From assembly GCA_028704435.1 (NCBI GenBank), contig JAQWFL010000016.1:1-64000 (forward strand): DNA of 64,000 nt. The letters run 5' to 3'. The position numbers and the translations under genes were made by a program. The notes beneath the pieces are model-generated. The model searched no databases. It was not told where the DNA came from and saw only the letters and a program-made list of their open reading frames with translations. This document shows, piece after piece, positions 1 to 64,000 of the stretch. Numbering within the stretch: the stretch's first letter is position 1; each line of letters begins with the position of its first letter. Source of the stretch: Anaerostipes sp. (lineage in GTDB: Bacteria > Bacillota > Clostridia > Lachnospirales > Lachnospiraceae).

Positions 1-51
1 ACCTACGAGGAGGTTATGAGTTACCTATCGTCAAAAGTAAAGAAAGAATAG
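1..51 (+). CDS. C-terminal tail of a CDS truncated by window start (..TYEEVMSYLSSKVKKE*)
   Basis: Open frame 1 from base 1 to TAG at 49-51, followed by a hairpin. Confidence 0.5.
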   Translation, partial: TYEEVMSYLSSKVKKE

Positions 52-55
52 TAAA

Positions 56-92
56 AGCGGGTTTGAGTCTCATAAGGAGATTCGAACCCGCT
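56..92 (+). terminator. Terminator-like hairpin
   Basis: agcgggtttgagtctc / gagattcgaacccgct inverted repeat with wobbles immediately after the stop at 51. Confidence 0.55.
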
Positions 93-322
93 AAAGTTTT
101 GAGTGCGTAAATTTCAGGAAGTTAAGACTAAAATAGAGGATGCTTCTTTTTTCGCTTTTACGTCCAATCTGATTGTATTTTAAGGCTATTATGCCTATAA
201 AAGTAAATTTATTTGTTGGAAATTATACTGTAAGGGCATAGTGACCTTATACAAAATCGACAATAAAGCAATTTGACCGTACAATACAATTTACAGATTC
301 AGAACAGGAGGTGATCAAAGCG

Positions 323-682
323 ATGGGAGCTAATGAAGTAGATTATAAGAAAATCGGTCAAAGAATAAGAGAAAGTCGAAATAAGTATGGCTGGGCACAA
401 TCAGAGCTTGCTTATCGAACGAAGCTTACTCCTTCTCATATGAGCCACATTGAAACAGGACAGACAAAGTTGGCTTTGCCGACTATCGTTAAGATTGCCA
501 ATGCACTATCGGTTTCTGTGGATGAGTTGCTTTATGACAATTTGGAAGAGGTCAAACCAGTATATGATAAGAAAATAGCAGAGGAACTTTCAGATTGCAA
601 TGCTGCAGAGTTAGAGGCATTTTTTGAAATCATTCAGGCAACGAAGAAAGTGATTCGAAAAAACAATGTGAAGACTACTTAA
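323..682 (+). CDS. XRE-family HTH transcriptional regulator
   Basis: IGQRIRESRNKYGWAQSELAYRTKLTPSHMSHIETGQTKLALPTIVKIANALSVSVDELL is a Cro/CI HTH; RBS aggaggtgat upstream of ATG 323 (ORF track starts at GTG 311). Confidence 0.9.
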   Translation: MGANEVDYKKIGQRIRESRNKYGWAQSELAYRTKLTPSHMSHIETGQTKLALPTIVKIANALSVSVDELLYDNLEEVKPVYDKKIAEELSDCNAAELEAFFEIIQATKKVIRKNNVKTT

Positions 683-738
683 TGGAGTGGTTGCATCTGA
701 TATGATGGGAATTTAAATAAAACTTTAATAATGACATT

Positions 739-785
739 AGTCGCAATTCTGTTGGAGCCAGAGTGGGTTTCAACGTGTTGCGGCT
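739..785 (+). terminator. Hairpin followed by T-rich stretch
   Basis: agtcgcaa ... ttgcggct then attttta. Confidence 0.4.
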
Positions 786-826
786 ATTTTTATGTATAAA
801 TGAATTGATAGGAGTGAATACAACAT

Positions 827-2167
827 ATGAAGCAGATAGGTAAGAATAAAGTAACAGATTTTAATGAAATGGAAATACAGAATACAAAAGAACATGTGCA
901 GTACGCAGTTGACACAGAGCGAGCACTACATGAGTTGCAGAAGCATTTGGCATTATGCAAGACGCCAATGGAAGTTGCATTGAGTGTTATGGAGGCATTA
1001 ATTATTTTTTATGATGCAGAATGGTGTGGTATCTTGGATGCAGATGCTGATCTGGAGGTATGGACTTCTTACTGGTGGTATACAAAGGACGAAGGTGCTA
1101 TGGGAACTGCCCAGTATAATGAACTGGAAGTGATGGACTATTATGAAAGATGGATTAAACGATTCAAAGCTCATCAGCCAATGGTTGTAACAGATATTGA
1201 AGATATAAAAGAGGCTTATCCTCAAGAATATGAACAATATCAACAGCGAAATGTAAAAGCAATCATTGCCGTTCCCTTTTGGATGCGATCTACAGGATTT
1301 GTGTCTGTGAAGAATCCAAAGCGATATAAAACCCAGACTGGATTTATCCGCTTATTGACCTATGCGATAGTGAGTTCACTAAACGAACATCGCATGACAG
1401 AGACATCGAAACATTCACTCGTATCTCCAAGGATTGCAAGTGAGAAAGATGTGTACATCAGTCTGTTCGGAGAACTTAAAATTACAACAGCAAATGGAAT
1501 TTTAACAGAGAAAGAATTAAAATCTCCAAAGATTTGTCGATTACTTGTTTATTTGCTAATCACAAAGAAGGCAGCAACTTCCCCAAGAGAGATTGCTGAT
1601 GCAATCTGGCCAGAAGAAGAGAGTGATACACCGGGAAAGAATTTGAAAAGTTTAGTCTATCGCTTTCAGCAGGCGTTTTCTCTTATATCGGAGTATAGAC
1701 TGATAGAATCAACGGTTAATGGCTATCAGATTAATCCTAAATTAAACATTATGACAGATATACAGTTATTCGATTCAAAATGGGATTTGGCTGTATCAAC
1801 ATCGTTAGTGGAAGATAAGGAAGAACATTTAAAGAAAATGGTGGATTTATATGAAGGAGATATTCTCCAATCGGCAAGTGGGGAACATTGGCTAATGCCA
1901 ATATTGGTAAATTATCAGTATCGTTATGTTGGTGCAGTAAATGAATTGATTAAGGCACTATATGAAAAGAAGTACTGTCATCATATCCACACGTATGCAG
2001 CAAAACTTATCAGTATCATCCCTCATAGCATTGATGGTTATTACTGGCTTATACATACAATGAATTTGCAAGGACATACAGAAATGGCACGTACAGAATT
2101 TCGAATGGCAGAAACACATTTAACAGAAGACGAATACGAAGAACTGAAGAAGAGACTTTCTGCATAA
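827..2167 (+). CDS. GAF-like N-terminus + OmpR-type winged helix + BTAD domain transcriptional activator (SARP-like architecture)
   Basis: C-terminal half: ISLFGELKITTANGILTEKELKSPKICRLLVYLLITKKAATSPREIADAIWPEEESDTPGKNLKSLVYRFQQAF then BTAD-like TPR region. Confidence 0.75.
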   Translation: MKQIGKNKVTDFNEMEIQNTKEHVQYAVDTERALHELQKHLALCKTPMEVALSVMEALIIFYDAEWCGILDADADLEVWTSYWWYTKDEGAMGTAQYNELEVMDYYERWIKRFKAHQPMVVTDIEDIKEAYPQEYEQYQQRNVKAIIAVPFWMRSTGFVSVKNPKRYKTQTGFIRLLTYAIVSSLNEHRMTETSKHSLVSPRIASEKDVYISLFGELKITTANGILTEKELKSPKICRLLVYLLITKKAATSPREIADAIWPEEESDTPGKNLKSLVYRFQQAFSLISEYRLIESTVNGYQINPKLNIMTDIQLFDSKWDLAVSTSLVEDKEEHLKKMVDLYEGDILQSASGEHWLMPILVNYQYRYVGAVNELIKALYEKKYCHHIHTYAAKLISIIPHSIDGYYWLIHTMNLQGHTEMARTEFRMAETHLTEDEYEELKKRLSA

Positions 2168-2188
2168 TAATTGGGTGAAAGTGTATTA

Positions 2189-2296
2189 TAACACCAAGAA
2201 ATTACATTTATAACACTTCCGAAACACCTGAATTTGCTTATATCACTTTCATAACACCGGCATAACACCATCTGTAACACCGTCATAGTATATATT
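2189..2296 (+). promoter_or_regulatory. Phased direct heptamer repeats (taacacc) ending 9 bp before TATATT (-10-like)
   Basis: taacacc/taacact/aaacacc/tatcact at 2189, 2211, 2222, 2241, 2252, 2263, 2275; TATATT 2291-2296. Confidence 0.6.
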
Positions 2297-2383
2297 TTCT
2301 CAAGTAGAATTTTAATCTTTCATTTTTAGAGGCTATGAAACGATTGGTTCTGCAAAAAATAAGTGAACTAAACGGAGGGAATT

Positions 2384-2935
2384 ATGACAGAGAAAGCGTA
2401 TGCTATCAAATCATTTCAGGAAGTGGATGCACGGATGGTGTTGCAAACAGAGGAAGAACTGGATCGACACTTTAAGGATATGAAGCAATTATTAAAGCAT
2501 TATAGTAAGCTTCTTGATGTGAATAAAGCAACGATGCAAGAGTTAGAAGAAGAATGTATGGAGAGTATTAGGGAAGATATGAATTATGCTCTACAATATT
2601 TGAATCAGTATGATTATAGAGTTAATGTTGGATACCTTAAGGGAGAAATACATACGTTTATGGCAATCCACGGTTTGGCGGAGATGATTCATAGGGCATT
2701 GATTTTGATGAGGTATTTTACACCGAAAGGAACATTACATAGTGATATTCTAAAGAGCTGTTATTGCGGTTCTGAGAAGAAAGAACATTTTGATGTACTG
2801 GCAGAACTGGGAATCAGCAGAAGTCTGTTTTATAAAGAGAAGAAGCAGGCACTTAGATTGTTGGGATATTTCTTTTATGAGATTGTTGTTCCACAAGCGA
2901 GAAATAAGAGATTTGCCTGTGCTTTTAAACGATAA
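2384..2935 (+). CDS. Uncharacterized accessory protein; paralogue of 7453..8013
   Basis: Shares TEKAYAIKSFQEV..LQYLNQYDYRxNVG..LGISRSLFYKEKKQALR with ORF 7453; RBS ggaggg. Confidence 0.8.
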   Translation: MTEKAYAIKSFQEVDARMVLQTEEELDRHFKDMKQLLKHYSKLLDVNKATMQELEEECMESIREDMNYALQYLNQYDYRVNVGYLKGEIHTFMAIHGLAEMIHRALILMRYFTPKGTLHSDILKSCYCGSEKKEHFDVLAELGISRSLFYKEKKQALRLLGYFFYEIVVPQARNKRFACAFKR

Positions 2936-3009
2936 AAATGAAATGAAAAAATGAGACATCATCCATAATCAAAATCAGGGATGATTGTCTCGTTTTTTTA
3001 TTCCATATG

Positions 3010-3708
3010 TTATCCGACCACTTTTCCAAAGATTTTGAAATCTGATTCTTCAGGAATTGCAATAGGGGCATAGTTGGTGTTCAATGAGATCAGGAAGATA
3101 CCTTCGGCGCTCTGTTCAAATTTTTTACAGTATGCCTGCCCATCATAATAGAAGATACCAATCTCACCATTTTCTAAGGTATTCTGTTGATGAATCCAGA
3201 TAGTCTGACCATTCACAAATTGAGGTTCCATACTATCTCCACTGATTCTTACTCCGAAATCTGCATACCTAGATACTTCATGTCCGACTTCAATCTCACG
3301 GAAGTAATCAGAATCCAAAAACTGACCAGTACCAGCAGATACCGGTAAATCATATAATTTAATCGTCCTGTGAAATGGAATGATTTCTGCGGTTTCACGC
3401 ACATATAATCCACTTCGTACTAATAAATCCATATATTCATCAGCTTTGTTCTGTCCATCGTCATTTAGTTTTGAATATAGAGTGTTATCACCGGATATAT
3501 GGAAAGTAGAATTAATATTATTGATGTCTAGTATTTCACAGAGAGCAAAGAACTGAAGCACGTTTGGGAGATTAACATCCTTTTCCCATTTGCTGATAAT
3601 ATATGGTTTTGCATCGTAGCCTTTTCCTGTCAACATTTCTGCAACATCGCCCTGGGATAGATGCTTTTCTTTTCTTTTCTGGGCAAGAATCGGTCCAAAT
3701 GTATTCAT
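3010..3708 (-). CDS. HTH + S24 (LexA/CI-type) autoproteolytic repressor
   Basis: N-terminal HTH (LAQKRKEKHLSQGDVAEML) and S24 motif FGVRISGDSMEPQFVNGQ ... GEIGIFYYDGQAYCKKF; RBS gggaggt before ATG at 3708. Confidence 0.88.
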   Translation of the reverse strand: MNTFGPILAQKRKEKHLSQGDVAEMLTGKGYDAKPYIISKWEKDVNLPNVLQFFALCEILDINNINSTFHISGDNTLYSKLNDDGQNKADEYMDLLVRSGLYVRETAEIIPFHRTIKLYDLPVSAGTGQFLDSDYFREIEVGHEVSRYADFGVRISGDSMEPQFVNGQTIWIHQQNTLENGEIGIFYYDGQAYCKKFEQSAEGIFLISLNTNYAPIAIPEESDFKIFGKVVG

Positions 3709-3752
3709 ACGACCTCCCACAATGATTATTTCTATAAGATATGTCTTTATTC

Positions 3753-5549
3753 GTAACTGTTCAGTACCCCATTAGTCAAAAGTGATTTCTGGGGTACCTG
3801 CTATTGCATTTTGAATTGCTTTGTAAGCATTAATTCCATGCTTTTTTGCAGTTCCTACGTAGGACATAATTGTTAAGTATTCCTGTGCTCCCTCCATACT
3901 ACGGAAGCAACCAGATACCTTGTTTTTCACCTTTATCATTCTGATATCTCGTTCTGCCTGGTTATTATCAAATGGTACACAGAGATTTTTTATAAATAGA
4001 CAGACTGATTCCTTGTAATTATCCAGCCTGTTGATTAAGCATAATACTTTTCCTTTTTTCTTTTTGCCACGTTTTTTTGGGGTGGCTACAGGAAGAGGAT
4101 TTTCTTCATAAGCTTTAAGTATGATTTCATCATACTGTTTATCAAATTTATGAAGATGATAGTAGCTGAGTCCCGTTTTCTCCTCTTCGAAAGCCTTATC
4201 ACGAACTTTTTTCATTGATAAGAGGAGTTTTTTGAACTCTGTCGCCCAGGTCTGCTCTGGATGATTCTGCTCTACTCCATTCAGTTCACGTAGAAGGTGT
4301 GCGCTACAGACTGCATGTGCAAGATTTTCATACTTCCAGTAAGAACTCCAGCAATCATGTACAGTAATTCCATGGTAAAAGGGAAGTATCTTTGCTTCAT
4401 CCATACCTTCCTTGCCACGTTTTTTACTTATGGACAGATGGGTGAAATCAGTATTAGAAGCATTATGGACCCAGATGGTTTTCCCATCTACACGAGTACC
4501 TGTTTCATCACAATGGATTAGCTCAAGGTTAAGCATCTGCTGGCGAATCCATTCCATTGTTCCAGTCAGGGAACTTGCGCAGCGTGATACCATGTTGCTA
4601 ATGGTTCCGGTTGCAAGCGGGATGTTGAATACACTGCCTAGTATCTCATGTGTACGATTGACACTGACAGCACCAACAGTAGTAAATGCAACAACAAGAG
4701 CATTCAGATTAGGACCATACTGGACTGTAGCCTTCACATGTTTTGGAAAACTGCCTTGCTTTTTTCCACCATGGAGAGGGCAATCGACTACAACAACCTG
4801 TTCATGTGCTACTACGTTAACATCAACAACAGCATCTATTACATGACGCGTCTCTTTAATACAAGCATGTTCAAGGCATGTATCGTGATAAGGGCAAGAT
4901 TCACATTCCAGAGCCATATGTTTCTCGACCTGATTTGGATTAGCAATAACTGATAGATTGGTTCCCTTATGTCCAGCTTGACCGCCCTGCTTTTTACCAG
5001 TAGTCTGGCGTAGACTTTGATTCTTGTTAACTGGTGGTTTTTTAAGACCGTCACTTGAAGGCGGTTTGGAACTGTTCTTGGAATTCATTTTGAGCTGCTC
5101 TTGCAGTTTTTTGATGGTCTGATTTAGTTCCTTCACAGTGGAAGTCAACTGCGAAATTTGTTCGGTCATAGAAGCGTTTTGCTCCATAAGATATTTGACA
5201 TAATCCTCTGTGATTGGCATTCAAACCACCTTCTTTCCTTGATTTCTATAGTTATATTTTACCGGAAATCCAAGAAAAAAGCGAATCATTCAAAAGGAGC
5301 ATATAGTGAAAATGACGGTGGGTAACAGTATTCAAGTAATGATTAATGAGACTAAAAACATCCTGTTTTATGGAAGTAATCCACAATCGAAAGTTAAAAG
5401 GTGGAACTATACACCTTTGATTTTTCAATCAGATGGAAGTGGTGGATAACCTTTCTAAAAACCTAAAACTGGTGCTAAAACAGAAAAATTATTTTCTCTG
5501 TTTTGCACAAATATAGTACTTGTTAGATATTAGGGTACTGAACAGTTAC
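3753..5549 (-). mobile_element. Complete IS66-family element (single transposase, no tnpA/tnpB seen)
   Basis: Perfect 17-bp terminal IR gtaactgttcagtaccc (3753-3769) / gggtactgaacagttac (5533-5549); 8-bp TSD ctttattc at 3745-3752 and 5550-5557. Confidence 0.95.
3772..5220 (-). CDS. IS66-family transposase (TnpC-type)
   Basis: Leu-zipper N-terminus, NSKNSSKPPSSDG, GHKGTNL, HCDETGTRVDGKTIWVHNAS, NNQAERDIRMIKVKNKVSGCFRSMEGAQ: hallmark IS66 motifs. Confidence 0.97.
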   Translation of the reverse strand: MPITEDYVKYLMEQNASMTEQISQLTSTVKELNQTIKKLQEQLKMNSKNSSKPPSSDGLKKPPVNKNQSLRQTTGKKQGGQAGHKGTNLSVIANPNQVEKHMALECESCPYHDTCLEHACIKETRHVIDAVVDVNVVAHEQVVVVDCPLHGGKKQGSFPKHVKATVQYGPNLNALVVAFTTVGAVSVNRTHEILGSVFNIPLATGTISNMVSRCASSLTGTMEWIRQQMLNLELIHCDETGTRVDGKTIWVHNASNTDFTHLSISKKRGKEGMDEAKILPFYHGITVHDCWSSYWKYENLAHAVCSAHLLRELNGVEQNHPEQTWATEFKKLLLSMKKVRDKAFEEEKTGLSYYHLHKFDKQYDEIILKAYEENPLPVATPKKRGKKKKGKVLCLINRLDNYKESVCLFIKNLCVPFDNNQAERDIRMIKVKNKVSGCFRSMEGAQEYLTIMSYVGTAKKHGINAYKAIQNAIAGTPEITFD

Positions 5550-5582
5550 CTTTATTCTATATGCAGTGGATAAAAAAGTCAA

Positions 5583-5660
5583 GTGTTTAAAAACAATAAA
5601 ATAGTGTTAAAAACGAAAATATAAATAGAAACACCTTGAAAAAGTGTTAAAGACGATATA
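5583..5660 (+). promoter_or_regulatory. Putative repressor operator cluster upstream of Y-family polymerase
   Basis: gtgtttaaaaac (5583), gtgttaaaaac (5604), gtgttaaagac (5644) plus inverse aacacc (~5630). Confidence 0.5.
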
Positions 5661-5709
5661 TAATAACCGTACACACGATAAGAACAAATGTTTGGAAAGG
5701 GGGAGAAAG

Positions 5710-6957
5710 ATGGATAGAGTGATTTTACATTCAGACTGTAATTGTTTCTATGCAAGTGTTGAAATGCTGCATCATCCAGAACTTGTAGGAAAGCCTGTTG
5801 CTGTAGGTGGTGACCCAGAAGCACGGCATGGAATCGTCCTGACTGCAAATTATATAGCAAAACGACAAGGTGTAAAAACTGGGATGGCATTATGGCAGGC
5901 GAAGCAACAATGTCCGGAGATTGTCTTTCTTCCTCCGAGGATGGATTTATATATCCGATTTTCCAACATGGCTCATGAAATCTATGCAGATTATACGGAC
6001 AAGCAGGAACCATTTGGCATTGATGAGTGCTGGCTGGATTGTACAGAGAGTGCATCATTAAAAGGCGATGGTATGAAGATTGCCCGTGAGATTAGCGATA
6101 GGATAAAATATGAGCTTGGCATTACGGTAAGTATAGGCGTGTCATGGAATAAGATTTTTGCAAAACTAGGTTCTGATTATAAGAAACCAGATGCCATTAC
6201 TTTATTGGACCGTAAGAATTATAAAGAGATTGTGTGGGCACTTCCAGTATCAGATTTGCTGTATGTGGGGCGAAAAACAAAACCGAAATTGCAGAAGATG
6301 GGAATTCATACAATAGGAGATCTGGCTACTTTCCCTTCCAGTATCCTACAGAGTCACCTTGGCAAAATGGGGCTTATCCTCCACGATTTTGCTAATGGGT
6401 ATGATAGCGCTCCTGTAAATAAGGAAGATTATGCAGCTCCTGTTAAATCTATAGGAAACAGCACAACAACATACAGAGATTTAGTGAACGATCAGGATGT
6501 GAAGATTATATTTATGGCACTGGCAGAAAGCGTTTCAGCAAGACTCCGTGACAATGGATTTCTTTGCAATGTAGTAGAGATAACGGTTCGTGACAATGAA
6601 CTGTATCATTTCTCAAAACAGCAAAAACTTTCTCAGGCAACTAATATTACAAGTGAAATTGTAGAAGCTGCATGGAGTCTTTTCAAGGAATCCTACCGAT
6701 GGCAAAAGCCGATTAGGAGTCTTGGCATTCGAGGTGCTGACTTGGTATTGGATGATATTCCAGTACAGCTTGATTTATTCATGAATCAGGAACGCCGTGA
6801 GAAGCAGGAAAAAATTGATAAGGCAGTTGATGAGATACGGAGAAGATTTGGTTATTACAGCATTCAAAGGGCATTTGTATATCAGGACAAAATACTTGCA
6901 AAACTGGATGCAAAGAAGGACCATACTGTGCATCCGCATGGCTTCTTCCACGGATAA
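5710..6957 (+). CDS. Y-family DNA polymerase (DinB/UmuC-like)
   Basis: ILHSDCNCFYASVEMLHHPELVGKPVAVGGDPEARHGIVLTANYIAKRQGVKTGM, FGIDECWLD, TVSIGVSWNKIFAKLGSDYKKPD; RBS ggaaaggggg before ATG 5710. Confidence 0.95.
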   Translation: MDRVILHSDCNCFYASVEMLHHPELVGKPVAVGGDPEARHGIVLTANYIAKRQGVKTGMALWQAKQQCPEIVFLPPRMDLYIRFSNMAHEIYADYTDKQEPFGIDECWLDCTESASLKGDGMKIAREISDRIKYELGITVSIGVSWNKIFAKLGSDYKKPDAITLLDRKNYKEIVWALPVSDLLYVGRKTKPKLQKMGIHTIGDLATFPSSILQSHLGKMGLILHDFANGYDSAPVNKEDYAAPVKSIGNSTTTYRDLVNDQDVKIIFMALAESVSARLRDNGFLCNVVEITVRDNELYHFSKQQKLSQATNITSEIVEAAWSLFKESYRWQKPIRSLGIRGADLVLDDIPVQLDLFMNQERREKQEKIDKAVDEIRRRFGYYSIQRAFVYQDKILAKLDAKKDHTVHPHGFFHG

Positions 6958-6973
6958 GAAGGGAATGAATATA

Positions 6974-7204
6974 ATGAAAATGAAATTAACTAGAAAACAA
7001 CAGGAAGGTCTGATGTTTATCAGTGAGTTTACGCAGAGTCATGGTTATCCCCCGACAGTACGAGAATTACAAAAAGCGATGGGGTATCATTCAACTTCCT
7101 CTGCGTTTGAGATATTTAGAAATTTGGAGAAAAAAGGTGTGATACATCGTACACCAGGTTCTCCTAGAGCAATAGAGATTATTACAGAGGTGATGGTATC
7201 GTGA
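6974..7204 (+). CDS. LexA-type N-terminal DNA-binding domain protein lacking the S24 protease domain
   Basis: MKMKLTRKQQEGLMFISEFTQSHGYPPTVRELQKAMGYHSTSSAFEIFRNLEKKGVIHRTPGSPRAIEI then stop; ORF track version starts out at 6797. Confidence 0.8.
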   Translation: MKMKLTRKQQEGLMFISEFTQSHGYPPTVRELQKAMGYHSTSSAFEIFRNLEKKGVIHRTPGSPRAIEIITEVMVS

Positions 7205-7452
7205 CAAAGGTATATGTAGATGTAACGGTAAAAATGACAAAAGATGGGTTGATGCGTCCAGTGGAATTACTCTGGGAGGACGGTCAGAAATATACCATAG
7301 ATCAAGTGAAGAAAGTTGAGCGGTGCGCCAGTCGTAAAGCAGGTGGGGTAGGTATTCGATATACTTGTATTGTTGAGGGGCAGGAGAGCCATCTTTTTTT
7401 TGAAGTTGATAAATGGTTTGTAGAACGAAAAAGTGAGGTAGCGAATATATAG
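7201..7452 (+). CDS. Small conserved-looking protein, stop/start-overlapping with LexA-DBD gene
   Basis: GTG at 7201 overlaps TGA 7202-7204; operon context. Confidence 0.6.
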   Translation: MTKVYVDVTVKMTKDGLMRPVELLWEDGQKYTIDQVKKVERCASRKAGGVGIRYTCIVEGQESHLFFEVDKWFVERKSEVANI

Positions 7453-8013
7453 ATGACAAATAGAGAATATGCGATTAAATCTTTTAAAGAAGTAACGATT
7501 CAAATGATGTCGCAAACAGAAGCGAAGCTGGATTGCCATACAGAGGACATGAAAAGACTTCTGACTTATTACAGTAAATTGGTAATTGAGAACAAACTTG
7601 TTTTGGAAGAACTGGAGCAGGAATGCCAGGAGAAGATAAATGCAGATATGGCATATGCCCTGCAATACTTAAATCAATATGATTATCGGCTGAATGTGGG
7701 GAAGCTGAAAGCGGAAATCAACAATATCATGATGATATATGGATTATCGGATATGATATATCGTGCATTGATTCTCTTGCAGTATTATACACCCAAAGGA
7801 CCGATGCATAGTGAAATTATCAGAGCCTGTTATTGTAGTCAGGTAAAGAAAGACAATATTGAATTGCAAATGGAACTGGGAATTAGCAGGAGCCTGTTCT
7901 ATAAGGAAAAGAAACAAGCATTAAGATGGATGGGATATTTCTTCTATGAGGTTGTGGTAGCACAGGCAAGCAGTGGGAGGTATAAACCATCGTTTGATAT
8001 GAGTGAGGAATAG
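7453..8013 (+). CDS. Uncharacterized accessory protein; paralogue of 2384..2935
   Basis: Strong similarity along full length to ORF 2384. Confidence 0.8.
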   Translation: MTNREYAIKSFKEVTIQMMSQTEAKLDCHTEDMKRLLTYYSKLVIENKLVLEELEQECQEKINADMAYALQYLNQYDYRLNVGKLKAEINNIMMIYGLSDMIYRALILLQYYTPKGPMHSEIIRACYCSQVKKDNIELQMELGISRSLFYKEKKQALRWMGYFFYEVVVAQASSGRYKPSFDMSEE

Positions 8014-8020
8014 AACCTGT

Positions 8021-8115
8021 GGACTTTTGCAATAAAAATGTGGACTTTCTATTATAAATTAAAGACTTTTCACCCTGTATTGTGGACACATTATAGACTT
8101 TTATCTGATAGACTT
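8021..8115 (+). promoter_or_regulatory. Helically phased gact(t) repeats
   Basis: gact(t) cores at 8022, 8043, 8064, 8085, 8096 (21/21/21/11 bp) plus one at 8111. Confidence 0.55.
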
Positions 8116-8165
8116 ATTATGCTGGGATGAAAAGGCAAAGGGACAATTTAATAAAGAAAACTTAC

Positions 8166-8206
8166 ATAAGCTTCGGCGGGTAAAACCGCTGGGGCTTATT
8201 TTTTTG
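8166..8206 (+). terminator. Intrinsic terminator-like stem in 5' leader region of sigma-like gene
   Basis: ataagcttcggcgg / ccgctggggcttat (wobble pairs) + attttttt. Confidence 0.65.
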
Positions 8207-8353
8207 CCCTTTTTTAGCTGATTTCGTCCAGCCAATACCCACGAAGCAGTGGCTTGGGTGGAAATAAGGAAGTCAGAAGATGAGGAAAGGCAGACCGCCA
8301 CCACTTCCGAATTTGGAACTTGTTAGTTGGTTTTGAATTCGGAGGTAAAGAAA

Positions 8354-8812
8354 GTGGAAGAAAGAAAATACAATTTTTTAAACAAGACATTCAATGTTCA
8401 TTATGAAGGTGTCACAGAGGAAGAACTGAAAACATTATCCTATTATTATAGAAAAGAAGAATATCTGACAAAGGGGCAATATCATCGGATGAATACATTC
8501 CTATTTGGAGATGTAGCTACCGATCAGACAGAGATTACAGATTATCTTGAAGATGAAGATGCTCGTTTTGAACAGAGGGTTACAACAGAAATGCTTCTGA
8601 AGGAATTGTTTTCAGTTCTTAATGAAAAAGAGAAAACTGTGATAGAGGCGACGGTATTAAATGGTCATACGATGGAAACAGCAGGGAAACAACTCGGAGT
8701 AAGTACCAGGCAGGCGAAAAGGTACAAAAAGAGTGGTTTAGATAAACTGCTGATTCAGATTAAGAAGTTGGGTTTTGAGAATTATAATGAAGCAGTAGAG
8801 CAGCTACTGTAA
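8354..8812 (+). CDS. Sigma-factor-like protein with C-terminal sigma-70 region 4 type HTH
   Basis: LNEKEKTVIEATVLNGHTMETAGKQLGVSTRQAKRYKKSGLDKL; RBS cggaggt before GTG 8354. Confidence 0.65.
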   Translation: MEERKYNFLNKTFNVHYEGVTEEELKTLSYYYRKEEYLTKGQYHRMNTFLFGDVATDQTEITDYLEDEDARFEQRVTTEMLLKELFSVLNEKEKTVIEATVLNGHTMETAGKQLGVSTRQAKRYKKSGLDKLLIQIKKLGFENYNEAVEQLL

Positions 8813-8820
8813 ATAAAGGA

Positions 8821-8855
8821 GGGACTTCCTATATAGTTGTAGGAGGTCCCTTGTC
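8821..8855 (+). terminator. Intrinsic terminator
   Basis: gggacttcct ... aggaggtccc + ttgtctt. Confidence 0.7.
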
Positions 8856-8858
8856 TTG

Positions 8859-9182
8859 TTAAACAATCAGTTTCTTTAGGGATTTTATTACTGTTGGACT
8901 CATAGTTGTAATTCCCATAATAGAAATGGACAAAAATGCAAAAATTACTATACTATTATACTCTTCTCGGACATATTGGGTAAAGTTCTGATCCATTGCA
9001 TCTAATTTCTCAGAAGTATTTAAATCAGTTGCATTTTCAATCAAATGATTTTTCTTATCATATTTATTTTTGGATACGTCATTCAATTTATTAACGGTAT
9101 CAGTTAGTTTTTTAGAAACAGCATCTGATTGTAAATTGTAAAAAGTTACATTATTTGATTCGGTTGTAATTGGGTTTGGCAT
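8859..9182 (-). CDS. Small protein with predicted C-terminal transmembrane helix
   Basis: MPNPITTESNN...YNSIVIFAFLSISIMGITTMSPTVIKSLKKLIV; RBS aaaggagg; paralogue at 23188..23502. Confidence 0.7.
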   Translation of the reverse strand: MPNPITTESNNVTFYNLQSDAVSKKLTDTVNKLNDVSKNKYDKKNHLIENATDLNTSEKLDAMDQNFTQYVREEYNSIVIFAFLSISIMGITTMSPTVIKSLKKLIV

Positions 9183-9253
9183 ATTGTTCCTCCTTTTGCT
9201 GGACAATGGTAATTGACATTTGTTTTTTCTGGTCTTATCATACAACTATAGAA

Positions 9254-9323
9254 AAGACATATCAATCTGTGAAAGTGTCTGTTTTAAACAGCGCATGTGA
9301 TGTAAAAGACATATTTATCTGTG
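9254..9323. promoter_or_regulatory. Divergent intergenic region with ~20-bp direct repeats 50 bp apart
   Basis: aaaagacatatcaatctgtga (9254) and aaaagacatatttatctgtga (9304); region also resembles the duplicate at 23545-23645. Confidence 0.55.
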
Positions 9324-9332
9324 AGGTGGATT

Positions 9333-10145
9333 ATGGGATTTCAGTATTTAGATAATGAAAGTATAGAAAAATTCAATTGTAGATTATGGAATTTAATGAG
9401 AAAGAAAAAAATAGAGAAAGCAAAAGATTTGGCATATAAGTTGTACAATGCAGGATATGACCTGGTTACTAAAAACGAAGAAGACTTTGATGGAGAAATT
9501 GCTGTAAATAATATTGCAAAAAGGATTCAGGTGCACCTAAATTCAGAAGATATACAAAAACTCCAGAGCAGATTTATAATGGCTTATTGTGATTTTTTTG
9601 GCTGTTCAGCAGATTATCTGTTAGGAAGAACATTAATCGAAAGTAATAATCCTGATACAAAGCATTTTTGCGAGGTAACAGGGTTATCAGAGAAAGCCAC
9701 TAAAAGAATGATAGAAGAATTACCTAGTGATATAAAAGCTGATTTAATGGGCTTTTGGTCTGATATGTTAGATAGTAATATATTTTACGAGCTGCCATAT
9801 GAATATCATAAAATGTGTTATGAACTAGGACAATATTACACTGCACATAATAGGATAGATGAAATCAATAAGGCCTCAAGAGAGATGTCAGATTCAGAAG
9901 TCTTTGTGTCCACCTGGAGAACGATGATGGAAGATAATTATTTAAAAGAAGCAGAACCACATGCGGGCGCATATTATCTGCATATGAATAATATCCTCAA
10001 TAATATGACGGAGTATCTTGAACTGTTTGCAAAAAAGTACATTGAGACTAATCAAAGAGAAATAGATGGTTATTTCTTTGAAAAACTTCATGAAAAAATG
10101 GAAAAAGTAAGATGGAGCTTTAGTGAACAAATTGATGAAAAATAG
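9333..10145 (+). CDS. HTH-like regulator, paralogue of 23649..24440
   Basis: SEDIQKLQSRFIMAYCDFFGCSADYLLGRT is HTH-associated C-terminal style sequence; strong identity to ORF 23649. Confidence 0.65.
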   Translation: MGFQYLDNESIEKFNCRLWNLMRKKKIEKAKDLAYKLYNAGYDLVTKNEEDFDGEIAVNNIAKRIQVHLNSEDIQKLQSRFIMAYCDFFGCSADYLLGRTLIESNNPDTKHFCEVTGLSEKATKRMIEELPSDIKADLMGFWSDMLDSNIFYELPYEYHKMCYELGQYYTAHNRIDEINKASREMSDSEVFVSTWRTMMEDNYLKEAEPHAGAYYLHMNNILNNMTEYLELFAKKYIETNQREIDGYFFEKLHEKMEKVRWSFSEQIDEK

Positions 10146-10263
10146 AAGAGATTTATGGTTATCATAAGTTCCGTTTCATGATAGAATAAGAAGGTAGCCA
10201 ATACGGCAATGATTTAAGCAACTGAGAAGCTTGAAACATGGAATGAAAACTAAAAACCTCCTA

Positions 10264-10292
10264 TTGACAAAAAGTACCCAATAAGGTACAAT
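10264..10292 (+). promoter_or_regulatory. Sigma70-type promoter with palindromic operator in spacer
   Basis: TTGACA (10264-10269) N17 TACAAT (10287-10292); gtacc caataa ggtac at 10274-10289. Confidence 0.75.
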
Positions 10293-10323
10293 ACAAATGT
10301 AGGAAACGACAGGAGATGAATAT

Positions 10324-10590
10324 ATGGGAAATACAAATAATCCATTAGAAGATCTTCAGCTGTTAACTCGTGACAATGTGATCGAAAAATATCTTGAAGT
10401 TAGAAAAGAGAAAGATATAACACAGGCAGCATTGGCAAAAACCGCAAAGATTTCTCGCCCGAATGTAGCAAGATTTGAAAGTGGAGAATATAATCCAACT
10501 TTAGGTTACTTGGTCAAATTGGCATATGCTATGGACATGGAACTTGACATCAGACTGGTTGAGAGAACAGCTGCGGAAAAGAAACAATGA
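10324..10590 (+). CDS. XRE HTH protein, HigA antitoxin-like
   Basis: KDITQAALAKTAKISRPNVARFESGEYNPTLGYLVKLAYAMDMELDIRLV. Confidence 0.8.
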   Translation: MGNTNNPLEDLQLLTRDNVIEKYLEVRKEKDITQAALAKTAKISRPNVARFESGEYNPTLGYLVKLAYAMDMELDIRLVERTAAEKKQ

Positions 10591-10753
10591 AAAATGAGGG
10601 AAATCCAAATGGAGTTTTTTTGGAGTTTAAAACCTTATTTTTACCAAGAAATACACGAAATTCATGCTAAATTATGAAATAAATAACGCTATATGCGTTG
10701 AAAAGAGGCGATACGGTACGGTATCCGCTGAGGAGTTCGAATAACGGATAAAA

Positions 10754-10790
10754 AACCTCGGATGCCCGTTTTATGCGGGTTTCCGAGGTT
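10754..10790. terminator. Strong hairpin
   Basis: aacctcgga tgcccg ttttat gcgggt ttccgaggtt. Confidence 0.6.
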
Positions 10791-10801
10791 CCTTTATGCC
10801 C

Positions 10802-10822
10802 AATGGCTCTACTTTGACTCTA
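10802..10822 (+). repeat. Candidate att repeat L: aatggctctactttgactcta
   Basis: 18/21 match to 20058-20078, first 10 bp identical; overlaps stop codon of EcsC-like gene. Confidence 0.5.
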
Positions 10823-11560
10823 TTTAATAAAGTCGGTTGAATTTATGTCTGATTCAACAATAGGTATTTCTTCGCCTTTTGGTGTACTTTTATTTGGTGC
10901 ATCTGAAGGCATTTCTTTTTTTATGAAAATAGTATATGCATTTCGGGCTATTATGTTGGTAGAGCCAATGTCTATTGCGCCACCAATAATACCACCTGCA
11001 ACAGGTACTAATTTTACAAGATTTACTGCGCCTTTTGTTCCAAATCTAGTTATAAGCCTGAACCCTACTTTTTGATTGATTGAAGTCAAAACCTTTCCAG
11101 GTACTTTATTTATTGCTGAAATCGCAATTTTTTCACCTACTTTGATACCAGTTTGTTTCAGAACATCTGCAATGGCTGAACCAGTTAAGCAGGCATATGC
11201 CAGTGTTTGTACTTGATCAGATTGAATATCAAAATCGCCCATATATGCAATAGCTGCCACCATACGAAGCTGTACATACAGGACACTGCTTACGTTTGCT
11301 GGGATTGCAACAGGTAATGTAATTATGCCACCTAATCCTGTAATAAACCCAGAAGTACCGCATTTGGCAATTTGATATTTTGTCAATTCTTTTGCAGCTT
11401 TTTTAGGGGAATTGTTTTTAAGCAGATAATCATTTGCAAGTGCATCAACAGGCTTGCTGACTTTAGGAATACCGTTTAATACTTTTCCATATAGTTCATC
11501 AAGAACGGTTACCATTTGTTTTTCATCTAATTTTTGTTTCACTGTTATTTTCCTCCACAT
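10820..11560 (-). CDS. EcsC-family-like protein
   Basis: TGLGGIITLPVAIPANVSSVLYVQLRMVAAIAYMGDFD ... VGFRLITRFGTKGAVNLVKLVPVAGGIIGGAIDIGSTNIIARNA resembles EcsC family. Confidence 0.75.
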   Translation of the reverse strand: MWRKITVKQKLDEKQMVTVLDELYGKVLNGIPKVSKPVDALANDYLLKNNSPKKAAKELTKYQIAKCGTSGFITGLGGIITLPVAIPANVSSVLYVQLRMVAAIAYMGDFDIQSDQVQTLAYACLTGSAIADVLKQTGIKVGEKIAISAINKVPGKVLTSINQKVGFRLITRFGTKGAVNLVKLVPVAGGIIGGAIDIGSTNIIARNAYTIFIKKEMPSDAPNKSTPKGEEIPIVESDINSTDFIK

Positions 11561-11633
11561 AAAATAATGATTACAAAATAGGAATTGTAATTTTCACGAG
11601 TACCAATTTGATTATGACATTAAAAATAGATGA

Positions 11634-12101
11634 TTACTTTCTGTTGTATGTGACATAAGTATAAGATGGTTCTTCATAAAACGTGTTTATTATTTCTTTA
11701 GAAAATGCATCCTCTGAAAAATCTGGAAAGTAAGTATCACCTTTTATTTCCGCATCAATTTCTGTTACATACATTTTTTCAACTAATGGTAAAGCTTCTT
11801 CATACAAGCGAGCACCCCCAGAAATGTAAATATCATTGTCACCAGCCATTTGTATTGCTTCATTCAATGATGTCGCTGTTAGACAATTATCATCATCAAA
11901 ATTTTTTGTGGTTGATACTACAATTGTGGTTCTATTAGGTAATGGTCTACCTATTTCTTCGTAAGAACGTCTTCCCATAATTACTACATTTCCAGTAGTC
12001 AATTCTTTGAACCTTTTCTGCTCACCCTTAATTTTCCAAGGAATGCAGCCTTTATTGCCAATTACTTGATTTTTTGCATATGCAACAATTAGTGCAATCA
12101 T
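11634..12101 (-). CDS. Dihydrofolate reductase (mobile, possible trimethoprim-resistance type)
   Basis: MIALIVAYAKNQVIGNKGCIPWKIKGEQKRFKELTTGNVVIMGRRSYEEIGRPLPNRTTIVVS..ISGGARLYEEALPLVEKMYVTEID. Confidence 0.95.
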   Translation of the reverse strand: MIALIVAYAKNQVIGNKGCIPWKIKGEQKRFKELTTGNVVIMGRRSYEEIGRPLPNRTTIVVSTTKNFDDDNCLTATSLNEAIQMAGDNDIYISGGARLYEEALPLVEKMYVTEIDAEIKGDTYFPDFSEDAFSKEIINTFYEEPSYTYVTYNRK

Positions 12102-12124
12102 TTTCTACCTCCTGTAACATACTC

Positions 12125-12610
12125 TTATTTGTTTTCGTTTCTTCGGGTTCTCAGAGCTTTTGTTGTCTGTTCGGCAGACAAACGCGGATAGCTTTGCTTC
12201 CACTCATTGTAATAAGCCATAGCTTCTGTTAATTTATCTGGCGAAACATCTTGTACTTTCTGATATTCTTTAGACCACGATTCCAGATTGTTGGAAGCAG
12301 TGGAAAATCTATCTTTAAATTTCAAATAAAATTGTCCATCTACTTCAGCAGGAATAAGCCCATATTCTTCTTCTAAATAAAATAATGCATGCATGACTCC
12401 AACATAAGAATCCAAATTGGGGTTGGATAGGGCAAATGGACTAACATCTAATGCCAATGCAATCTTTTTAATCTGTTTATCAGAAGGGGTTCTATTTCCT
12501 AATTCATAGTTTCTTATTGCTGGTTCACTCATTCCAGCACGTATAGCTACTTCTTTTTGAGAAAGGTTCTTCTCAAGTCGATATTTCTTTATCTTTTCAC
12601 CTATTGTCAT
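12125..12610 (-). CDS. XRE-family regulator
   Basis: IGEKIKKYRLEKNLSQKEVAIRAGMSEPAIRNYELGNRTPSDKQIKKIALALDVS. Confidence 0.9.
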   Translation of the reverse strand: MTIGEKIKKYRLEKNLSQKEVAIRAGMSEPAIRNYELGNRTPSDKQIKKIALALDVSPFALSNPNLDSYVGVMHALFYLEEEYGLIPAEVDGQFYLKFKDRFSTASNNLESWSKEYQKVQDVSPDKLTEAMAYYNEWKQSYPRLSAEQTTKALRTRRNENK

Positions 12611-12683
12611 GGATAACTCCTCCTACTTCAAAGTAGATAAATAAAAACATTATGTGTATCTGAAAACAATTATATCACATACC

Positions 12684-12762
12684 GTTCAGAAATGAAACGA
12701 AAACTATTGACGGTTCACAAACGAACTGATAAGATAAAAACACAAACAGTTCGAAATCGAAC
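12684..12762. promoter_or_regulatory. Divergent promoter/operator: TTGACG-N17-TAAGAT with three gttc-n(6/7)-gaac palindromes
   Basis: gttcagaaatgaaac 12684-12698; gttcacaaacgaac 12713-12726; gttcgaaatcgaac 12749-12762; -35 12707-12712, -10 12730-12735. Confidence 0.75.
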
Positions 12763-12783
12763 TGAAAAGAGAGGAGGATGAAT

Positions 12784-12975
12784 ATGGAGGATACGATGAA
12801 AATGTATGTCACCGCAGACGAAGTTGCAGAATTGCTTGGAGTATCCAGAGGTTATGCCTATAAGGTGATTCGGGGGCTGAATGACGAATTGAAAGCACAA
12901 GGGTTCAGAGTGATTTCGGGGAAAGTTCCTACAAAATATTTTCAAGAAAAATTTTATGGAATGGTACTTGCGTAA
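12784..12975 (+). CDS. xis: Excisionase-like HTH protein
   Basis: MYVTADEVAELLGVSRGYAYKVIRGLNDELKAQGFRVISGKVPTKYFQEKFYG directly upstream of integrase. Confidence 0.8.
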   Translation: MEDTMKMYVTADEVAELLGVSRGYAYKVIRGLNDELKAQGFRVISGKVPTKYFQEKFYGMVLA

Positions 12976-13002
12976 TAATGCTAACGGAGAGGAGATGATA
13001 GG

Positions 13003-14061
13003 ATGCCAGCTTCAAGAGATGGTAAGTTGTGGCGTAGCCAGTTCTATTATGAGGACTGGCAGGGAGTACGCCATAAAAAGAACAAAAGGGGCTTCAAGAC
13101 CAAAGGAGAAGCCGAAGAATGGGAAAGGAATTTCCGACAGCAACAGCAGAAAGATTTAGATATCAACTTTGAAAATTTTGTGGAGATTTATTTTGAAGAT
13201 ATGGAAAATCGTCTGCGAGAAAGCACAATTATCAATAAACGATATGTGTTTGATTTGAAAGTAACGCCCTATTTCAAAAATAAGAAAATGTATGAGATTA
13301 AGACTGCAGATGTTAGAGCGTGGCAGAATTTGTTGATGAAAAAGGGCTATGCGCCAACATATCTCAAGAGCATCAATAATCAGTTAGCGGCACTTTTCAA
13401 TTATGCAGTGAAGTATTATGACTTGAGAGATAATCCTTGCAGAAAAGCAGGGAGTATCGGGAAGAGTAGGGCGGATGAAATGGAGTTTTGGACAAAGCAG
13501 GAATTCAAGGAGTTTTTGCCGTCTATGGATGGTAAACCAGAAGCAAGAATGGCGTTTCTCATTTTGTATTGGACAGGCATGAGGATAGGCGAATTGCTGG
13601 CACTCACGTATGAGGACGTTGACTTAGAAAAACGAATAATCACAATTAGCAAGTCATTTCAGCGTATCAAGGGTAAAGATATGGTGACACCGCCTAAGAC
13701 ACCAAAGAGCAACCGTAAAGTGACAATACCATCATTTCTGGTGGAGGAATTAAAGGAATATTGTAGCGTTCTGTATGGTATCACTGCAAAGGAAAGAATG
13801 TTTCGTTTTACAAAATCTTTTATGGAACATGAGATTGTAAGAGGGATAAAGGAAACTGGTGTGAAGCGTATTCGCTTGCATGATCTTAGGCATTCACACG
13901 CTTCATTGCTTGTGGAGATGGGTTTTCAGCCATTGGCAATCGCAGATCGATTGAGGCACGAGAAAATTGAAACAACATTGAGCACTTATTCACATTTATA
14001 CCCAAACAAACAGGCAGAATTGGCAGAACGATTGGAGCTTGCCAATGGAGAGGAGGACTAA
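13003..14061 (+). CDS. int: Tyrosine recombinase/integrase, apparently intact
   Basis: AP2-like N-terminus, TGMRIGELLAL (Arg I), HDLRHSHASLL, RHEKIETTLSTYSHLYP (catalytic Tyr). Confidence 0.95.
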   Translation: MPASRDGKLWRSQFYYEDWQGVRHKKNKRGFKTKGEAEEWERNFRQQQQKDLDINFENFVEIYFEDMENRLRESTIINKRYVFDLKVTPYFKNKKMYEIKTADVRAWQNLLMKKGYAPTYLKSINNQLAALFNYAVKYYDLRDNPCRKAGSIGKSRADEMEFWTKQEFKEFLPSMDGKPEARMAFLILYWTGMRIGELLALTYEDVDLEKRIITISKSFQRIKGKDMVTPPKTPKSNRKVTIPSFLVEELKEYCSVLYGITAKERMFRFTKSFMEHEIVRGIKETGVKRIRLHDLRHSHASLLVEMGFQPLAIADRLRHEKIETTLSTYSHLYPNKQAELAERLELANGEED

Positions 14062-14063
14062 CC

Positions 14064-14453
14064 ATGAGTGGAGTTCATAAATATCCTACAATCAGCTTTC
14101 GCATATCTCCGAGAGAACGAGATGAAATAGAAGCAAAGATTATAGCAAGTGGAATGACAAAGAAAGATTATTTTGTCCGTTCCTGCATTTATAACAGAGT
14201 ATGCGTAGTGGGGAAGAAAGAACTGATTTATAAGCTGGTAGAAGAATTAAAGAATATGCAAATCAATATTTCAGATGTGGTAAGTCAATTTGAACAGCAG
14301 GAAATTTTATTATCAGACGAGGGATTGGAGCAGATGCGAAATGATTGTCTGGATATACTGAAAGCTATTTTATGGATGTTAGACGGAGCAAAATATCTCT
14401 GGCAGGGTACAGAGAATACCAAAGAAAAAAGTCCTGACAGCGGTAACTGTTAG
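14064..14453 (+). CDS. RHH/MobC-like mobilization accessory protein
   Basis: ISFRISPRERDEIEAKIIASGMTKKDYFVRSCIYN resembles MobC/relaxosome RHH proteins. Confidence 0.7.
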   Translation: MSGVHKYPTISFRISPRERDEIEAKIIASGMTKKDYFVRSCIYNRVCVVGKKELIYKLVEELKNMQINISDVVSQFEQQEILLSDEGLEQMRNDCLDILKAILWMLDGAKYLWQGTENTKEKSPDSGNC

Positions 14454-14458
14454 GACTT
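14429..14458 (+). terminator. Stem-loop overlapping MobC-like stop codon
   Basis: aagtcctgacag cggtaa ctgttaggactt. Confidence 0.5.
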
Positions 14459-14544
14459 CTGATAACTGGTAAATCTCTGTTATCTATGTATTCACAAGAT
14501 AAGTATAGCAGAGGTTTTCCAGAGTATCAATTACGAAAATACGA

Positions 14545-15537
14545 ATGGAGGACTTTATGGAAGAACAGAAAATAGAATTGAAGTTAATCAGAATGTCAGA
14601 AGTGCAATCACAAGAAATTGAATGGCTATGGTTTCCCTTTATCCCTTATGGAAAACTGACAATCATTCAAGGCGATCCTGGGGATGGCAAGACAACACTT
14701 GTACTGAATATAGCAGCTAAGTTATCCAATGGGATAGGACTAGATGAGAATATGAAGCTGTCAGAGCCTATGAATATCATATACCAGACCGCAGAGGATG
14801 GACTAGCCGATACTGTAAAGCCAAGACTTGAGTTAGCAGGAGCAGATTGTGAACGGATTGCAGTTATTGATGAAAGCGAAAAATCTCTTTCCATGATAGA
14901 CGAGAGACTAGAAGAAGCCATAGTTAGAACAAAGGCAAGGTTACTGATTTTAGACCCTATACAAGCCTATCTGGGTGGTGGAATGGATATGAACAGAGCT
15001 AATGAAGCAAGGGATATGACAAAGAAGCTGGGACTTCTTGCTGAGAAGTATCAATGTGCCATTGTCCTTATCGGTCACATGAACAAAGCCGCAGGAAATA
15101 AAGCTGCATATAGAGGAATGGGTTCGATAGATTTCTTTGCAGTAGCGAGAAGTGTTCTATTGGTCGGCAGAGTGGAAGGGCAGCCCAACACCAGAGCGGT
15201 TATACAGATAAAAAATAACCTTGCTGCATTCGGACATCCGAAGGCATTTGAACTGTCAGAAGATGGATTTCATTGGTTAGGGGATTATGAGATTACTGCT
15301 GATGAAGTTTTAGGCGGTCTTGCACCAAAAGCAAATAAATTGGAGCAGGCAAAGCAACTACTTCGAGAACTTGCAGAAACCAACAATGCCATGCAGAGCA
15401 ACGAGATTTTTAATCTTGCAGAGGAAGAAGGAATATCCAAGAGGACACTTGAAAATGCCAAGAAAGAATTAAATATCCGGGCCAAGAAAATCAATAATTC
15501 ATGGTATTGGGAACTTGATATGATACAGGCACAGTAG
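14545..15537 (+). CDS. AAA/RecA-like ATPase (RepA-helicase/AAA_25 type)
   Basis: PYGKLTIIQGDPGDGKTTLVLNIAAKLSNG; RLLILDPIQAYLG; VLIGHMNKAAGNKAAYRGMGSIDFFAVARSVL. Confidence 0.88.
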   Translation: MEDFMEEQKIELKLIRMSEVQSQEIEWLWFPFIPYGKLTIIQGDPGDGKTTLVLNIAAKLSNGIGLDENMKLSEPMNIIYQTAEDGLADTVKPRLELAGADCERIAVIDESEKSLSMIDERLEEAIVRTKARLLILDPIQAYLGGGMDMNRANEARDMTKKLGLLAEKYQCAIVLIGHMNKAAGNKAAYRGMGSIDFFAVARSVLLVGRVEGQPNTRAVIQIKNNLAAFGHPKAFELSEDGFHWLGDYEITADEVLGGLAPKANKLEQAKQLLRELAETNNAMQSNEIFNLAEEEGISKRTLENAKKELNIRAKKINNSWYWELDMIQAQ

Positions 15538-15544
15538 GGAAGAA

Positions 15545-15625
15545 CGCAACAATGCAGACTATATGGAAATTGCGGAGATGAACATTGCAAGGTTGCAAAA
15601 ACTATAGACATTGCGTTGTTGCAGT
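15545..15625 (+). repeat. Iteron-like gcaac/attgc repeat cluster upstream of small mobilization-region gene
   Basis: acgcaacaatgcag, cattgcaaggttgca (15583), cattgcgttgttgca (15609). Confidence 0.4.
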
Positions 15626-15647
15626 CTTGAAAAAGGAGAAAGAGAAA

Positions 15648-16082
15648 ATGAAGAATATACAGATACCAGAAGAACTATTTATTGCACTTGTGAAATATCA
15701 TTTGCTGGATGTAAAGGAGGCAGAGCCAGAGATAAAAAGCGGATTGATGGATAAGATGGATTCCATCTCCATGCGGTTGCTCTACTCCAAATATAAGACC
15801 GCACCTACAGAGGAAGAAAAGCAGAAAGCCAGAAAAGAATATCTGGATAAACGTGGAGTGCCGAACAACTCTCGATGGTGGTTTTTCTTGATGATAATAA
15901 CGAGAGCGTGGCACGCTCCCGTAAAAAGCACCGAAGGAGAATTGTTGAATGTGAAGTCGAAAATGTATTGGGAGATTGGCATGGTTCGTCTTGCATCAGT
16001 GGTAGAAAAAGTGGCTCGGAAACGAGCCGATAAAGTGGGTGTATACGCCCAAGATAAAGAGCAGTGTCATAACAGACTATGA
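15648..16082 (+). CDS. Conserved mobile-element hypothetical protein
   Basis: MKNIQIPEELFIALVKYHLLDVKEAEPEI...; RBS aaaggagaaag. Confidence 0.65.
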   Translation: MKNIQIPEELFIALVKYHLLDVKEAEPEIKSGLMDKMDSISMRLLYSKYKTAPTEEEKQKARKEYLDKRGVPNNSRWWFFLMIITRAWHAPVKSTEGELLNVKSKMYWEIGMVRLASVVEKVARKRADKVGVYAQDKEQCHNRL

Positions 16083-16109
16083 TTTCACAGAGCCCTCGGC
16101 GTATGAAAG

Positions 16110-16229
16110 CGAAATATACCCATCGCACAAACTGCGTTTGTACTAAGGGTATTTCGGAGCGGCTGCCGATAACGGCATAGAATTCGTAAACAGATGCCTA
16201 TGCACCTACTCACAGTGGCAGGAATGCCA
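16110..16229 (+). other. oriT: Candidate oriT: nested inverted repeats just upstream of relaxase gene
   Basis: cgaaatataccc(16110)...acaaac tgc gtttgt(16127-16141)...gggtatttcg(16147-16156); tgccg ataa cggca (16164-16177); tggca ggaa tgcca (16216-16229). Confidence 0.5.
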
Positions 16230-16250
16230 TGACAAAAATACAGAAAAGAG

Positions 16251-17336
16251 GTGTTGCTTATAGCAAGGAATTCGTTTGTTCAGATATCAAAATTGCCAAA
16301 CGTAAAAGGCAGAATTTATTATATATCAAGCCCAGTCCGACAGGAAAATCTGTATGCGGTTTATGAAACCACAGAACGGTCATTTTGGACAGAGTTGGCA
16401 AAATGTAACCAGACAGAATTTACTAAAAGCGGTACAGCGGGGAAGTGCATTGAAGCAAGAGAATTGATTATTGCGTTGCCAGAAAGTTTCGTAGAGTATG
16501 GACCAAAGGCATTACTAAAATTATTTACTGAACATTTCAAACAGAATTATGGAACGGAGTGTATTGCTGCTCTCCATCATAATAAAAGAAAGACCAATTA
16601 TCATATCCATCTTATCTTCTCCGAGCGTAAGCTGTTAGAAATTCCGACTGAGAAAGTGGCTACCAGAAATATGTTCTATGATGAATGTGGTAAGCACGTC
16701 AGAACCAAGAAAGAGATACTTGATGATAGTGGTCAGATTAGAGCAGGGTGCAAAGTTATACCAAAAGGGGAAGTGTATGAAAGAAATTTATTTACAACAA
16801 AGAATAGCAGATTTAAGGGCGAGAAATTTTTAGATGATGTGAAGCATTCCTATACCGATTTAATCAATCTCTATGTGAGGAATGACAAGGAAAAGCTGAA
16901 AGTATTTGATCGAAACGGAGTGTATTTGCCAATGAAAAAGATAGGAAAGAACAATCCAAAGACAGAGCAGATTAAGACGGATAATGAAATGCGTTGTAGA
17001 TGGAATGAAACAGTAGATATGGCACTTGTATGTGGCATACCAGAGCAGAAAATTATGGAAGTGAAGCAGGAGCAAATCTCAAAAAAAGTCAGCCAATCCA
17101 TGCGACTAGCGGGCAAGCGACCAGACCTCTTTGCAGGGATAGTCCAGATGGCGATTACAGCCTTGAAGCTACTCATTAACCGAATCTTCTGTATGGAAGA
17201 ACCGGAGGAAGCTAAGAGCGAAAAAACAGGAGCAAATGCTCCGAAAATCGAAGCCAAAACGGAACAGGCACAGAATACCTGCAGAACAGATGGAAAGTGT
17301 CACAAAGACCGAGCAGAAGCCCCCAGAACGACCTAA
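16251..17336 (+). CDS. Relaxase, MobA/MobL-type
   Basis: KTNYHIHLIFSER (HxH metal motif), N-terminal catalytic region and position after mobC/oriT-like hairpins. Confidence 0.85.
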   Translation: MLLIARNSFVQISKLPNVKGRIYYISSPVRQENLYAVYETTERSFWTELAKCNQTEFTKSGTAGKCIEARELIIALPESFVEYGPKALLKLFTEHFKQNYGTECIAALHHNKRKTNYHIHLIFSERKLLEIPTEKVATRNMFYDECGKHVRTKKEILDDSGQIRAGCKVIPKGEVYERNLFTTKNSRFKGEKFLDDVKHSYTDLINLYVRNDKEKLKVFDRNGVYLPMKKIGKNNPKTEQIKTDNEMRCRWNETVDMALVCGIPEQKIMEVKQEQISKKVSQSMRLAGKRPDLFAGIVQMAITALKLLINRIFCMEEPEEAKSEKTGANAPKIEAKTEQAQNTCRTDGKCHKDRAEAPRTT

Positions 17337-17796
17337 GAAGTCGGAGCTGGCATCCAAGTTTCCAAGACTGGAAGAAGTCTATGGACAGCTTCAAAATCAA
17401 AGTGCTGCTATCCACGAAAAGGAGGAAGGCATTGATAGTATGGAGCAGGAATTGTCAGAGATAAAAGCAATATGGAAAGGCAAACAGAGAAAAGCCTTGC
17501 AGGGGCAGGTAGAAAAGACACAGACACAGCTTGCCAACATGAAGCAGGGGTTACAGAACCTCGTAAAGAGATATGGTTACAAGAGCGTGAAAGCGTTTAT
17601 GACGGAGTTCAATGCTTCAAAGGCAGAATATGTGGAATATCAGAAAGCAGTCCAAAGCTATGAAAGGAAGCTGGCAGGAGAGCCAGAAAAGGTCAGTATC
17701 CATGAAAGATTACAAAGAGGACAGCAGGAAATCAGAGAGCGAGAAGCAAATAGACAGCACACAGCTACCAAGCCAAAGGATAGAGGTAGCAGATAA
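17236..17796 (+). CDS. Coiled-coil protein overlapping relaxase 3' end in +1 frame
   Basis: RBS-like aggag at 17228-17232 before ATG 17236; coiled-coil sequence EKEEGIDSMEQELSEIKAIWKGKQRKALQGQVEKTQTQLANMKQGLQNL. Confidence 0.6.
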   Translation: MLRKSKPKRNRHRIPAEQMESVTKTEQKPPERPKKSELASKFPRLEEVYGQLQNQSAAIHEKEEGIDSMEQELSEIKAIWKGKQRKALQGQVEKTQTQLANMKQGLQNLVKRYGYKSVKAFMTEFNASKAEYVEYQKAVQSYERKLAGEPEKVSIHERLQRGQQEIREREANRQHTATKPKDRGSR

Positions 17797-17806
17797 GGAG
17801 GAAACA

Positions 17807-18184
17807 ATGGAAAAGCATATCACAGGAGAGAATGGAATCAGTTACACGTTGGGAGCAGATGGTCTTTATTATCCAGACCTTACGCTCCCGAAAGGGACAA
17901 ACTACCCAATAGGAAAATATGGGAGAATGAGGGGAGACTACCTAAAAGAACATCGACATTCCATGTATCTGGAGCTGGTCTTTGCAGGAAAGTGGAATGA
18001 ATATCTGCATGAGGTTGACGAGGAAAGCCACCAGAGGATTGAACTTCTGGTGGAGCAGATGAAAGCAGGTGCAGGGATAACGGAGCAGTTAAAGGCAACC
18101 GACCAGATGAAGTGGGTGGAATTTATGAATAATTTGAAGAATGCTGCGGAGAAGATTGTTCTGGAAGAGACAGTGTTGAAATAA
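17807..18184 (+). CDS. tnpV: TnpV-family transposon protein
   Basis: ISYTLGADGLYYPDLTLPKGTNYPIGKYGRMRGDYLKEHRHSMYLELVFAGKWNEYLHEVDEE; RBS aaggagg. Confidence 0.8.
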   Translation: MEKHITGENGISYTLGADGLYYPDLTLPKGTNYPIGKYGRMRGDYLKEHRHSMYLELVFAGKWNEYLHEVDEESHQRIELLVEQMKAGAGITEQLKATDQMKWVEFMNNLKNAAEKIVLEETVLK

Positions 18185-18271
18185 AATTATTAGCATATCG
18201 TAATATTTTGTGGTACAATAAAATTAATAAACAAATGAGAATTTAAATAGATGCATTGAGAGGAAATTTAT

Positions 18272-18676
18272 GTGTTTAATGGAAAAATAGATAAATTTGA
18301 AGAAATAGATAATGAGATAGATACTCTTAAAACAAGTAAGCTCGAATTAAAACATGAAATTGATAAGATAGACATTCAGATAACAAATAAAGAAGAAGCA
18401 AGAATGAATTATGGTATACAATATTTCCTGAATCGAGAAAAGAGAGAAAACTTGCTTAATGAGGCACTAAAATATGGCTATTCGGAAGTGAAAATCAAAC
18501 AGTTACAACCGTTTGTTGATAATTGGAATCAAGATATAGTAACGAAGGACATATTAGATAGTTTTCGTACAATAGAAAAATTTGTTAATAATAATCATGA
18601 ACCATATAAAGAGAATATAATGTATAAATTCTCTAAGATTTTTCATAATGAGGGAGGTAATATAAATGAAAATTAA
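18272..18676 (+). CDS. Uncharacterized coiled-coil protein (cassette gene A)
   Basis: GTG start with RBS gagagga; heptad-rich N-terminus FEEIDNEIDTLKTSKLELKHEIDKIDIQI. Confidence 0.6.
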   Translation: MFNGKIDKFEEIDNEIDTLKTSKLELKHEIDKIDIQITNKEEARMNYGIQYFLNREKRENLLNEALKYGYSEVKIKQLQPFVDNWNQDIVTKDILDSFRTIEKFVNNNHEPYKENIMYKFSKIFHNEGGNINEN

Positions 18677-18977
18677 TATTACTACACCGAAACGATATTC
18701 ATATTATGAATTACTAAGAAAATCAAAGAAATATATGAAGGGGGATTATAATTGCAATAAAGCATTACACGTGTTTGAGGGAAAAAATAAGAAGTATTAT
18801 TCTTTAATACGAAAAGGAAATGTACAAATAGAATTGATAGAGGATGATCAGGAAACACTTGAAGATATAAAAATGTATTTGGAATTTCTTTTTTATAAAC
18901 AATACATAGGACTTGATTTTGAGGGAATGAAAAACAAAAACTTTTCTTTAAATAACGTGCAATGTTATTATATGTGA
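18666..18977 (+). CDS. Uncharacterized small protein (cassette gene B)
   Basis: Overlaps gene A by 11 bp; RBS gggaggt. Confidence 0.6.
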   Translation: MKINITTPKRYSYYELLRKSKKYMKGDYNCNKALHVFEGKNKKYYSLIRKGNVQIELIEDDQETLEDIKMYLEFLFYKQYIGLDFEGMKNKNFSLNNVQCYYM

Positions 18978-18986
18978 TAAATAGTT

Positions 18987-19379
18987 ATGGATGAAGGAAA
19001 TGAAAAAAAGAATGATGTGATAAAAGAAGTATTTATAATGGCATTGTTAATTGGTGTGATTGTAGTTAGATTTTCAAAACTTGGAGATGATAATACTTTT
19101 ATTAAATGCATTGGATATATTGGAGTCTTAGTATCTCTTGTGGATTTATATGTTGATGCAAGCAGGAAATATGCATCGTTTGATAAGTTTAATGTTTTAA
19201 AAGGATGGGCATATTTTATTGCTATAATTATGGCAATTATTTTAATGCTATTATTAACCGAAAGCATACCAATTAATTCAAAATGGAGTGATGAGTTCAC
19301 GTTGTTAGCTTTGTTGGTTTCGCTTCCAGAAAAAATATATTTGAATTGGATTGATAACTATGTCAGGAGGAAAAAATAA
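18987..19379 (+). CDS. Uncharacterized membrane protein (cassette gene C)
   Basis: Hydrophobic segments VFIMALLIGVIVV, CIGYIGVLVSLVDLYV, AYFIAIIMAIILMLLL. Confidence 0.6.
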   Translation: MDEGNEKKNDVIKEVFIMALLIGVIVVRFSKLGDDNTFIKCIGYIGVLVSLVDLYVDASRKYASFDKFNVLKGWAYFIAIIMAIILMLLLTESIPINSKWSDEFTLLALLVSLPEKIYLNWIDNYVRRKK

Positions 19380-19380
19380 A

Positions 19381-20058
19381 ATGCAAGATACAAAAAAAAT
19401 TATTGATATTATTACTTCGTATTCAGGTGAGGATATTGATTTGTGCTACTATGCGGTAGACATTATAAAAGAATCAGAAAATCCAGTTTTAGAGTTGATT
19501 AGTTTTTTCGAAAATATTGGTGTTAAAAAATCTGATGAAAGTCTTAAGTTGGAAAAACATTATGAGAATGAAGAATTAGAAAATATAAATAAGATGTATT
19601 CGACATATATTATGGGCTTTTTGAGTGCGCTGGTAGAAAGAGCACATATTGAAAGATGGGGAAAAGAAACATTTTATAGTCATTTATGGGAAAATTTAAT
19701 TCATGATTTTATGCTTGAAAATAGTAAGTTACAGGCTTTTGCTTTATTAAGATATGCTCAAAATGATTTGATGCCATATGTTGAAATTGGTAAACCTATT
19801 TCAATGGATAGCGATGAATTTTCACGAGCTCTAGAACAAAATGTTGAAACTATAAAAAAAATACAACATATTGTGGCAATGAATTTTACACAGAAAACAG
19901 AAGTATCTTCACTTATTTTAGAAGAAATTTGCAAGATTAAAAAAAAGGAGGATCAAATTGTAACATTTGCGGTCGCATTGGATTTGGTTACAAAGAGTAA
20001 ACTAAATGGGCTTATGAAAGTTTTAAAGGAGTCTGGCATAAAGGTAGAGGAAAAGTAA
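19381..20058 (+). CDS. Uncharacterized helical protein (cassette gene D)
   Basis: RBS tcaggagg before ATG 19381 (gene C stop at 19379); no family recognised. Confidence 0.6.
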   Translation: MQDTKKIIDIITSYSGEDIDLCYYAVDIIKESENPVLELISFFENIGVKKSDESLKLEKHYENEELENINKMYSTYIMGFLSALVERAHIERWGKETFYSHLWENLIHDFMLENSKLQAFALLRYAQNDLMPYVEIGKPISMDSDEFSRALEQNVETIKKIQHIVAMNFTQKTEVSSLILEEICKIKKKEDQIVTFAVALDLVTKSKLNGLMKVLKESGIKVEEK

Positions 20059-20078
20059 ATGGCTCTATATTGGCTCTA
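20058..20078 (+). repeat. Candidate att repeat R: aatggctctatattggctcta
   Basis: 18/21 match to 10802-10822; begins at last base of cassette gene D stop codon. Confidence 0.5.
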
Positions 20079-20122
20079 ATAATCTTATTCGAGACAATCA
20101 GAGCTGAATAATAAGGAGAATA

Positions 20123-20194
20123 TGATGACGAAAAAACGCAAATATGTACCAAAAAAAATGTGGATTTTGGTATCCGCACCGGAATTTGAATAGT
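20123..20194 (+). CDS. 23-aa small ORF MMTKKRKYVPKKMWILVSAPEFE
   Basis: RBS aaggag 20114-20119, immediately followed by terminator. Confidence 0.4.
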
Positions 20195-20203
20195 TGGAGC
20201 TAA

Positions 20204-20247
20204 GCTGTAAAGCCCTTAACCACGGGGTTTTACGGCTTTTCTTTTTT
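20204..20247 (+). terminator. Intrinsic terminator
   Basis: gctgtaaagccc...ggggttttacggc + ttttcttttttt. Confidence 0.75.
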
Positions 20248-20264
20248 TAAATTTTTTCATTGCA

Positions 20265-21176
20265 TTATTTTCTTACTTTGGCTCTATGGTAGATTGCTGT
20301 GTGTTGGTTGCTTGTGTAATCGGCGATACTGTGTGAAGCAGAGGTATATTGAAGAATACCCGTCAATTTTTTAGCAACTTCCAGATTTGTATTCGGATAT
20401 AGATGTCCATATGTTCCAAGCGTTGTCTGTATTTTCTCATGTCCTAAACGTTCTTTAATAAGCAAAGGGTTTTCGCCCATGCTGATTAGGAGCGAAGCGC
20501 GCGAATGTCTTAGAGCATGGATTTTAATACGGTGTACGCCAGCTAATCCAGCAAGTTTCTCTAATGCCCGTGGTAGAGTGTGTTTGCTTGTCGGTATACC
20601 ATTATAGCTTAATACAAAGTCACAATTTTTCAGAACCTTTTGTTGTACGTTTCTCCATGTTTTTAATTCGTTCAGAGTATCAGTATCAATGTAAATAGTT
20701 CTGATACTTGCTCTTGTTTTTGGCTCAACAAATTTGTACTCTGTCATGGATTTATAGTACAGGGTCTTGGTTACACCTAACAGCCCTGTGTCAAAGTCTA
20801 TATCAGACCATTGCAAAGCCGCCGCTTCTCCAATTCCTAGCCCTGTCATAAATAGCACCCAAAAGGAAACAAACAAATAATATTCGTAGTAATCGCCCCG
20901 ATAAAGCAGGGAAATTACTTTCTGAAATTCTTCCAATGTCCAAAAGTCAACTTTCGATTTCTTGCTTTTGATATTACCAATCATTCGTGAGGGATTTTTC
21001 TTTGCAATCCCCAGAACAACAGCACGGTCAAAAGCAATAGAGAGCATACCTTGCACAATACGAATATAGTTTGGACTAAATTCTTTTGCCAATTTTAACT
21101 GCCAGTTCTGAACATTGATAGGATTTATCTCGTCCGTTGGTGTTTTGGCTTCCAGCAATACTTTTAATTTTTCCAT
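20265..21176 (-). pseudogene. N-terminally truncated tyrosine integrase with probable loss of catalytic Arg I
   Basis: Starts within core-binding domain; motif reads MTGLGIGEAAAL instead of TGxRIGEaLaL; HALRHSRASLL and GHEKIQTTLGTYGHLYP retained. Confidence 0.75.
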
Positions 21177-21273
21177 AGGATTTATGTCCTTTCTTTTATT
21201 TGGTTGCTGATAAATAGATACAAAAAAGTAGCAAATCATAATGACTTACCACTTTGTGTGTGAATATTCAATT

Positions 21274-21477
21274 TTAATAAAATATAAATATTTCTTCAAT
21301 CGGTGCTTTGACAGCTCGTGAAATGTCAATAGCCAGTTTTAAAGAGGGGTTATATTGTGCTTTTTCCAGTCGCATAATCGTTTCACGTCTTACGCCAACA
21401 AGTTCTGCCAGCTGTTCTTGTGTAAATCCTTGTGCAACTCGATATATTTTGAGATTACATTCAAATTCAGCGCCCAT
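21274..21477 (-). CDS. XRE-family small regulator
   Basis: [60 protein letters not shown]. Confidence 0.9.
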
Positions 21478-21480
21478 ATC

Positions 21481-22122
21481 TTATTCTCCTTTTTCGTAGC
21501 GATATAACAAGTAACTGCTAAGAAATAGAACCAGAGCATAAATCAATGAAATCGCTATTAGCATAAAAATGGCACACCATTCAACATATCGTGAAAACAT
21601 TCCCATACCAACAAGCCAGATGGTAATAAACAATAGTAAAAATCCCGTTTTATATGCTTTTAATTCAGCACGCTTTTTATTCTCCAAATATAGTTCGTCT
21701 TCCAATGTATTTGACATTTTCCCCTCAAAGAAAAATCCAAAAAATCCAAAGAAAACAAAGAATATGAATGGGAAAATAATTCTGGATTCCGTGTATGTCC
21801 ATATCCCTATAAACCCAGCGAATCCAAAGAAACCTGCAAAGCCTAAAAGCGGGGATATTTTTCTACTGTACCTTTTATCAGCCTGTTTCTTTTGAATTGA
21901 TGCTTGAAAAATATTGATTACTAAATAAATTACATATAGGGCAACTAATCCACCGATGATGAGCATAGGAATATCTTTCGTAATAAAAACATATTCTGAC
22001 AAGTCAGTTTCATATATCCAACGCCCCTCATTGTACAGAAGTGAGTATATAACTCCTATGATAATCAATATAACCAGCCCAATTCCCATAATAACTGTAT
22101 TTCTTATTTTTCTTTTTGACAT
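21481..22122 (-). CDS. Multi-pass membrane protein (DUF3796-like) partnered with small XRE regulator
   Basis: Repeated TM segments and GFAGFFGFAGFIGIW / FFVFFGFFGFFFEGK; RBS aaggag before ATG 22122. Confidence 0.65.
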   Translation of the reverse strand: MSKRKIRNTVIMGIGLVILIIIGVIYSLLYNEGRWIYETDLSEYVFITKDIPMLIIGGLVALYVIYLVINIFQASIQKKQADKRYSRKISPLLGFAGFFGFAGFIGIWTYTESRIIFPFIFFVFFGFFGFFFEGKMSNTLEDELYLENKKRAELKAYKTGFLLLFITIWLVGMGMFSRYVEWCAIFMLIAISLIYALVLFLSSYLLYRYEKGE

Positions 22123-22160
22123 GTGATATTCTCCTTTGAATGTGATGTTTTTGTCTCTTT

Positions 22161-22223
22161 GTGAGATAAATATATCACTATATACGAGCAATGTCAATGA
22201 AATAATGAGATAAATATATCACT
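22161..22223 (-). promoter_or_regulatory. Two identical operator-like repeats gagataaatatatcact, 44 bp apart
   Basis: 22163-22179 and 22207-22223; each near-palindromic gtgaNatanatatNtcac. Confidence 0.65.
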
Positions 22224-22234
22224 TTATTATGGTG

Positions 22235-22489
22235 CTATTTCTTACCCCTCTTTCCCCCACCTATGCCCGAACTTAGGTCACTAAAAAAACCACTATTTTG
22301 CATGGTTTCAGATTCATACCAGCCATTTTCCAGAATCATACGTGACAGCTTTTGGCGGTGTATGAACCGTTTGTAGCTGTCATAACAGAATCGGTAATAA
22401 CAAAAGGCGACCAGTGTACAGATACCAGTCGCCATGATCACTGTTATGATGTTGTAGGTGGAAAGTGTCAGCCTGTTATTTCCGAACAA
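22235..22489 (-). pseudogene. N-terminal stub of Tn916 Orf21/TcpA-type FtsK-like coupling protein
   Basis: YRFCYDSYKRFIHRQKLSRMILENGWYESETMQNSGFFSD resembles Orf21 N-terminus; ATPase domain absent. Confidence 0.7.
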
Positions 22490-22764
22490 GCTGAATTTGT
22501 TCCTTTATAGGAAACTTGTCGTTTCTATAAAGGGGGATTTAAGACAAAACCTGCTAGAAAACTATTGATTTTTCTTAGCAGGTTTATTAAGATGTATACT
22601 AAAAATATTGAGGTAGCGGTAAAATTTCATGCAAAATTTGCAGAAAGCAATAATCTTTTGCTAGCAAATTCAATTGCTAACAAAATAGAAGACGATCAGT
22701 TGAGAGAGAATACTTTATCAGAGATATCTAAAAATATTATTTGGGTTAAAAAAGCATTATCTTA

Positions 22765-23131
22765 CTATTACAGGGAGGAAGAATACCTAACAAAAGGACA
22801 GTATCAGGTGATGAATACATTTCTATTCGGAGATGTTGCAACAAATCAGATCGAAATCACAGATTTTTTAGAAGATAAGGAAGCACGTTTTGAATAGAGG
22901 GTTACAACGAAAATCTTCTTAACGAAATTATTTTCAGTATTCAATCAAAAAGAGAGAACGGTGGTTGTGGAGACAGTATTGAATAGTCATACGATGGAGA
23001 CAGAACGAAAACTGCTCGGTGTGAGTAGTAGGCAAAGAGGTATAAAAAGAGCGGCCTGGATAAATTGTTGATCCAGATTAAAAAAATGGGTCTTGAGAAC
23101 TATTAATGAAGCAGTAGAACAACTGTTGTAA
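22765..23131 (+). pseudogene. Decayed copy of sigma-like gene 8354..8812
   Basis: YYYREEEYLTKGQYQVMNTFLFGDVATNQIEITDFLEDKEARFE then TAG where the intact copy reads CAG; downstream homology continues with frameshifts. Confidence 0.85.
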
Positions 23132-23187
23132 AAAAAGAGGGACTTACTGCATTCTTGTATAGAGTGCAGGAGGTCCCTTGACTTGCT

Positions 23188-23502
23188 TTATGCAATCAAT
23201 TTTCTAAATGATTTTATTATCGCTGGACTCACAATAGTAATTTCTATGATAGAAATAGATAGAAAAGTGAAAACTACTAGGCTATTATATTCTTCTCGGA
23301 CATATTGGGCAGAGTTTTGATCCATTGCATCTAGTTTCTCATAAGTGCTCAAATCAGATGCGTTTTCTATTATTTCATTTTTTTTATTGTATTTATCCTT
23401 GGAAACATTATTCAATTTACTAACAGTATCTACAAGTCTTTTAGAGATAGCATGTGCTTGAAAAGTGATATTGTTAGGTTCGGTAATAATTGTATTTGAC
23501 AT
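23188..23502 (-). CDS. Small TM protein, paralogue of 8859..9182
   Basis: NKLDAMDQN-type match: EKLDAMDQNSAQYVREEYNSLVVFTFLSISI. Confidence 0.7.
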   Translation of the reverse strand: MSNTIITEPNNITFQAHAISKRLVDTVSKLNNVSKDKYNKKNEIIENASDLSTYEKLDAMDQNSAQYVREEYNSLVVFTFLSISIIEITIVSPAIIKSFRKLIA

Positions 23503-23648
23503 AGGTTTCTCCTTTCGGTGGATGAGTATTGACAATTGTTTTCACTGGTCTTATCATACTACTATGAGAGAGACATATCAATCTGTGAAAGTGTCTGTTT
23601 TTGAGAAAAGATATGCTAAAAAAGATGTATTTGTCTGCGGGGTGGAGT

Positions 23649-24440
23649 ATGGGATTTCAGCATTTAGATAATGGAAACATAGAAAAATTTAATTGTAGAT
23701 TGTGGTATCTGATGAAAAAGAAAAGCATAGAGACAGCAAAAGAATTGGCGCATAACTTATATAATGCAGGATATGCTCTTGTTGATAAAAATGAAGAAGA
23801 TTTTGATGGAGAAATTGCTGTAAATAATATTGCAAGAAGAATTCAAGAGCATCTAAATTCGGAAGATATACAAAAACTTCAGAGTAGATTTATAATGGCT
23901 TACTGTGATTTTTTTGGATGCTCAGCAGATTATTTGTTAGGAAGAACGTTAATTGAAAGTAATAATCCTGATACAAAGCATTTTTGTGAGATAACAGGAT
24001 TATCAGAGAAAGCCACTAAAAGATTGATAGAAGAATTACCGGATGATATAAAAGCCAATTTAATGGGATTTTGGTCTAATATGTTAGATAGTAATATGTT
24101 TTATATGTTACCATTAGAACATCATAAAATGTGTTATGAATTAGGGCAGTATTACGCTGCACAGAATAAGATAGATGAAATCAATAAAGCTTCAAGAGAA
24201 ATGTCGAATTCAGATGCCTTTGTATCCATATGGAGAACGATGATGGAAGAAAATTATCTAAAGGAAGCAAAGCCTCATGCAGGTGCATATTACTTGCATA
24301 TGAATAATATTCTCAATAATATGAGTGAATACTTAGAGACGTTTGCTAAAAAGTATGTTAAGAGCAATCAAAGCGTAATTGATGATTATTTCTTTAATAA
24401 ACTTCATGAAAAAGTGGGAAAAAATCACAGTGACATCTAA
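23649..24440 (+). CDS. HTH-like regulator, paralogue of 9333..10145
   Basis: Near-identical blocks e.g. RFIMAYCDFFGCSADYLLGRTLIESNNPDTKHFCEITGLSEKATKR. Confidence 0.65.
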   Translation: MGFQHLDNGNIEKFNCRLWYLMKKKSIETAKELAHNLYNAGYALVDKNEEDFDGEIAVNNIARRIQEHLNSEDIQKLQSRFIMAYCDFFGCSADYLLGRTLIESNNPDTKHFCEITGLSEKATKRLIEELPDDIKANLMGFWSNMLDSNMFYMLPLEHHKMCYELGQYYAAQNKIDEINKASREMSNSDAFVSIWRTMMEENYLKEAKPHAGAYYLHMNNILNNMSEYLETFAKKYVKSNQSVIDDYFFNKLHEKVGKNHSDI

Positions 24441-24466
24441 GAAGAATTAAAAAAACAACAATTAAG

Positions 24467-24746
24467 GTGGTATCAAGATATCATCAACACCTCTATTTTT
24501 TATTTCAGTTAAAACGCCAAGCCAATACTTTGCTCCTTCACTTCCTCCTAATCACATGCCTAAAACATCTTTCTTTCCATTAAGTTTGATACCGATGGCA
24601 ACATAGACAGTCTTTTTAACTACAGATCTGTCTTTGCCAACATTAAGATGTATCGCATCTAAGAGAACAGTGGGATACATAGATAATACCTGGTCTTCAA
24701 TGTCGGAAATATCATTTTTCCTTGTGATATCTTGGCCTTTTGTCAT
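24467..24746 (-). pseudogene. IS256-family (mutator) transposase remnant
   Basis: ISDIEDQVLSMYPTVLLDAIHLNVGKDRSVVKKTVYVAIGIKLNGKKDVLGM* then in-frame LGGSEGAKYWLGVLTEIKNRGVDDI. Confidence 0.85.
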
Positions 24747-24810
24747 AGAAAAAACCTCTTAGATTAATGTAATTTTATCATTAACCTAGGAGGTTTTCAT
24801 AGTATTCTTC

Positions 24811-26916
24811 TTATTTCACCGTAATAGCACAAATGACCTTCTTGTTTCCACTATAAACTGTAATTTTAACTTTTCCTTTTTTCTTTGCGGTAATCTTTCC
24901 TTTTGAGCTAACCGTTGCAATCTTTTTATTTGAAGTCTTGTATTTTACTTTTCCAAGTAAAAATGTCTTCGGTTTTAAAGTACAACTCTTCTTACGTTTG
25001 ATTATCTTTTTTGTTGGCACATTTCTGATAGATGATGTAACTTTTACTGTTACTGTCTTTGTAAAGCCACTTGCTAATGTTACTGTAATCTTAGTAGTTC
25101 CATTACCTTTTGCATAGACTTTTCCACTTGAAGATACCGTTGCAATCTTTTGATTACTTGAAACCATAGATTTGACAGAATCTCCATTGGCAAGTCCACT
25201 GACCTTAATCATGTCATTGGTTCTTGCATAAGAAAGATTAATGTTGGTTTTATCAAGACTCATGGTTGGATTTATTTTTGATCCAAAGACTTCGGTTTCT
25301 ATTTTTCCACATCTTTCGCAAATGTGTTCTCGCATTTCTGGTGCAAAGACAGTTGCTTTACTTACAGTGGTCCATAAACTATAGTTATGTCCTAGTGCTT
25401 TTAACACTTCAATCTCGGTAGCACTACAGTCCTTACAAGTAAATGTCTTTTCTCCTGATGATTCGCAAGTAGGTTGTTTTGAAATAACACCTTCATTAAA
25501 GTTATGTGTATCAGACTTTGGAATCATTTCTGTTTTTGTTTCTCCACATACACTACAAGTGAACATCTTGATACCTGTTTCCTTGCACGTTGGTTTTTTA
25601 GTCACTTCTCCATCATTCCATGTATGATTTTCTGTTTTTGGAATAGTTTTTGTATAAGTATCCTTACATTTCTTACAAGTAAAGATTTCAATTCCAGCTT
25701 TTTTACACGTTGCATCTTTTGTAACCTTGCTTTCATAATCATGTTCCGTTGCTTTGATAACCTCTCCTGATTTAACTATTTGGTTGCAATCATTGCAATA
25801 AATATCTCCGGTATAACCGGATTCTGTACAAGTCGCATCTTTTTTGTTTTTGATTTCAGTGTGTTGATGGCCTGTTGGATTGATACTAACAGAACTTCCT
25901 TCTTCCTTTTCTTTGCACAAAGTACAATAAATTGACTTACTTCCACTTTGGGTACAAGTGGGCTGTGTATCAATGGTATATTCGTCATCCCACTGATGAT
26001 GAATGGATAATCCTACTGTTTTTGATATGTCAAAAACATTTATGATTATCTTTGTTGTTCCTACTTTTAATGCTTTAATTTTACCGTTATTAATGGTTGC
26101 ATATTGATCATCTTCTATGGAGTAAGTAACAGGAACCTCTCCTATTACCTTTCCAGATGGCCAATGATTTGTAAAGTTAAACCCTAATGCAGCAGTTGGC
26201 AAATCTACTTCATCTTTACATGTAATGTTATATTCATCTTTTTCTGTTTTTAATTCAACATCTGTCATTTGGGAATTTAATAATTCAACTGGAACCTTTT
26301 GCTTTATTTCATTTGGCAACGAACTTTCTTGACTACTTACTGATCTTGAAAATTCCTGTACCCAATAATTATAGCCATTATATGTTACATGACCAATTCC
26401 AATGGCTTTGAACTCTGAACTTAACATACTTCTTCGGTGTCCTTGTTTTTCATATGATTCATCGGCTTCTTGCCATTGGCTAAATGTATTTTTTGTTGTT
26501 TTATTTCCAGCAGCTATATTTTCTCCATCTAAACGAGCTGGATTCACCGTGTTCCACGTATTTCCATTTGGTCTTGTATGACTAAAGGATACTGCAATTT
26601 CTGCAGCTCTCAACATGGCATCCTTTTCCAATTCATAATCATAGGTTAAATCTTGCAGATTTTCACATATAACCTTGTTTGTACTTGTAGAATCCCAATA
26701 CCATGCATCTTCACTTTTACGAAAATCATTTACCATTGACAACATACTTCTCGCATCTGTTTGCCCATACTTCACTTCAATATTCACATTACTCGTTCTT
26801 TCAGCTGCATACGCACGAATTGAATTGACACTCCCCACACTATTAAAAAACACCAACGCTAATGCTAACATGTTTGATAAGAGTATTTGATATTTTTTCT
26901 TGATATTTCTTTTCAT
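24811..26916 (-). CDS. Secreted CAP/SCP-domain protein with CxxC repeat modules and C-terminal bacterial Ig-like domains
   Basis: Signal peptide; HTRPNGNTWNTVNPARLDGENIAAG CAP motif; repeated PTCxxxGxxxFTCxxCGxT modules; KVYAKGNGTTKITVTLASG Big2-like. Confidence 0.85.
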   Translation of the reverse strand: MKRNIKKKYQILLSNMLALALVFFNSVGSVNSIRAYAAERTSNVNIEVKYGQTDARSMLSMVNDFRKSEDAWYWDSTSTNKVICENLQDLTYDYELEKDAMLRAAEIAVSFSHTRPNGNTWNTVNPARLDGENIAAGNKTTKNTFSQWQEADESYEKQGHRRSMLSSEFKAIGIGHVTYNGYNYWVQEFSRSVSSQESSLPNEIKQKVPVELLNSQMTDVELKTEKDEYNITCKDEVDLPTAALGFNFTNHWPSGKVIGEVPVTYSIEDDQYATINNGKIKALKVGTTKIIINVFDISKTVGLSIHHQWDDEYTIDTQPTCTQSGSKSIYCTLCKEKEEGSSVSINPTGHQHTEIKNKKDATCTESGYTGDIYCNDCNQIVKSGEVIKATEHDYESKVTKDATCKKAGIEIFTCKKCKDTYTKTIPKTENHTWNDGEVTKKPTCKETGIKMFTCSVCGETKTEMIPKSDTHNFNEGVISKQPTCESSGEKTFTCKDCSATEIEVLKALGHNYSLWTTVSKATVFAPEMREHICERCGKIETEVFGSKINPTMSLDKTNINLSYARTNDMIKVSGLANGDSVKSMVSSNQKIATVSSSGKVYAKGNGTTKITVTLASGFTKTVTVKVTSSIRNVPTKKIIKRKKSCTLKPKTFLLGKVKYKTSNKKIATVSSKGKITAKKKGKVKITVYSGNKKVICAITVK

Positions 26917-27407
26917 AAGTTTTCTCCTTTATCCCCCATTGGTCTGTTACATCAAAGGATTAAATCGTATATTTTTGAACTACCATTTTTAAAAATCCAT
27001 CGATGTTGTCATGTCTTTTTGCCAACAAACAACCTATTCCCTTTATTATATCACTTTTCTAATTATATACAAATATGTATTTTTGTTAATGCATCTAAAT
27101 AGCGGTACTTCAACATACCAGAAGTTTGACATCCAAAATCTTGGAAAGTCATATTACATCATTGGGTCAGTTCGACCTAAATTTTGTACGAATACCGATT
27201 TATTTTCGAATGCAATCGTAAATTTGATTATTCCGGTGAACAAAGTTTTATCACGACCCAGTCTATTAAAAGGTTAAACCACAATTTAAAATGACTTATA
27301 GAAAGTAATGCTGTTACACCTGTGCATACATGATTAACATTCATTTTCTTTAATGACACTATATTTATGACCGAATTGGTATTTTGAGTTACAGAAAGGA
27401 GAAACAT

Positions 27408-27986
27408 ATGGCACGGGGTTTTTCAGAACGTGAAAAAGAAACTGTTAAAAAAAGTCTACAGGAAGCCTGCAAACAGAGATGGACACAATATGGCTATAAG
27501 AAAACCAGTGTGGATGAGCTTTGTAAACAGGTTGGAATTTCAAAAGGGGCATTTTATCTGTTCTTTGAATCGAAAGAAGCTCTTTTTTGTGAGGTCTTGT
27601 GCTCTGTGCAGGAACAAATTTGCCATTCTGCATCTGAAATCATTAATAAACGCAAAAACAAGTATGGCATTGCAGAAGCACTAAAGCTTATTTATCGTGA
27701 ATACGACAAGAACAATTTTTTGTACGACTCAAATAGTACGGACTTCACAATTTTGACAAATAAATTATCAGAAGAGCAATCAAAAAAAATGGAGGAATCC
27801 AATTATAGGAGTAAGCAACTTTTTTTAAGTCAATCAGATTTGAAATTTAAAGTTGATCCAGATATGGCAATGTCAGTTATTTACTCACTAATTATGAATA
27901 TCAAAAACAAGGACATTCTTCTACGAAACCATATGGAAACCTTTGATTTTATGGTTGAATCTTTGATCGACTCTTTGTGTGAATAA
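27408..27986 (+). CDS. TetR/AcrR-family regulator
   Basis: RWTQYGYKKTSVDELCKQVGISKGAFYLFFESKEALFCEVL; RBS gaaaggag. Confidence 0.92.
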   Translation: MARGFSEREKETVKKSLQEACKQRWTQYGYKKTSVDELCKQVGISKGAFYLFFESKEALFCEVLCSVQEQICHSASEIINKRKNKYGIAEALKLIYREYDKNNFLYDSNSTDFTILTNKLSEEQSKKMEESNYRSKQLFLSQSDLKFKVDPDMAMSVIYSLIMNIKNKDILLRNHMETFDFMVESLIDSLCE

Positions 27987-28066
27987 CCAAAGGTATAAAA
28001 AAGTGCACAAACATTGCCATAAACAAGAGTGCCATTATAAATGATTTCTTTGTCCTTAGTACCTGT

Positions 28067-28258
28067 TTGGCGGAAGAAATATTACAAAGATTCATTAATT
28101 ATGGTGTGAGATTAGCGATATACGGTGATTTCTCAAAATATACGAGTAAACCACTGAAAGACTTTATGTACGAGAGTAATAAAGGAAGAGATATTTACTT
28201 TCAGCCTACCGCTACGCTTGCTGCTGACAAACTTCCCCAACATGCAATATCATATTAA
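28067..28258 (+). pseudogene. DUF4180-like C-terminal fragment
   Basis: FINYGVRLAIYGDFSKYTSKPLKDFMYESNKGRDIYF resembles DUF4180; N-terminal part absent. Confidence 0.55.
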
Positions 28259-28260
28259 CA

Positions 28261-28438
28261 TTACAGCCCCTTTTAATAGATAATAAGCTTTTCTTAAGTA
28301 TCGTTTATACAATGTTTATAATTGTTTATGTTTAGTATATTGATTGCGGCGAGGATTCTGATATACTTAAGACATAGTTTTTCATATATATATTTTAATC
28401 CTCTCTTTTAAAATAGCTCCAGCGATGGGGCTATTATT
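28261..28438 (+). ncRNA. Copy 1 of repeated promoter+sRNA+terminator unit
   Basis: -35 TTGATT 28340, -10 TATACT 28362, predicted RNA ~28372-28438 with aatagctcc agcga tggggctatt hairpin. Confidence 0.6.
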
Positions 28439-28502
28439 GTGTTTAGAATTATTTATTCTCATTTAAAAATGTTATAAACTAAACATGCGAGGAGGGTCCA
28501 AT

Positions 28503-28648
28503 ATGGGTGATGAGATCGAATTAAAAAAACAAATCGAACAACTACGGGAAGAAAATCGAATTTTCTGGGGAAGGAAGATGTTGACGATAATTTAATGAGA
28601 GTATGTAGTAAAGAAATTGCAGTAGAATTAATGGAAAGAACTTTTTAG
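28503..28648 (+). pseudogene. Small frameshifted ORF remnant
   Basis: ggaggg RBS, MGDEIELKKQIEQLREENRIFWGRK.. then continuing in another frame GKEDVDDNLMRVCSKEIAVELMERTF*. Confidence 0.4.
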
Positions 28649-28774
28649 AACTGTTCACATTATATATTTTATTATTGATAAGACTAAATAAAGAAAGAGA
28701 TTAATATATGAACATCACAAAGAGGGTATTTTAGTGTGCTATCCGTCAAGTAGACATTTAAAATATTAAAAGAT

Positions 28775-28959
28775 TTACAGACTCATTTTAATAGATAGTA
28801 AGTTTTTCTTAAGTATCGTTTATACAATGTTTATAATTGTTTATGGTTAGTATATTGATTGTAGCCAGGATTCTGATATACTTAAGACATAGTTTTTCAT
28901 ATATATATATTTTAATCCTCTCTTTTAAAATAGCTCCAGTGATGGAGCTATTTTTTTGT
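28775..28959 (+). ncRNA. Copy 2 of repeated promoter+sRNA+terminator unit
   Basis: -35 TTGATT 28855, -10 TATACT 28877, terminator aatagctccagtgatggagctatttttttg. Confidence 0.7.
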
Positions 28960-29032
28960 TAAGAAATTTGGCTTTTCTTCTTAACAAAAATTAAAGATTT
29001 TCGACACACTTCGGACACAAAAAAAGGTTATA

Positions 29033-29145
29033 TTATATACATAGCAAGGAAACAAGCTATGAATGTTATAACCCCTTATAACATAAAACTTTTTCAATTT
29101 TCTCAAGCCAGACAATATGTTTTCATATTGTCTGGCCCTTCTCAT
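29033..29145 (+). ncRNA. Possible structured RNA with three consecutive hairpins
   Basis: catagc..gctatg; gttataa cccc ttataac; gccagacaatatg ttttc atattgtctggc (29107-29136). Confidence 0.35.
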
Positions 29146-29165
29146 TTTCTGGGTATTATTTAGTA

Positions 29166-29801
29166 TTAAAGTAGTTTTATATGCCTTCCTTTTGATTCTA
29201 TTAATGCATCGTCTCTCATTTTTTTCATTTCCCGAAGCATGGCACTGCGTTCAACAAAAAGGTAGTCTGCCAGAGAGGCTAAAGTAAATGAAAGATCTAA
29301 CTCTGTGGAATCGTATTTAAGCGATGATTGGTGAAAATAGGTTAGTAGTTTACCACGGATGGAACGCTGGCTGAGAATTTCTAATCGTTCATTCAACAGC
29401 TTTGTTTTGTAAGAAAGAATCTGCAGGACATTATTCACCAAAGTACTGTGACATTCACAGGCATTTTCGCAGCGCTTAATGAGAGCCTGGTAGTCAAAAT
29501 ATACAATTTTGCATTCTGTATTAGAAATAATCTCAATTTGGGTTGAATAGTCTATAGGCAAAAAAACATAGCCAAAAATATCAAAGTCTGATAAATGTTC
29601 TAGAATGCTTCGATTTCCATCGAAATCATATTTGATTAAATCGGCATCACCACTTAAAATGATACCAATAGGACTTTTTGTTGTGGAAGTTTTTAATAAC
29701 TGAGAATTTGCTGGACATTTTTTGATATAGGCATCAAAGCAGTGAAACATACGGTCAAAATCTTCATTTTTAATTTGATAAAAAATACTAGGTTTTATCA
29801 T
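29166..29801 (-). CDS. Crp/Fnr-family regulator
   Basis: cNMP-binding-like beta-barrel (PIGIILSGDADLIKYDFDGNRSILEHLSDFDIFGYVF) and C-terminal HTH (SLADYLFVERSAMLREMKKMRDDALIESKGRHIKLL). Confidence 0.85.
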   Translation of the reverse strand: MIKPSIFYQIKNEDFDRMFHCFDAYIKKCPANSQLLKTSTTKSPIGIILSGDADLIKYDFDGNRSILEHLSDFDIFGYVFLPIDYSTQIEIISNTECKIVYFDYQALIKRCENACECHSTLVNNVLQILSYKTKLLNERLEILSQRSIRGKLLTYFHQSSLKYDSTELDLSFTLASLADYLFVERSAMLREMKKMRDDALIESKGRHIKLL

Positions 29802-29961
29802 TATATTCCTTTCATAAATATTTTCCTTTTCTTTATTATAAATTAATTTTAGAAAAGTTGCAAATGCAACTGTAAAAGATGGAAAATGGGGTATAATGAT
29901 AAATATAGACAAGAGAAACTAAACTAAATCAAATATAGAAGAAAATGAAGGAGTGAAGAAT

Positions 29962-30318
29962 ATGAAATTTTATAAGTATGAAGATAGCAAAGATTTGATG
30001 GTGATTTTTGGAGATGGAAACCCTGCAGAAGGTATGAAGGAAGTGATTCCAGGAACTACAGATGCAGCAGTTGAAAAGCATGTACCAGTTATCACAGTGG
30101 AAGGACAAAAGGTAACGGTTGAAGTTGGTAGTGTAGAGCATCCAATGGTAGAGGAACATTTCATTCAATGGATTGTCCTTGAAACAAAAGAGGGCATGCA
30201 GAAGAAGGAATTTACGCCGGCATCTAAGCCAAAGGCAGAATTCGTGTTGACAGAATCTGATGAAGTCGTAGCAGCTTATGAATATTGTAATTTGCATGGA
30301 CTATGGAAAGCAGAGTAA
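29962..30318 (+). CDS. Superoxide reductase (desulfoferrodoxin-like, N-terminal Cys motif degenerate)
   Basis: EKHVPVITVEG..VGSVEHPMVEEHFIQWIVLE..AYEYCNLHGLWKAE. Confidence 0.9.
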   Translation: MKFYKYEDSKDLMVIFGDGNPAEGMKEVIPGTTDAAVEKHVPVITVEGQKVTVEVGSVEHPMVEEHFIQWIVLETKEGMQKKEFTPASKPKAEFVLTESDEVVAAYEYCNLHGLWKAE

Positions 30319-30556
30319 GTAAAATATAAGAGAAAATAAAAGGTATCGTTAAGTTTGTTATGGAATAAATTGCTTAAGGATGCCTTTTTTGTGCTTTACT
30401 AAATTTATAGGTAGTAGGAATATAAGGTAATTTTAAATTGGGGAAAGATACCAAAAAGTTGACGAAATGACTCAGCAAATTTATAATAGTAATTATAGAA
30501 GACATCAAGGAAGGCATTTTGAAACTAGTATTAAGCACAGAGGAGAGTGAAGCATT

Positions 30557-30961
30557 ATGGCAAATGTAAGAAAAACAACAACAACAAAATCATCAACAAC
30601 AGAAGTGAAAACAACAGCAAAAGTAGCACCAGCTAAGGAGGCAAAGGAACCAGCAGCTAAAACTGAAAAGGTTGAAGCAGCAGCTAAGAAGCCAGCAGAA
30701 AAGAAGCCTGTAGCAAAGAAACCAGCAGCTAAAAAAGCAGCACCTAAGAAAAAAGTTCCAGTAAAGACAACCGCTACTTTTGAATTTGGAGAGAAACAAA
30801 TCAAATTAGATGATATTACAAAAGCAGCAACAAAAGAATTCAAGAAAACTCACAGAGGAGTAGTTATCAAAAAGATGGATATCTATATCGTTGCAGAAGA
30901 GAATGCTGCATATTATGTAGTAAACGGTGAGGGTTCTGAAGATTTCAAAATTCAATTATAA
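30557..30961 (+). CDS. DUF6465-like protein with Lys/Ala/Pro-rich histone H1-like N-terminus
   Basis: AKKPAEKKPVAKKPAAKKAAPKKK + FEFGEKQIKLDDITKAATKEFKK..VIKKMDIYIVAEENAAYYVVNGEGSEDFKIQL. Confidence 0.8.
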   Translation: MANVRKTTTTKSSTTEVKTTAKVAPAKEAKEPAAKTEKVEAAAKKPAEKKPVAKKPAAKKAAPKKKVPVKTTATFEFGEKQIKLDDITKAATKEFKKTHRGVVIKKMDIYIVAEENAAYYVVNGEGSEDFKIQL

Positions 30962-30991
30962 TCTAAAGAGTATAAATACATAAGGAAAATG

Positions 30992-31023
30992 ATAACTTCG
31001 TGCCAAGGCACGAGGTTATTTTT
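30992..31023 (+). terminator. Intrinsic terminator
   Basis: ataacttcgtgcc aa ggcacgaggttat ttttat. Confidence 0.8.
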
Positions 31024-31056
31024 ATATACATATAAAAATGAAATCATGGAGTGTAT

Positions 31057-31213
31057 AAGACTTTCTTAAGGAGATTTTATACTTTGTTTAGAATTGTTTA
31101 TGATTAAAACATTGTATTGAGCTCAATTCCTGATATACTTAAGACATAGTTTTTCATATACATTATTTAATCCTCTCTTTTAAAAATAGCTCCAGTGATG
31201 GAGCTATTTTTGT
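31057..31213 (+). ncRNA. Copy 3 of repeated promoter+sRNA+terminator unit
   Basis: -35 TTGTAT 31112, -10 TATACT 31134, predicted RNA ~31144-31212, terminator aatagctccagtgatggagctattttt. Confidence 0.7.
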
Positions 31214-31309
31214 GCGTAAAATCAACTTGCATTTCCGTAGATTTTGGACTATAATTTCCCCTTGTATCTCTGAAAATCAGGTATGAAAAAAAGAATGGAA
31301 GGACGGAAT

Positions 31310-32290
31310 ATGGACTTAAAAAAGATAAGACAGATGGCAGTAGAAGTGGCAAAAAAGTTACCAGTATTTTTATTTTGTGTTGTTTTTATAAATGGCTATA
31401 ACAGACTATGTGGAACAGAGAATAGTATTGTTGGGGTTGTGCTGCTCATGGGGATTTTGATTCTATTAGGGAATAATCTGGGATTTGATGGGAAACAGGC
31501 ATCGGTGTGTATTGTTATTTTGTTTGCAGTACTTGCATTTGCACCTAAATTGTCGTTGATTCATCCCTTCATTGGTCTTGTGGTTAATGTAGTTTCTTTG
31601 ACTGCAATTATGATTTTTTCAGGACACGACTTATCTCAAAGTGGGAATCTACCATTTACCATGGGTTACATTATGCTGCAGGGATATGATGTTACTGGAC
31701 TTGCATTTCAAAAGAGATGGATTAGCCTGCTAATTGGTGGAATTGTTGTAGGTTTATTGTATTATGTTACCCATAAGGGAACTCCTCAAAAGCGAAGAGT
31801 TAAGGATTTGTTTAAGGAGAATAGAATTGATTCTACAAGAACGCAGTGGTATATCAGACTGATTAGTACGTTATGTATTGTAATGCTAGCTGGGGATTTG
31901 GTGAATTTCCCTAAAACCATGTGGATTTGCTTGACGGTTTTGTCATTAAGTACTCCATTAGAAGCAGAATATAAAAATCGTATGATAAGAAGAGTGCCAG
32001 CAACCATTATTGGAAGTGTAATTGTATTTATGTTGTTTGAAAAGTTTGTACCGGCACAATATCAAGTTATGTTAATATTATTGGCAGGATTTTTATCCAT
32101 GTTTATTACATCGTATTTTATTAAAACTATTTACAATTCATTTAGTGCATTGATTACAGCTGTACTTCTTTTTCCAGCAGATCAGGCAGTTGGAATTAGA
32201 ATTGTAGCCAATCTAATTGGAGTTTTAGTTGCTATGGTTAGTATTGTTTCTTTTTCAAAACTATTTACAAAAATAAAAGAGCTAGAGTAG
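31310..32290 (+). CDS. FUSC/aromatic-acid-exporter-like membrane protein
   Basis: Multiple TM segments in two blocks; RBS ggaaggacgg. Confidence 0.65.
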   Translation: MDLKKIRQMAVEVAKKLPVFLFCVVFINGYNRLCGTENSIVGVVLLMGILILLGNNLGFDGKQASVCIVILFAVLAFAPKLSLIHPFIGLVVNVVSLTAIMIFSGHDLSQSGNLPFTMGYIMLQGYDVTGLAFQKRWISLLIGGIVVGLLYYVTHKGTPQKRRVKDLFKENRIDSTRTQWYIRLISTLCIVMLAGDLVNFPKTMWICLTVLSLSTPLEAEYKNRMIRRVPATIIGSVIVFMLFEKFVPAQYQVMLILLAGFLSMFITSYFIKTIYNSFSALITAVLLFPADQAVGIRIVANLIGVLVAMVSIVSFSKLFTKIKELE

Positions 32291-32333
32291 TGAAAAGCCA
32301 CATCCTTTATCATTTTGGGATGTGGCTTTGTCT

Positions 32334-33020
32334 TTATACATATATAATTGTAATACCAGAGAATTTAAGATTTCCTGTTAAATATACAGTAGGTCCGTCG
32401 GGGGACTGCATTCTATTCTTTTCTTCAATTCCTCCAAGCATAACGTCAGCATCATGAATAACATTCCATTGTCTTGGCAGATAGAGTTCAATACCTCCAA
32501 AGGATACATTTGCATTAATTTCGGCTTGATTCCCTGAAATTTGTGCATTGTCAAAATATACTTTAAGCCCGCCAAAGCTACAGTCTAAATCAGCTTTTTT
32601 GAAATTTTCAGAGGTAACGTATTTGATGACACCGCTGAATTTGCAGTTGCAATATACATTTTCTTTGTCATCATACTCAACTCTTTCGCTGCCACCATGG
32701 TGGAAATCAAAGGAGTTACGTTTTTTTGGGAACAGGAAAGAGCATCCAATACTTCCCAAGCATGCGGCTCCTAAAACTGGCCAAGGGGTTAGATTTGTAA
32801 TTCCAAGAGGGTTAGCAAATACAATACACAGGAATGCAGCGGAGAAGAAAATCCCAGTCATATCTAATTTTATTAAACTTTTTATGAACCAGGCAGCAAA
32901 TAAGACGCCGAAGAAAAAGCTTCCAATATTTACACCTGTAACATATCCTAATCGACTCATAATCAAAAATACTGCGGCGGCTATAAAAAAGATGCCCCAA
33001 AACATATTTCTTTTTTTCAT
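32334..33020 (-). CDS. LiaF-like/DUF5668 membrane protein
   Basis: FWGIFFIAAAVFLIMSRLG; CKFSGVIKYVTSENFKKADLDCSFGGLKVYFDNAQISGNQAEINANVSFGGIELYLPRQWNV. Confidence 0.85.
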   Translation of the reverse strand: MKKRNMFWGIFFIAAAVFLIMSRLGYVTGVNIGSFFFGVLFAAWFIKSLIKLDMTGIFFSAAFLCIVFANPLGITNLTPWPVLGAACLGSIGCSFLFPKKRNSFDFHHGGSERVEYDDKENVYCNCKFSGVIKYVTSENFKKADLDCSFGGLKVYFDNAQISGNQAEINANVSFGGIELYLPRQWNVIHDADVMLGGIEEKNRMQSPDGPTVYLTGNLKFSGITIIYV

Positions 33021-33478
33021 AATAAATTCCTCATTTCTATTAATTTTTCTTTTAATTCCTTGTAATAACGACGGGAAACAAAAACTTGCTTGTATGTATT
33101 CTTTAATGTAACTAAGCTTGTAGATGTAATATTTCGTTGAATGGAACGAACGGTGGTTACATTTAAAATAGTTGACTTGGATACTCGAAGAAAATACTTT
33201 GGAAGTAATTCTTCTAATTCATAAAGCTTGTATTTCGTCTCGTAAATCTCATCACCAGTGTGTGCCATAATCTTTTGTTTTTCAGTTTCAAAAAATAAAA
33301 TCTCATCTAAAGTTAGGTAATATTCTGTTTCTCCTTTGTAGAAAACAAATTGATTTTCCTTTTTTGTTGCTTCTGTGAGTGCTTTTTGAATGTTTTGAAT
33401 TTGATTGTCAAAGCTTTTGCAGCGAATTAAAATCTCTTCTTCTATTAAATTTTCATCCACCTCAATTTTAATCTTCAT
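33017..33478 (-). CDS. LytTR-domain transcriptional regulator
   Basis: YYLTLDEILFFETEKQKIMAHTGDEIYETKYKLYELEELLPKYFLRVSKSTILNVTTVRSIQRN..VFVSRRYYKELK. Confidence 0.92.
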   Translation of the reverse strand: MKIKIEVDENLIEEEILIRCKSFDNQIQNIQKALTEATKKENQFVFYKGETEYYLTLDEILFFETEKQKIMAHTGDEIYETKYKLYELEELLPKYFLRVSKSTILNVTTVRSIQRNITSTSLVTLKNTYKQVFVSRRYYKELKEKLIEMRNLL

Positions 33479-33540
33479 AACTTGATCTCCGTTTCATGAT
33501 TTCATTATACCTTTTTTGATTTGGAAGTAAATGAAAATAA

Positions 33541-33572
33541 AGTAAGTGGTAAAAAAAAGAAAGTAAGTGGTA
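33541..33572 (-). promoter_or_regulatory. LytTR-type direct repeats, 21-bp period
   Basis: agtaagtggta at 33541 and 33562; minus-strand TATAAT at 33509-33504. Confidence 0.65.
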
Positions 33573-33596
33573 TTTTTCACAAAATCAATGTTTTTC

Positions 33597-33896
33597 ATGA
33601 AGATAGCTGGAAAAACTAATCTAGAGGTAAACCTATCTTACGTTGGAGTTTCTGAAAAAGAACTTTCGGATAGTTTTCATTTAGAAGAAAATGGTATGCA
33701 AACACACATTACAAGCGCTGGTGTAAGTATCAACTTTGATAAGGCAAAGGTAGATGGTTCTAAAATCATTATGTCAGGCTCTGGGGAAGTAATGAATGTT
33801 TCAATGAAAAGTGCAATTCGATTTTCGACTCTGAATAGGATTTGTAAAGTATTAGAATGCCAGCCAGGAGATATTTTAGAATACGAAGAAGAATAA
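33597..33896 (+). pseudogene. Chimeric ORF ending in C-terminal part of an XRE HTH
   Basis: ...MKSAIRFSTLNRICKVLECQPGDILEYEEE matches Cro/CI HTH C-terminal helices; N-terminal HTH helices absent. Confidence 0.45.
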
Positions 33897-33963
33897 AGTT
33901 ATCATTTTTTGTTTAAATGGTGTTATAATATTTTTATTGAAAATCAATTTGGAGTGAATGGTC

Positions 33964-36675
33964 ATGAATAAGGATAATGAAATTATAACATTTTTAGAAT
34001 CTTTCCAGCATACGGGAATATATATTGTTGATAGGGAGACGTTGAAAGTATACTACGAGAACGGAACTGCAAGAAAGTATACGATTGTAGACCGAATTGG
34101 ACAACCATGCTATCAGGTGCATGGTAATACTTCTATGTGTGCAAGTTGTCCATTGAGAAATAAAGATAGAAAAACGTTTGTAAACAGAGAAGACCATCAT
34201 ATGATCTTCTCTGTTTCTGCGAAGGAAACTATGTGGAAAGGGATTCCCACGTATACGATTATTGTAGAAAAGGAAAGAGACCTTCCAAAAAGAAAATCTT
34301 TACCAGAGGCATCTTTAGAACGAATGAATCGAGCACTTCATTCTTCGGTTATTTCATATGTGGACGTGAATATGGGAACTGGAATGTGCCAGGCAATTCA
34401 TTTTTCAAGGGATGGAAATCATAAAATTTATAATATGTTATACGATGAATATATGAGAACCATTTGTTTTAATGAGAAGGTATTTCCAGAAGATCGAAGC
34501 AAAGGGGAAAAGGTTCTTGGAATTGAGAATTTTCAAAAGCTAAGTAAGGATAGTGAGGGAGAAAATGAGATAAGCATTCGTTATCGTGTTCATGGAGAAA
34601 AGGGGCAGATTCATGTTTTAAAGTGTACAGCATATGTCTTAAGAGATGAACTTCCACATCATATTTCTATTATTGGAAAGGAAGTGAGTCAGGAGGAAAA
34701 AAGAAGAGTTCAACTTTCTTTGTACAATAAACTTATGAGTAGTGCAGTGACAACTTATCAATTGAATCTTACACAAAATACATTCCAAACGAGCAGTGTA
34801 GTAAATCACCTAGATGAGTGTAAGAGTGTAGATGACCTTTATCATTTTATTGTGGAACATACTGTAGGAGATGAAGAAAAAGAGAAAGCGAAAAGATTTT
34901 TAAATCGCCAATACCAGTTGAAAATGTTTGAGAAAAACCAGAGTATTTTAAGAGTACGGTTGCCAATTGATATGAATCATGAGATTTTTATGTGGCTTGA
35001 TATTACTTGTAACATGGTTTGTAATCCTATATCTAAGGATGTAGAGGGAATTCTATACTCGGAGGCAGTGGATCAGGATGTAATTAGTGAGAATATGATT
35101 TATCAGATGATTGAAAATGACTATGATTATCTGGCTGTGTTTGATTTGATAAATCATACAAATACAGTTTATACTGGTAACTCCAAATATTCAAAGGAAG
35201 AGATGGAACGAAATCTAAGCCAGAAGAATCGGGAAACATATTTCAGAAAAATTTATGCAGGAGAGGATATTGATACCTTTATTTATCACAATTCAATTTC
35301 TTACATAAGGAAACAGTTATCGGAAAAGGAAAAGTTTGATAATTATTATCCAATAAGAGAAGAAGATGGAACAATCTCATACAAGAAAGAAACCTTCTCA
35401 TATTTAAATGGCAATTGGAGATTTCTTTTATTGTCAAGAACAGATAATACAGATACCCTTCTAAATCAGGATGAGTTAAACTTAATGTTGGCAAAAGCAC
35501 TTGAGAGTGCAAGAAAAGCGACGGAAGAAAGAAGAGAATTATTTACTCGAATGAGTCATGATCTTAGAACTCCAATGAATGGAATTCTAGGAATGATTGC
35601 ACTGTCTAAAAAAGAAAAGAATTTCCATGTGATTCAAGAAAATATTAATCAAATGGAGAAATCAGGAGAGTATATGCTCCGAATGATTAATGACACACTG
35701 GATATGAAGCGGATTGAGACAGGGCAGTTGGTTTTGAAACCTGTAGTAACAAAATGTAGTATGTTTATTGAAGCTATTGAAGCAATGATTCGTACAGGGA
35801 TTGAAGAGAAGAACCTTACGTTTCAAGTAGTAAATAAAAATATTAATCTTGATCGATATGCTAGAGTTGATGCAGTTCGCATGAAGCAGATTTTTATTAA
35901 TATTATTTCAAATGCCATGAAGTATACACCAGAAGGTGGCGTCATTGAATTATCCATGGAGTGTTTAAAGCATGAAAATAGAGTTGATTATGACTTGTTT
36001 CAGATTTCAGACACAGGAATTGGAATGAGCAGAGAATTTCAGAGAACCAAAGTATTTTTACCTTATGCCCAAGAAAATAACTACTTGACTGGAAAATATG
36101 CGGGACCAGGCCTTGGACTTGCAATCACAAAAAGTCTTGTTGAATTAATGGGTGGACGGATTGAGGTAGAAAGTAAATTAGGGGAAGGAAGTACATTTAA
36201 AATTTATCTTGATATTCAGATTGTGGATACAGAGGAAGCCAAGGCGTTGTTAAATAAAGATAAAGACGCGGCGGAAAAAGCAGGAATTCTGTTAAGAGGA
36301 AAGCGAATTCTTCTCTGCGAAGACCACCCTTTAAATGCACAGATTTCTGAGAATCTTTTGAAAAAAGTAGGATGTCAGGTTATTTGGGCAAAAGACGGAA
36401 AAGAAGGGGTGAAATGCTTTGAACAATCTGAGAAATATGGCATTGATGCTGTGCTTATGGATATTCAAATGCCTCAAATGGATGGAATCATGGCAGCAAC
36501 AGTAATACGAAATCTTTTAAGAGAAGATGCAAAGACAGTTCCTATTATAGCAATGACAGCCAATGCATTTGAAGAGGATAGAGAAGCAACAAAGAAAGCA
36601 GGCATGAATGCACATCTGGCGAAACCAGTGAAGCCTGCAGTTTTGTACGAAACATTGATGAATTTTATTTCTTAA
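33964..36675 (+). CDS. Hybrid histidine kinase (PAS-like + HisKA + HATPase + REC)
   Basis: FTRMSHDLRTPMNGILGMI; QIFINIISNAMKYTPEGG; GPGLGLAITKSLVELMGG; REC LCEDHPLNAQ..VLMDIQMPQMDG. Confidence 0.95.
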   Translation: MNKDNEIITFLESFQHTGIYIVDRETLKVYYENGTARKYTIVDRIGQPCYQVHGNTSMCASCPLRNKDRKTFVNREDHHMIFSVSAKETMWKGIPTYTIIVEKERDLPKRKSLPEASLERMNRALHSSVISYVDVNMGTGMCQAIHFSRDGNHKIYNMLYDEYMRTICFNEKVFPEDRSKGEKVLGIENFQKLSKDSEGENEISIRYRVHGEKGQIHVLKCTAYVLRDELPHHISIIGKEVSQEEKRRVQLSLYNKLMSSAVTTYQLNLTQNTFQTSSVVNHLDECKSVDDLYHFIVEHTVGDEEKEKAKRFLNRQYQLKMFEKNQSILRVRLPIDMNHEIFMWLDITCNMVCNPISKDVEGILYSEAVDQDVISENMIYQMIENDYDYLAVFDLINHTNTVYTGNSKYSKEEMERNLSQKNRETYFRKIYAGEDIDTFIYHNSISYIRKQLSEKEKFDNYYPIREEDGTISYKKETFSYLNGNWRFLLLSRTDNTDTLLNQDELNLMLAKALESARKATEERRELFTRMSHDLRTPMNGILGMIALSKKEKNFHVIQENINQMEKSGEYMLRMINDTLDMKRIETGQLVLKPVVTKCSMFIEAIEAMIRTGIEEKNLTFQVVNKNINLDRYARVDAVRMKQIFINIISNAMKYTPEGGVIELSMECLKHENRVDYDLFQISDTGIGMSREFQRTKVFLPYAQENNYLTGKYAGPGLGLAITKSLVELMGGRIEVESKLGEGSTFKIYLDIQIVDTEEAKALLNKDKDAAEKAGILLRGKRILLCEDHPLNAQISENLLKKVGCQVIWAKDGKEGVKCFEQSEKYGIDAVLMDIQMPQMDGIMAATVIRNLLREDAKTVPIIAMTANAFEEDREATKKAGMNAHLAKPVKPAVLYETLMNFIS

Positions 36676-36738
36676 TCAAAGATATAGGATACATTTTTGG
36701 GAGAAAAAAGATGAATTTAAATAAAAAGGAGAATTATT

Positions 36739-37389
36739 ATGAATCAAAATGAAATTTTAAAAAGGGTGGATCATACCTTACTTGCACAGACTTCAACTTG
36801 GGAGGAAATTAAGGTAATATGTGATGACGCAATGAAGTATAATACAGCATCTGTATGTATTCCACCATCATTTATCAAAGAGGCAAAAGACTATGTGGGG
36901 AATAATCTTTGTTTGTGTACGGTAATTGGGTTTCCAAACGGTTACAGCACTATGGCGACGAAACTGTTTGAGACAAAGGATGCAATGGAAAATGGTGCAG
37001 ATGAAATCGACATGGTCATTAATATTGGCGATTTAAAAATGAAACGTTACGATAAAATTCACCAGGAAATTGAGACATTAAAAGATGCATGTGGATCTAA
37101 AGTTCTAAAAGTAATCATTGAAACATGTTTGCTAACAGAGGAAGAGAAAGTGAAAATGTGTCAAATTGTAACAGATGCAAAAGCAGATTACATTAAAACT
37201 TCAACAGGATTCTCTAGTGCTGGAGCAACCTTTGATGATGTGGCATTATTTAAAAAGAATGTAGGAGATAATGTAAAAATAAAGGCAGCTGGAGGAATCA
37301 GTTCTTTTGATGATGCACAGAAGTTTGTAGAGTTAGGGGCAAGTCGCCTAGGAACAAGCAGGCTTGTGAAGATTGTGAAAGAAAGTTAA
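36739..37389 (+). CDS. deoC: Deoxyribose-phosphate aldolase
   Basis: [64 protein letters not shown]. Confidence 0.95.
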
Positions 37390-37437
37390 GAGAATTGCAG
37401 AATAGATAATAAAGATAGAATAAGATAATGTAGATGG

Positions 37438-37472
37438 TACGTAGAAATATAAAAATTTCTACGTATTTTTTT
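37438..37472 (+). terminator. Intrinsic terminator
   Basis: tacgtagaaat..atttctacgta + ttttttt. Confidence 0.8.
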
Positions 37473-37555
37473 GTTTTCCGCAGTAATGCGGAAATAGAGG
37501 AACTATATTTGAAAACATTGAACTCATATAATTAGGTCATATCAAGGAGGCAAAC

Positions 37556-39550
37556 ATGGAAGTGTACAATAAAAGATTATTTAAAATTCTTTTCCTTTTT
37601 TTACAAACAAATAAAAAATTAACAGGAGATAGTATTGCATTATCTGTTGGAGTATCTTCAAGAACAGTGCGCAACGATGTCAAAGAATTAAATAAAATAT
37701 TAATTCAACATTCTGCAGAAATAATAGCAGAGGCAGGGCAAGGATATTATTTAAAGGTAAAAGAAGAAGATAAATTCGGTCAATTTATATCTACGGTTCA
37801 GGCTAACAATAATAAGACTGAAAAACAGACGATTATACCTTCTGATCCAGAAGACCGAATTCGCTATATTGTAACGAAATTGTTGCTAAATTCATTAATT
37901 AGTGAAGGAAAAATTGAATCTTTTGATATTGAAGAAGAGCTTTATATTAGCACATCAACTTTGAACAAAGACATGAGAGTGGTAGAAAAGCAGCTTCATA
38001 AATATGGTTTAAAAGTCAGTAACACAAAAAGATATGGACTGCGGGTGGTTGGAGAAGAGGCAAAAATCAGGTATGCAATTTCAGAGTATATTTTTAATAA
38101 CAAAAGCGAAATCAAAGATAAAGGGAAAGATTTTTATCAACATGTCTTTTCAGAAGAGGCAACGAAAAGGGTAGAGAAGATTTTGATGCAGGCGATAGAA
38201 GAATACAAGTTACAACTTTCAGACCTTTCATTTAAAAATTTACTTGTTCACAGTTTGATTATGCTAAAAAGATTTAAAAATAAAAAAATGGTTCGATATG
38301 CTAAGGAAGATATAGAGTTGTTTTCATCAACAGAAGAGTTTAATTGTGCCAAATGTATTATAAAGGAAATGAATTATCAATTTCAAATTAAGCTTGGAGA
38401 AGAAGTTTACTATTTGACACAACATTTAATTGCAAGTCAAAGATTTCTTATTGATGATCCAGAAGAAGAATATGAATACAAAGAAGAACTTCAGGAAATT
38501 CTTCAGGAAATTAAGGCAGGAACAAATATAGACTTGTCAGATGATAAACAATTAATTAATGGACTAGCAATGCATTTAAGTGCAGCGTTACAAAGATTGA
38601 GGTTTGATATGAATATACGGAATGAATTTTTAGATTCTATTAAGAATTCATATCCACTAGCATTTGAACTTGCAGTGGTTGCAAGTAATGTTTTAGAAAA
38701 GAAGCATCAATTAAGATCACAAGAAAATGAAATTGGATTTCTGGCAATGCATTTTGGAGCAGCACTTGAAAGAAAGGGATTAAATCGACAAATTGAGCGA
38801 AAAAAAGTTGTGATTGTTTGTGTTGCAGGGGTTGCAACAGCGATGCTGTTAAAAGAAAAAATTCAACATAATTTTGGACATCGAATCCAAGTGGTTAGAA
38901 CCTGTTCGCTGCAGGATGTATCCCAAGAGTTAATTGATAGTGTAGATATGGTATTTACAACCATTGATTTACCTCAGTTTCATTCAAAAAAAATAAGAAA
39001 AATAAAATTGTTTTTACAAGATACAGATTTAGAACAGCTGGGGATTTATATTAACGAACAAAGTGGCACATCACAGAGAGTGGATTATCATAGAATTTTT
39101 CGAAAAGAATTATTTTTTAAAAATATGGAGTTTAAGACAAAGCAAGAAATTTTGGATTATATGACCAGCATAGTAAAAGAAAAAGGTTTTATTTCAGAAG
39201 GAGTCAGACAGTCTATATACAAAAGAGAAGAGATGGCAACAACAGAGTTGGGAAGTTTGGTCGCAATTCCACATGCACTGTTAAACGATATGGAAGAGGC
39301 GGTTGTATCAGTGATGATTCTCAAAAAACCGATTTTCTGGGACGAAGAAAAGGTACAAGTTATTTTGCTTTTAAATATACCTCAGAGCAAATCAGATGTA
39401 TGGGAAATTGTATTTAAAAATTTATATCAATACTTAATTAATGATTCAGGAGTAACAAAATTAATACGAAATGAATCTTATGAGCAATTTATACAGGAGC
39501 TAATAGCACAAGATCAGAATGAATATAGAAATGGAAAATGGAGGATATAA
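37556..39550 (+). CDS. BglG/MtlR-type PTS-domain transcriptional regulator (HTH, PRD, EIIB, EIIA)
   Basis: VSSRTVRNDVKELNK; two PRD-like regions; VVIVCVAGVATAMLLKEKI EIIB-like; C-terminal EIIA HAL motif (LVAIPHAL). Confidence 0.92.
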   Translation: MEVYNKRLFKILFLFLQTNKKLTGDSIALSVGVSSRTVRNDVKELNKILIQHSAEIIAEAGQGYYLKVKEEDKFGQFISTVQANNNKTEKQTIIPSDPEDRIRYIVTKLLLNSLISEGKIESFDIEEELYISTSTLNKDMRVVEKQLHKYGLKVSNTKRYGLRVVGEEAKIRYAISEYIFNNKSEIKDKGKDFYQHVFSEEATKRVEKILMQAIEEYKLQLSDLSFKNLLVHSLIMLKRFKNKKMVRYAKEDIELFSSTEEFNCAKCIIKEMNYQFQIKLGEEVYYLTQHLIASQRFLIDDPEEEYEYKEELQEILQEIKAGTNIDLSDDKQLINGLAMHLSAALQRLRFDMNIRNEFLDSIKNSYPLAFELAVVASNVLEKKHQLRSQENEIGFLAMHFGAALERKGLNRQIERKKVVIVCVAGVATAMLLKEKIQHNFGHRIQVVRTCSLQDVSQELIDSVDMVFTTIDLPQFHSKKIRKIKLFLQDTDLEQLGIYINEQSGTSQRVDYHRIFRKELFFKNMEFKTKQEILDYMTSIVKEKGFISEGVRQSIYKREEMATTELGSLVAIPHALLNDMEEAVVSVMILKKPIFWDEEKVQVILLLNIPQSKSDVWEIVFKNLYQYLINDSGVTKLIRNESYEQFIQELIAQDQNEYRNGKWRI

Positions 39551-39551
39551 A

Positions 39552-39986
39552 GTGAAAGGACTAGTACTAAACAAGGAAAATGTAAGACTACAAGTGGAAG
39601 CAAATACTTGGGAAGAAGCAATTCGATATGGAGCTGGAATGTTAGTAGAACAAGGAACAGCAACACAAGAATATGTAGATGGAATTATAAATGCAATTAA
39701 TAAATTAGGACCGTATATTGTTGTGGCAGATGGACTTGCAATTCCACATACAAGACCAGAAGAAGGCGCAAAGGCAATTGGATGTAGCTTAATCACGTTG
39801 AAAGAGCCAGTGATATTTGAGGGCAATGACCCCGTTAGTGTCATGATTTGTTTTTCGGCAGTGGATAGTGAAAGCCATATGGATATTTTGAAAATGATAG
39901 TTGAAATTGTAGATCAGGGTATCGTTGAAAAAATAGCAAGAATGAAAGATGTGGATAAACTTCTAAAATTTTTAGAAGAAATTTAA
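39552..39986 (+). CDS. PTS EIIA (ascorbate/mannitol-fructose type)
   Basis: IVVADGLAIPHTRPEEGAKAIGCSLITLKEPVIF. Confidence 0.88.
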   Translation: MKGLVLNKENVRLQVEANTWEEAIRYGAGMLVEQGTATQEYVDGIINAINKLGPYIVVADGLAIPHTRPEEGAKAIGCSLITLKEPVIFEGNDPVSVMICFSAVDSESHMDILKMIVEIVDQGIVEKIARMKDVDKLLKFLEEI

Positions 39987-40043
39987 ATGATTTTTATATG
40001 TGAAAGCATTATAAATAAATTTTAGTGGAAAGGAGGATTCAAT

Positions 40044-40334
40044 ATGTTAAATATTTTAGCAGTATGCGGAGCCGGGTTAGGAAGTAGCTTTGCTTGTCAA
40101 ATGAGTGTAGATGCAGTTTTAAAAGAACTTGGGGTAAAAGCAAAATTAGATCATACAGATATTTCAAGTGTTTCAGGAACAAAAGCAGATATTGTGATTT
40201 CAGGAGCAAATTTCAAAAAGCAATTTGAGCGTTATGAACTATCTTGTCCAACTATTTTTCTAGATAGATTAGTAGATAAGAAAGAAATAAAGGAAAAACT
40301 TACACCAGTATTAAAAGAACTAGGAGAACTATAA
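40044..40334 (+). CDS. PTS EIIB (Ula/Sga type)
   Basis: MLNILAVCGAGLGSSFACQMSVDAVLKELGV. Confidence 0.9.
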   Translation: MLNILAVCGAGLGSSFACQMSVDAVLKELGVKAKLDHTDISSVSGTKADIVISGANFKKQFERYELSCPTIFLDRLVDKKEIKEKLTPVLKELGEL

Positions 40335-40357
40335 GAGAGAGAAAGTGAGGAAAAACT

Positions 40358-41647
40358 ATGTCAATATTGAATTTTATTATCGATAATATTTTTACACAGG
40401 CAGCAATTATTATTGCATTAATATCGTTTTTAGGATTAGTACTGCAAAAGAAACCAATAGGAACGGTTGTATCAGGAACAATGAAAACTATGCTGGGATT
40501 TCTTGTTTTAGGAGCAGGATCTGGGGTATTACAACAATCATTATTATTTTTAGGAGATATTTTTAACAAGGCCTTCGGTCTAAAGGGTGTTGTAGCTTCT
40601 ATTGAAGGAATTAATGGACAAGCAATGACAGACTTAGGTCTAGGAAGTGAGATTGCTGTTGGATTACTAGGTATCTTCATTGTCAACGTATTAATCGCAA
40701 GATTTACAAAGTTTAAATATATTTTCTTGACAGGACAAGCATTCCTTTGGGAATCCACACTTTGTATTGTATTTGGTTACTACTGTGGATTAAGAGGTGC
40801 TCCATTAATTTTAGCAGCATCAATTGTAGGTGGATGTTTTGCAACATTTATGCCAGCAATTGCACAGCCAATTGTTCGTCAAATTACAGGATCTGATGAT
40901 ATTGCTTTAGGGCATTTTTGTACCATTGGTTATATGTTTACAGCAGGAATTGCTAAAATTGTTGAAAAAGTTTCAGGAGGTAAAGGTAAATCAACGGAAG
41001 ATATTGCATTACCAGAGAGCTTAGAGTTTCTATCAGATACATACCTTTCATTAATGGTAGTTATGGTTCCGTTATATATTATTGTAGCAGCAGTTGCTGG
41101 ACCAGCAGCATGTGCAAAATATTGTGGAGATACTAACTTCATTGTCTACGCATTCTTACAAGCAATGCAATTTGTTGTTGGTGTTTATGTATTGATGTCT
41201 GGAGTTCGTATGTTATTAGCAGAAATCGTACCAGCATTTCAGGGTATTTCAATGAAACTTGTACCAAATTCAAAACCAGCATTAGATTGTCCAGTGCTTT
41301 TCCCTTATGCACCAAATGCAGTCGTTATGGGATTTGTATTTACAACCATTGGAACATTAATTGGTATGGTAGTAACTCCATTATTTGGACTTCCAGTCGT
41401 ACTACCAGGAGTGTTATCTAATTTCTTTGCAGGTGGTACTGCAGGTATCTTTGCAAATCAGGTTGGTGGAAGAAAAGGTGTTGTTGTTGGATGTATCTGT
41501 CACGGTATTTTCATCACATTCTTACCTGCAATGTTGTCGCCAATGTTAGCGGATATCGGATTTATTGGAACAACATGTACAGACGTTGATACTATTGTAA
41601 CGGCATTTGTATTTATGATTTTTAAATCAGTAGCAGGTATTTTCTAG
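40358..41647 (+). CDS. PTS EIIC (ascorbate UlaA/SgaT type)
   Basis: LQKKPIGTVVSGTMKTMLGFLVLGAGSGVL; VNVLIARFTKFKYIFLTGQ. Confidence 0.92.
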   Translation: MSILNFIIDNIFTQAAIIIALISFLGLVLQKKPIGTVVSGTMKTMLGFLVLGAGSGVLQQSLLFLGDIFNKAFGLKGVVASIEGINGQAMTDLGLGSEIAVGLLGIFIVNVLIARFTKFKYIFLTGQAFLWESTLCIVFGYYCGLRGAPLILAASIVGGCFATFMPAIAQPIVRQITGSDDIALGHFCTIGYMFTAGIAKIVEKVSGGKGKSTEDIALPESLEFLSDTYLSLMVVMVPLYIIVAAVAGPAACAKYCGDTNFIVYAFLQAMQFVVGVYVLMSGVRMLLAEIVPAFQGISMKLVPNSKPALDCPVLFPYAPNAVVMGFVFTTIGTLIGMVVTPLFGLPVVLPGVLSNFFAGGTAGIFANQVGGRKGVVVGCICHGIFITFLPAMLSPMLADIGFIGTTCTDVDTIVTAFVFMIFKSVAGIF

Positions 41648-41668
41648 GATAAGTTTGGAGGAACCCAA

Positions 41669-42055
41669 ATGGGACTTTTTAGAAGAAAGAAGAAAAAGGA
41701 AACTGTGCCAAAAGAGACAGTTCCAGCAGTAAATAAAGAAGAGATGCTTGTCAGGGCACAAGAACTTGAAAAAGATTTAAGTTCCTTAAATGGGAAAGAA
41801 AGAATCAACTGTTTAAATGAACTTGGATCTTTGTATTATCAGGCAGGAGAAGATGACAAGGCAATTGAAAAATACGAGATTAGTATTGATGAGAGCAAAA
41901 GTCTAGGAAAGGCTTATACAGATTTATTAAAACTCTATAATGTAAAACGACAAGAAGCAGCAGAGGCGAAAAACGATGCCTTAACAAAAGAGTATTTGGA
42001 TAAGATTTCTTATTTGATGCAATTATCAAAAGACGTAATACGTGGAAAAGTATAA
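41669..42055 (+). CDS. Small TPR-like protein
   Basis: LNELGSLYYQAGEDDKAIEKYEISIDESKSLGKAYTDLLKLYN. Confidence 0.7.
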   Translation: MGLFRRKKKKETVPKETVPAVNKEEMLVRAQELEKDLSSLNGKERINCLNELGSLYYQAGEDDKAIEKYEISIDESKSLGKAYTDLLKLYNVKRQEAAEAKNDALTKEYLDKISYLMQLSKDVIRGKV

Positions 42056-42067
42056 AAGGAGACAGAC

Positions 42068-42913
42068 ATGTACAAAAATTTAATTAATTTATTTAAAGAA
42101 AACGAGGGAAAAGGAGCTGTTGGAGCATTTAATTTACATTGTTTTGAAATGCTTCCATCAATGATTCATGCAGCAGAAAAACTAGAAGTACCGGTTATCA
42201 TTCAAACTTCTTTAGGAACAGCTCAATATATAGGGTTTAAACCGTTAATTGCAGCTGTAAAGGCATTAGCCCAAGAATCTTCTTGCAGTGTTGCATTGCA
42301 TATGGATCACTGTAAAGATATTGATGCTTTAAAGGAAGCAATTGACTTAGGATATTCTTCTGTAATGTATGATGGTTCTGCACTTTCAATTGAAGAAAAT
42401 ATCAAAAACACAAAGGAAGTTGTAGCTTATGCTCATGCAAATGGAGTATCTGTAGAAGGAGAAATCGGATCTATTGGTGGAGCAGAAGAAGGCGTTGTTG
42501 TGGAAAAAGATGCAGCGATGTATACAAAGCCAGAAGATGCACTTCATTATGTAGCTGAGACTGGAGTTGATGCACTTGCTGTTTCCATTGGAACAACTCA
42601 TGGACAGTTTAAATCAAAAGCGAAAATCAACTATGAACTTTTAACAGAATTAAAAGCAAAATTAGGTGATACAGGGTTGGTTCTTCATGGAGGAACTGGA
42701 GTGTCTGATGAAGATATGAAACGCTGTGTACGTGAAGGAATGAAGAAAATTAATGTCGGAACTGAACTTAACAAATCATATATTGAAGTTGTAAGCAAAA
42801 CATTTACAGCAGATGATGTTACACCATTAACATCATTAAGAGGACTTTTAGCACCTGCAAATGAGAGAATTGCTGAAATTATCACAGATAAAGCATCATT
42901 ATTTAAATTATAA
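42068..42913 (+). CDS. Class II fructose/tagatose-bisphosphate-type aldolase
   Basis: VGAFNLHCFEMLPSMIHAAEKLEVPVIIQTS; VALHMDHCKD; VEGEIGSIGG; LVLHGGTGVSDED. Confidence 0.95.
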   Translation: MYKNLINLFKENEGKGAVGAFNLHCFEMLPSMIHAAEKLEVPVIIQTSLGTAQYIGFKPLIAAVKALAQESSCSVALHMDHCKDIDALKEAIDLGYSSVMYDGSALSIEENIKNTKEVVAYAHANGVSVEGEIGSIGGAEEGVVVEKDAAMYTKPEDALHYVAETGVDALAVSIGTTHGQFKSKAKINYELLTELKAKLGDTGLVLHGGTGVSDEDMKRCVREGMKKINVGTELNKSYIEVVSKTFTADDVTPLTSLRGLLAPANERIAEIITDKASLFKL

Positions 42914-43014
42914 TCATATCATCATTATACATATCAAATCTTAGAACAGGCGGAGACACTCTTACGGGAATGCTCTGCCCGTTTTTATCATTGTAAATTG
43001 TGAAAGGAGTAGGT

Positions 43015-43620
43015 GTGAAAAAAACAATTATATTGCTTGCTGGATATCCAGCGACTGGAAAATCATATTTATGTAATAAAATCCTAGAACAGAATCATGA
43101 TTTTGAAGTGTTGTCCCAGGATGAAATGAAAGAAAAATTATGGGATGAATATGGATTTAACAACATGGAAGAAAAAAATGAGTTAGAAAAAAAGAGTTGG
43201 AATCAATACTATGAAGTTATGGATCAAAAAATGAAAGATGGAATTTTTTTGATTTCAGATTATCCATTCAGTGATAAGCAAAAGGATAAAATTGCAACAG
43301 TTGCAAAAAAAAATAAATATCAAGTCATCACCATTCGTTTGACGGGAGATATAGAATTTTTATATAATCGTTCCAAAGGACGTGATTTAGATTCAAGTCG
43401 GCATTTAGGACATTTAGTCAGTTGCTATCACAAGGGTGATATTTTGGAAGATCGAAGTAAGGCAGACTGTATTGTGACAAAAGAGATATTTTTTGATCGT
43501 TGTATGAACAGAGGATATGATAAATTTCAGTTAGGAAAGCTCATAGAGATAGATGTTACAGATATTAGAAAGATTAATTATCCGCAGATTTTAAAGGAAT
43601 TAGCAGCAATGTTGGAATAA
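43015..43620 (+). CDS. AAA_33-like P-loop kinase
   Basis: KTIILLAGYPATGKSYLCNKIL. Confidence 0.8.
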   Translation: MKKTIILLAGYPATGKSYLCNKILEQNHDFEVLSQDEMKEKLWDEYGFNNMEEKNELEKKSWNQYYEVMDQKMKDGIFLISDYPFSDKQKDKIATVAKKNKYQVITIRLTGDIEFLYNRSKGRDLDSSRHLGHLVSCYHKGDILEDRSKADCIVTKEIFFDRCMNRGYDKFQLGKLIEIDVTDIRKINYPQILKELAAMLE

Positions 43621-43636
43621 TAAAAGGAGAATTATT

Positions 43637-44530
43637 ATGTGTATTTTTTGTATTGGACAATCGGCTTATGACATTATTATTCCGATGACGGAACCAATTG
43701 TGGAGAATCGAAAATATAGAATTACAGAGCAGTTTGAGTGTGGGGGAGGCCCGGCTCTGAATGCTAGTTTTTTGATTGCAAAATGGGGAGCACCAGTTCA
43801 GTTAATCAGTCGAATTGGGGATGATGAGTACGGAGAACGAATAAAGAAAGTCCTAGAGGAACAGAAAGTTGGGCTTGATTATCTCATCCCAGACAAGAAG
43901 ATTAAAACTCCATATAGTTTTATATTCTCTAATAAGGGGAATGGAAGCCGAACATTATTTAATTTTCCAGGCGAGTTAGAAGAAGTTGTTTTTTCTATGC
44001 CAGAAGAGAATGTGGATGTCATTTTAAGTGATGGACATGAGCCTGAAATAACTTTGCAGGCAGTTAAGAAATACAAAAATGCAGTTTCCATTATAGATGC
44101 AGGAACTTATAGGGAAAGTACATACAAGGTAGCAAAGGAAGTAGATTATATTGTGTGCTCTGAGGATTTTGCAAAGCAGTACACAGGAAAAGTGATTAAC
44201 TTACAAAACTCGGAGAGTTATGAAAAGATATTTAAAGAGGTTGAGAAGATTAATCATAAGAATGTGGTGATTACATTAGGAAGTCGGGGACTTCTTTATA
44301 GGCAGGATGGGAAAATTAAGCATTTTCCTGCTTATGAGGTAAATACCGTAGATACTAATGGAGCTGGAGATGTTTTCCATGGAGCGTTTGCCTATGGAGT
44401 ATACAAAAAAATGAAACTGATTGATATTTTGAAAATAAGCTCTATGGCAGCAGCGATATCTACGGAATCCTTGGGGGCTCAGACGTCTATACCCAAGTTA
44501 CAGACGGTAATAGATTCAATTAATAGTTGA
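43637..44530 (+). CDS. PfkB-family carbohydrate kinase
   Basis: GGGPALNASFLIAKWGAPVQLISRIGDDEYG; VNTVDTNGAGDVFHGAFAYG. Confidence 0.95.
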   Translation: MCIFCIGQSAYDIIIPMTEPIVENRKYRITEQFECGGGPALNASFLIAKWGAPVQLISRIGDDEYGERIKKVLEEQKVGLDYLIPDKKIKTPYSFIFSNKGNGSRTLFNFPGELEEVVFSMPEENVDVILSDGHEPEITLQAVKKYKNAVSIIDAGTYRESTYKVAKEVDYIVCSEDFAKQYTGKVINLQNSESYEKIFKEVEKINHKNVVITLGSRGLLYRQDGKIKHFPAYEVNTVDTNGAGDVFHGAFAYGVYKKMKLIDILKISSMAAAISTESLGAQTSIPKLQTVIDSINS

Positions 44531-44605
44531 TTATACTAGATGTTGGGATTATGATAAGAGTGGACAAGGCAAATATGTGTTTGTTCAAAATGATATATGC
44601 ATGGG

Positions 44606-44647
44606 AAAGAGTCAAAACATTACGACAGATGTTTTGGCTCTTTCTTT
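44606..44647 (+). terminator. Intrinsic terminator ending first sugar operon
   Basis: aaagagtcaaaacat..atgttttggctcttt + ctttttg. Confidence 0.85.
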
Positions 44648-44669
44648 TTGTCTAGAATTTTATTGAGGA

Positions 44670-44708
44670 CAAATTGCATAAATTTTAATACAAAATATGT
44701 GCAATTTG
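44670..44708 (+). promoter_or_regulatory. Long inverted repeat upstream of second sugar operon
   Basis: caaattgcataaatttt / aaaatatgtgcaatttg (14/17 complementarity). Confidence 0.6.
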
Positions 44709-44859
44709 CTAGTTTTGTAACTTTCTATTGCATAAAAAAATAGATTCGTATATTATAAGAGTGAGCAAAGTAACATATGACGTGCAAATGAACAGAACGA
44801 AAAACAACAATGTGTTTCGTAAGAGGAATTGCACAAACCTGATAGGAGGAGAAAAGAAT

Positions 44860-45771
44860 ATGGAATATGTAAAGATGGCAGATAATCTTGAGTATTCAAG
44901 AGTTGTACTTGGATTTTGGAGGCTTATGGACTGGGGATTATCCACAGATGAATTGATTAAATATTTGGAAGAATGCATGGATATGGGAATTACAACCATG
45001 GATCATGCAGATATCTATGGCAATTACATGGTGGAAGAAAGATTTGGAGAAGCTTTAAAGAAAAGACCAGATTTAAGAAATAAAATGCAGATTATTTCAA
45101 AGTGTGGAATCGTATATAAGGATTATCCAGTAACAGAAACCCATAAAGCCAGAGTGAAGTATTATGACTACAGCAAAAAACATATCAAGGGACAGGTTGA
45201 AAAATCTCTTCAATATATGGGGATTGACACCTTAGATACATTGTTATTACACAGACCAAGTCCTTTTATGGATTGTGGCGAAATTGCAGCAGCCTTTGAT
45301 GAATTAAAAGCAGAGGGAAAAGTCAGAACTTTTGGGGTGTCAAACTTCTTACCAGATGAATTTAGATTATTAAAATCCTACTTGAATACCCCACTTATTA
45401 CGAATCAAGTGGAACTATCACCACTTCGGATGGGAAATATGGAAAATGGAGTTATAAATCTTTGTATGGAAGAGAGAATTCATCCAATGCTTTGGTCACC
45501 ACTTGCAGGTGGAAGGATCTTCACTGGAGATGGAGAAGAGGAAGTTCGGTTAAGAGAAACTCTAGAAATTATTAGAGAAGAAATCGGAGCAGAAGATATT
45601 GACGAAGTCGCATTTGCATGGTTGTTTTCACATCCGGCTGGATTAATTCCAATTACGGGTTCAGGAGAAATTGGACTTGCATCTAGACCAATAAAGGCAT
45701 TGGAATATCATTTGACACCAGAGCAATGGTATATGGTTTGGACAGCAGTAAAGGGACATAAAGTACCATAA
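44860..45771 (+). CDS. Aldo/keto reductase
   Basis: VVLGFWRLMDWG; TTMDHADIYGNYMVEERFGEALK; LDTLLLHRPSPFMD; VSNFLPDEF. Confidence 0.93.
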   Translation: MEYVKMADNLEYSRVVLGFWRLMDWGLSTDELIKYLEECMDMGITTMDHADIYGNYMVEERFGEALKKRPDLRNKMQIISKCGIVYKDYPVTETHKARVKYYDYSKKHIKGQVEKSLQYMGIDTLDTLLLHRPSPFMDCGEIAAAFDELKAEGKVRTFGVSNFLPDEFRLLKSYLNTPLITNQVELSPLRMGNMENGVINLCMEERIHPMLWSPLAGGRIFTGDGEEEVRLRETLEIIREEIGAEDIDEVAFAWLFSHPAGLIPITGSGEIGLASRPIKALEYHLTPEQWYMVWTAVKGHKVP

Positions 45772-45826
45772 AAAAGAAAAGTAAGTAATAAAACAAAAAA
45801 CATATATAACAGAAAGGGAAAACATT

Positions 45827-46573
45827 ATGAAACCAACAAGAAAAATCGAATACAAATTTTCAGGAGCAGTTACTGTGCAAGACATTGCAAACTTAATGGA
45901 TCACTCTAATTTACAACCACAACTAACAATTCAGGATACAATTGACTGCTGCACCATGGCAAAGAAATACAACTGTATTTCATGTTGTGTCAGACCATCT
46001 GATATTGAAATCACAAAAAAAGAATTAGAAGGAACAGACATTATTATTACCACTGTTATCGGATTTCCTCATGGAACATGTACAACAGAAACAAAGGTGT
46101 TTGAAACAAAGGATGCTTTAGAAAAAGGCGCCGATGAAGTTGATATGGTAATGAATATTGGACGTTTCAAAAGTGGAGATTACGACTATGTAGAAAAAGA
46201 TATTAAGGAAGTTGCAGATGCAGCTCATGAAGGTGGAGTAAAGTTAAAAGTTATTCTTGAAAATGCATTTTTGACAGATGAAGAGAAAGTAAAAGCATGC
46301 CAGATTTGTGAAAGAGCAGGTGCAGACTTTACAAAGACATCAACAGGATATGCACCATCAGGATCGACACTGGAAGATTTAAAATTAATGAGAGCAAATA
46401 CAAAACCAGAAATGCAGGTAAAAGCAGCTGGAGGTATTAGAACCTTAGATGATACCCTAGCTGTCATGGCAACGGGAACTGTCCGCGTGGGGACTCGTTC
46501 CACAGAAGCAATTTTAAAAGAAGCAGTGGAAAGAGAAAAAGAAGGAACACTTGTAATTCCAGAAAATGTATAG
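45827..46573 (+). CDS. Deoxyribose-phosphate aldolase-family protein (second copy)
   Basis: LMDHSNLQPQLTIQDTI; LKVILENAFLTDEEKVKACQI; FTKTSTGYAPSGST; VKAAGGIRT. Confidence 0.93.
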   Translation: MKPTRKIEYKFSGAVTVQDIANLMDHSNLQPQLTIQDTIDCCTMAKKYNCISCCVRPSDIEITKKELEGTDIIITTVIGFPHGTCTTETKVFETKDALEKGADEVDMVMNIGRFKSGDYDYVEKDIKEVADAAHEGGVKLKVILENAFLTDEEKVKACQICERAGADFTKTSTGYAPSGSTLEDLKLMRANTKPEMQVKAAGGIRTLDDTLAVMATGTVRVGTRSTEAILKEAVEREKEGTLVIPENV

Positions 46574-46588
46574 AAGAGGGTGATATAA

Positions 46589-46888
46589 ATGAAGCAAATT
46601 TCGTTGCTGCTCACAGGAGGAATGAAACAAGAGAAAGCAGAAAAGATTATGGGTGAGTTAAAAGAAGAGTTACAAAAGAAGCAGATTGAAGCCCAAGTGA
46701 GCTTTGTAAACCTATTCGAGAATTCTGATTTATCTGGATATAGTGACAGTATTGATTTGATTATTAATGTTGGGACAGGAACCTTGGATACAAATCTTCC
46801 AGTTGTTGGAGGGCTTGGATTACTCTATGGATATTTAAGTACGACAGAATTATACAGTGAGATTGAGTCAAGAGTGGTAGAGCAGTAG
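46589..46888 (+). CDS. Small cysteine-free hypothetical protein in PTS operon
   Basis: Operon context, RBS gagggtgat; no convincing family. Confidence 0.6.
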   Translation: MKQISLLLTGGMKQEKAEKIMGELKEELQKKQIEAQVSFVNLFENSDLSGYSDSIDLIINVGTGTLDTNLPVVGGLGLLYGYLSTTELYSEIESRVVEQ

Positions 46889-46907
46889 TAGATAGAAAGG
46901 AAAAGTT

Positions 46908-47387
46908 ATGGGAGAAATATTTCGCAGTGATTTAGTATGGCTTGATGATGAATTTGATTCAAAAGAAGAATTTTATGAGACAATCGGTGATCGATTATAT
47001 AACAAGGGATTAGTAGAAAAAGACTTTGGGCAAGCCTTAATAAAAAGAGAAGAAGTGTATCCAACTGGATTAAAAACAGAAGCTTATGAGGTTGCCATTC
47101 CACACACAGATGTGAAATATGTAAAGGAAGCAAGTATTTCTTTTGTAAGATTTAAAAAACCGATTTCATATTCCCATATGGGGGATCCAGAAGTAAAAGT
47201 TAATGCAAAGTTTGCATTTGTTCTTGGTGTTAAAGTTCCTCATCAACAAGTGGAAGTGCTCAGTACTCTAGTTGCCCTTATCTCAGACGAAAAAGAAATG
47301 AGTAAATTTGAGAAAATAGATTCTACAGAGGAGATTAGCAAAGAGTTAAATCGTTTCTTTGATGAGAGAATTGATTTACGTGTGTAA
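46908..47387 (+). CDS. PTS EIIA (galactitol GatA type)
   Basis: GLKTEAYEVAIPHTDVKYVKEASISFVRFKKPISYSHMGDPEVKVNAKFAFVLG. Confidence 0.9.
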   Translation: MGEIFRSDLVWLDDEFDSKEEFYETIGDRLYNKGLVEKDFGQALIKREEVYPTGLKTEAYEVAIPHTDVKYVKEASISFVRFKKPISYSHMGDPEVKVNAKFAFVLGVKVPHQQVEVLSTLVALISDEKEMSKFEKIDSTEEISKELNRFFDERIDLRV

Positions 47388-47454
47388 AAAATAACTTTGA
47401 AACGAAGCAATCAGTAATGTTCATGGGAACATATAAAAAGAAAGGAGCCCAGCT

Positions 47455-47751
47455 ATGAAAACTTATCGTATTTTAGTTGCATGTGGAAGTGGAATTGCAA
47501 CGAGTACAGTCATTGCAACAAGAGTAAAAGAGGTATGTGAAGCTAATGGTTATAAGGTAAATGTACAACAAGTAAAGGTGACAGAGGTTGAAGGTATTGC
47601 AAATGATTTTGATCTAATTGTTGCAAGTACAAGAGTTCCAGAAACAGTGAAAACACCATATGTCTTTGCCATTAATTATCTAACAGGAATTAATAAAGAA
47701 GGCGTTGATGCAGAAGTATTAGCAGAGTTAAAGAAATTAAAGGAATCATAA
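47455..47751 (+). CDS. PTS EIIB (galactitol GatB type)
   Basis: YRILVACGSGIATSTVIATRVKEVCE. Confidence 0.92.
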   Translation: MKTYRILVACGSGIATSTVIATRVKEVCEANGYKVNVQQVKVTEVEGIANDFDLIVASTRVPETVKTPYVFAINYLTGINKEGVDAEVLAELKKLKES

Positions 47752-47779
47752 AAACTACATAGAGAAAGGAAAAAGATAT

Positions 47780-49024
47780 ATGTTTATACTTAATTTTATT
47801 TTAGATTGTGGAGCTTCTGTTATGTTGCCTATCATCATCTTTATACTAGGTGTTATTATGGGGGCAGGAGTAAGCAAAGCCTTTAAATCAGGTATTACAA
47901 TTGGTATTGGATTTACTGGAATTGGATTGGTAACAGGGTTATTGTCTGACCAGCTAGGACCAGTTGCCCAGCAGATGACAGAAAGACTTGGATTGCATAT
48001 GGACATCATTGATATTGGATGGCCAGCAATGTCATCTATTACATGGGCATGGAGTGCAGCGGGATTAATGATTCCAATCTGTCTAATTGTAAATGTTGTT
48101 TTATTAGCATTGAAATTAACAAAAACTATGAACGTAGATATTTGGAACTATTGGCAGTTCGCATTTGTTGGAGCTGCGGTATCAGTGGTAACGGGGAGTA
48201 TTCCAATTGGATTGGTTGCAGGTGCTTTAATCTCAGCATTAGCCTTAATCCTAGCTGACTTTACACAACCTTATATTGAAAAATTCTTTAATATGCCGGG
48301 TATTTCATTCCCTCATTTAACAGCACTGGGATGTTTGCCAGTTGTTTATCCATTAGTGTGGATTCTTGATCGTATTCCAGGAATTAACAAGATTGATATT
48401 AATGCAGATAGTTTGAGAAAGAAATTTGGTATCTTTGGAGAACCAATGATGATGGGGCTGATTATTGGTTTTATTCTAGCAATCCTTGCAGGTTCAAAAC
48501 CGCAGGTTATTTTACAGACAGGGATTGGATTAGCAGCAGTTATGTATTTAATGCCTAAGATGGTAGCCTGCTTAATGGAAGGGTTAATGCCAATTTCTCA
48601 AGCAGCACAAGAATTAATGAGTAAACGCTTTCAGGGAAGAGAAATCTTTATTGGATTGGATGCAGCGGTTTCTCTTGGGGATCCGTCTGTAATCGCAGTT
48701 GGTTTAGTACTTGTGCCAATCACAATTGCATTAGCAGTTATCATGCCAGGAAATAGAATTTTACCATTTGCAGATTTAGCTGTAATTCCTTATATTGTTT
48801 GTTTATTTACTGCAATGTGTAGAGGAAATATCTTCCGAGCACTCCTGGTGGGAACGGTAGTCATGGCGTTGGTATTATTAATGGCTTCAACGCTGGGACC
48901 AATCGAAACACCTTTAGCTGTTGCTGCGGGAGTTAAGATTCCATCTGGAGCAACATTAATTGGTAACTTGGATCGAGCAAATATATTAACATGGCTGTTC
49001 ATTAAGATATCATCGTTATTCTAA
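47780..49024 (+). CDS. PTS EIIC (galactitol GatC type)
   Basis: FILGVIMGAGVSKAFKSGITIGIGFTGIGLVTGLL..WPAMSSITWAWSAAG. Confidence 0.93.
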   Translation: MFILNFILDCGASVMLPIIIFILGVIMGAGVSKAFKSGITIGIGFTGIGLVTGLLSDQLGPVAQQMTERLGLHMDIIDIGWPAMSSITWAWSAAGLMIPICLIVNVVLLALKLTKTMNVDIWNYWQFAFVGAAVSVVTGSIPIGLVAGALISALALILADFTQPYIEKFFNMPGISFPHLTALGCLPVVYPLVWILDRIPGINKIDINADSLRKKFGIFGEPMMMGLIIGFILAILAGSKPQVILQTGIGLAAVMYLMPKMVACLMEGLMPISQAAQELMSKRFQGREIFIGLDAAVSLGDPSVIAVGLVLVPITIALAVIMPGNRILPFADLAVIPYIVCLFTAMCRGNIFRALLVGTVVMALVLLMASTLGPIETPLAVAAGVKIPSGATLIGNLDRANILTWLFIKISSLF

Positions 49025-49027
49025 GTT

Positions 49028-49062
49028 AGAAAGAGGCCTGTGTGAAGCAGACCTCTTTCTTT
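49028..49062 (+). terminator. Hairpin after EIIC gene
   Basis: agaaagaggcctg..cagacctctttct + ttc. Confidence 0.7.
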
Positions 49063-49078
49063 CATGTTAGGAGGAAGT

Positions 49079-49942
49079 ATGGAATTAGAAGCACAGTGCG
49101 TACGTTGTTTAGAGCAGAAAGAACAGGTTCGAGCGGCTCAAATTGAAGATAAGAAACTTCAAAAAAAGTATCTTACAGAAATAAAAGAAATTATAGATAA
49201 AAAACTATATCACTCTCCACCAGAATATCTAGATGCTTTTAGTCAAATTTTCATGGAAAAATACGGGGAAGTTCCTTCCTATGGAGAATTAAAAACAAAA
49301 TATAATAAATTCTTATTACAAGAGAAAGAAGAAATTATAAGATTAATTAAGGAATCGAAGGATACATTTAAGGCAGCAATTCAAGCGGCTCAGGCTGGAA
49401 ACTATATTGATTTTATTGCAATGAATGGAATTAGCGAGGAGAAACTAAAAAAACTACTCTTAAATTTCAAGGATAAAGATTTTGATATGCAAATATACGA
49501 AAGTTTTAAAAAAGATTTAAATAGAGCAAAAAATGTAGTTTATTTTACAGATAATTGTGGCGAAATTGTTCTTGATAAGATTTTGATTCAAATAATACAG
49601 AAGAAATATCCACAGATTAATGTTGATGTTATTGTCAGGGGAAGCGAGGTAGGCAATGATGTGACCATGGAAGATGCCATGGAAGTTAGGTTGGATGAGG
49701 TGGCACAGGTTATAGGAAATGGTACCACCATTGCGGGGACTTGCCTGCATAGACTGCCAAAAAGAGTAAGTCAAATTGTAGATAATGCGGATGTTATAAT
49801 AGCAAAGGGACAGGGAAACTATGAGACACTTAATGGCTGTGGAAAGAACATTTATTATTTATTTTTATGTAAATGTAATTATTTTATAGAAAAATTTAAT
49901 ACTGAATATCTTGCACCAGTCTTTTGTAAAGAAAGAAAATGA
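49079..49942 (+). CDS. DUF89/ARMT1-like phosphatase-family protein
   Basis: MELEAQCVRCLEQKEQ; NVVYFTDNCGEIVLDKILIQII; VDVIVRGSEVGNDVTMEDA; VIIAKGQGNYETLNGCGKNIYYLFLCKC. Confidence 0.88.
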   Translation: MELEAQCVRCLEQKEQVRAAQIEDKKLQKKYLTEIKEIIDKKLYHSPPEYLDAFSQIFMEKYGEVPSYGELKTKYNKFLLQEKEEIIRLIKESKDTFKAAIQAAQAGNYIDFIAMNGISEEKLKKLLLNFKDKDFDMQIYESFKKDLNRAKNVVYFTDNCGEIVLDKILIQIIQKKYPQINVDVIVRGSEVGNDVTMEDAMEVRLDEVAQVIGNGTTIAGTCLHRLPKRVSQIVDNADVIIAKGQGNYETLNGCGKNIYYLFLCKCNYFIEKFNTEYLAPVFCKERK

Positions 49943-49959
49943 AAGGAGCAGCAACTGAT

Positions 49960-51249
49960 ATGAAAATAGATATAAAAGAGTTTACAGGAAAATGTTCTTG
50001 TGGGAGGGAACATAAACTTATTGTTCAAGATATGTTTTTGGAAACAGGTGCGATAAAAAAACTTCCCAAAATTTTGAGATTGGATGCCTATAAAAAATAC
50101 AAAAACTTTGCTATGGTATGTGATGAAAACACCTATAATGCGGCAGGAAAACAAGTTGAAGATGAAATGCAGGGAATATTTAAGATTCAATTGGATTCCA
50201 TGGGACTCCATGCCAATGAAATTGGAGTTGCCAAAGTAAAAGAAAAACTGGATAAATTGACAGAAGTGGATTGTTTGATTGCAGTTGGGTCTGGAACCAT
50301 TCATGATTTAACAAGATATTGTGCTTATGAAAGGGAAATTCCTTTTATTTCTATACCTACAGCAGCAAGTGTAGACGGTTATGTATCTACAGTCGCTGCA
50401 ATGTCATGGCATGGATTCAAGAAGAGTATGATTGCGGTATCGCCTATTTTAGTGGTTGCAGACAGTCAGGTAATTGCAGATGCACCAATGCGGTTAACTG
50501 CTTCTGGAGTTGGAGATTTATTGGGTAAATACACAGCACTTGCAGATTGGAAAATTACAAATATATTAAATGGGGAATATATCTGTAATCGAATTTGCGA
50601 TATGGAGTACCAGGCACTAAATAAACTTAAGGATTCCTTGGAAGGGATAAAAAACAGACAGGTTGCTGCCTATGAGGAATTGATGTATGGACTTCTGTTA
50701 TCCGGACTTGCAATGCAGATGACAGGACATTCAAGGCCAGCTTCTGGAGCGGAACATCATATGGCACATTTTTGGGAAATGGCAGTGATTAATAATGAGC
50801 TTGAGGCTTACCATGGAGAAAAAGTTGGGGTAGGTTTGATACTTATAAGCGATATTTACCATAGGGCGGCACAGTGTATGAAATCTGGTGTTTTTAAAAT
50901 TCACAGAAAGGTTGACGTTGAAACGGAACTCATTGAAAAAGTATTCACAAACAAACAATTATGTGAGAATATAAAGAAGACCAATGATCCTAATTTATTG
51001 GATATGATAGATTCAGAGGTATTAAGAAACAAAACAGATGAAATCATTGAAATTATCCAGGGAATACCAACACCTGAGGAAATCATTCAAATGTTAAAAA
51101 AGGTAGAAGGAGTATCAGATTTAAAGGAAATCAAATTGCATGATTCTATGAAAGAAAAATCTGCAAAGGTGGCACCATATATTAGAGATAGAATTACATT
51201 TTTGAGGATTTTGAAATTCTACAATTTTTATGATACCATTATAAAATAA
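49960..51249 (+). CDS. sn-glycerol-1-phosphate dehydrogenase-like (AraM/EgsA family)
   Basis: CSCGREHKL; LIAVGSGTIHDLTRYCAYEREIPFISIPTAASVDGYVSTVAAM; SGAEHHMAHFWEM. Confidence 0.92.
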   Translation: MKIDIKEFTGKCSCGREHKLIVQDMFLETGAIKKLPKILRLDAYKKYKNFAMVCDENTYNAAGKQVEDEMQGIFKIQLDSMGLHANEIGVAKVKEKLDKLTEVDCLIAVGSGTIHDLTRYCAYEREIPFISIPTAASVDGYVSTVAAMSWHGFKKSMIAVSPILVVADSQVIADAPMRLTASGVGDLLGKYTALADWKITNILNGEYICNRICDMEYQALNKLKDSLEGIKNRQVAAYEELMYGLLLSGLAMQMTGHSRPASGAEHHMAHFWEMAVINNELEAYHGEKVGVGLILISDIYHRAAQCMKSGVFKIHRKVDVETELIEKVFTNKQLCENIKKTNDPNLLDMIDSEVLRNKTDEIIEIIQGIPTPEEIIQMLKKVEGVSDLKEIKLHDSMKEKSAKVAPYIRDRITFLRILKFYNFYDTIIK

Positions 51250-51305
51250 TGGAGTGTAAATATAATATAAATACATGTAAGATGAGAGGGGGAGGTGCTG
51301 TACAA

Positions 51306-52241
51306 ATGGATATGGAGCGAAGGAGGATGGCATTAGTCAGCAAATTATATTTTGAAGATGATATGACACAGCAACAGATTGCAAAGCGGCTGGAAGTATC
51401 AAGAATGAAAGTGTCTAGAATGCTTCAAAAGGCAAAGAATGAAGGAATTGTAAAGGTAATTATTGATTATTCGGGTGTTTATCCAGAATTTGAACAGGAA
51501 CTTCAAGAAAAATATAATCTAAAGGAAGTGATAGTTGTAGATACATCGTTTGGAGATTCTTCAAAAGAGCAAGTTGCCTCTGCAGCAGCGTACTATCTTG
51601 AGAATCATTTGAAGGCAGGAGCAACCGTTGCCGTTGGATGGGGATTAACAATTCGACAGATTCCAAAGTATTTAAAGCAAGTGTCAGATAGCACACTTAC
51701 ATTTTCTCCAATCATAGGTGGGCATGGACAGACAGAATTAGATATGCATGCAAGTACAATTGCATCAAGATTTGCAAAGCAGACAGGTAGTAAATCATTG
51801 TCGTTAGTAGCCCCCGCATTGGTAGACAGCGAGGAAGAGAAGAAAGTTCTTCATGATAGTGAGCGAATTAAGGATGTTTTAAGTTGTACAGCAAATGCAG
51901 AATATGCAGTGTTTAGCCTTGGAAATCCTATTGTAAAAGGTAGTAGTATTAGTATGTCAGGCTATCTTTCCGAAGAAAATCTGCAGCAGCTGAAAGAAGA
52001 GGATGTTATTTGTGACGTCGTTTCAATTACATTTTTAAATCGCGACAGTAAGGAGTGCTGTGAGAATATCACAAAGCGATGTATTGGAATTACGGGAGAA
52101 GAATTAAAAGCAATTCCCGATAAGATTTGTGTTGTGGAAGGGGCAGAGAAAAAAGAGACAGTAAAAGCGGCCCTTAATGCAGGATTTATTAATATATTGG
52201 TGGTAGACGAAGAGATTGCAGCATATTTGTTAGAAAAATAG
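51306..52241 (+). CDS. SorC/DeoR-type sugar-binding transcriptional regulator
   Basis: MALVSKLYFEDDMTQQQIAKRLEVSRMKVSRMLQKAKNEGIVKVII; GATVAVGWGLTIRQIPKYL. Confidence 0.93.
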   Translation: MDMERRRMALVSKLYFEDDMTQQQIAKRLEVSRMKVSRMLQKAKNEGIVKVIIDYSGVYPEFEQELQEKYNLKEVIVVDTSFGDSSKEQVASAAAYYLENHLKAGATVAVGWGLTIRQIPKYLKQVSDSTLTFSPIIGGHGQTELDMHASTIASRFAKQTGSKSLSLVAPALVDSEEEKKVLHDSERIKDVLSCTANAEYAVFSLGNPIVKGSSISMSGYLSEENLQQLKEEDVICDVVSITFLNRDSKECCENITKRCIGITGEELKAIPDKICVVEGAEKKETVKAALNAGFINILVVDEEIAAYLLEK

Positions 52242-52256
52242 AATATGTAATATGAG

Positions 52257-52295
52257 AAAAACTATAGCTGTGTGTTAATAACAGCTATAGTTTTT
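52257..52295. terminator. Bidirectional intrinsic terminator
   Basis: Perfect 15-bp stem aaaaactatagctgt / acagctatagttttt. Confidence 0.9.
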
Positions 52296-52305
52296 GATTT
52301 AATTT

Positions 52306-52614
52306 TTAAATTTTAAGCATGCCAGATTCTATTAGGGCGGATATGACAATGATAACCGCAAGAACTAACATTACGCCAGAAGTAATCTTGCTTTTTTTCC
52401 AGCTTGTATATGCATGGAAAACTGCCATACATGAGATGGCACAACACCCCATAATATAAAAGGTATTGTTCTTTGTAAAGTACTGTAGAATAATTGAAAT
52501 AAGGAATACCATAGAGGTAACACCGTTGACGATTGTTCTTGTCTTTTGTGAAGTATTCTGTTCTTCCCAAGCTATTTTATCTGATTGGTTTGATTTATTG
52601 TGGCTAAAGTTCAT
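52306..52614 (-). CDS. Small membrane protein
   Basis: Three hydrophobic segments; RBS present. Confidence 0.6.
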   Translation of the reverse strand: MNFSHNKSNQSDKIAWEEQNTSQKTRTIVNGVTSMVFLISIILQYFTKNNTFYIMGCCAISCMAVFHAYTSWKKSKITSGVMLVLAVIIVISALIESGMLKI

Positions 52615-52758
52615 ATCTATTCTCCTTCTTTATGCGATACTCATACTATCATAACATAACATAGAAGTGAATACTAGAATGTGCTAGGATTTTAGGAGTA
52701 GACGATGTATAATTAATGTATAAATAAAGATTTTCTAAGAAAGGGAAAGGTGGCGAAT

Positions 52759-55518
52759 ATGAAACATACATTTCAAAAAATATGTGTCATATTGTGTGTC
52801 TTGGCAATCCCTTTCTTTTTTCATGTAGATTGTGAGGCAGCACAACAGATTGTGAAGGTAGGTTATTTTGATTTGGGGTCTTACTATCAAAAAAAGGGAA
52901 ACAAGTTAGTTAAGAGTTATGATAAGGCGTATTTAGAGGAAATCGGCAAATATACAGGGATGAAGTTTGAGTTCGTGGATTGTGGAACATGGGATCAGGC
53001 AATCAATATGTTAGAAGCTCATGAGATTGATCTTTTGGGAACCATGCAGTGGACAAGAGAAAGAGAAGATAAGTATGAGATTTGTGATACCAATTATGGG
53101 TATACAGTGGCAGAGTTGGGAGCTCTTAAAAAATCAGCTTATATTTATGAAGACTATGATGCTATGAATGGGGCGAAAGTTGGATATATAGAGGGATATG
53201 TCATTGAAAATCAATTGAAAAAATGGATGAGGGAACATGGGATTTCGTTGCAGATTCGTACATACAAATCACAAACAAAGTTAGAAAAGGCACTAGAAAA
53301 GGGAGAGATTGATTTAATCGCAGCCAACGCTCATGCAATGTGTCCTGAGTGGAAAGTTGTGGAAAAGTTTGCCTATGCACCATTTTATTTTGCATCGTGG
53401 AAAGGAAATGGAAAATCAATAGAAGATATTAGTCAGGCAATTATTAAAATAAATATACACCAGTCAAATTTTGAAAATGACTTAATGAAAAATTATTTTC
53501 CAATTATGGTTAATTCACCATTTAATAAAGAAGAAAAGAAGTGTATTGAAAAGAATCTTACTTATCAGGTTTATTTTGATACAGAGACCAAGCCTATTGT
53601 CTGGTATGATAGTAAAAAGCAGGAGATGAAAGGAGTCCTTGTTAATATTTGTAGTCAATTAGAAAAGAATACAGGAATTAAGTTTGATATAAAACCAAGG
53701 ACAGATTCTGTGAATACCAAAAAGGACACAACAGTAACTTATAGAACGTTATATTATGAATTGGGTAAGGATGCGAGCGAGGAAATAGGGGTAACCAATG
53801 CTATCTTGGAGCAGTCCTTTGAGATGTATCATAGAGTTGGAGATAAGTACAAAAAGGGAAAATCTTACAAGATAGCAATTGTTAAAAATAGAGATGGATT
53901 GAAAAGCTATGTGCAGTCTAAATATCCAAAGTGTACGATTGTGGAGTATGAATCCCCAGAAAGTTGTATGAAGCGAGTCCTTCAAAAGGAGGCAGATCTT
54001 GCGTTTATTGATACCCATATTGCCGATGATGTGATTATAACCAATAGTTTCAACCAATTGACATCTGTGCCGTTGACTCAAAAGGATCTTGGAATTGCAC
54101 TTCAATTTCATGGAGAGGATGCTCAGCTATTATCTGAGATTGTTGACAAGGGAATACCGTTGATTGATTCGGATAAGGTCAATGATACTATGCTGAAATA
54201 TGCGGCAAATACGACACCAAATATGACGTTGTCTTATATACTTCAAGAGCATTTTCACCTTTTTGTGGGGGGATGTATAGTAATAATTATTATATTATTT
54301 GTATGTGTCAGCCTTGTCCTTTATGCAAAAATGATGCGTAAGGAAAAAGAGAAAATAGAAGAGGTGAATTATGAACGTTCTGATTTTTTTGCGAGAATGA
54401 GTCATGATTTGAGAACTCCTATGAATGGGATTCTTGGAATGCTAGAATTGATTCGGGGAACCTCGGATATAAATGAAGTGCAAAGCAATACTTCAAAAGC
54501 AATGCAATCAGGGAAATATATGCTGAGCCTTATCAATGATACATTGGATTTGCAGCGTCTGGAAAGCAAGAAAATTACCTTAGATCCAGAGTTTGTTTGT
54601 GTTAAAGACTTTATGGACAATCTCCTTGAGATGCTTCGTCCGTCAATGGAGGCGAAACGAATTGATTTAAAACTTAAAAAGCTGAATTTTAATGAAAGTA
54701 ATTTTATTAAAATGGATGCTGTTAGGGTGAATCAGATTTTTGTCAATATTATTTCTAATGCAGTAAAGTTTACCCCTGAGGGGGGAACGATTCAGATTAT
54801 CGTTGAGAATCTTGGGACAAAGGAAAATGTTGTCCATGGAAAAGTTGTGATTTCGGATACTGGGATTGGAATGAATCAGGATTTTCTAACACATAATTTG
54901 TTTCACCCATATTCTCAAGAACGGAATCAGATTACAAGTAAATATGCAGGATCAGGACTGGGACTTGCCATTGTGAAGAATTTAATTGAATTGATGGAAG
55001 GTTCTATCTGGGTGGAGAGTGAACCAGGAGAAGGAACAACAGTTACAATTTGTCTTGATTTTGAGTTTGTTTCAGAAGATAAAGTGGATCCTAAGGTTCA
55101 AAAAAAATATAATAATATAGAGGAATGGAAAGTTTTATTGAAGGATAAGAGAATTCTACTGTGTGAGGATCATCCACTGAATGCAGAAATTGTAGTAAGA
55201 CTACTTGAAAAGGTAGGATGTAAGGTGACTGTGGCAGGAGATGGAGCACAGGGAGTAAAGTTGTTTCAGGAATCCCCTGTTGGTGACTTTGATGCAGTTT
55301 TAATGGACATTCGAATGCCGGTAATGGATGGCTTAGAGGCCACAAAGATGATTCGTAATCTACCAAGAGAGGATGCGAAGAAGGTGGCAATTATTGCAAT
55401 GACAGCTAACGCATATGAATCAGATAGGGAAAGCAGCAAGGAAGCTGGTATGAATGCTCACCTTGCAAAACCAATTGATGTTAATATGATGTATGAGGTT
55501 ATTGTGAAGTATATTTAG
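52759..55518 (+). CDS. Hybrid histidine kinase with two tandem periplasmic solute-binding (SBP_bac_3-like) domains
   Basis: Signal/TM, VKVGYFDLGSYYQK..EEIGKYTGMKFEFVDCGTWDQAINMLEAHEIDLLGTM; FARMSHDLRTPMNGILGMLEL; REC VLMDIRMPVMDG. Confidence 0.93.
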   Translation: MKHTFQKICVILCVLAIPFFFHVDCEAAQQIVKVGYFDLGSYYQKKGNKLVKSYDKAYLEEIGKYTGMKFEFVDCGTWDQAINMLEAHEIDLLGTMQWTREREDKYEICDTNYGYTVAELGALKKSAYIYEDYDAMNGAKVGYIEGYVIENQLKKWMREHGISLQIRTYKSQTKLEKALEKGEIDLIAANAHAMCPEWKVVEKFAYAPFYFASWKGNGKSIEDISQAIIKINIHQSNFENDLMKNYFPIMVNSPFNKEEKKCIEKNLTYQVYFDTETKPIVWYDSKKQEMKGVLVNICSQLEKNTGIKFDIKPRTDSVNTKKDTTVTYRTLYYELGKDASEEIGVTNAILEQSFEMYHRVGDKYKKGKSYKIAIVKNRDGLKSYVQSKYPKCTIVEYESPESCMKRVLQKEADLAFIDTHIADDVIITNSFNQLTSVPLTQKDLGIALQFHGEDAQLLSEIVDKGIPLIDSDKVNDTMLKYAANTTPNMTLSYILQEHFHLFVGGCIVIIIILFVCVSLVLYAKMMRKEKEKIEEVNYERSDFFARMSHDLRTPMNGILGMLELIRGTSDINEVQSNTSKAMQSGKYMLSLINDTLDLQRLESKKITLDPEFVCVKDFMDNLLEMLRPSMEAKRIDLKLKKLNFNESNFIKMDAVRVNQIFVNIISNAVKFTPEGGTIQIIVENLGTKENVVHGKVVISDTGIGMNQDFLTHNLFHPYSQERNQITSKYAGSGLGLAIVKNLIELMEGSIWVESEPGEGTTVTICLDFEFVSEDKVDPKVQKKYNNIEEWKVLLKDKRILLCEDHPLNAEIVVRLLEKVGCKVTVAGDGAQGVKLFQESPVGDFDAVLMDIRMPVMDGLEATKMIRNLPREDAKKVAIIAMTANAYESDRESSKEAGMNAHLAKPIDVNMMYEVIVKYI

Positions 55519-55554
55519 AGGTGAAAGAACACAGAATAAACAGGAGAGTAAGCT

Positions 55555-55938
55555 ATGAATCAGAAAAAAAAGAATCCGCTACATCAAAGTTTTGGTTATG
55601 CCGTTGAAGGCATTTTCACGGGTATAAAAAAAGAACGGAATATGAAGATTCATTGTGTCATAATGATACTTGTTGTAGCAGCAGGACTTATATGTGAGAT
55701 TTCGTGGATAAAGTGGAGTCTTTGTCTTATTCTATTTGGTTTAATTCTAGCATTAGAACTTGTGAATACAGCGGTAGAAGCTGTGGTAGATCTTGTAACA
55801 GAGGAGAAGAAACCTCTTGCAAAACTAGCAAAGGATACTGCGGCAGGTGCTGTTTTGATAGCAGCTATAATGGCTGCAATTACGGGATGTATTATATTCA
55901 TTCCAGAACTTGTAGAGTTGATAGAAAGGAGTTTTTAG
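55555..55938 (+). CDS. dgkA: Diacylglycerol/undecaprenol kinase family
   Basis: GYAVEGIFTGIKKERNMKIHCVIM..LALELVNTAVEAVVDLV..AKLAKDTAAGAVLI. Confidence 0.95.
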   Translation: MNQKKKNPLHQSFGYAVEGIFTGIKKERNMKIHCVIMILVVAAGLICEISWIKWSLCLILFGLILALELVNTAVEAVVDLVTEEKKPLAKLAKDTAAGAVLIAAIMAAITGCIIFIPELVELIERSF

Positions 55939-55939
55939 T

Positions 55940-56257
55940 ATGGAACATTTTACAGATGGGTTAAAGAAAATCATGTTAGCAGGGATCGGTGCCATTGCAA
56001 CAACGGGAGAGAAGTCCAAGGATCTTTTAGATGAGATGGTAAAGAAGGGTGAATTAACAGTAGAACAGGGAAAAGCACTCAATGAAGAATTAAAGCACAA
56101 CATAAAAGAAACAGTCAAGGATAAGATGGATGTGAAAGAAACACCATCTACACCAGAGGATTTTGATAAATTTATAGACAGTATGACACCAGAACAAAAG
56201 GAAATGTTAAAAGAGAAACTTCAACAAATGGATGTGAAAGAAGAGGCGGATGAGTAA
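55940..56257 (+). CDS. Phasin-like protein
   Basis: LKKIMLAGIGAIATTGEKSKDLLDEMVKKGELTVEQGKALNEELKHNIKE. Confidence 0.75.
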   Translation: MEHFTDGLKKIMLAGIGAIATTGEKSKDLLDEMVKKGELTVEQGKALNEELKHNIKETVKDKMDVKETPSTPEDFDKFIDSMTPEQKEMLKEKLQQMDVKEEADE

Positions 56258-57836
56258 GCAGTCAGTGGAATATAGAGGACGGCTAAAGGAGATTACAGCG
56301 GTTCTCCATAAGTATGAAATTACAAAGGGACTTACTCCCAAAAAGCTGCGTTTGATTCTAGAGGAATTGGGACCAACGTTTATTAAGCTTGGTCAGATTA
56401 TGTCCATGCATTCTGATATTCTTTCTAAAGAATATTGTGATGAATTAATGCAGTTGCAGGCAGGGGTTCTCCCTATTGATTTTAAGGAGATAATAAATGT
56501 AATCGAAGATTCTTATGGATATTCGTGGAAACAGATATTTCGTGAGATTGAGGAACGGCCATTAGGTTCAGCTTCCATTGCTCAGGTTCACAGGGCCAAA
56601 TTAAAGAATGGAGAAGATGTAGTTGTTAAGGTTCAAAAGAAAGATATAGGAAGGTTAGTTGCAAGAGATATTGCACTTCTTCGTAAGGCTGCAAAGCTAT
56701 TGCCACCTATTGGAATCAAGGAAGTTGTTGATATTGATATGGTGTTAGATGAGCTTTGGGCAGTGACAAAAGAAGAGATGAATTTCTTAATGGAAGCGGC
56801 TAATATGCTGGAATTTGCAGTTAAGAATAAGGAAGTCGAGTTTGTTGGAGTTCCTAAATTATATCAAGAGTATACAACGGTCAATGTTCTTGTAATGGAA
56901 TATATTCATGGGTATGGCATGGATCAAAAGGAAGAACTTTTAGATGCTGGATATGATTTAGAGGAAATTGGAACTAAGCTGGTTGACAACTATATGAAAC
57001 AGGTGATAGAAGATGGATTTTTCCATGCAGACCCTCATGGGGGGAATGTTAAGATACGAGATGGAAAGATTGTCTGGATTGATATGGGGATGATGGGCCG
57101 GTTGTCTAGGAAGGAACAAAGTCTTTTAAAGGATGCAGTCAAAGGGATTGCATTTCAAGATATTGATATGATTGAAGAGGCGGTATTAAAATTAGGTGAT
57201 TTTAAAGAGCCGCCGAATCAGGGAACTTTGTATGAAGGGATTCAAGAGCTTCTATTAAAATACGGAGATGCGGACATGGGTTCTATCAATGTGGCAGAAA
57301 TCACAATGAGTTTAATGGATGTTATGAAAAAGAATAAGATTATAGTTCCCCATGGACTTACTATGCTGGCAAGAGGATTAACCCATGTAGAAGGAATTAT
57401 GACTGATTTATGTCCAGATACTAATATGATCAGTATTGCATCTAGGCGAATCTTGAATTCTTCCTTTGAAAATATGGATTGGAAAAAAGAACTAAAAAAG
57501 GGGGGACAAAATCTGTACCGAACTTTGCACAAAGCATCAGAGATTCCCATTCTTATTTCAGATGTACTTCATGGATACATGCGAGGGCAGCACAAATTCA
57601 ATATGGAGCTGCGCACATCAAAAGAACTAGAGAGCCTCATGCGAAGACTTATTCGAAATATCGTTATGGGACTTTGGGTAATGGCCTTATTAATTAGTTC
57701 TAGTATCATATGTACTACGAATATGAAACCTAAAGTAGCAGGAATTCCACTCCTTGGACTGTTTGGATATTTAATTGCATTTTTTATTGTTATGTATGTT
57801 TTTCTAAGACATATGTGGAGTGAATATAAGCATTAA
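56250..57836 (+). CDS. ABC1/UbiB atypical kinase family
   Basis: LGPTFIKLGQIMSMHSDILSKEYCDELMQLQ; LGSASIAQVHRAKLKNGEDVVVKVQKK; GFFHADPHGGN. Confidence 0.97.
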   Translation: MSKQSVEYRGRLKEITAVLHKYEITKGLTPKKLRLILEELGPTFIKLGQIMSMHSDILSKEYCDELMQLQAGVLPIDFKEIINVIEDSYGYSWKQIFREIEERPLGSASIAQVHRAKLKNGEDVVVKVQKKDIGRLVARDIALLRKAAKLLPPIGIKEVVDIDMVLDELWAVTKEEMNFLMEAANMLEFAVKNKEVEFVGVPKLYQEYTTVNVLVMEYIHGYGMDQKEELLDAGYDLEEIGTKLVDNYMKQVIEDGFFHADPHGGNVKIRDGKIVWIDMGMMGRLSRKEQSLLKDAVKGIAFQDIDMIEEAVLKLGDFKEPPNQGTLYEGIQELLLKYGDADMGSINVAEITMSLMDVMKKNKIIVPHGLTMLARGLTHVEGIMTDLCPDTNMISIASRRILNSSFENMDWKKELKKGGQNLYRTLHKASEIPILISDVLHGYMRGQHKFNMELRTSKELESLMRRLIRNIVMGLWVMALLISSSIICTTNMKPKVAGIPLLGLFGYLIAFFIVMYVFLRHMWSEYKH

Positions 57837-57885
57837 TTTACAAAATATCATAAAGAAATAAGAGTATAAAGGGAGGAGGACATTC

Positions 57886-59253
57886 ATGAGAATAAAGCAC
57901 TACATACAACCAATCGTTGTTTTTTTGACTTTGAATATTGTTTTAATGGGGCTATTTGTATTAGCAGAGAGGAAAATCGTTTTTGAGACAAAGGAGAATT
58001 ATAGATACATTGCTGCAAATCAGTCCAACATTATGAGAGATAGTGTGGACACTGCTATTGCCCGAGTTTATACATTCAGTGCTTTGATTCGTGCCAATAA
58101 TGGAAAAACAGATTTTTTTGATAATCAAGTTGAATTTATATATAAGGAGATTTCTCAGGATAGCGGTATTCCTGTTAAGAATATAGCCATTGCACCAAAT
58201 GGAATAGTAAAGAAAGTATACCCTTTGGCAGCCAATGAATCTTTTCTTAATTTTGATTTTATGGATACTTCTCAGGAAGGAAACGACGAAGCTGTGAAAG
58301 CTTATAAAGAAGGAAAAGTAGTCGTGACCAATCCGTTTAAACTGGTTCAGGGAGGCGTCGGTATGGCAGGAAGACTGCCAGTGTTTACGAAGAAAAATGG
58401 AAAGAATTCTTTTTGGGGGCTTATTACAGTTACTCTGGATTTTGATAAGATGATTCAAAGTTTTCATTTGCATAATCTTGAAGAACAGGGAGTAAACTAT
58501 AAACTTTGGTACGAGGATGAAAAAGGGAAGAAAGTTACACTTACTGCATCAAAGAAGGAAGCTGTGGAGCCAGTGAGTTATGAATTTGATATTCAGAATT
58601 TAAAGTGGCATTTAGATGTTGCACCAAAAGGTCATTGGTATAGCCGTACCCAGGGTGCTGCGATTTTAATTGTAATTTTGGGGATATCTCTACTTATTGC
58701 ATTACTCCTTGTGGATAAAATTAAAATCCGAAATGTAAATGAAAAATTAGAGCAGCTTGCACATCTAGATGGTTTAACGAAGTGTTATTCTAGACATTAT
58801 CTAAATACTGTTCTCATAAACCATGGAACAGGAGAATGGAATGATCCAAGAGCTAAATATTCCCTTGCTATTGTTGACATTGATAACTTTAAAAATATCA
58901 ATGACACGTATGGACACAATGTGGGAGACCAGGCAATACGTGCTGTTGTGCATGTACTGCAAAGATATGTTCGTGCTATCAATGGAGATTGTGTGATTCG
59001 CCAGGGTGGAGACGAATTCACAATTATTTGGAATCATATAAGCAAAGAACGATTCCAAAAGAAATTAGAAGGAATCGTGAAAGATGTAGAGAAGATAAAA
59101 TTTTCACAATATGAGGAGATACATTTGACAATTAGTATCGGCGGGGAGTCATATGCAGCTCAAGGCTCAACAAGATATTCTGATTTGCTTTCCAAAGCAG
59201 ACAAGAAATTATATGTGGCAAAGGAAAATGGACGGAATCAATATGTCATATAA
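57886..59253 (+). CDS. Membrane sensor diguanylate cyclase (GGDEF)
   Basis: LDGLTKCYSRHYLN; LAIVDIDNFKNINDTYGHNVGDQAIRAVV; IRQGGDEFTIIW. Confidence 0.96.
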   Translation: MRIKHYIQPIVVFLTLNIVLMGLFVLAERKIVFETKENYRYIAANQSNIMRDSVDTAIARVYTFSALIRANNGKTDFFDNQVEFIYKEISQDSGIPVKNIAIAPNGIVKKVYPLAANESFLNFDFMDTSQEGNDEAVKAYKEGKVVVTNPFKLVQGGVGMAGRLPVFTKKNGKNSFWGLITVTLDFDKMIQSFHLHNLEEQGVNYKLWYEDEKGKKVTLTASKKEAVEPVSYEFDIQNLKWHLDVAPKGHWYSRTQGAAILIVILGISLLIALLLVDKIKIRNVNEKLEQLAHLDGLTKCYSRHYLNTVLINHGTGEWNDPRAKYSLAIVDIDNFKNINDTYGHNVGDQAIRAVVHVLQRYVRAINGDCVIRQGGDEFTIIWNHISKERFQKKLEGIVKDVEKIKFSQYEEIHLTISIGGESYAAQGSTRYSDLLSKADKKLYVAKENGRNQYVI

Positions 59254-59792
59254 CAGCCTGGTTCGTGGGAATATATGATTCCCACGGCCTGCATATAAGA
59301 ATAAATAATCGTTGTCCCTACGAATTTCATTCCCCTCTTTTTTAAATCGGCAGATACATTGTCTGAGAGAGGAGAAGAAGTTTCATGAACCTCATGTATG
59401 ATTTCTCCGTTGGTCCAACTCCAAATATAGTCAGAAAAACTTCCGAACTCTTTTTGAATCTCTTTGAAAATATTTGCATTAGTAACAGCAGCATGAATCT
59501 TTAATTTATTTCTTATAATCCCTGCATTCTCACGAAGGGATTCTTCTTTTTCTGCACCATAATTACAAACCTTATCTAGATCAAATCCGTCAAAGGCCTC
59601 GTAGAAGGCTTCTCTTTTATTCAAGACACATTCCCAGGAAAGACCTGCCTGAAAAGATTCTAAAATTAACATTTCAAATAGTTTATGATCGTCATAAACA
59701 GGAACGCCCCACTCTTCGTCATGGTATTTTATGTAACGAGGATTTTTTGGATTTGCCCATGTGCATCGTTGCTTGTTATCATTCCATTTCAT
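59238..59792 (-). CDS. tag: DNA-3-methyladenine glycosylase I
   Basis: RCTWANPKNPRYIKYHDEEWGVPVYDDHKLFEMLILESFQAGLSWECVLNKREAFYEAFDGFD. Confidence 0.97.
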   Translation of the reverse strand: MKWNDNKQRCTWANPKNPRYIKYHDEEWGVPVYDDHKLFEMLILESFQAGLSWECVLNKREAFYEAFDGFDLDKVCNYGAEKEESLRENAGIIRNKLKIHAAVTNANIFKEIQKEFGSFSDYIWSWTNGEIIHEVHETSSPLSDNVSADLKKRGMKFVGTTIIYSYMQAVGIIYSHEPGCYMTY

Positions 59793-59884
59793 TGATTAAA
59801 AGCTCCATTTCTTTTTAAAAGTTTATTGTTTTATTTTATCACAGAAGAGATTCGTTGTATAATTAAATAAGGAGGGCAAACTAG

Positions 59885-60853
59885 ATGATAAAAGAAATAA
59901 AGATTACAGATATTGAAGGGTTTCAAATTGGAAATGCCCAGAATGAAAAGGCAGGAACTGGATGTACGGTAGTTCTTTGCAAAGAAGGAATGGCTGCAGG
60001 ACTGGATGTGAGAGGCGGAGGACCAGCCTCTAGAGAAAGTGAATTGTTAAAGCCAGCTGCAACAGCACAGGAGATTCATGGATTATTATTAAGTGGCGGA
60101 AGTGCATTTGGATTAGATGCAGCAGGTGGTGTTATGAAATATTTAGAAGAACATGGAATTGGATTTGATGTGGGTGTGACGAGAGTCCCATTGGTATGTC
60201 AATCCTGCTTATTTGATTTGACAGTAGGAAATCCATTGATACGCCCAGATTCTGTGATGGCATATAAAGCATGTGAAGAGGCTCAAAAAAATCATTTTAA
60301 AAATGGGAATTTTGGAGCGGGAACTGGTGCTACGGTTGGAAAATTAAACGGAATGGACAATTGCATGAAATCGGGAATTGGAAGTTATGCAGTTCAAGTG
60401 GGAGAGTTTCAAATGGGAGCCATTGTTGCAGTCAATGCACTTGGAGATATATTGGATTATAAATCTGGAGAAATTCTTGCTGGTTTGTATGATGAAGAAA
60501 GTCAAAATTTTTTGGATTCAGAAAGTAAAATGCTAGGAACAGACCAAGTCTTCGAAAATCGATTTGTTGGAAACACAACCATTGGAGCAATTTTGACCAA
60601 TGGAGATTTTGACAAAGCAAGACTAGGAAAGATTGCAGCTATGGCACATAATGGATATGCAAGATCCATTCGGCCTGTGCACACAAGTGCAGATGGAGAC
60701 AGTATTTATGCATTGAGTACAAGAAAAGTTGTTGCGGATGAGGATATGGCAGGGACTCTTGGAGCCAAAGTTATGAGTGAAGCAATTATGGTTGCTGTAA
60801 AGAGTGCGGAATCTGCGTATGGATACAGAGGATACAAGGAAAAGGAGAAGTAA
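59885..60853 (+). CDS. P1-family peptidase (DmpA/L-aminopeptidase-D-esterase-like)
   Basis: GCTVVLCKEGMAAGLDVRGGGPASRESELLKP; LLLSGGSAFGLDAAGGVMKYLEE; GTGATVGKL. Confidence 0.93.
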   Translation: MIKEIKITDIEGFQIGNAQNEKAGTGCTVVLCKEGMAAGLDVRGGGPASRESELLKPAATAQEIHGLLLSGGSAFGLDAAGGVMKYLEEHGIGFDVGVTRVPLVCQSCLFDLTVGNPLIRPDSVMAYKACEEAQKNHFKNGNFGAGTGATVGKLNGMDNCMKSGIGSYAVQVGEFQMGAIVAVNALGDILDYKSGEILAGLYDEESQNFLDSESKMLGTDQVFENRFVGNTTIGAILTNGDFDKARLGKIAAMAHNGYARSIRPVHTSADGDSIYALSTRKVVADEDMAGTLGAKVMSEAIMVAVKSAESAYGYRGYKEKEK

Positions 60854-60854
60854 A

Positions 60855-62291
60855 ATGACAAGAAAAGAAGTAGGAATGAATTATTTTCTAGAGGGATATA
60901 ACTGTGCACAATCGGTGGTTCTTGCATTTTCAGACATTCTTTCTCTAGATGAAGAGACATTGATGAAAATTAGCTGTTCTTTTGGTGGAGGAATGGGAAG
61001 ACTTCGTGAAGTCTGTGGTTCTGTCAGTGGAATGTTTCTTGTGGCAGGCCTTCTTTATGGATATGACGGACCAGAAACTGGACAAGTTAAGTCAGATCAT
61101 TATGCCAGAATTCAGTATCTAGCACATGAATTTGAAGAAAAAAATGGATCTATTGTCTGTAGAGAATTATTGGGATTGTCAGTGAAACATGATGTACCAA
61201 AAGCTGCAGAAAGAACCAAGGAGTATTATAAAAAACGTCCATGCAAAGAAATTGTGGGGATAGCAGTGGAAATTTTAGATGATTGTATCAAGGAAAATCC
61301 GTATAACCACGGAAGAGAAAAAAGCATAAGATATTATGGAACCTTAGGTCCTGCCTGTGAGGACGCAAAGATTCTTATGGAAATGCTTCATGTGGGAATG
61401 ACTGGAATTCGTTTAAATTTATCACACAAATCTTTGGTGGAGAGTAGGGAATGGGTAGATCATTTTTTAAAGGCGAAAAAAGAGAGTAAAATAGATGCTG
61501 ACTTTATGATTGACTTGATGGGACCGGAACTTCGTATGGGAACTTTGGATGCCAATATAATATTAAAAGAGGGAGAAAGTATTTGTCTGGGAGATAAGAT
61601 TATGATTCCACAAGAAATAGAGCCATTTTTAAAGCCAGGACAAGTGATTTTGTTTGATGATGGAAAGGTAAAACTTCAAGTAGAGCACAAAAGGGTGTGT
61701 AAAGTTCTACAAGGTGGAATTCTATCCTCTAGAAAGAGCATTGCACTTCCTGGATGTGATATTAAGAATCCAACATTAACAGCAGAGGATTTAGAGAATT
61801 TATCACATATAAAAGAGTTTCAAGTGACGCAGGTAATGCTTCCTTTTGTTCGTGGTAAAGAGGATTTGATTTGCTTAAGACAAAAGCTAGATCAATTGGG
61901 ATGTGAACATATTAAAATATTTGCTAAGATTGAAAATGTGCAGGGCGTGGAAAATGTAGAGGAATTCATGCCATACTGTGATTGTATTGTAATTGCAAGA
62001 GGTGATCTAGGAAATGCAGTGCCATTGACAAAACTTCCATTGATTCAGGAGCAGATAGCTAATGTATGTAAAAGACATGGAAAAGAATTTATGGTGGTAA
62101 CCCAGATGTTAAATTCTATGATAGAATGCCCATATCCAACAAGAGCAGAGGTGAATGATATCTTCCATGCAGTTAGGCAGGGAGCATCAAGTATTATGTT
62201 AACAGGAGAAACAGCAGCAGGAAAATATCCAGTAGAGTCTATGAAAATACTAGTGGAGACTGGGAAAACATCCCAAATCTCCACCAAATAA
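60855..62291 (+). CDS. Fusion: C_GCAxxG_C_C redox-type domain + pyruvate-kinase-like barrel
   Basis: N-term YNCAQSVVLAFSDIL..CSFGGGMGRLREVCGSVSGMFLVAGLLYG; C-term YYGTLGPACEDAKILMEMLHVGMTGIRLNLSH, FAKIENVQGVENVEEFM, CIVIARGDLGNAVP, MLNSMIECPYPTRAEVNDIFHAV. Confidence 0.88.
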   Translation: MTRKEVGMNYFLEGYNCAQSVVLAFSDILSLDEETLMKISCSFGGGMGRLREVCGSVSGMFLVAGLLYGYDGPETGQVKSDHYARIQYLAHEFEEKNGSIVCRELLGLSVKHDVPKAAERTKEYYKKRPCKEIVGIAVEILDDCIKENPYNHGREKSIRYYGTLGPACEDAKILMEMLHVGMTGIRLNLSHKSLVESREWVDHFLKAKKESKIDADFMIDLMGPELRMGTLDANIILKEGESICLGDKIMIPQEIEPFLKPGQVILFDDGKVKLQVEHKRVCKVLQGGILSSRKSIALPGCDIKNPTLTAEDLENLSHIKEFQVTQVMLPFVRGKEDLICLRQKLDQLGCEHIKIFAKIENVQGVENVEEFMPYCDCIVIARGDLGNAVPLTKLPLIQEQIANVCKRHGKEFMVVTQMLNSMIECPYPTRAEVNDIFHAVRQGASSIMLTGETAAGKYPVESMKILVETGKTSQISTK

Positions 62292-62296
62292 ATTCA

Positions 62297-63142
62297 TTAA
62301 ATTAAGTTCAGCTTTTTGCAGGCGTTGTAAATTCCATCATCTTTTACAAGGTCTGTAGTTAGATTGGCGTAAGGCTCTAATCCTTCGTAATGACGTCCCA
62401 TAATAATACTAGTTCCTGCGGTTTTTACCATAGATACATCATTGTCACCGTCGCCAAAAGCATAGGTTGCGTCTATGGGAAGATTCAAATAATCGGCCAT
62501 CATACGAATTCCAGTTCCTTTGTCAGTACCCTTTGGTGTGGCATCAGAAAATTCATAGCGAATATGCTTTGCAATCTCTAGTTGGGATGAAAAGTGTTCT
62601 GTGACAAATTCATGATCTCCCGGATTCCTATATATGAAAGTTACTTTATTAATCTTACACTTATCTTTTGTATCCCAAGGTAAAACCCAATGTTCTCTTA
62701 CATCAAAGACGTACTTAAAAAATGGATAAATATCCGTATCCATTCCATCACAGTAGGTTTGGGTTTCTCCATCCATAAGCATGACAATTCCCCGAGTTGC
62801 ACAAAGGGCACGCATCTTCTCAATCTCAGAAACAGGAATCTCTACGCTATGAACTACCTCTTCATCTAACTCAAGGTAGGCACCTGCAGTTGTGATATAT
62901 CCGTTCATATAGTCTTTTACATCTTCACAAAATAATTTGTTGCGGCCAGAACAGATACAAGTCACGTATCTATTTTCCTGAAGACGTAAGAGAGCTTCTT
63001 TGGTAGAATCAGGCATTTCAAAGATATGGTCTACTTCGTCAATCAACGTTCCATCATAGTCAAAAAAAACAATTCCTCTATAATTTTTCAAAAATTTTCC
63101 CTCCCCATATGATTTTCTGTTCTTATTGTAGCATACACTCAA
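62297..63142 (-). CDS. HAD-superfamily (Cof-type) hydrolase
   Basis: GIVFFDYDGTLIDEVDHIFEM; CSGRN; YAFGDGDNDVSMVKTAG; true start may be a TTG near 63091. Confidence 0.92.
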   Translation of the reverse strand: MSVCYNKNRKSYGEGKFLKNYRGIVFFDYDGTLIDEVDHIFEMPDSTKEALLRLQENRYVTCICSGRNKLFCEDVKDYMNGYITTAGAYLELDEEVVHSVEIPVSEIEKMRALCATRGIVMLMDGETQTYCDGMDTDIYPFFKYVFDVREHWVLPWDTKDKCKINKVTFIYRNPGDHEFVTEHFSSQLEIAKHIRYEFSDATPKGTDKGTGIRMMADYLNLPIDATYAFGDGDNDVSMVKTAGTSIIMGRHYEGLEPYANLTTDLVKDDGIYNACKKLNLI

Positions 63143-63191
63143 TTGAAAACAAAATATTAATATGATAAAATTTCAGATAAGGAGAATGCAA

Positions 63192-63884
63192 ATGAAAATA
63201 GTAATGATACATGGACAAAACCATAATGGATCCACCTGCCATATTGCAAGAATGTTAGCAAAGAATTTACAAGGAGAAGTAAAAGAATTTTTTCTTCCAA
63301 GAGACTTTGATGAATTTTGTATTGGCTGTACCCAGTGTTTTATGAAGGATGAAGAACTTTGTCCCCACGTGGAAAAACTTCGTCCAATCACAGAGGCAAT
63401 GAAACAGGCAGACGTATTGATTTTGGCTAGTCCTACTTATGTTTATCACGTAACAGGAGCTATGAAGAGCTGGTTAGACCATTATGGATATCAGTGGATG
63501 GTACATAGACCAGAAGAAAGCATGTTCTCAAAGCAGGCAGTCTGCATTTCTACGGCAGCAGGCGGAGGAATGAAATCTGCCAACAAAGATATGAAGGATA
63601 GCCTTTTGTATTGGGGAGTTCCTAAAATCTATCAATATGGTATGGCGGTTCGTGCAACGAATTACCATGGGATCAGCGATAAGAAAAAGAAACAGATTCA
63701 AAAAGATATGTCTATGCTTGCCCGCCTTATAAAGCGACGAGATGGGCATATAAAACCGGGAATTAAAACTAGAATTTTCTTTGCAGTGATGGGGAAAGTG
63801 CAAAAAAGAGGATGGAATGAGGCAGATAGTAAGTACTGGAAAGAAAAGGGATGGACCAAAAACAAAAGACCATGGGAAAAATAG
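63192..63884 (+). CDS. Flavodoxin/NADPH-dependent FMN reductase family
   Basis: KIVMIHGQNHNGSTCHIARMLAKNL; FCIGCTQCFMKDEELCPH; LILASPTYVYHVTGAMKSWLDHYG. Confidence 0.9.
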   Translation: MKIVMIHGQNHNGSTCHIARMLAKNLQGEVKEFFLPRDFDEFCIGCTQCFMKDEELCPHVEKLRPITEAMKQADVLILASPTYVYHVTGAMKSWLDHYGYQWMVHRPEESMFSKQAVCISTAAGGGMKSANKDMKDSLLYWGVPKIYQYGMAVRATNYHGISDKKKKQIQKDMSMLARLIKRRDGHIKPGIKTRIFFAVMGKVQKRGWNEADSKYWKEKGWTKNKRPWEK

Positions 63885-63974
63885 TTTAAGAAATTTGTCG
63901 AAAAAGGATGAAAAATTATTGTTTTTTTGATATACTGTTGTACTTGTGGGAAAGAAAAAAGAGGAGCCGTATGT

Positions 63975-64000
63975 ATGTCGACAGAAACAGTATTTATTAA
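63975..64000 (+). CDS. Start of a CDS truncated by window end (MSTETVFI..)
   Basis: RBS gaggag upstream; open to window end. Confidence 0.4.

Follow-up and report, generated by a model that had tools for sequence, protein, structure and literature searches.

The closest described systems are AfsR and the other Streptomyces SARPs (PMC10936776, PMC5930380). At AfsR/SARP targets the repeats stand 11 or 22 bp apart, the 3' repeat lies 8 bp from the -10 and the -35 is poor; at this poor -35, AfsR activates by engaging sigma region 4 as a side-by-side dimer (PMC10936776). A second comparable system is DnrS of Thermus thermophilus. The available part of its published description presents an activator with an N-terminal GAF domain and a C-terminal BTAD domain, encoded on a nitrate conjugative element, and proposes that it senses oxygen through GAF (PMC5748679).

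We analyzed a locus in a 64-kb stretch of DNA, referred to as the window. Like AfsR and the Streptomyces SARPs, it combines an OmpR-type wHTH with BTAD, a likeness that holds here at family level, and its direct repeats are spaced by 11 or 22 bp and stop ∼8–9 bp before a -10 that lacks a good -35. The layout in the window agrees with SARP spacing (9 bp versus 8 bp) when one base is allowed for the repeat boundary. However, wHTH-BTAD is N-terminal in the Streptomyces SARPs, whereas here GAF stands in front of it, and those SARPs belong to actinomycete biosynthetic clusters, whereas this gene sits on a Clostridia mobile element with integrase and relaxase. Further differences are that a single array lies by the regulator's own gene, with a motif that varies by locus, and that the -10 is usually inside a hairpin, although not in the window. 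Because both the GAF-wHTH-BTAD order and the host are unlike those of a canonical SARP, we call the protein SARP-like. DnrS is likened to it by domains and location only, that is, GAF plus BTAD on a mobile element. As far as the available text describes it, DnrS is a large protein, shares an operon with a CRP-type partner, DnrT, and controls respiration genes, and a heptamer array is not part of that text (PMC5748679). Searches of the open-licence literature on BTAD/SARP proteins in Firmicutes, GAF domains and conjugative elements turned up no account of the cassette, which is weak evidence of novelty, and gave DnrS as the sole GAF-BTAD precedent on a mobile element.

Array and activator in the window

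The original prediction placed seven taacacc-like heptamers, spaced mostly by one or two 11-bp steps and ending 9 bp before TATATT, between two open reading frames. Direct reading bore out the heptamers, the 9-bp gap (from 2281) and the coordinates of both frames, as follows.

311..682, + strand: XRE/Cro-CI-type HTH gene upstream of the activator (Pfam HTH_3, E 2e-10; PHROG repressor/regulator families; neighbour clustering)
738..786, + strand: hairpin of terminator type in the leader of the activator gene, TAGTCGCAA...TTGCGGCTA followed by TTTTTATG; 40 nt separate its end from the start codon
827..2167, + strand: SARP-like activator, 446 aa (family-level Pfam, PDB profile match to AfsR, alignment)
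2189..2195, + strand: heptamer 1, TAACACC, by direct reading
2211..2217, + strand: heptamer 2, TAACACT, 22 bp from heptamer 1
2222..2228, + strand: heptamer 3, AAACACC, 11-bp step
2241..2247, + strand: heptamer 4, TATCACT, 19-bp step, out of phase
2252..2258, + strand: heptamer 5, TAACACC, 11-bp step
2263..2269, + strand: heptamer 6, TAACACC, 11-bp step
2275..2281, + strand: heptamer 7, TAACACC, 12-bp step, promoter-proximal copy
2291..2296, + strand: TATATT, -10-like hexamer, 9 bp past heptamer 7 and without a -35 at normal spacing
2384..2935, + strand: first gene after the array, 183 aa, ArpU/DUF1492-like (phage-type late activator relatives; TIGR01637, E 6e-5, below cut-off)

Four of the six steps (22, 11, 19, 11, 11 and 12 bp) are exactly 11 or 22 bp; the out-of-phase 19-bp step and the 12-bp step are irregularities. 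The array was scored by an unsupervised search that covered 180 nt and linked 7-mers spaced by 11 or 22 (±1) bp into chains, with 200 dinucleotide shuffles as the null. The window array scored 10 versus a shuffle mean of 5.9 and maximum of 10 (p ∼0.01); taken alone, it exceeds chance by a modest margin. AACAC pairs 11 bp apart with at most one mismatch occurred 6 times in the 64 kb compared with 3.7 expected, and 3 of the 6 fall within the array. In the 2.88-Mb assembly, the exact pair TAACACN5TAACACC has a single occurrence, at 2252, and matches to the 11-bp pair with at most one mismatch number 5, fewer than for the reversed control (14). These counts give no sign of a wider regulon in the genome, and a sole exact array is what is expected of a local regulator-target pair. 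An Rfam search of the window found no family.

The predicted domain order of the activator is an N-terminal GAF domain (the first ∼200 residues being GAF-type), a central OmpR-type wHTH (∼residues 208–300) and C-terminal BTAD/TPR-type helices. By itself the window protein fell below every Pfam and NCBIfam cut-off, giving only a sub-threshold match to Trans_reg_C (E 0.034). Across 11 aligned family members, BTAD was recognised in 10 (best 3e-12), Trans_reg_C in 8 (best 1e-6) and GAF in 7 (best 4e-6), and the profile of the family alignment matched the AfsR SARP domain in PDB (8hvr, E 1.4e-5). Together, the Pfam and AfsR matches make the domain call correct at family level, and the wHTH and BTAD that had been foreseen behind a GAF-like domain are right at that level, with the window protein alone sub-threshold. 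An AlphaFold2 model of the activator built from three sequences (pLDDT 47) was too poor for a fold search.

The relatives comprise L005, a MAG contig recorded as a Clostridia bacterium (58% identity), the faecal phage records MT838342 and MT839745 (∼42%) and genes from other genomes within the family and order (27–48%); an identical activator gene is present on contig L004, and the plasmid records searched for relatives gave no close match. The GAF-type family is rare in the order, where at E 1e-30 it was found in 3 genomes besides the window's own (n = 392 sampled); in the class it was found at E 1e-30 in the window's own genome only (n = 392 sampled). Hairpins comparable to that in the activator leader end 20–40 nt before the regulator start in L005, G227, G175b, G541, G418, MT838342 and MT839745, which suggests that the activator is expressed through an attenuator, or that the hairpin is the terminator of the preceding gene. 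The XRE gene is also found upstream of the activator in several relatives.

Arrays 3' of the regulator at related loci

Fifteen loci were oriented and 13 were examined for an array, leaving out G010 (Ns in the region) and G202a (the second of two tandem genes). The loci could not be told apart by plain lag-11 autocorrelation, whose signal was too weak, so the phased 7-mer chain score was used instead. A phased array directly 3' of the regulator gene, followed after 9 bp by TANNNT, was found in 13 of 13 loci, a figure that is partly selected because register and -10 were chosen by eye. Thus, the phasing claimed for the window is kept in homologous loci together with the 9-bp gap, and the motif is locus-specific: TAACACC in the window, L005 and MT839745, TAAGACC/TGTGACT in MT838342, AACGAACC in G076, AAATAACC in G227, AAATCAT in G175a, TTAAACC in G175b, GCAAACG in G193, GATGAG in G067, ATATAAC in G541 and AACGAT in G202b.

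The shuffle p was 0.005–0.035 in 11 of the 13 loci; the G541 array was borderline (p 0.075), and that of G418 was weak and degenerate (p 0.63). All but one of the 13 GAF-family loci had a chain score of 9 or higher, versus never more than 8 for 19 distant wHTH-BTAD relatives without GAF, downstream of which no array was found. When the 13 loci were anchored on the hexamer, A was present at -12 in all of them and C at -11 in 11, and a weaker conserved block recurred 11 bp upstream of these promoter-proximal heptamer positions. Matches to TTGACA at normal spacing averaged 2.5 of 6, the level of random sequence. Since the register had been picked by eye, a locus found after the 13, G1075, is the better test. 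This single unseen locus carries an 11-bp-phased CGACC-type array, CGCCACT, 9 bp, TAAGAT and a hairpin. The p of the window array is modest on its own; its recurrence in homologous loci is strong evidence and settles that the array is real. Comparison of MT839745 with MT838342 revealed closely similar promoter and hairpin regions, whereas most repeats are of the AACAC type in the former and of the AAGAC/GAGA/GTGAC type in the latter. That these repeats have changed together suggests that the operators change in concert with the regulator.

We consider it likely from these comparisons that the SARP-like activator acts on the promoter adjoining its own gene, through the array and TATATT. If the activator instead bound the array mainly for self-regulation, by way of its own leader or transcript, or for repression, the placement of the array just after the gene for the regulator, and the terminator-like hairpin in that gene's leader, would be accounted for; the fixed 9-bp distance to a downstream-pointing -10-like hexamer without a -35 speaks for activation of the downstream unit. 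A gene or leader ORF soon after the array in most loci also fits downstream activation, and a by-eye look upstream of the displayed regulator genes noticed no comparable array, which makes self-regulation unlikely as the main role.

XRE- and S24-type genes occur nearby in the window and in some relatives, and the repeats might be the operator of one of these neighbouring repressors (311–682 or 3010–3720). However, 11-bp direct repeats are not the usual target of Cro/CI-type proteins, which as a rule bind palindromes, G175b keeps its array without an XRE or S24 neighbour as judged by clustering, and the array tracks the GAF-BTAD gene. Its geometry moreover fits that of SARP targets (PMC10936776), and we give a repressor operator a slim chance. 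A p of ∼0.01 for the window array alone would leave some room for a functionless chance or compositional repeat, a reading made very improbable by the same geometry in relatives of 27–58% identity, its lack in the distant relatives and its appearance in the unseen G1075. Helically phased direct repeats beside promoters are also found in plasmid-type centromeres (parC-like 11-bp repeats) and among replication iterons, but either identity is hardly credible here: the neighbours searched included no recognised ParR/ParM or replication initiator, and the repeats end at a fixed distance from the -10 and accompany the regulator family while their motif changes.

The hairpin around the -10

In 12 of 14 loci, the window not among them, the -10 lies within the left arm of a ∼60-nt hairpin, and in 11 of these 12 the stem starts 10–13 nt before the -10, at the end of the last heptamer. 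The hairpin z ranged from -2.9 to -7.7 across 11 loci; in the window region the hairpin is absent (z -1.2), so that it is a property of the family and not of the window. For ten sequences, 92% of the cells of the outer 12-bp stem are paired and 10 pairs are changed on both sides, with a stem covariation of 0.715 compared with at most 0.194 for slid partners. The original prediction thus had the SARP-like array and regulator and missed the hairpin embedded in the promoters of most relatives. Judged by the sequences, this hairpin nested with the -10 would be a new element beyond the known SARP promoter layout, in 12 of 14 loci and not in the window.

A T-run follows many of the hairpins. In most hairpin loci a purine-rich, Shine-Dalgarno-like stretch lies in the right arm and an ORF begins 5–11 nt past the stem. 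For G418 and G1075 this ORF is the XRE gene proper, and in L005, G076, G541, G175a, G193 and G067 it is a short leader ORF with an internal terminator-like hairpin. By computed folding, readthrough RNA could form the hairpin (-13 to -41 kcal/mol), and RNA begun ∼7 nt past the -10 could not (-1 to -9 kcal/mol). We infer that the nested promoter-terminator may hold the downstream operon silent until the activator fires. In most relatives the hairpin could stop transcripts that read through from the activator gene and could also mask the Shine-Dalgarno that comes next; activator-initiated RNA, having no left arm, would alone escape it. The possibility that the hairpin serves as a single-stranded-DNA promoter in conjugative entry was also considered; the T-runs and the Shine-Dalgarno-like right arm make a role in RNA the more likely one.

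The leader ORFs past the array hairpin in L005 (∼5441–5700), G076 (L043), G541 (L041) and G175a (L045) end in a shared RSPP. To judge by eye, the DNA encoding RSPP (CCTCCG/CTCCGCC-type) seems able to pair with CGGAGG, the Shine-Dalgarno of the gene that follows. Leader-peptide attenuation upstream of a recombinase or sigma-like operon is possible in these four loci.

Downstream genes and the proposed switch

The gene at 2384–2935 lies directly downstream of the array, as predicted for its target, whereas the first downstream gene differs between loci. The ArpU-type phage late regulators (TIGR01637, DUF1492) match this target, not the activator, weakly and in its C-terminal part, below cut-off; its product also matches the phrog_248 transcriptional activator (E 4e-4). 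A paralogue 61% identical to it lies at 7453–8013, and only 2384–2935 follows the array. The first downstream gene belongs to the ArpU-like cluster in the window and G175b and is sigma-region-4-like in G067 and G175a. Post-promoter genes in L005, G076 and G541 include XRE, a PemK-type toxin, a small DUF6870-type ORF and large serine recombinases (from clustering, and from Pfam on L005). G227 (L044) has no sense gene close after the promoter and an S24-type repressor gene on the opposite strand; its array promoter could give an antisense or long leader RNA.

The Rfam pemK RNA (RF02913) lies downstream of the cassette at L036:2612–2676, L005:6314–6406 and L006:426–522 (minus); it was found in L005, G076 and MT839745, loci that also hold PemK-type toxin genes. 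In the window, an inverted repeat, GAGACATCATCC...GGATGATTGTCTC, with a T-run at 2953–2998, 3' of gene 2384, was seen by eye and missed by a short-loop scan; it is likely a terminator. A transposase-like ORF (3772–5220, minus), presumably resembling IS66, lies between the S24 repressor gene and a Y-family polymerase-like gene (5644–6957), and the counterparts of these S24 and polymerase genes adjoin in G227. Three more genes of the window bear on its context.

3010–3720: S24-type repressor gene
13003–14061: tyrosine integrase
16251–17336: MobA/MobL relaxase

The presence of an integrase and a relaxase in this region makes it probable that the cassette belongs to an integrative mobilizable or conjugative element, and the operon content is read most economically if the array promoter controls induction of the element. 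In the proposed mechanism, the activator would sense a signal through its GAF domain, and its wHTH-BTAD part would bind the heptamers just 3' of the activator gene, placing a protomer on each helical turn. It would then recruit RNA polymerase to the TATATT -10 (2291–2296) in the SARP manner, the promoter-proximal repeats standing in for the -35 and the activator serving as the docking point for sigma region 4. Expression of 2384, and probably of other genes on the integrative element, would be switched on in this way. A broader proposal, to which we give an even chance, is a family of Clostridia mobile-element switches, each with a SARP-like activator, a promoter nested in a terminator-like, Shine-Dalgarno-sequestering hairpin and a heptamer co-evolved with its regulator, of which the window has kept the array and lost the hairpin.

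SARP-type promoter logic, in which repeats on successive helical turns replace the -35, has been described for actinomycetes; here it appears as a compact cassette on Clostridia mobile elements. Since each regulator has its own heptamer beside it, the sequence alone allows operator specificity to be deduced, which opens the way to testing for a wHTH recognition code. If the heptamers have indeed co-evolved, they would offer a natural set of matched regulator-operator pairs, and the nested promoter-hairpin, if borne out, would be a simple way to insulate the induction operon of a mobile element from readthrough. The GAF domain points to some signal that may act, in gut bacteria, as the switch for genes of excision or transfer. 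With distant relatives each carrying its own version of the layout, the cassette looks like a self-contained, evolving genetic switch.
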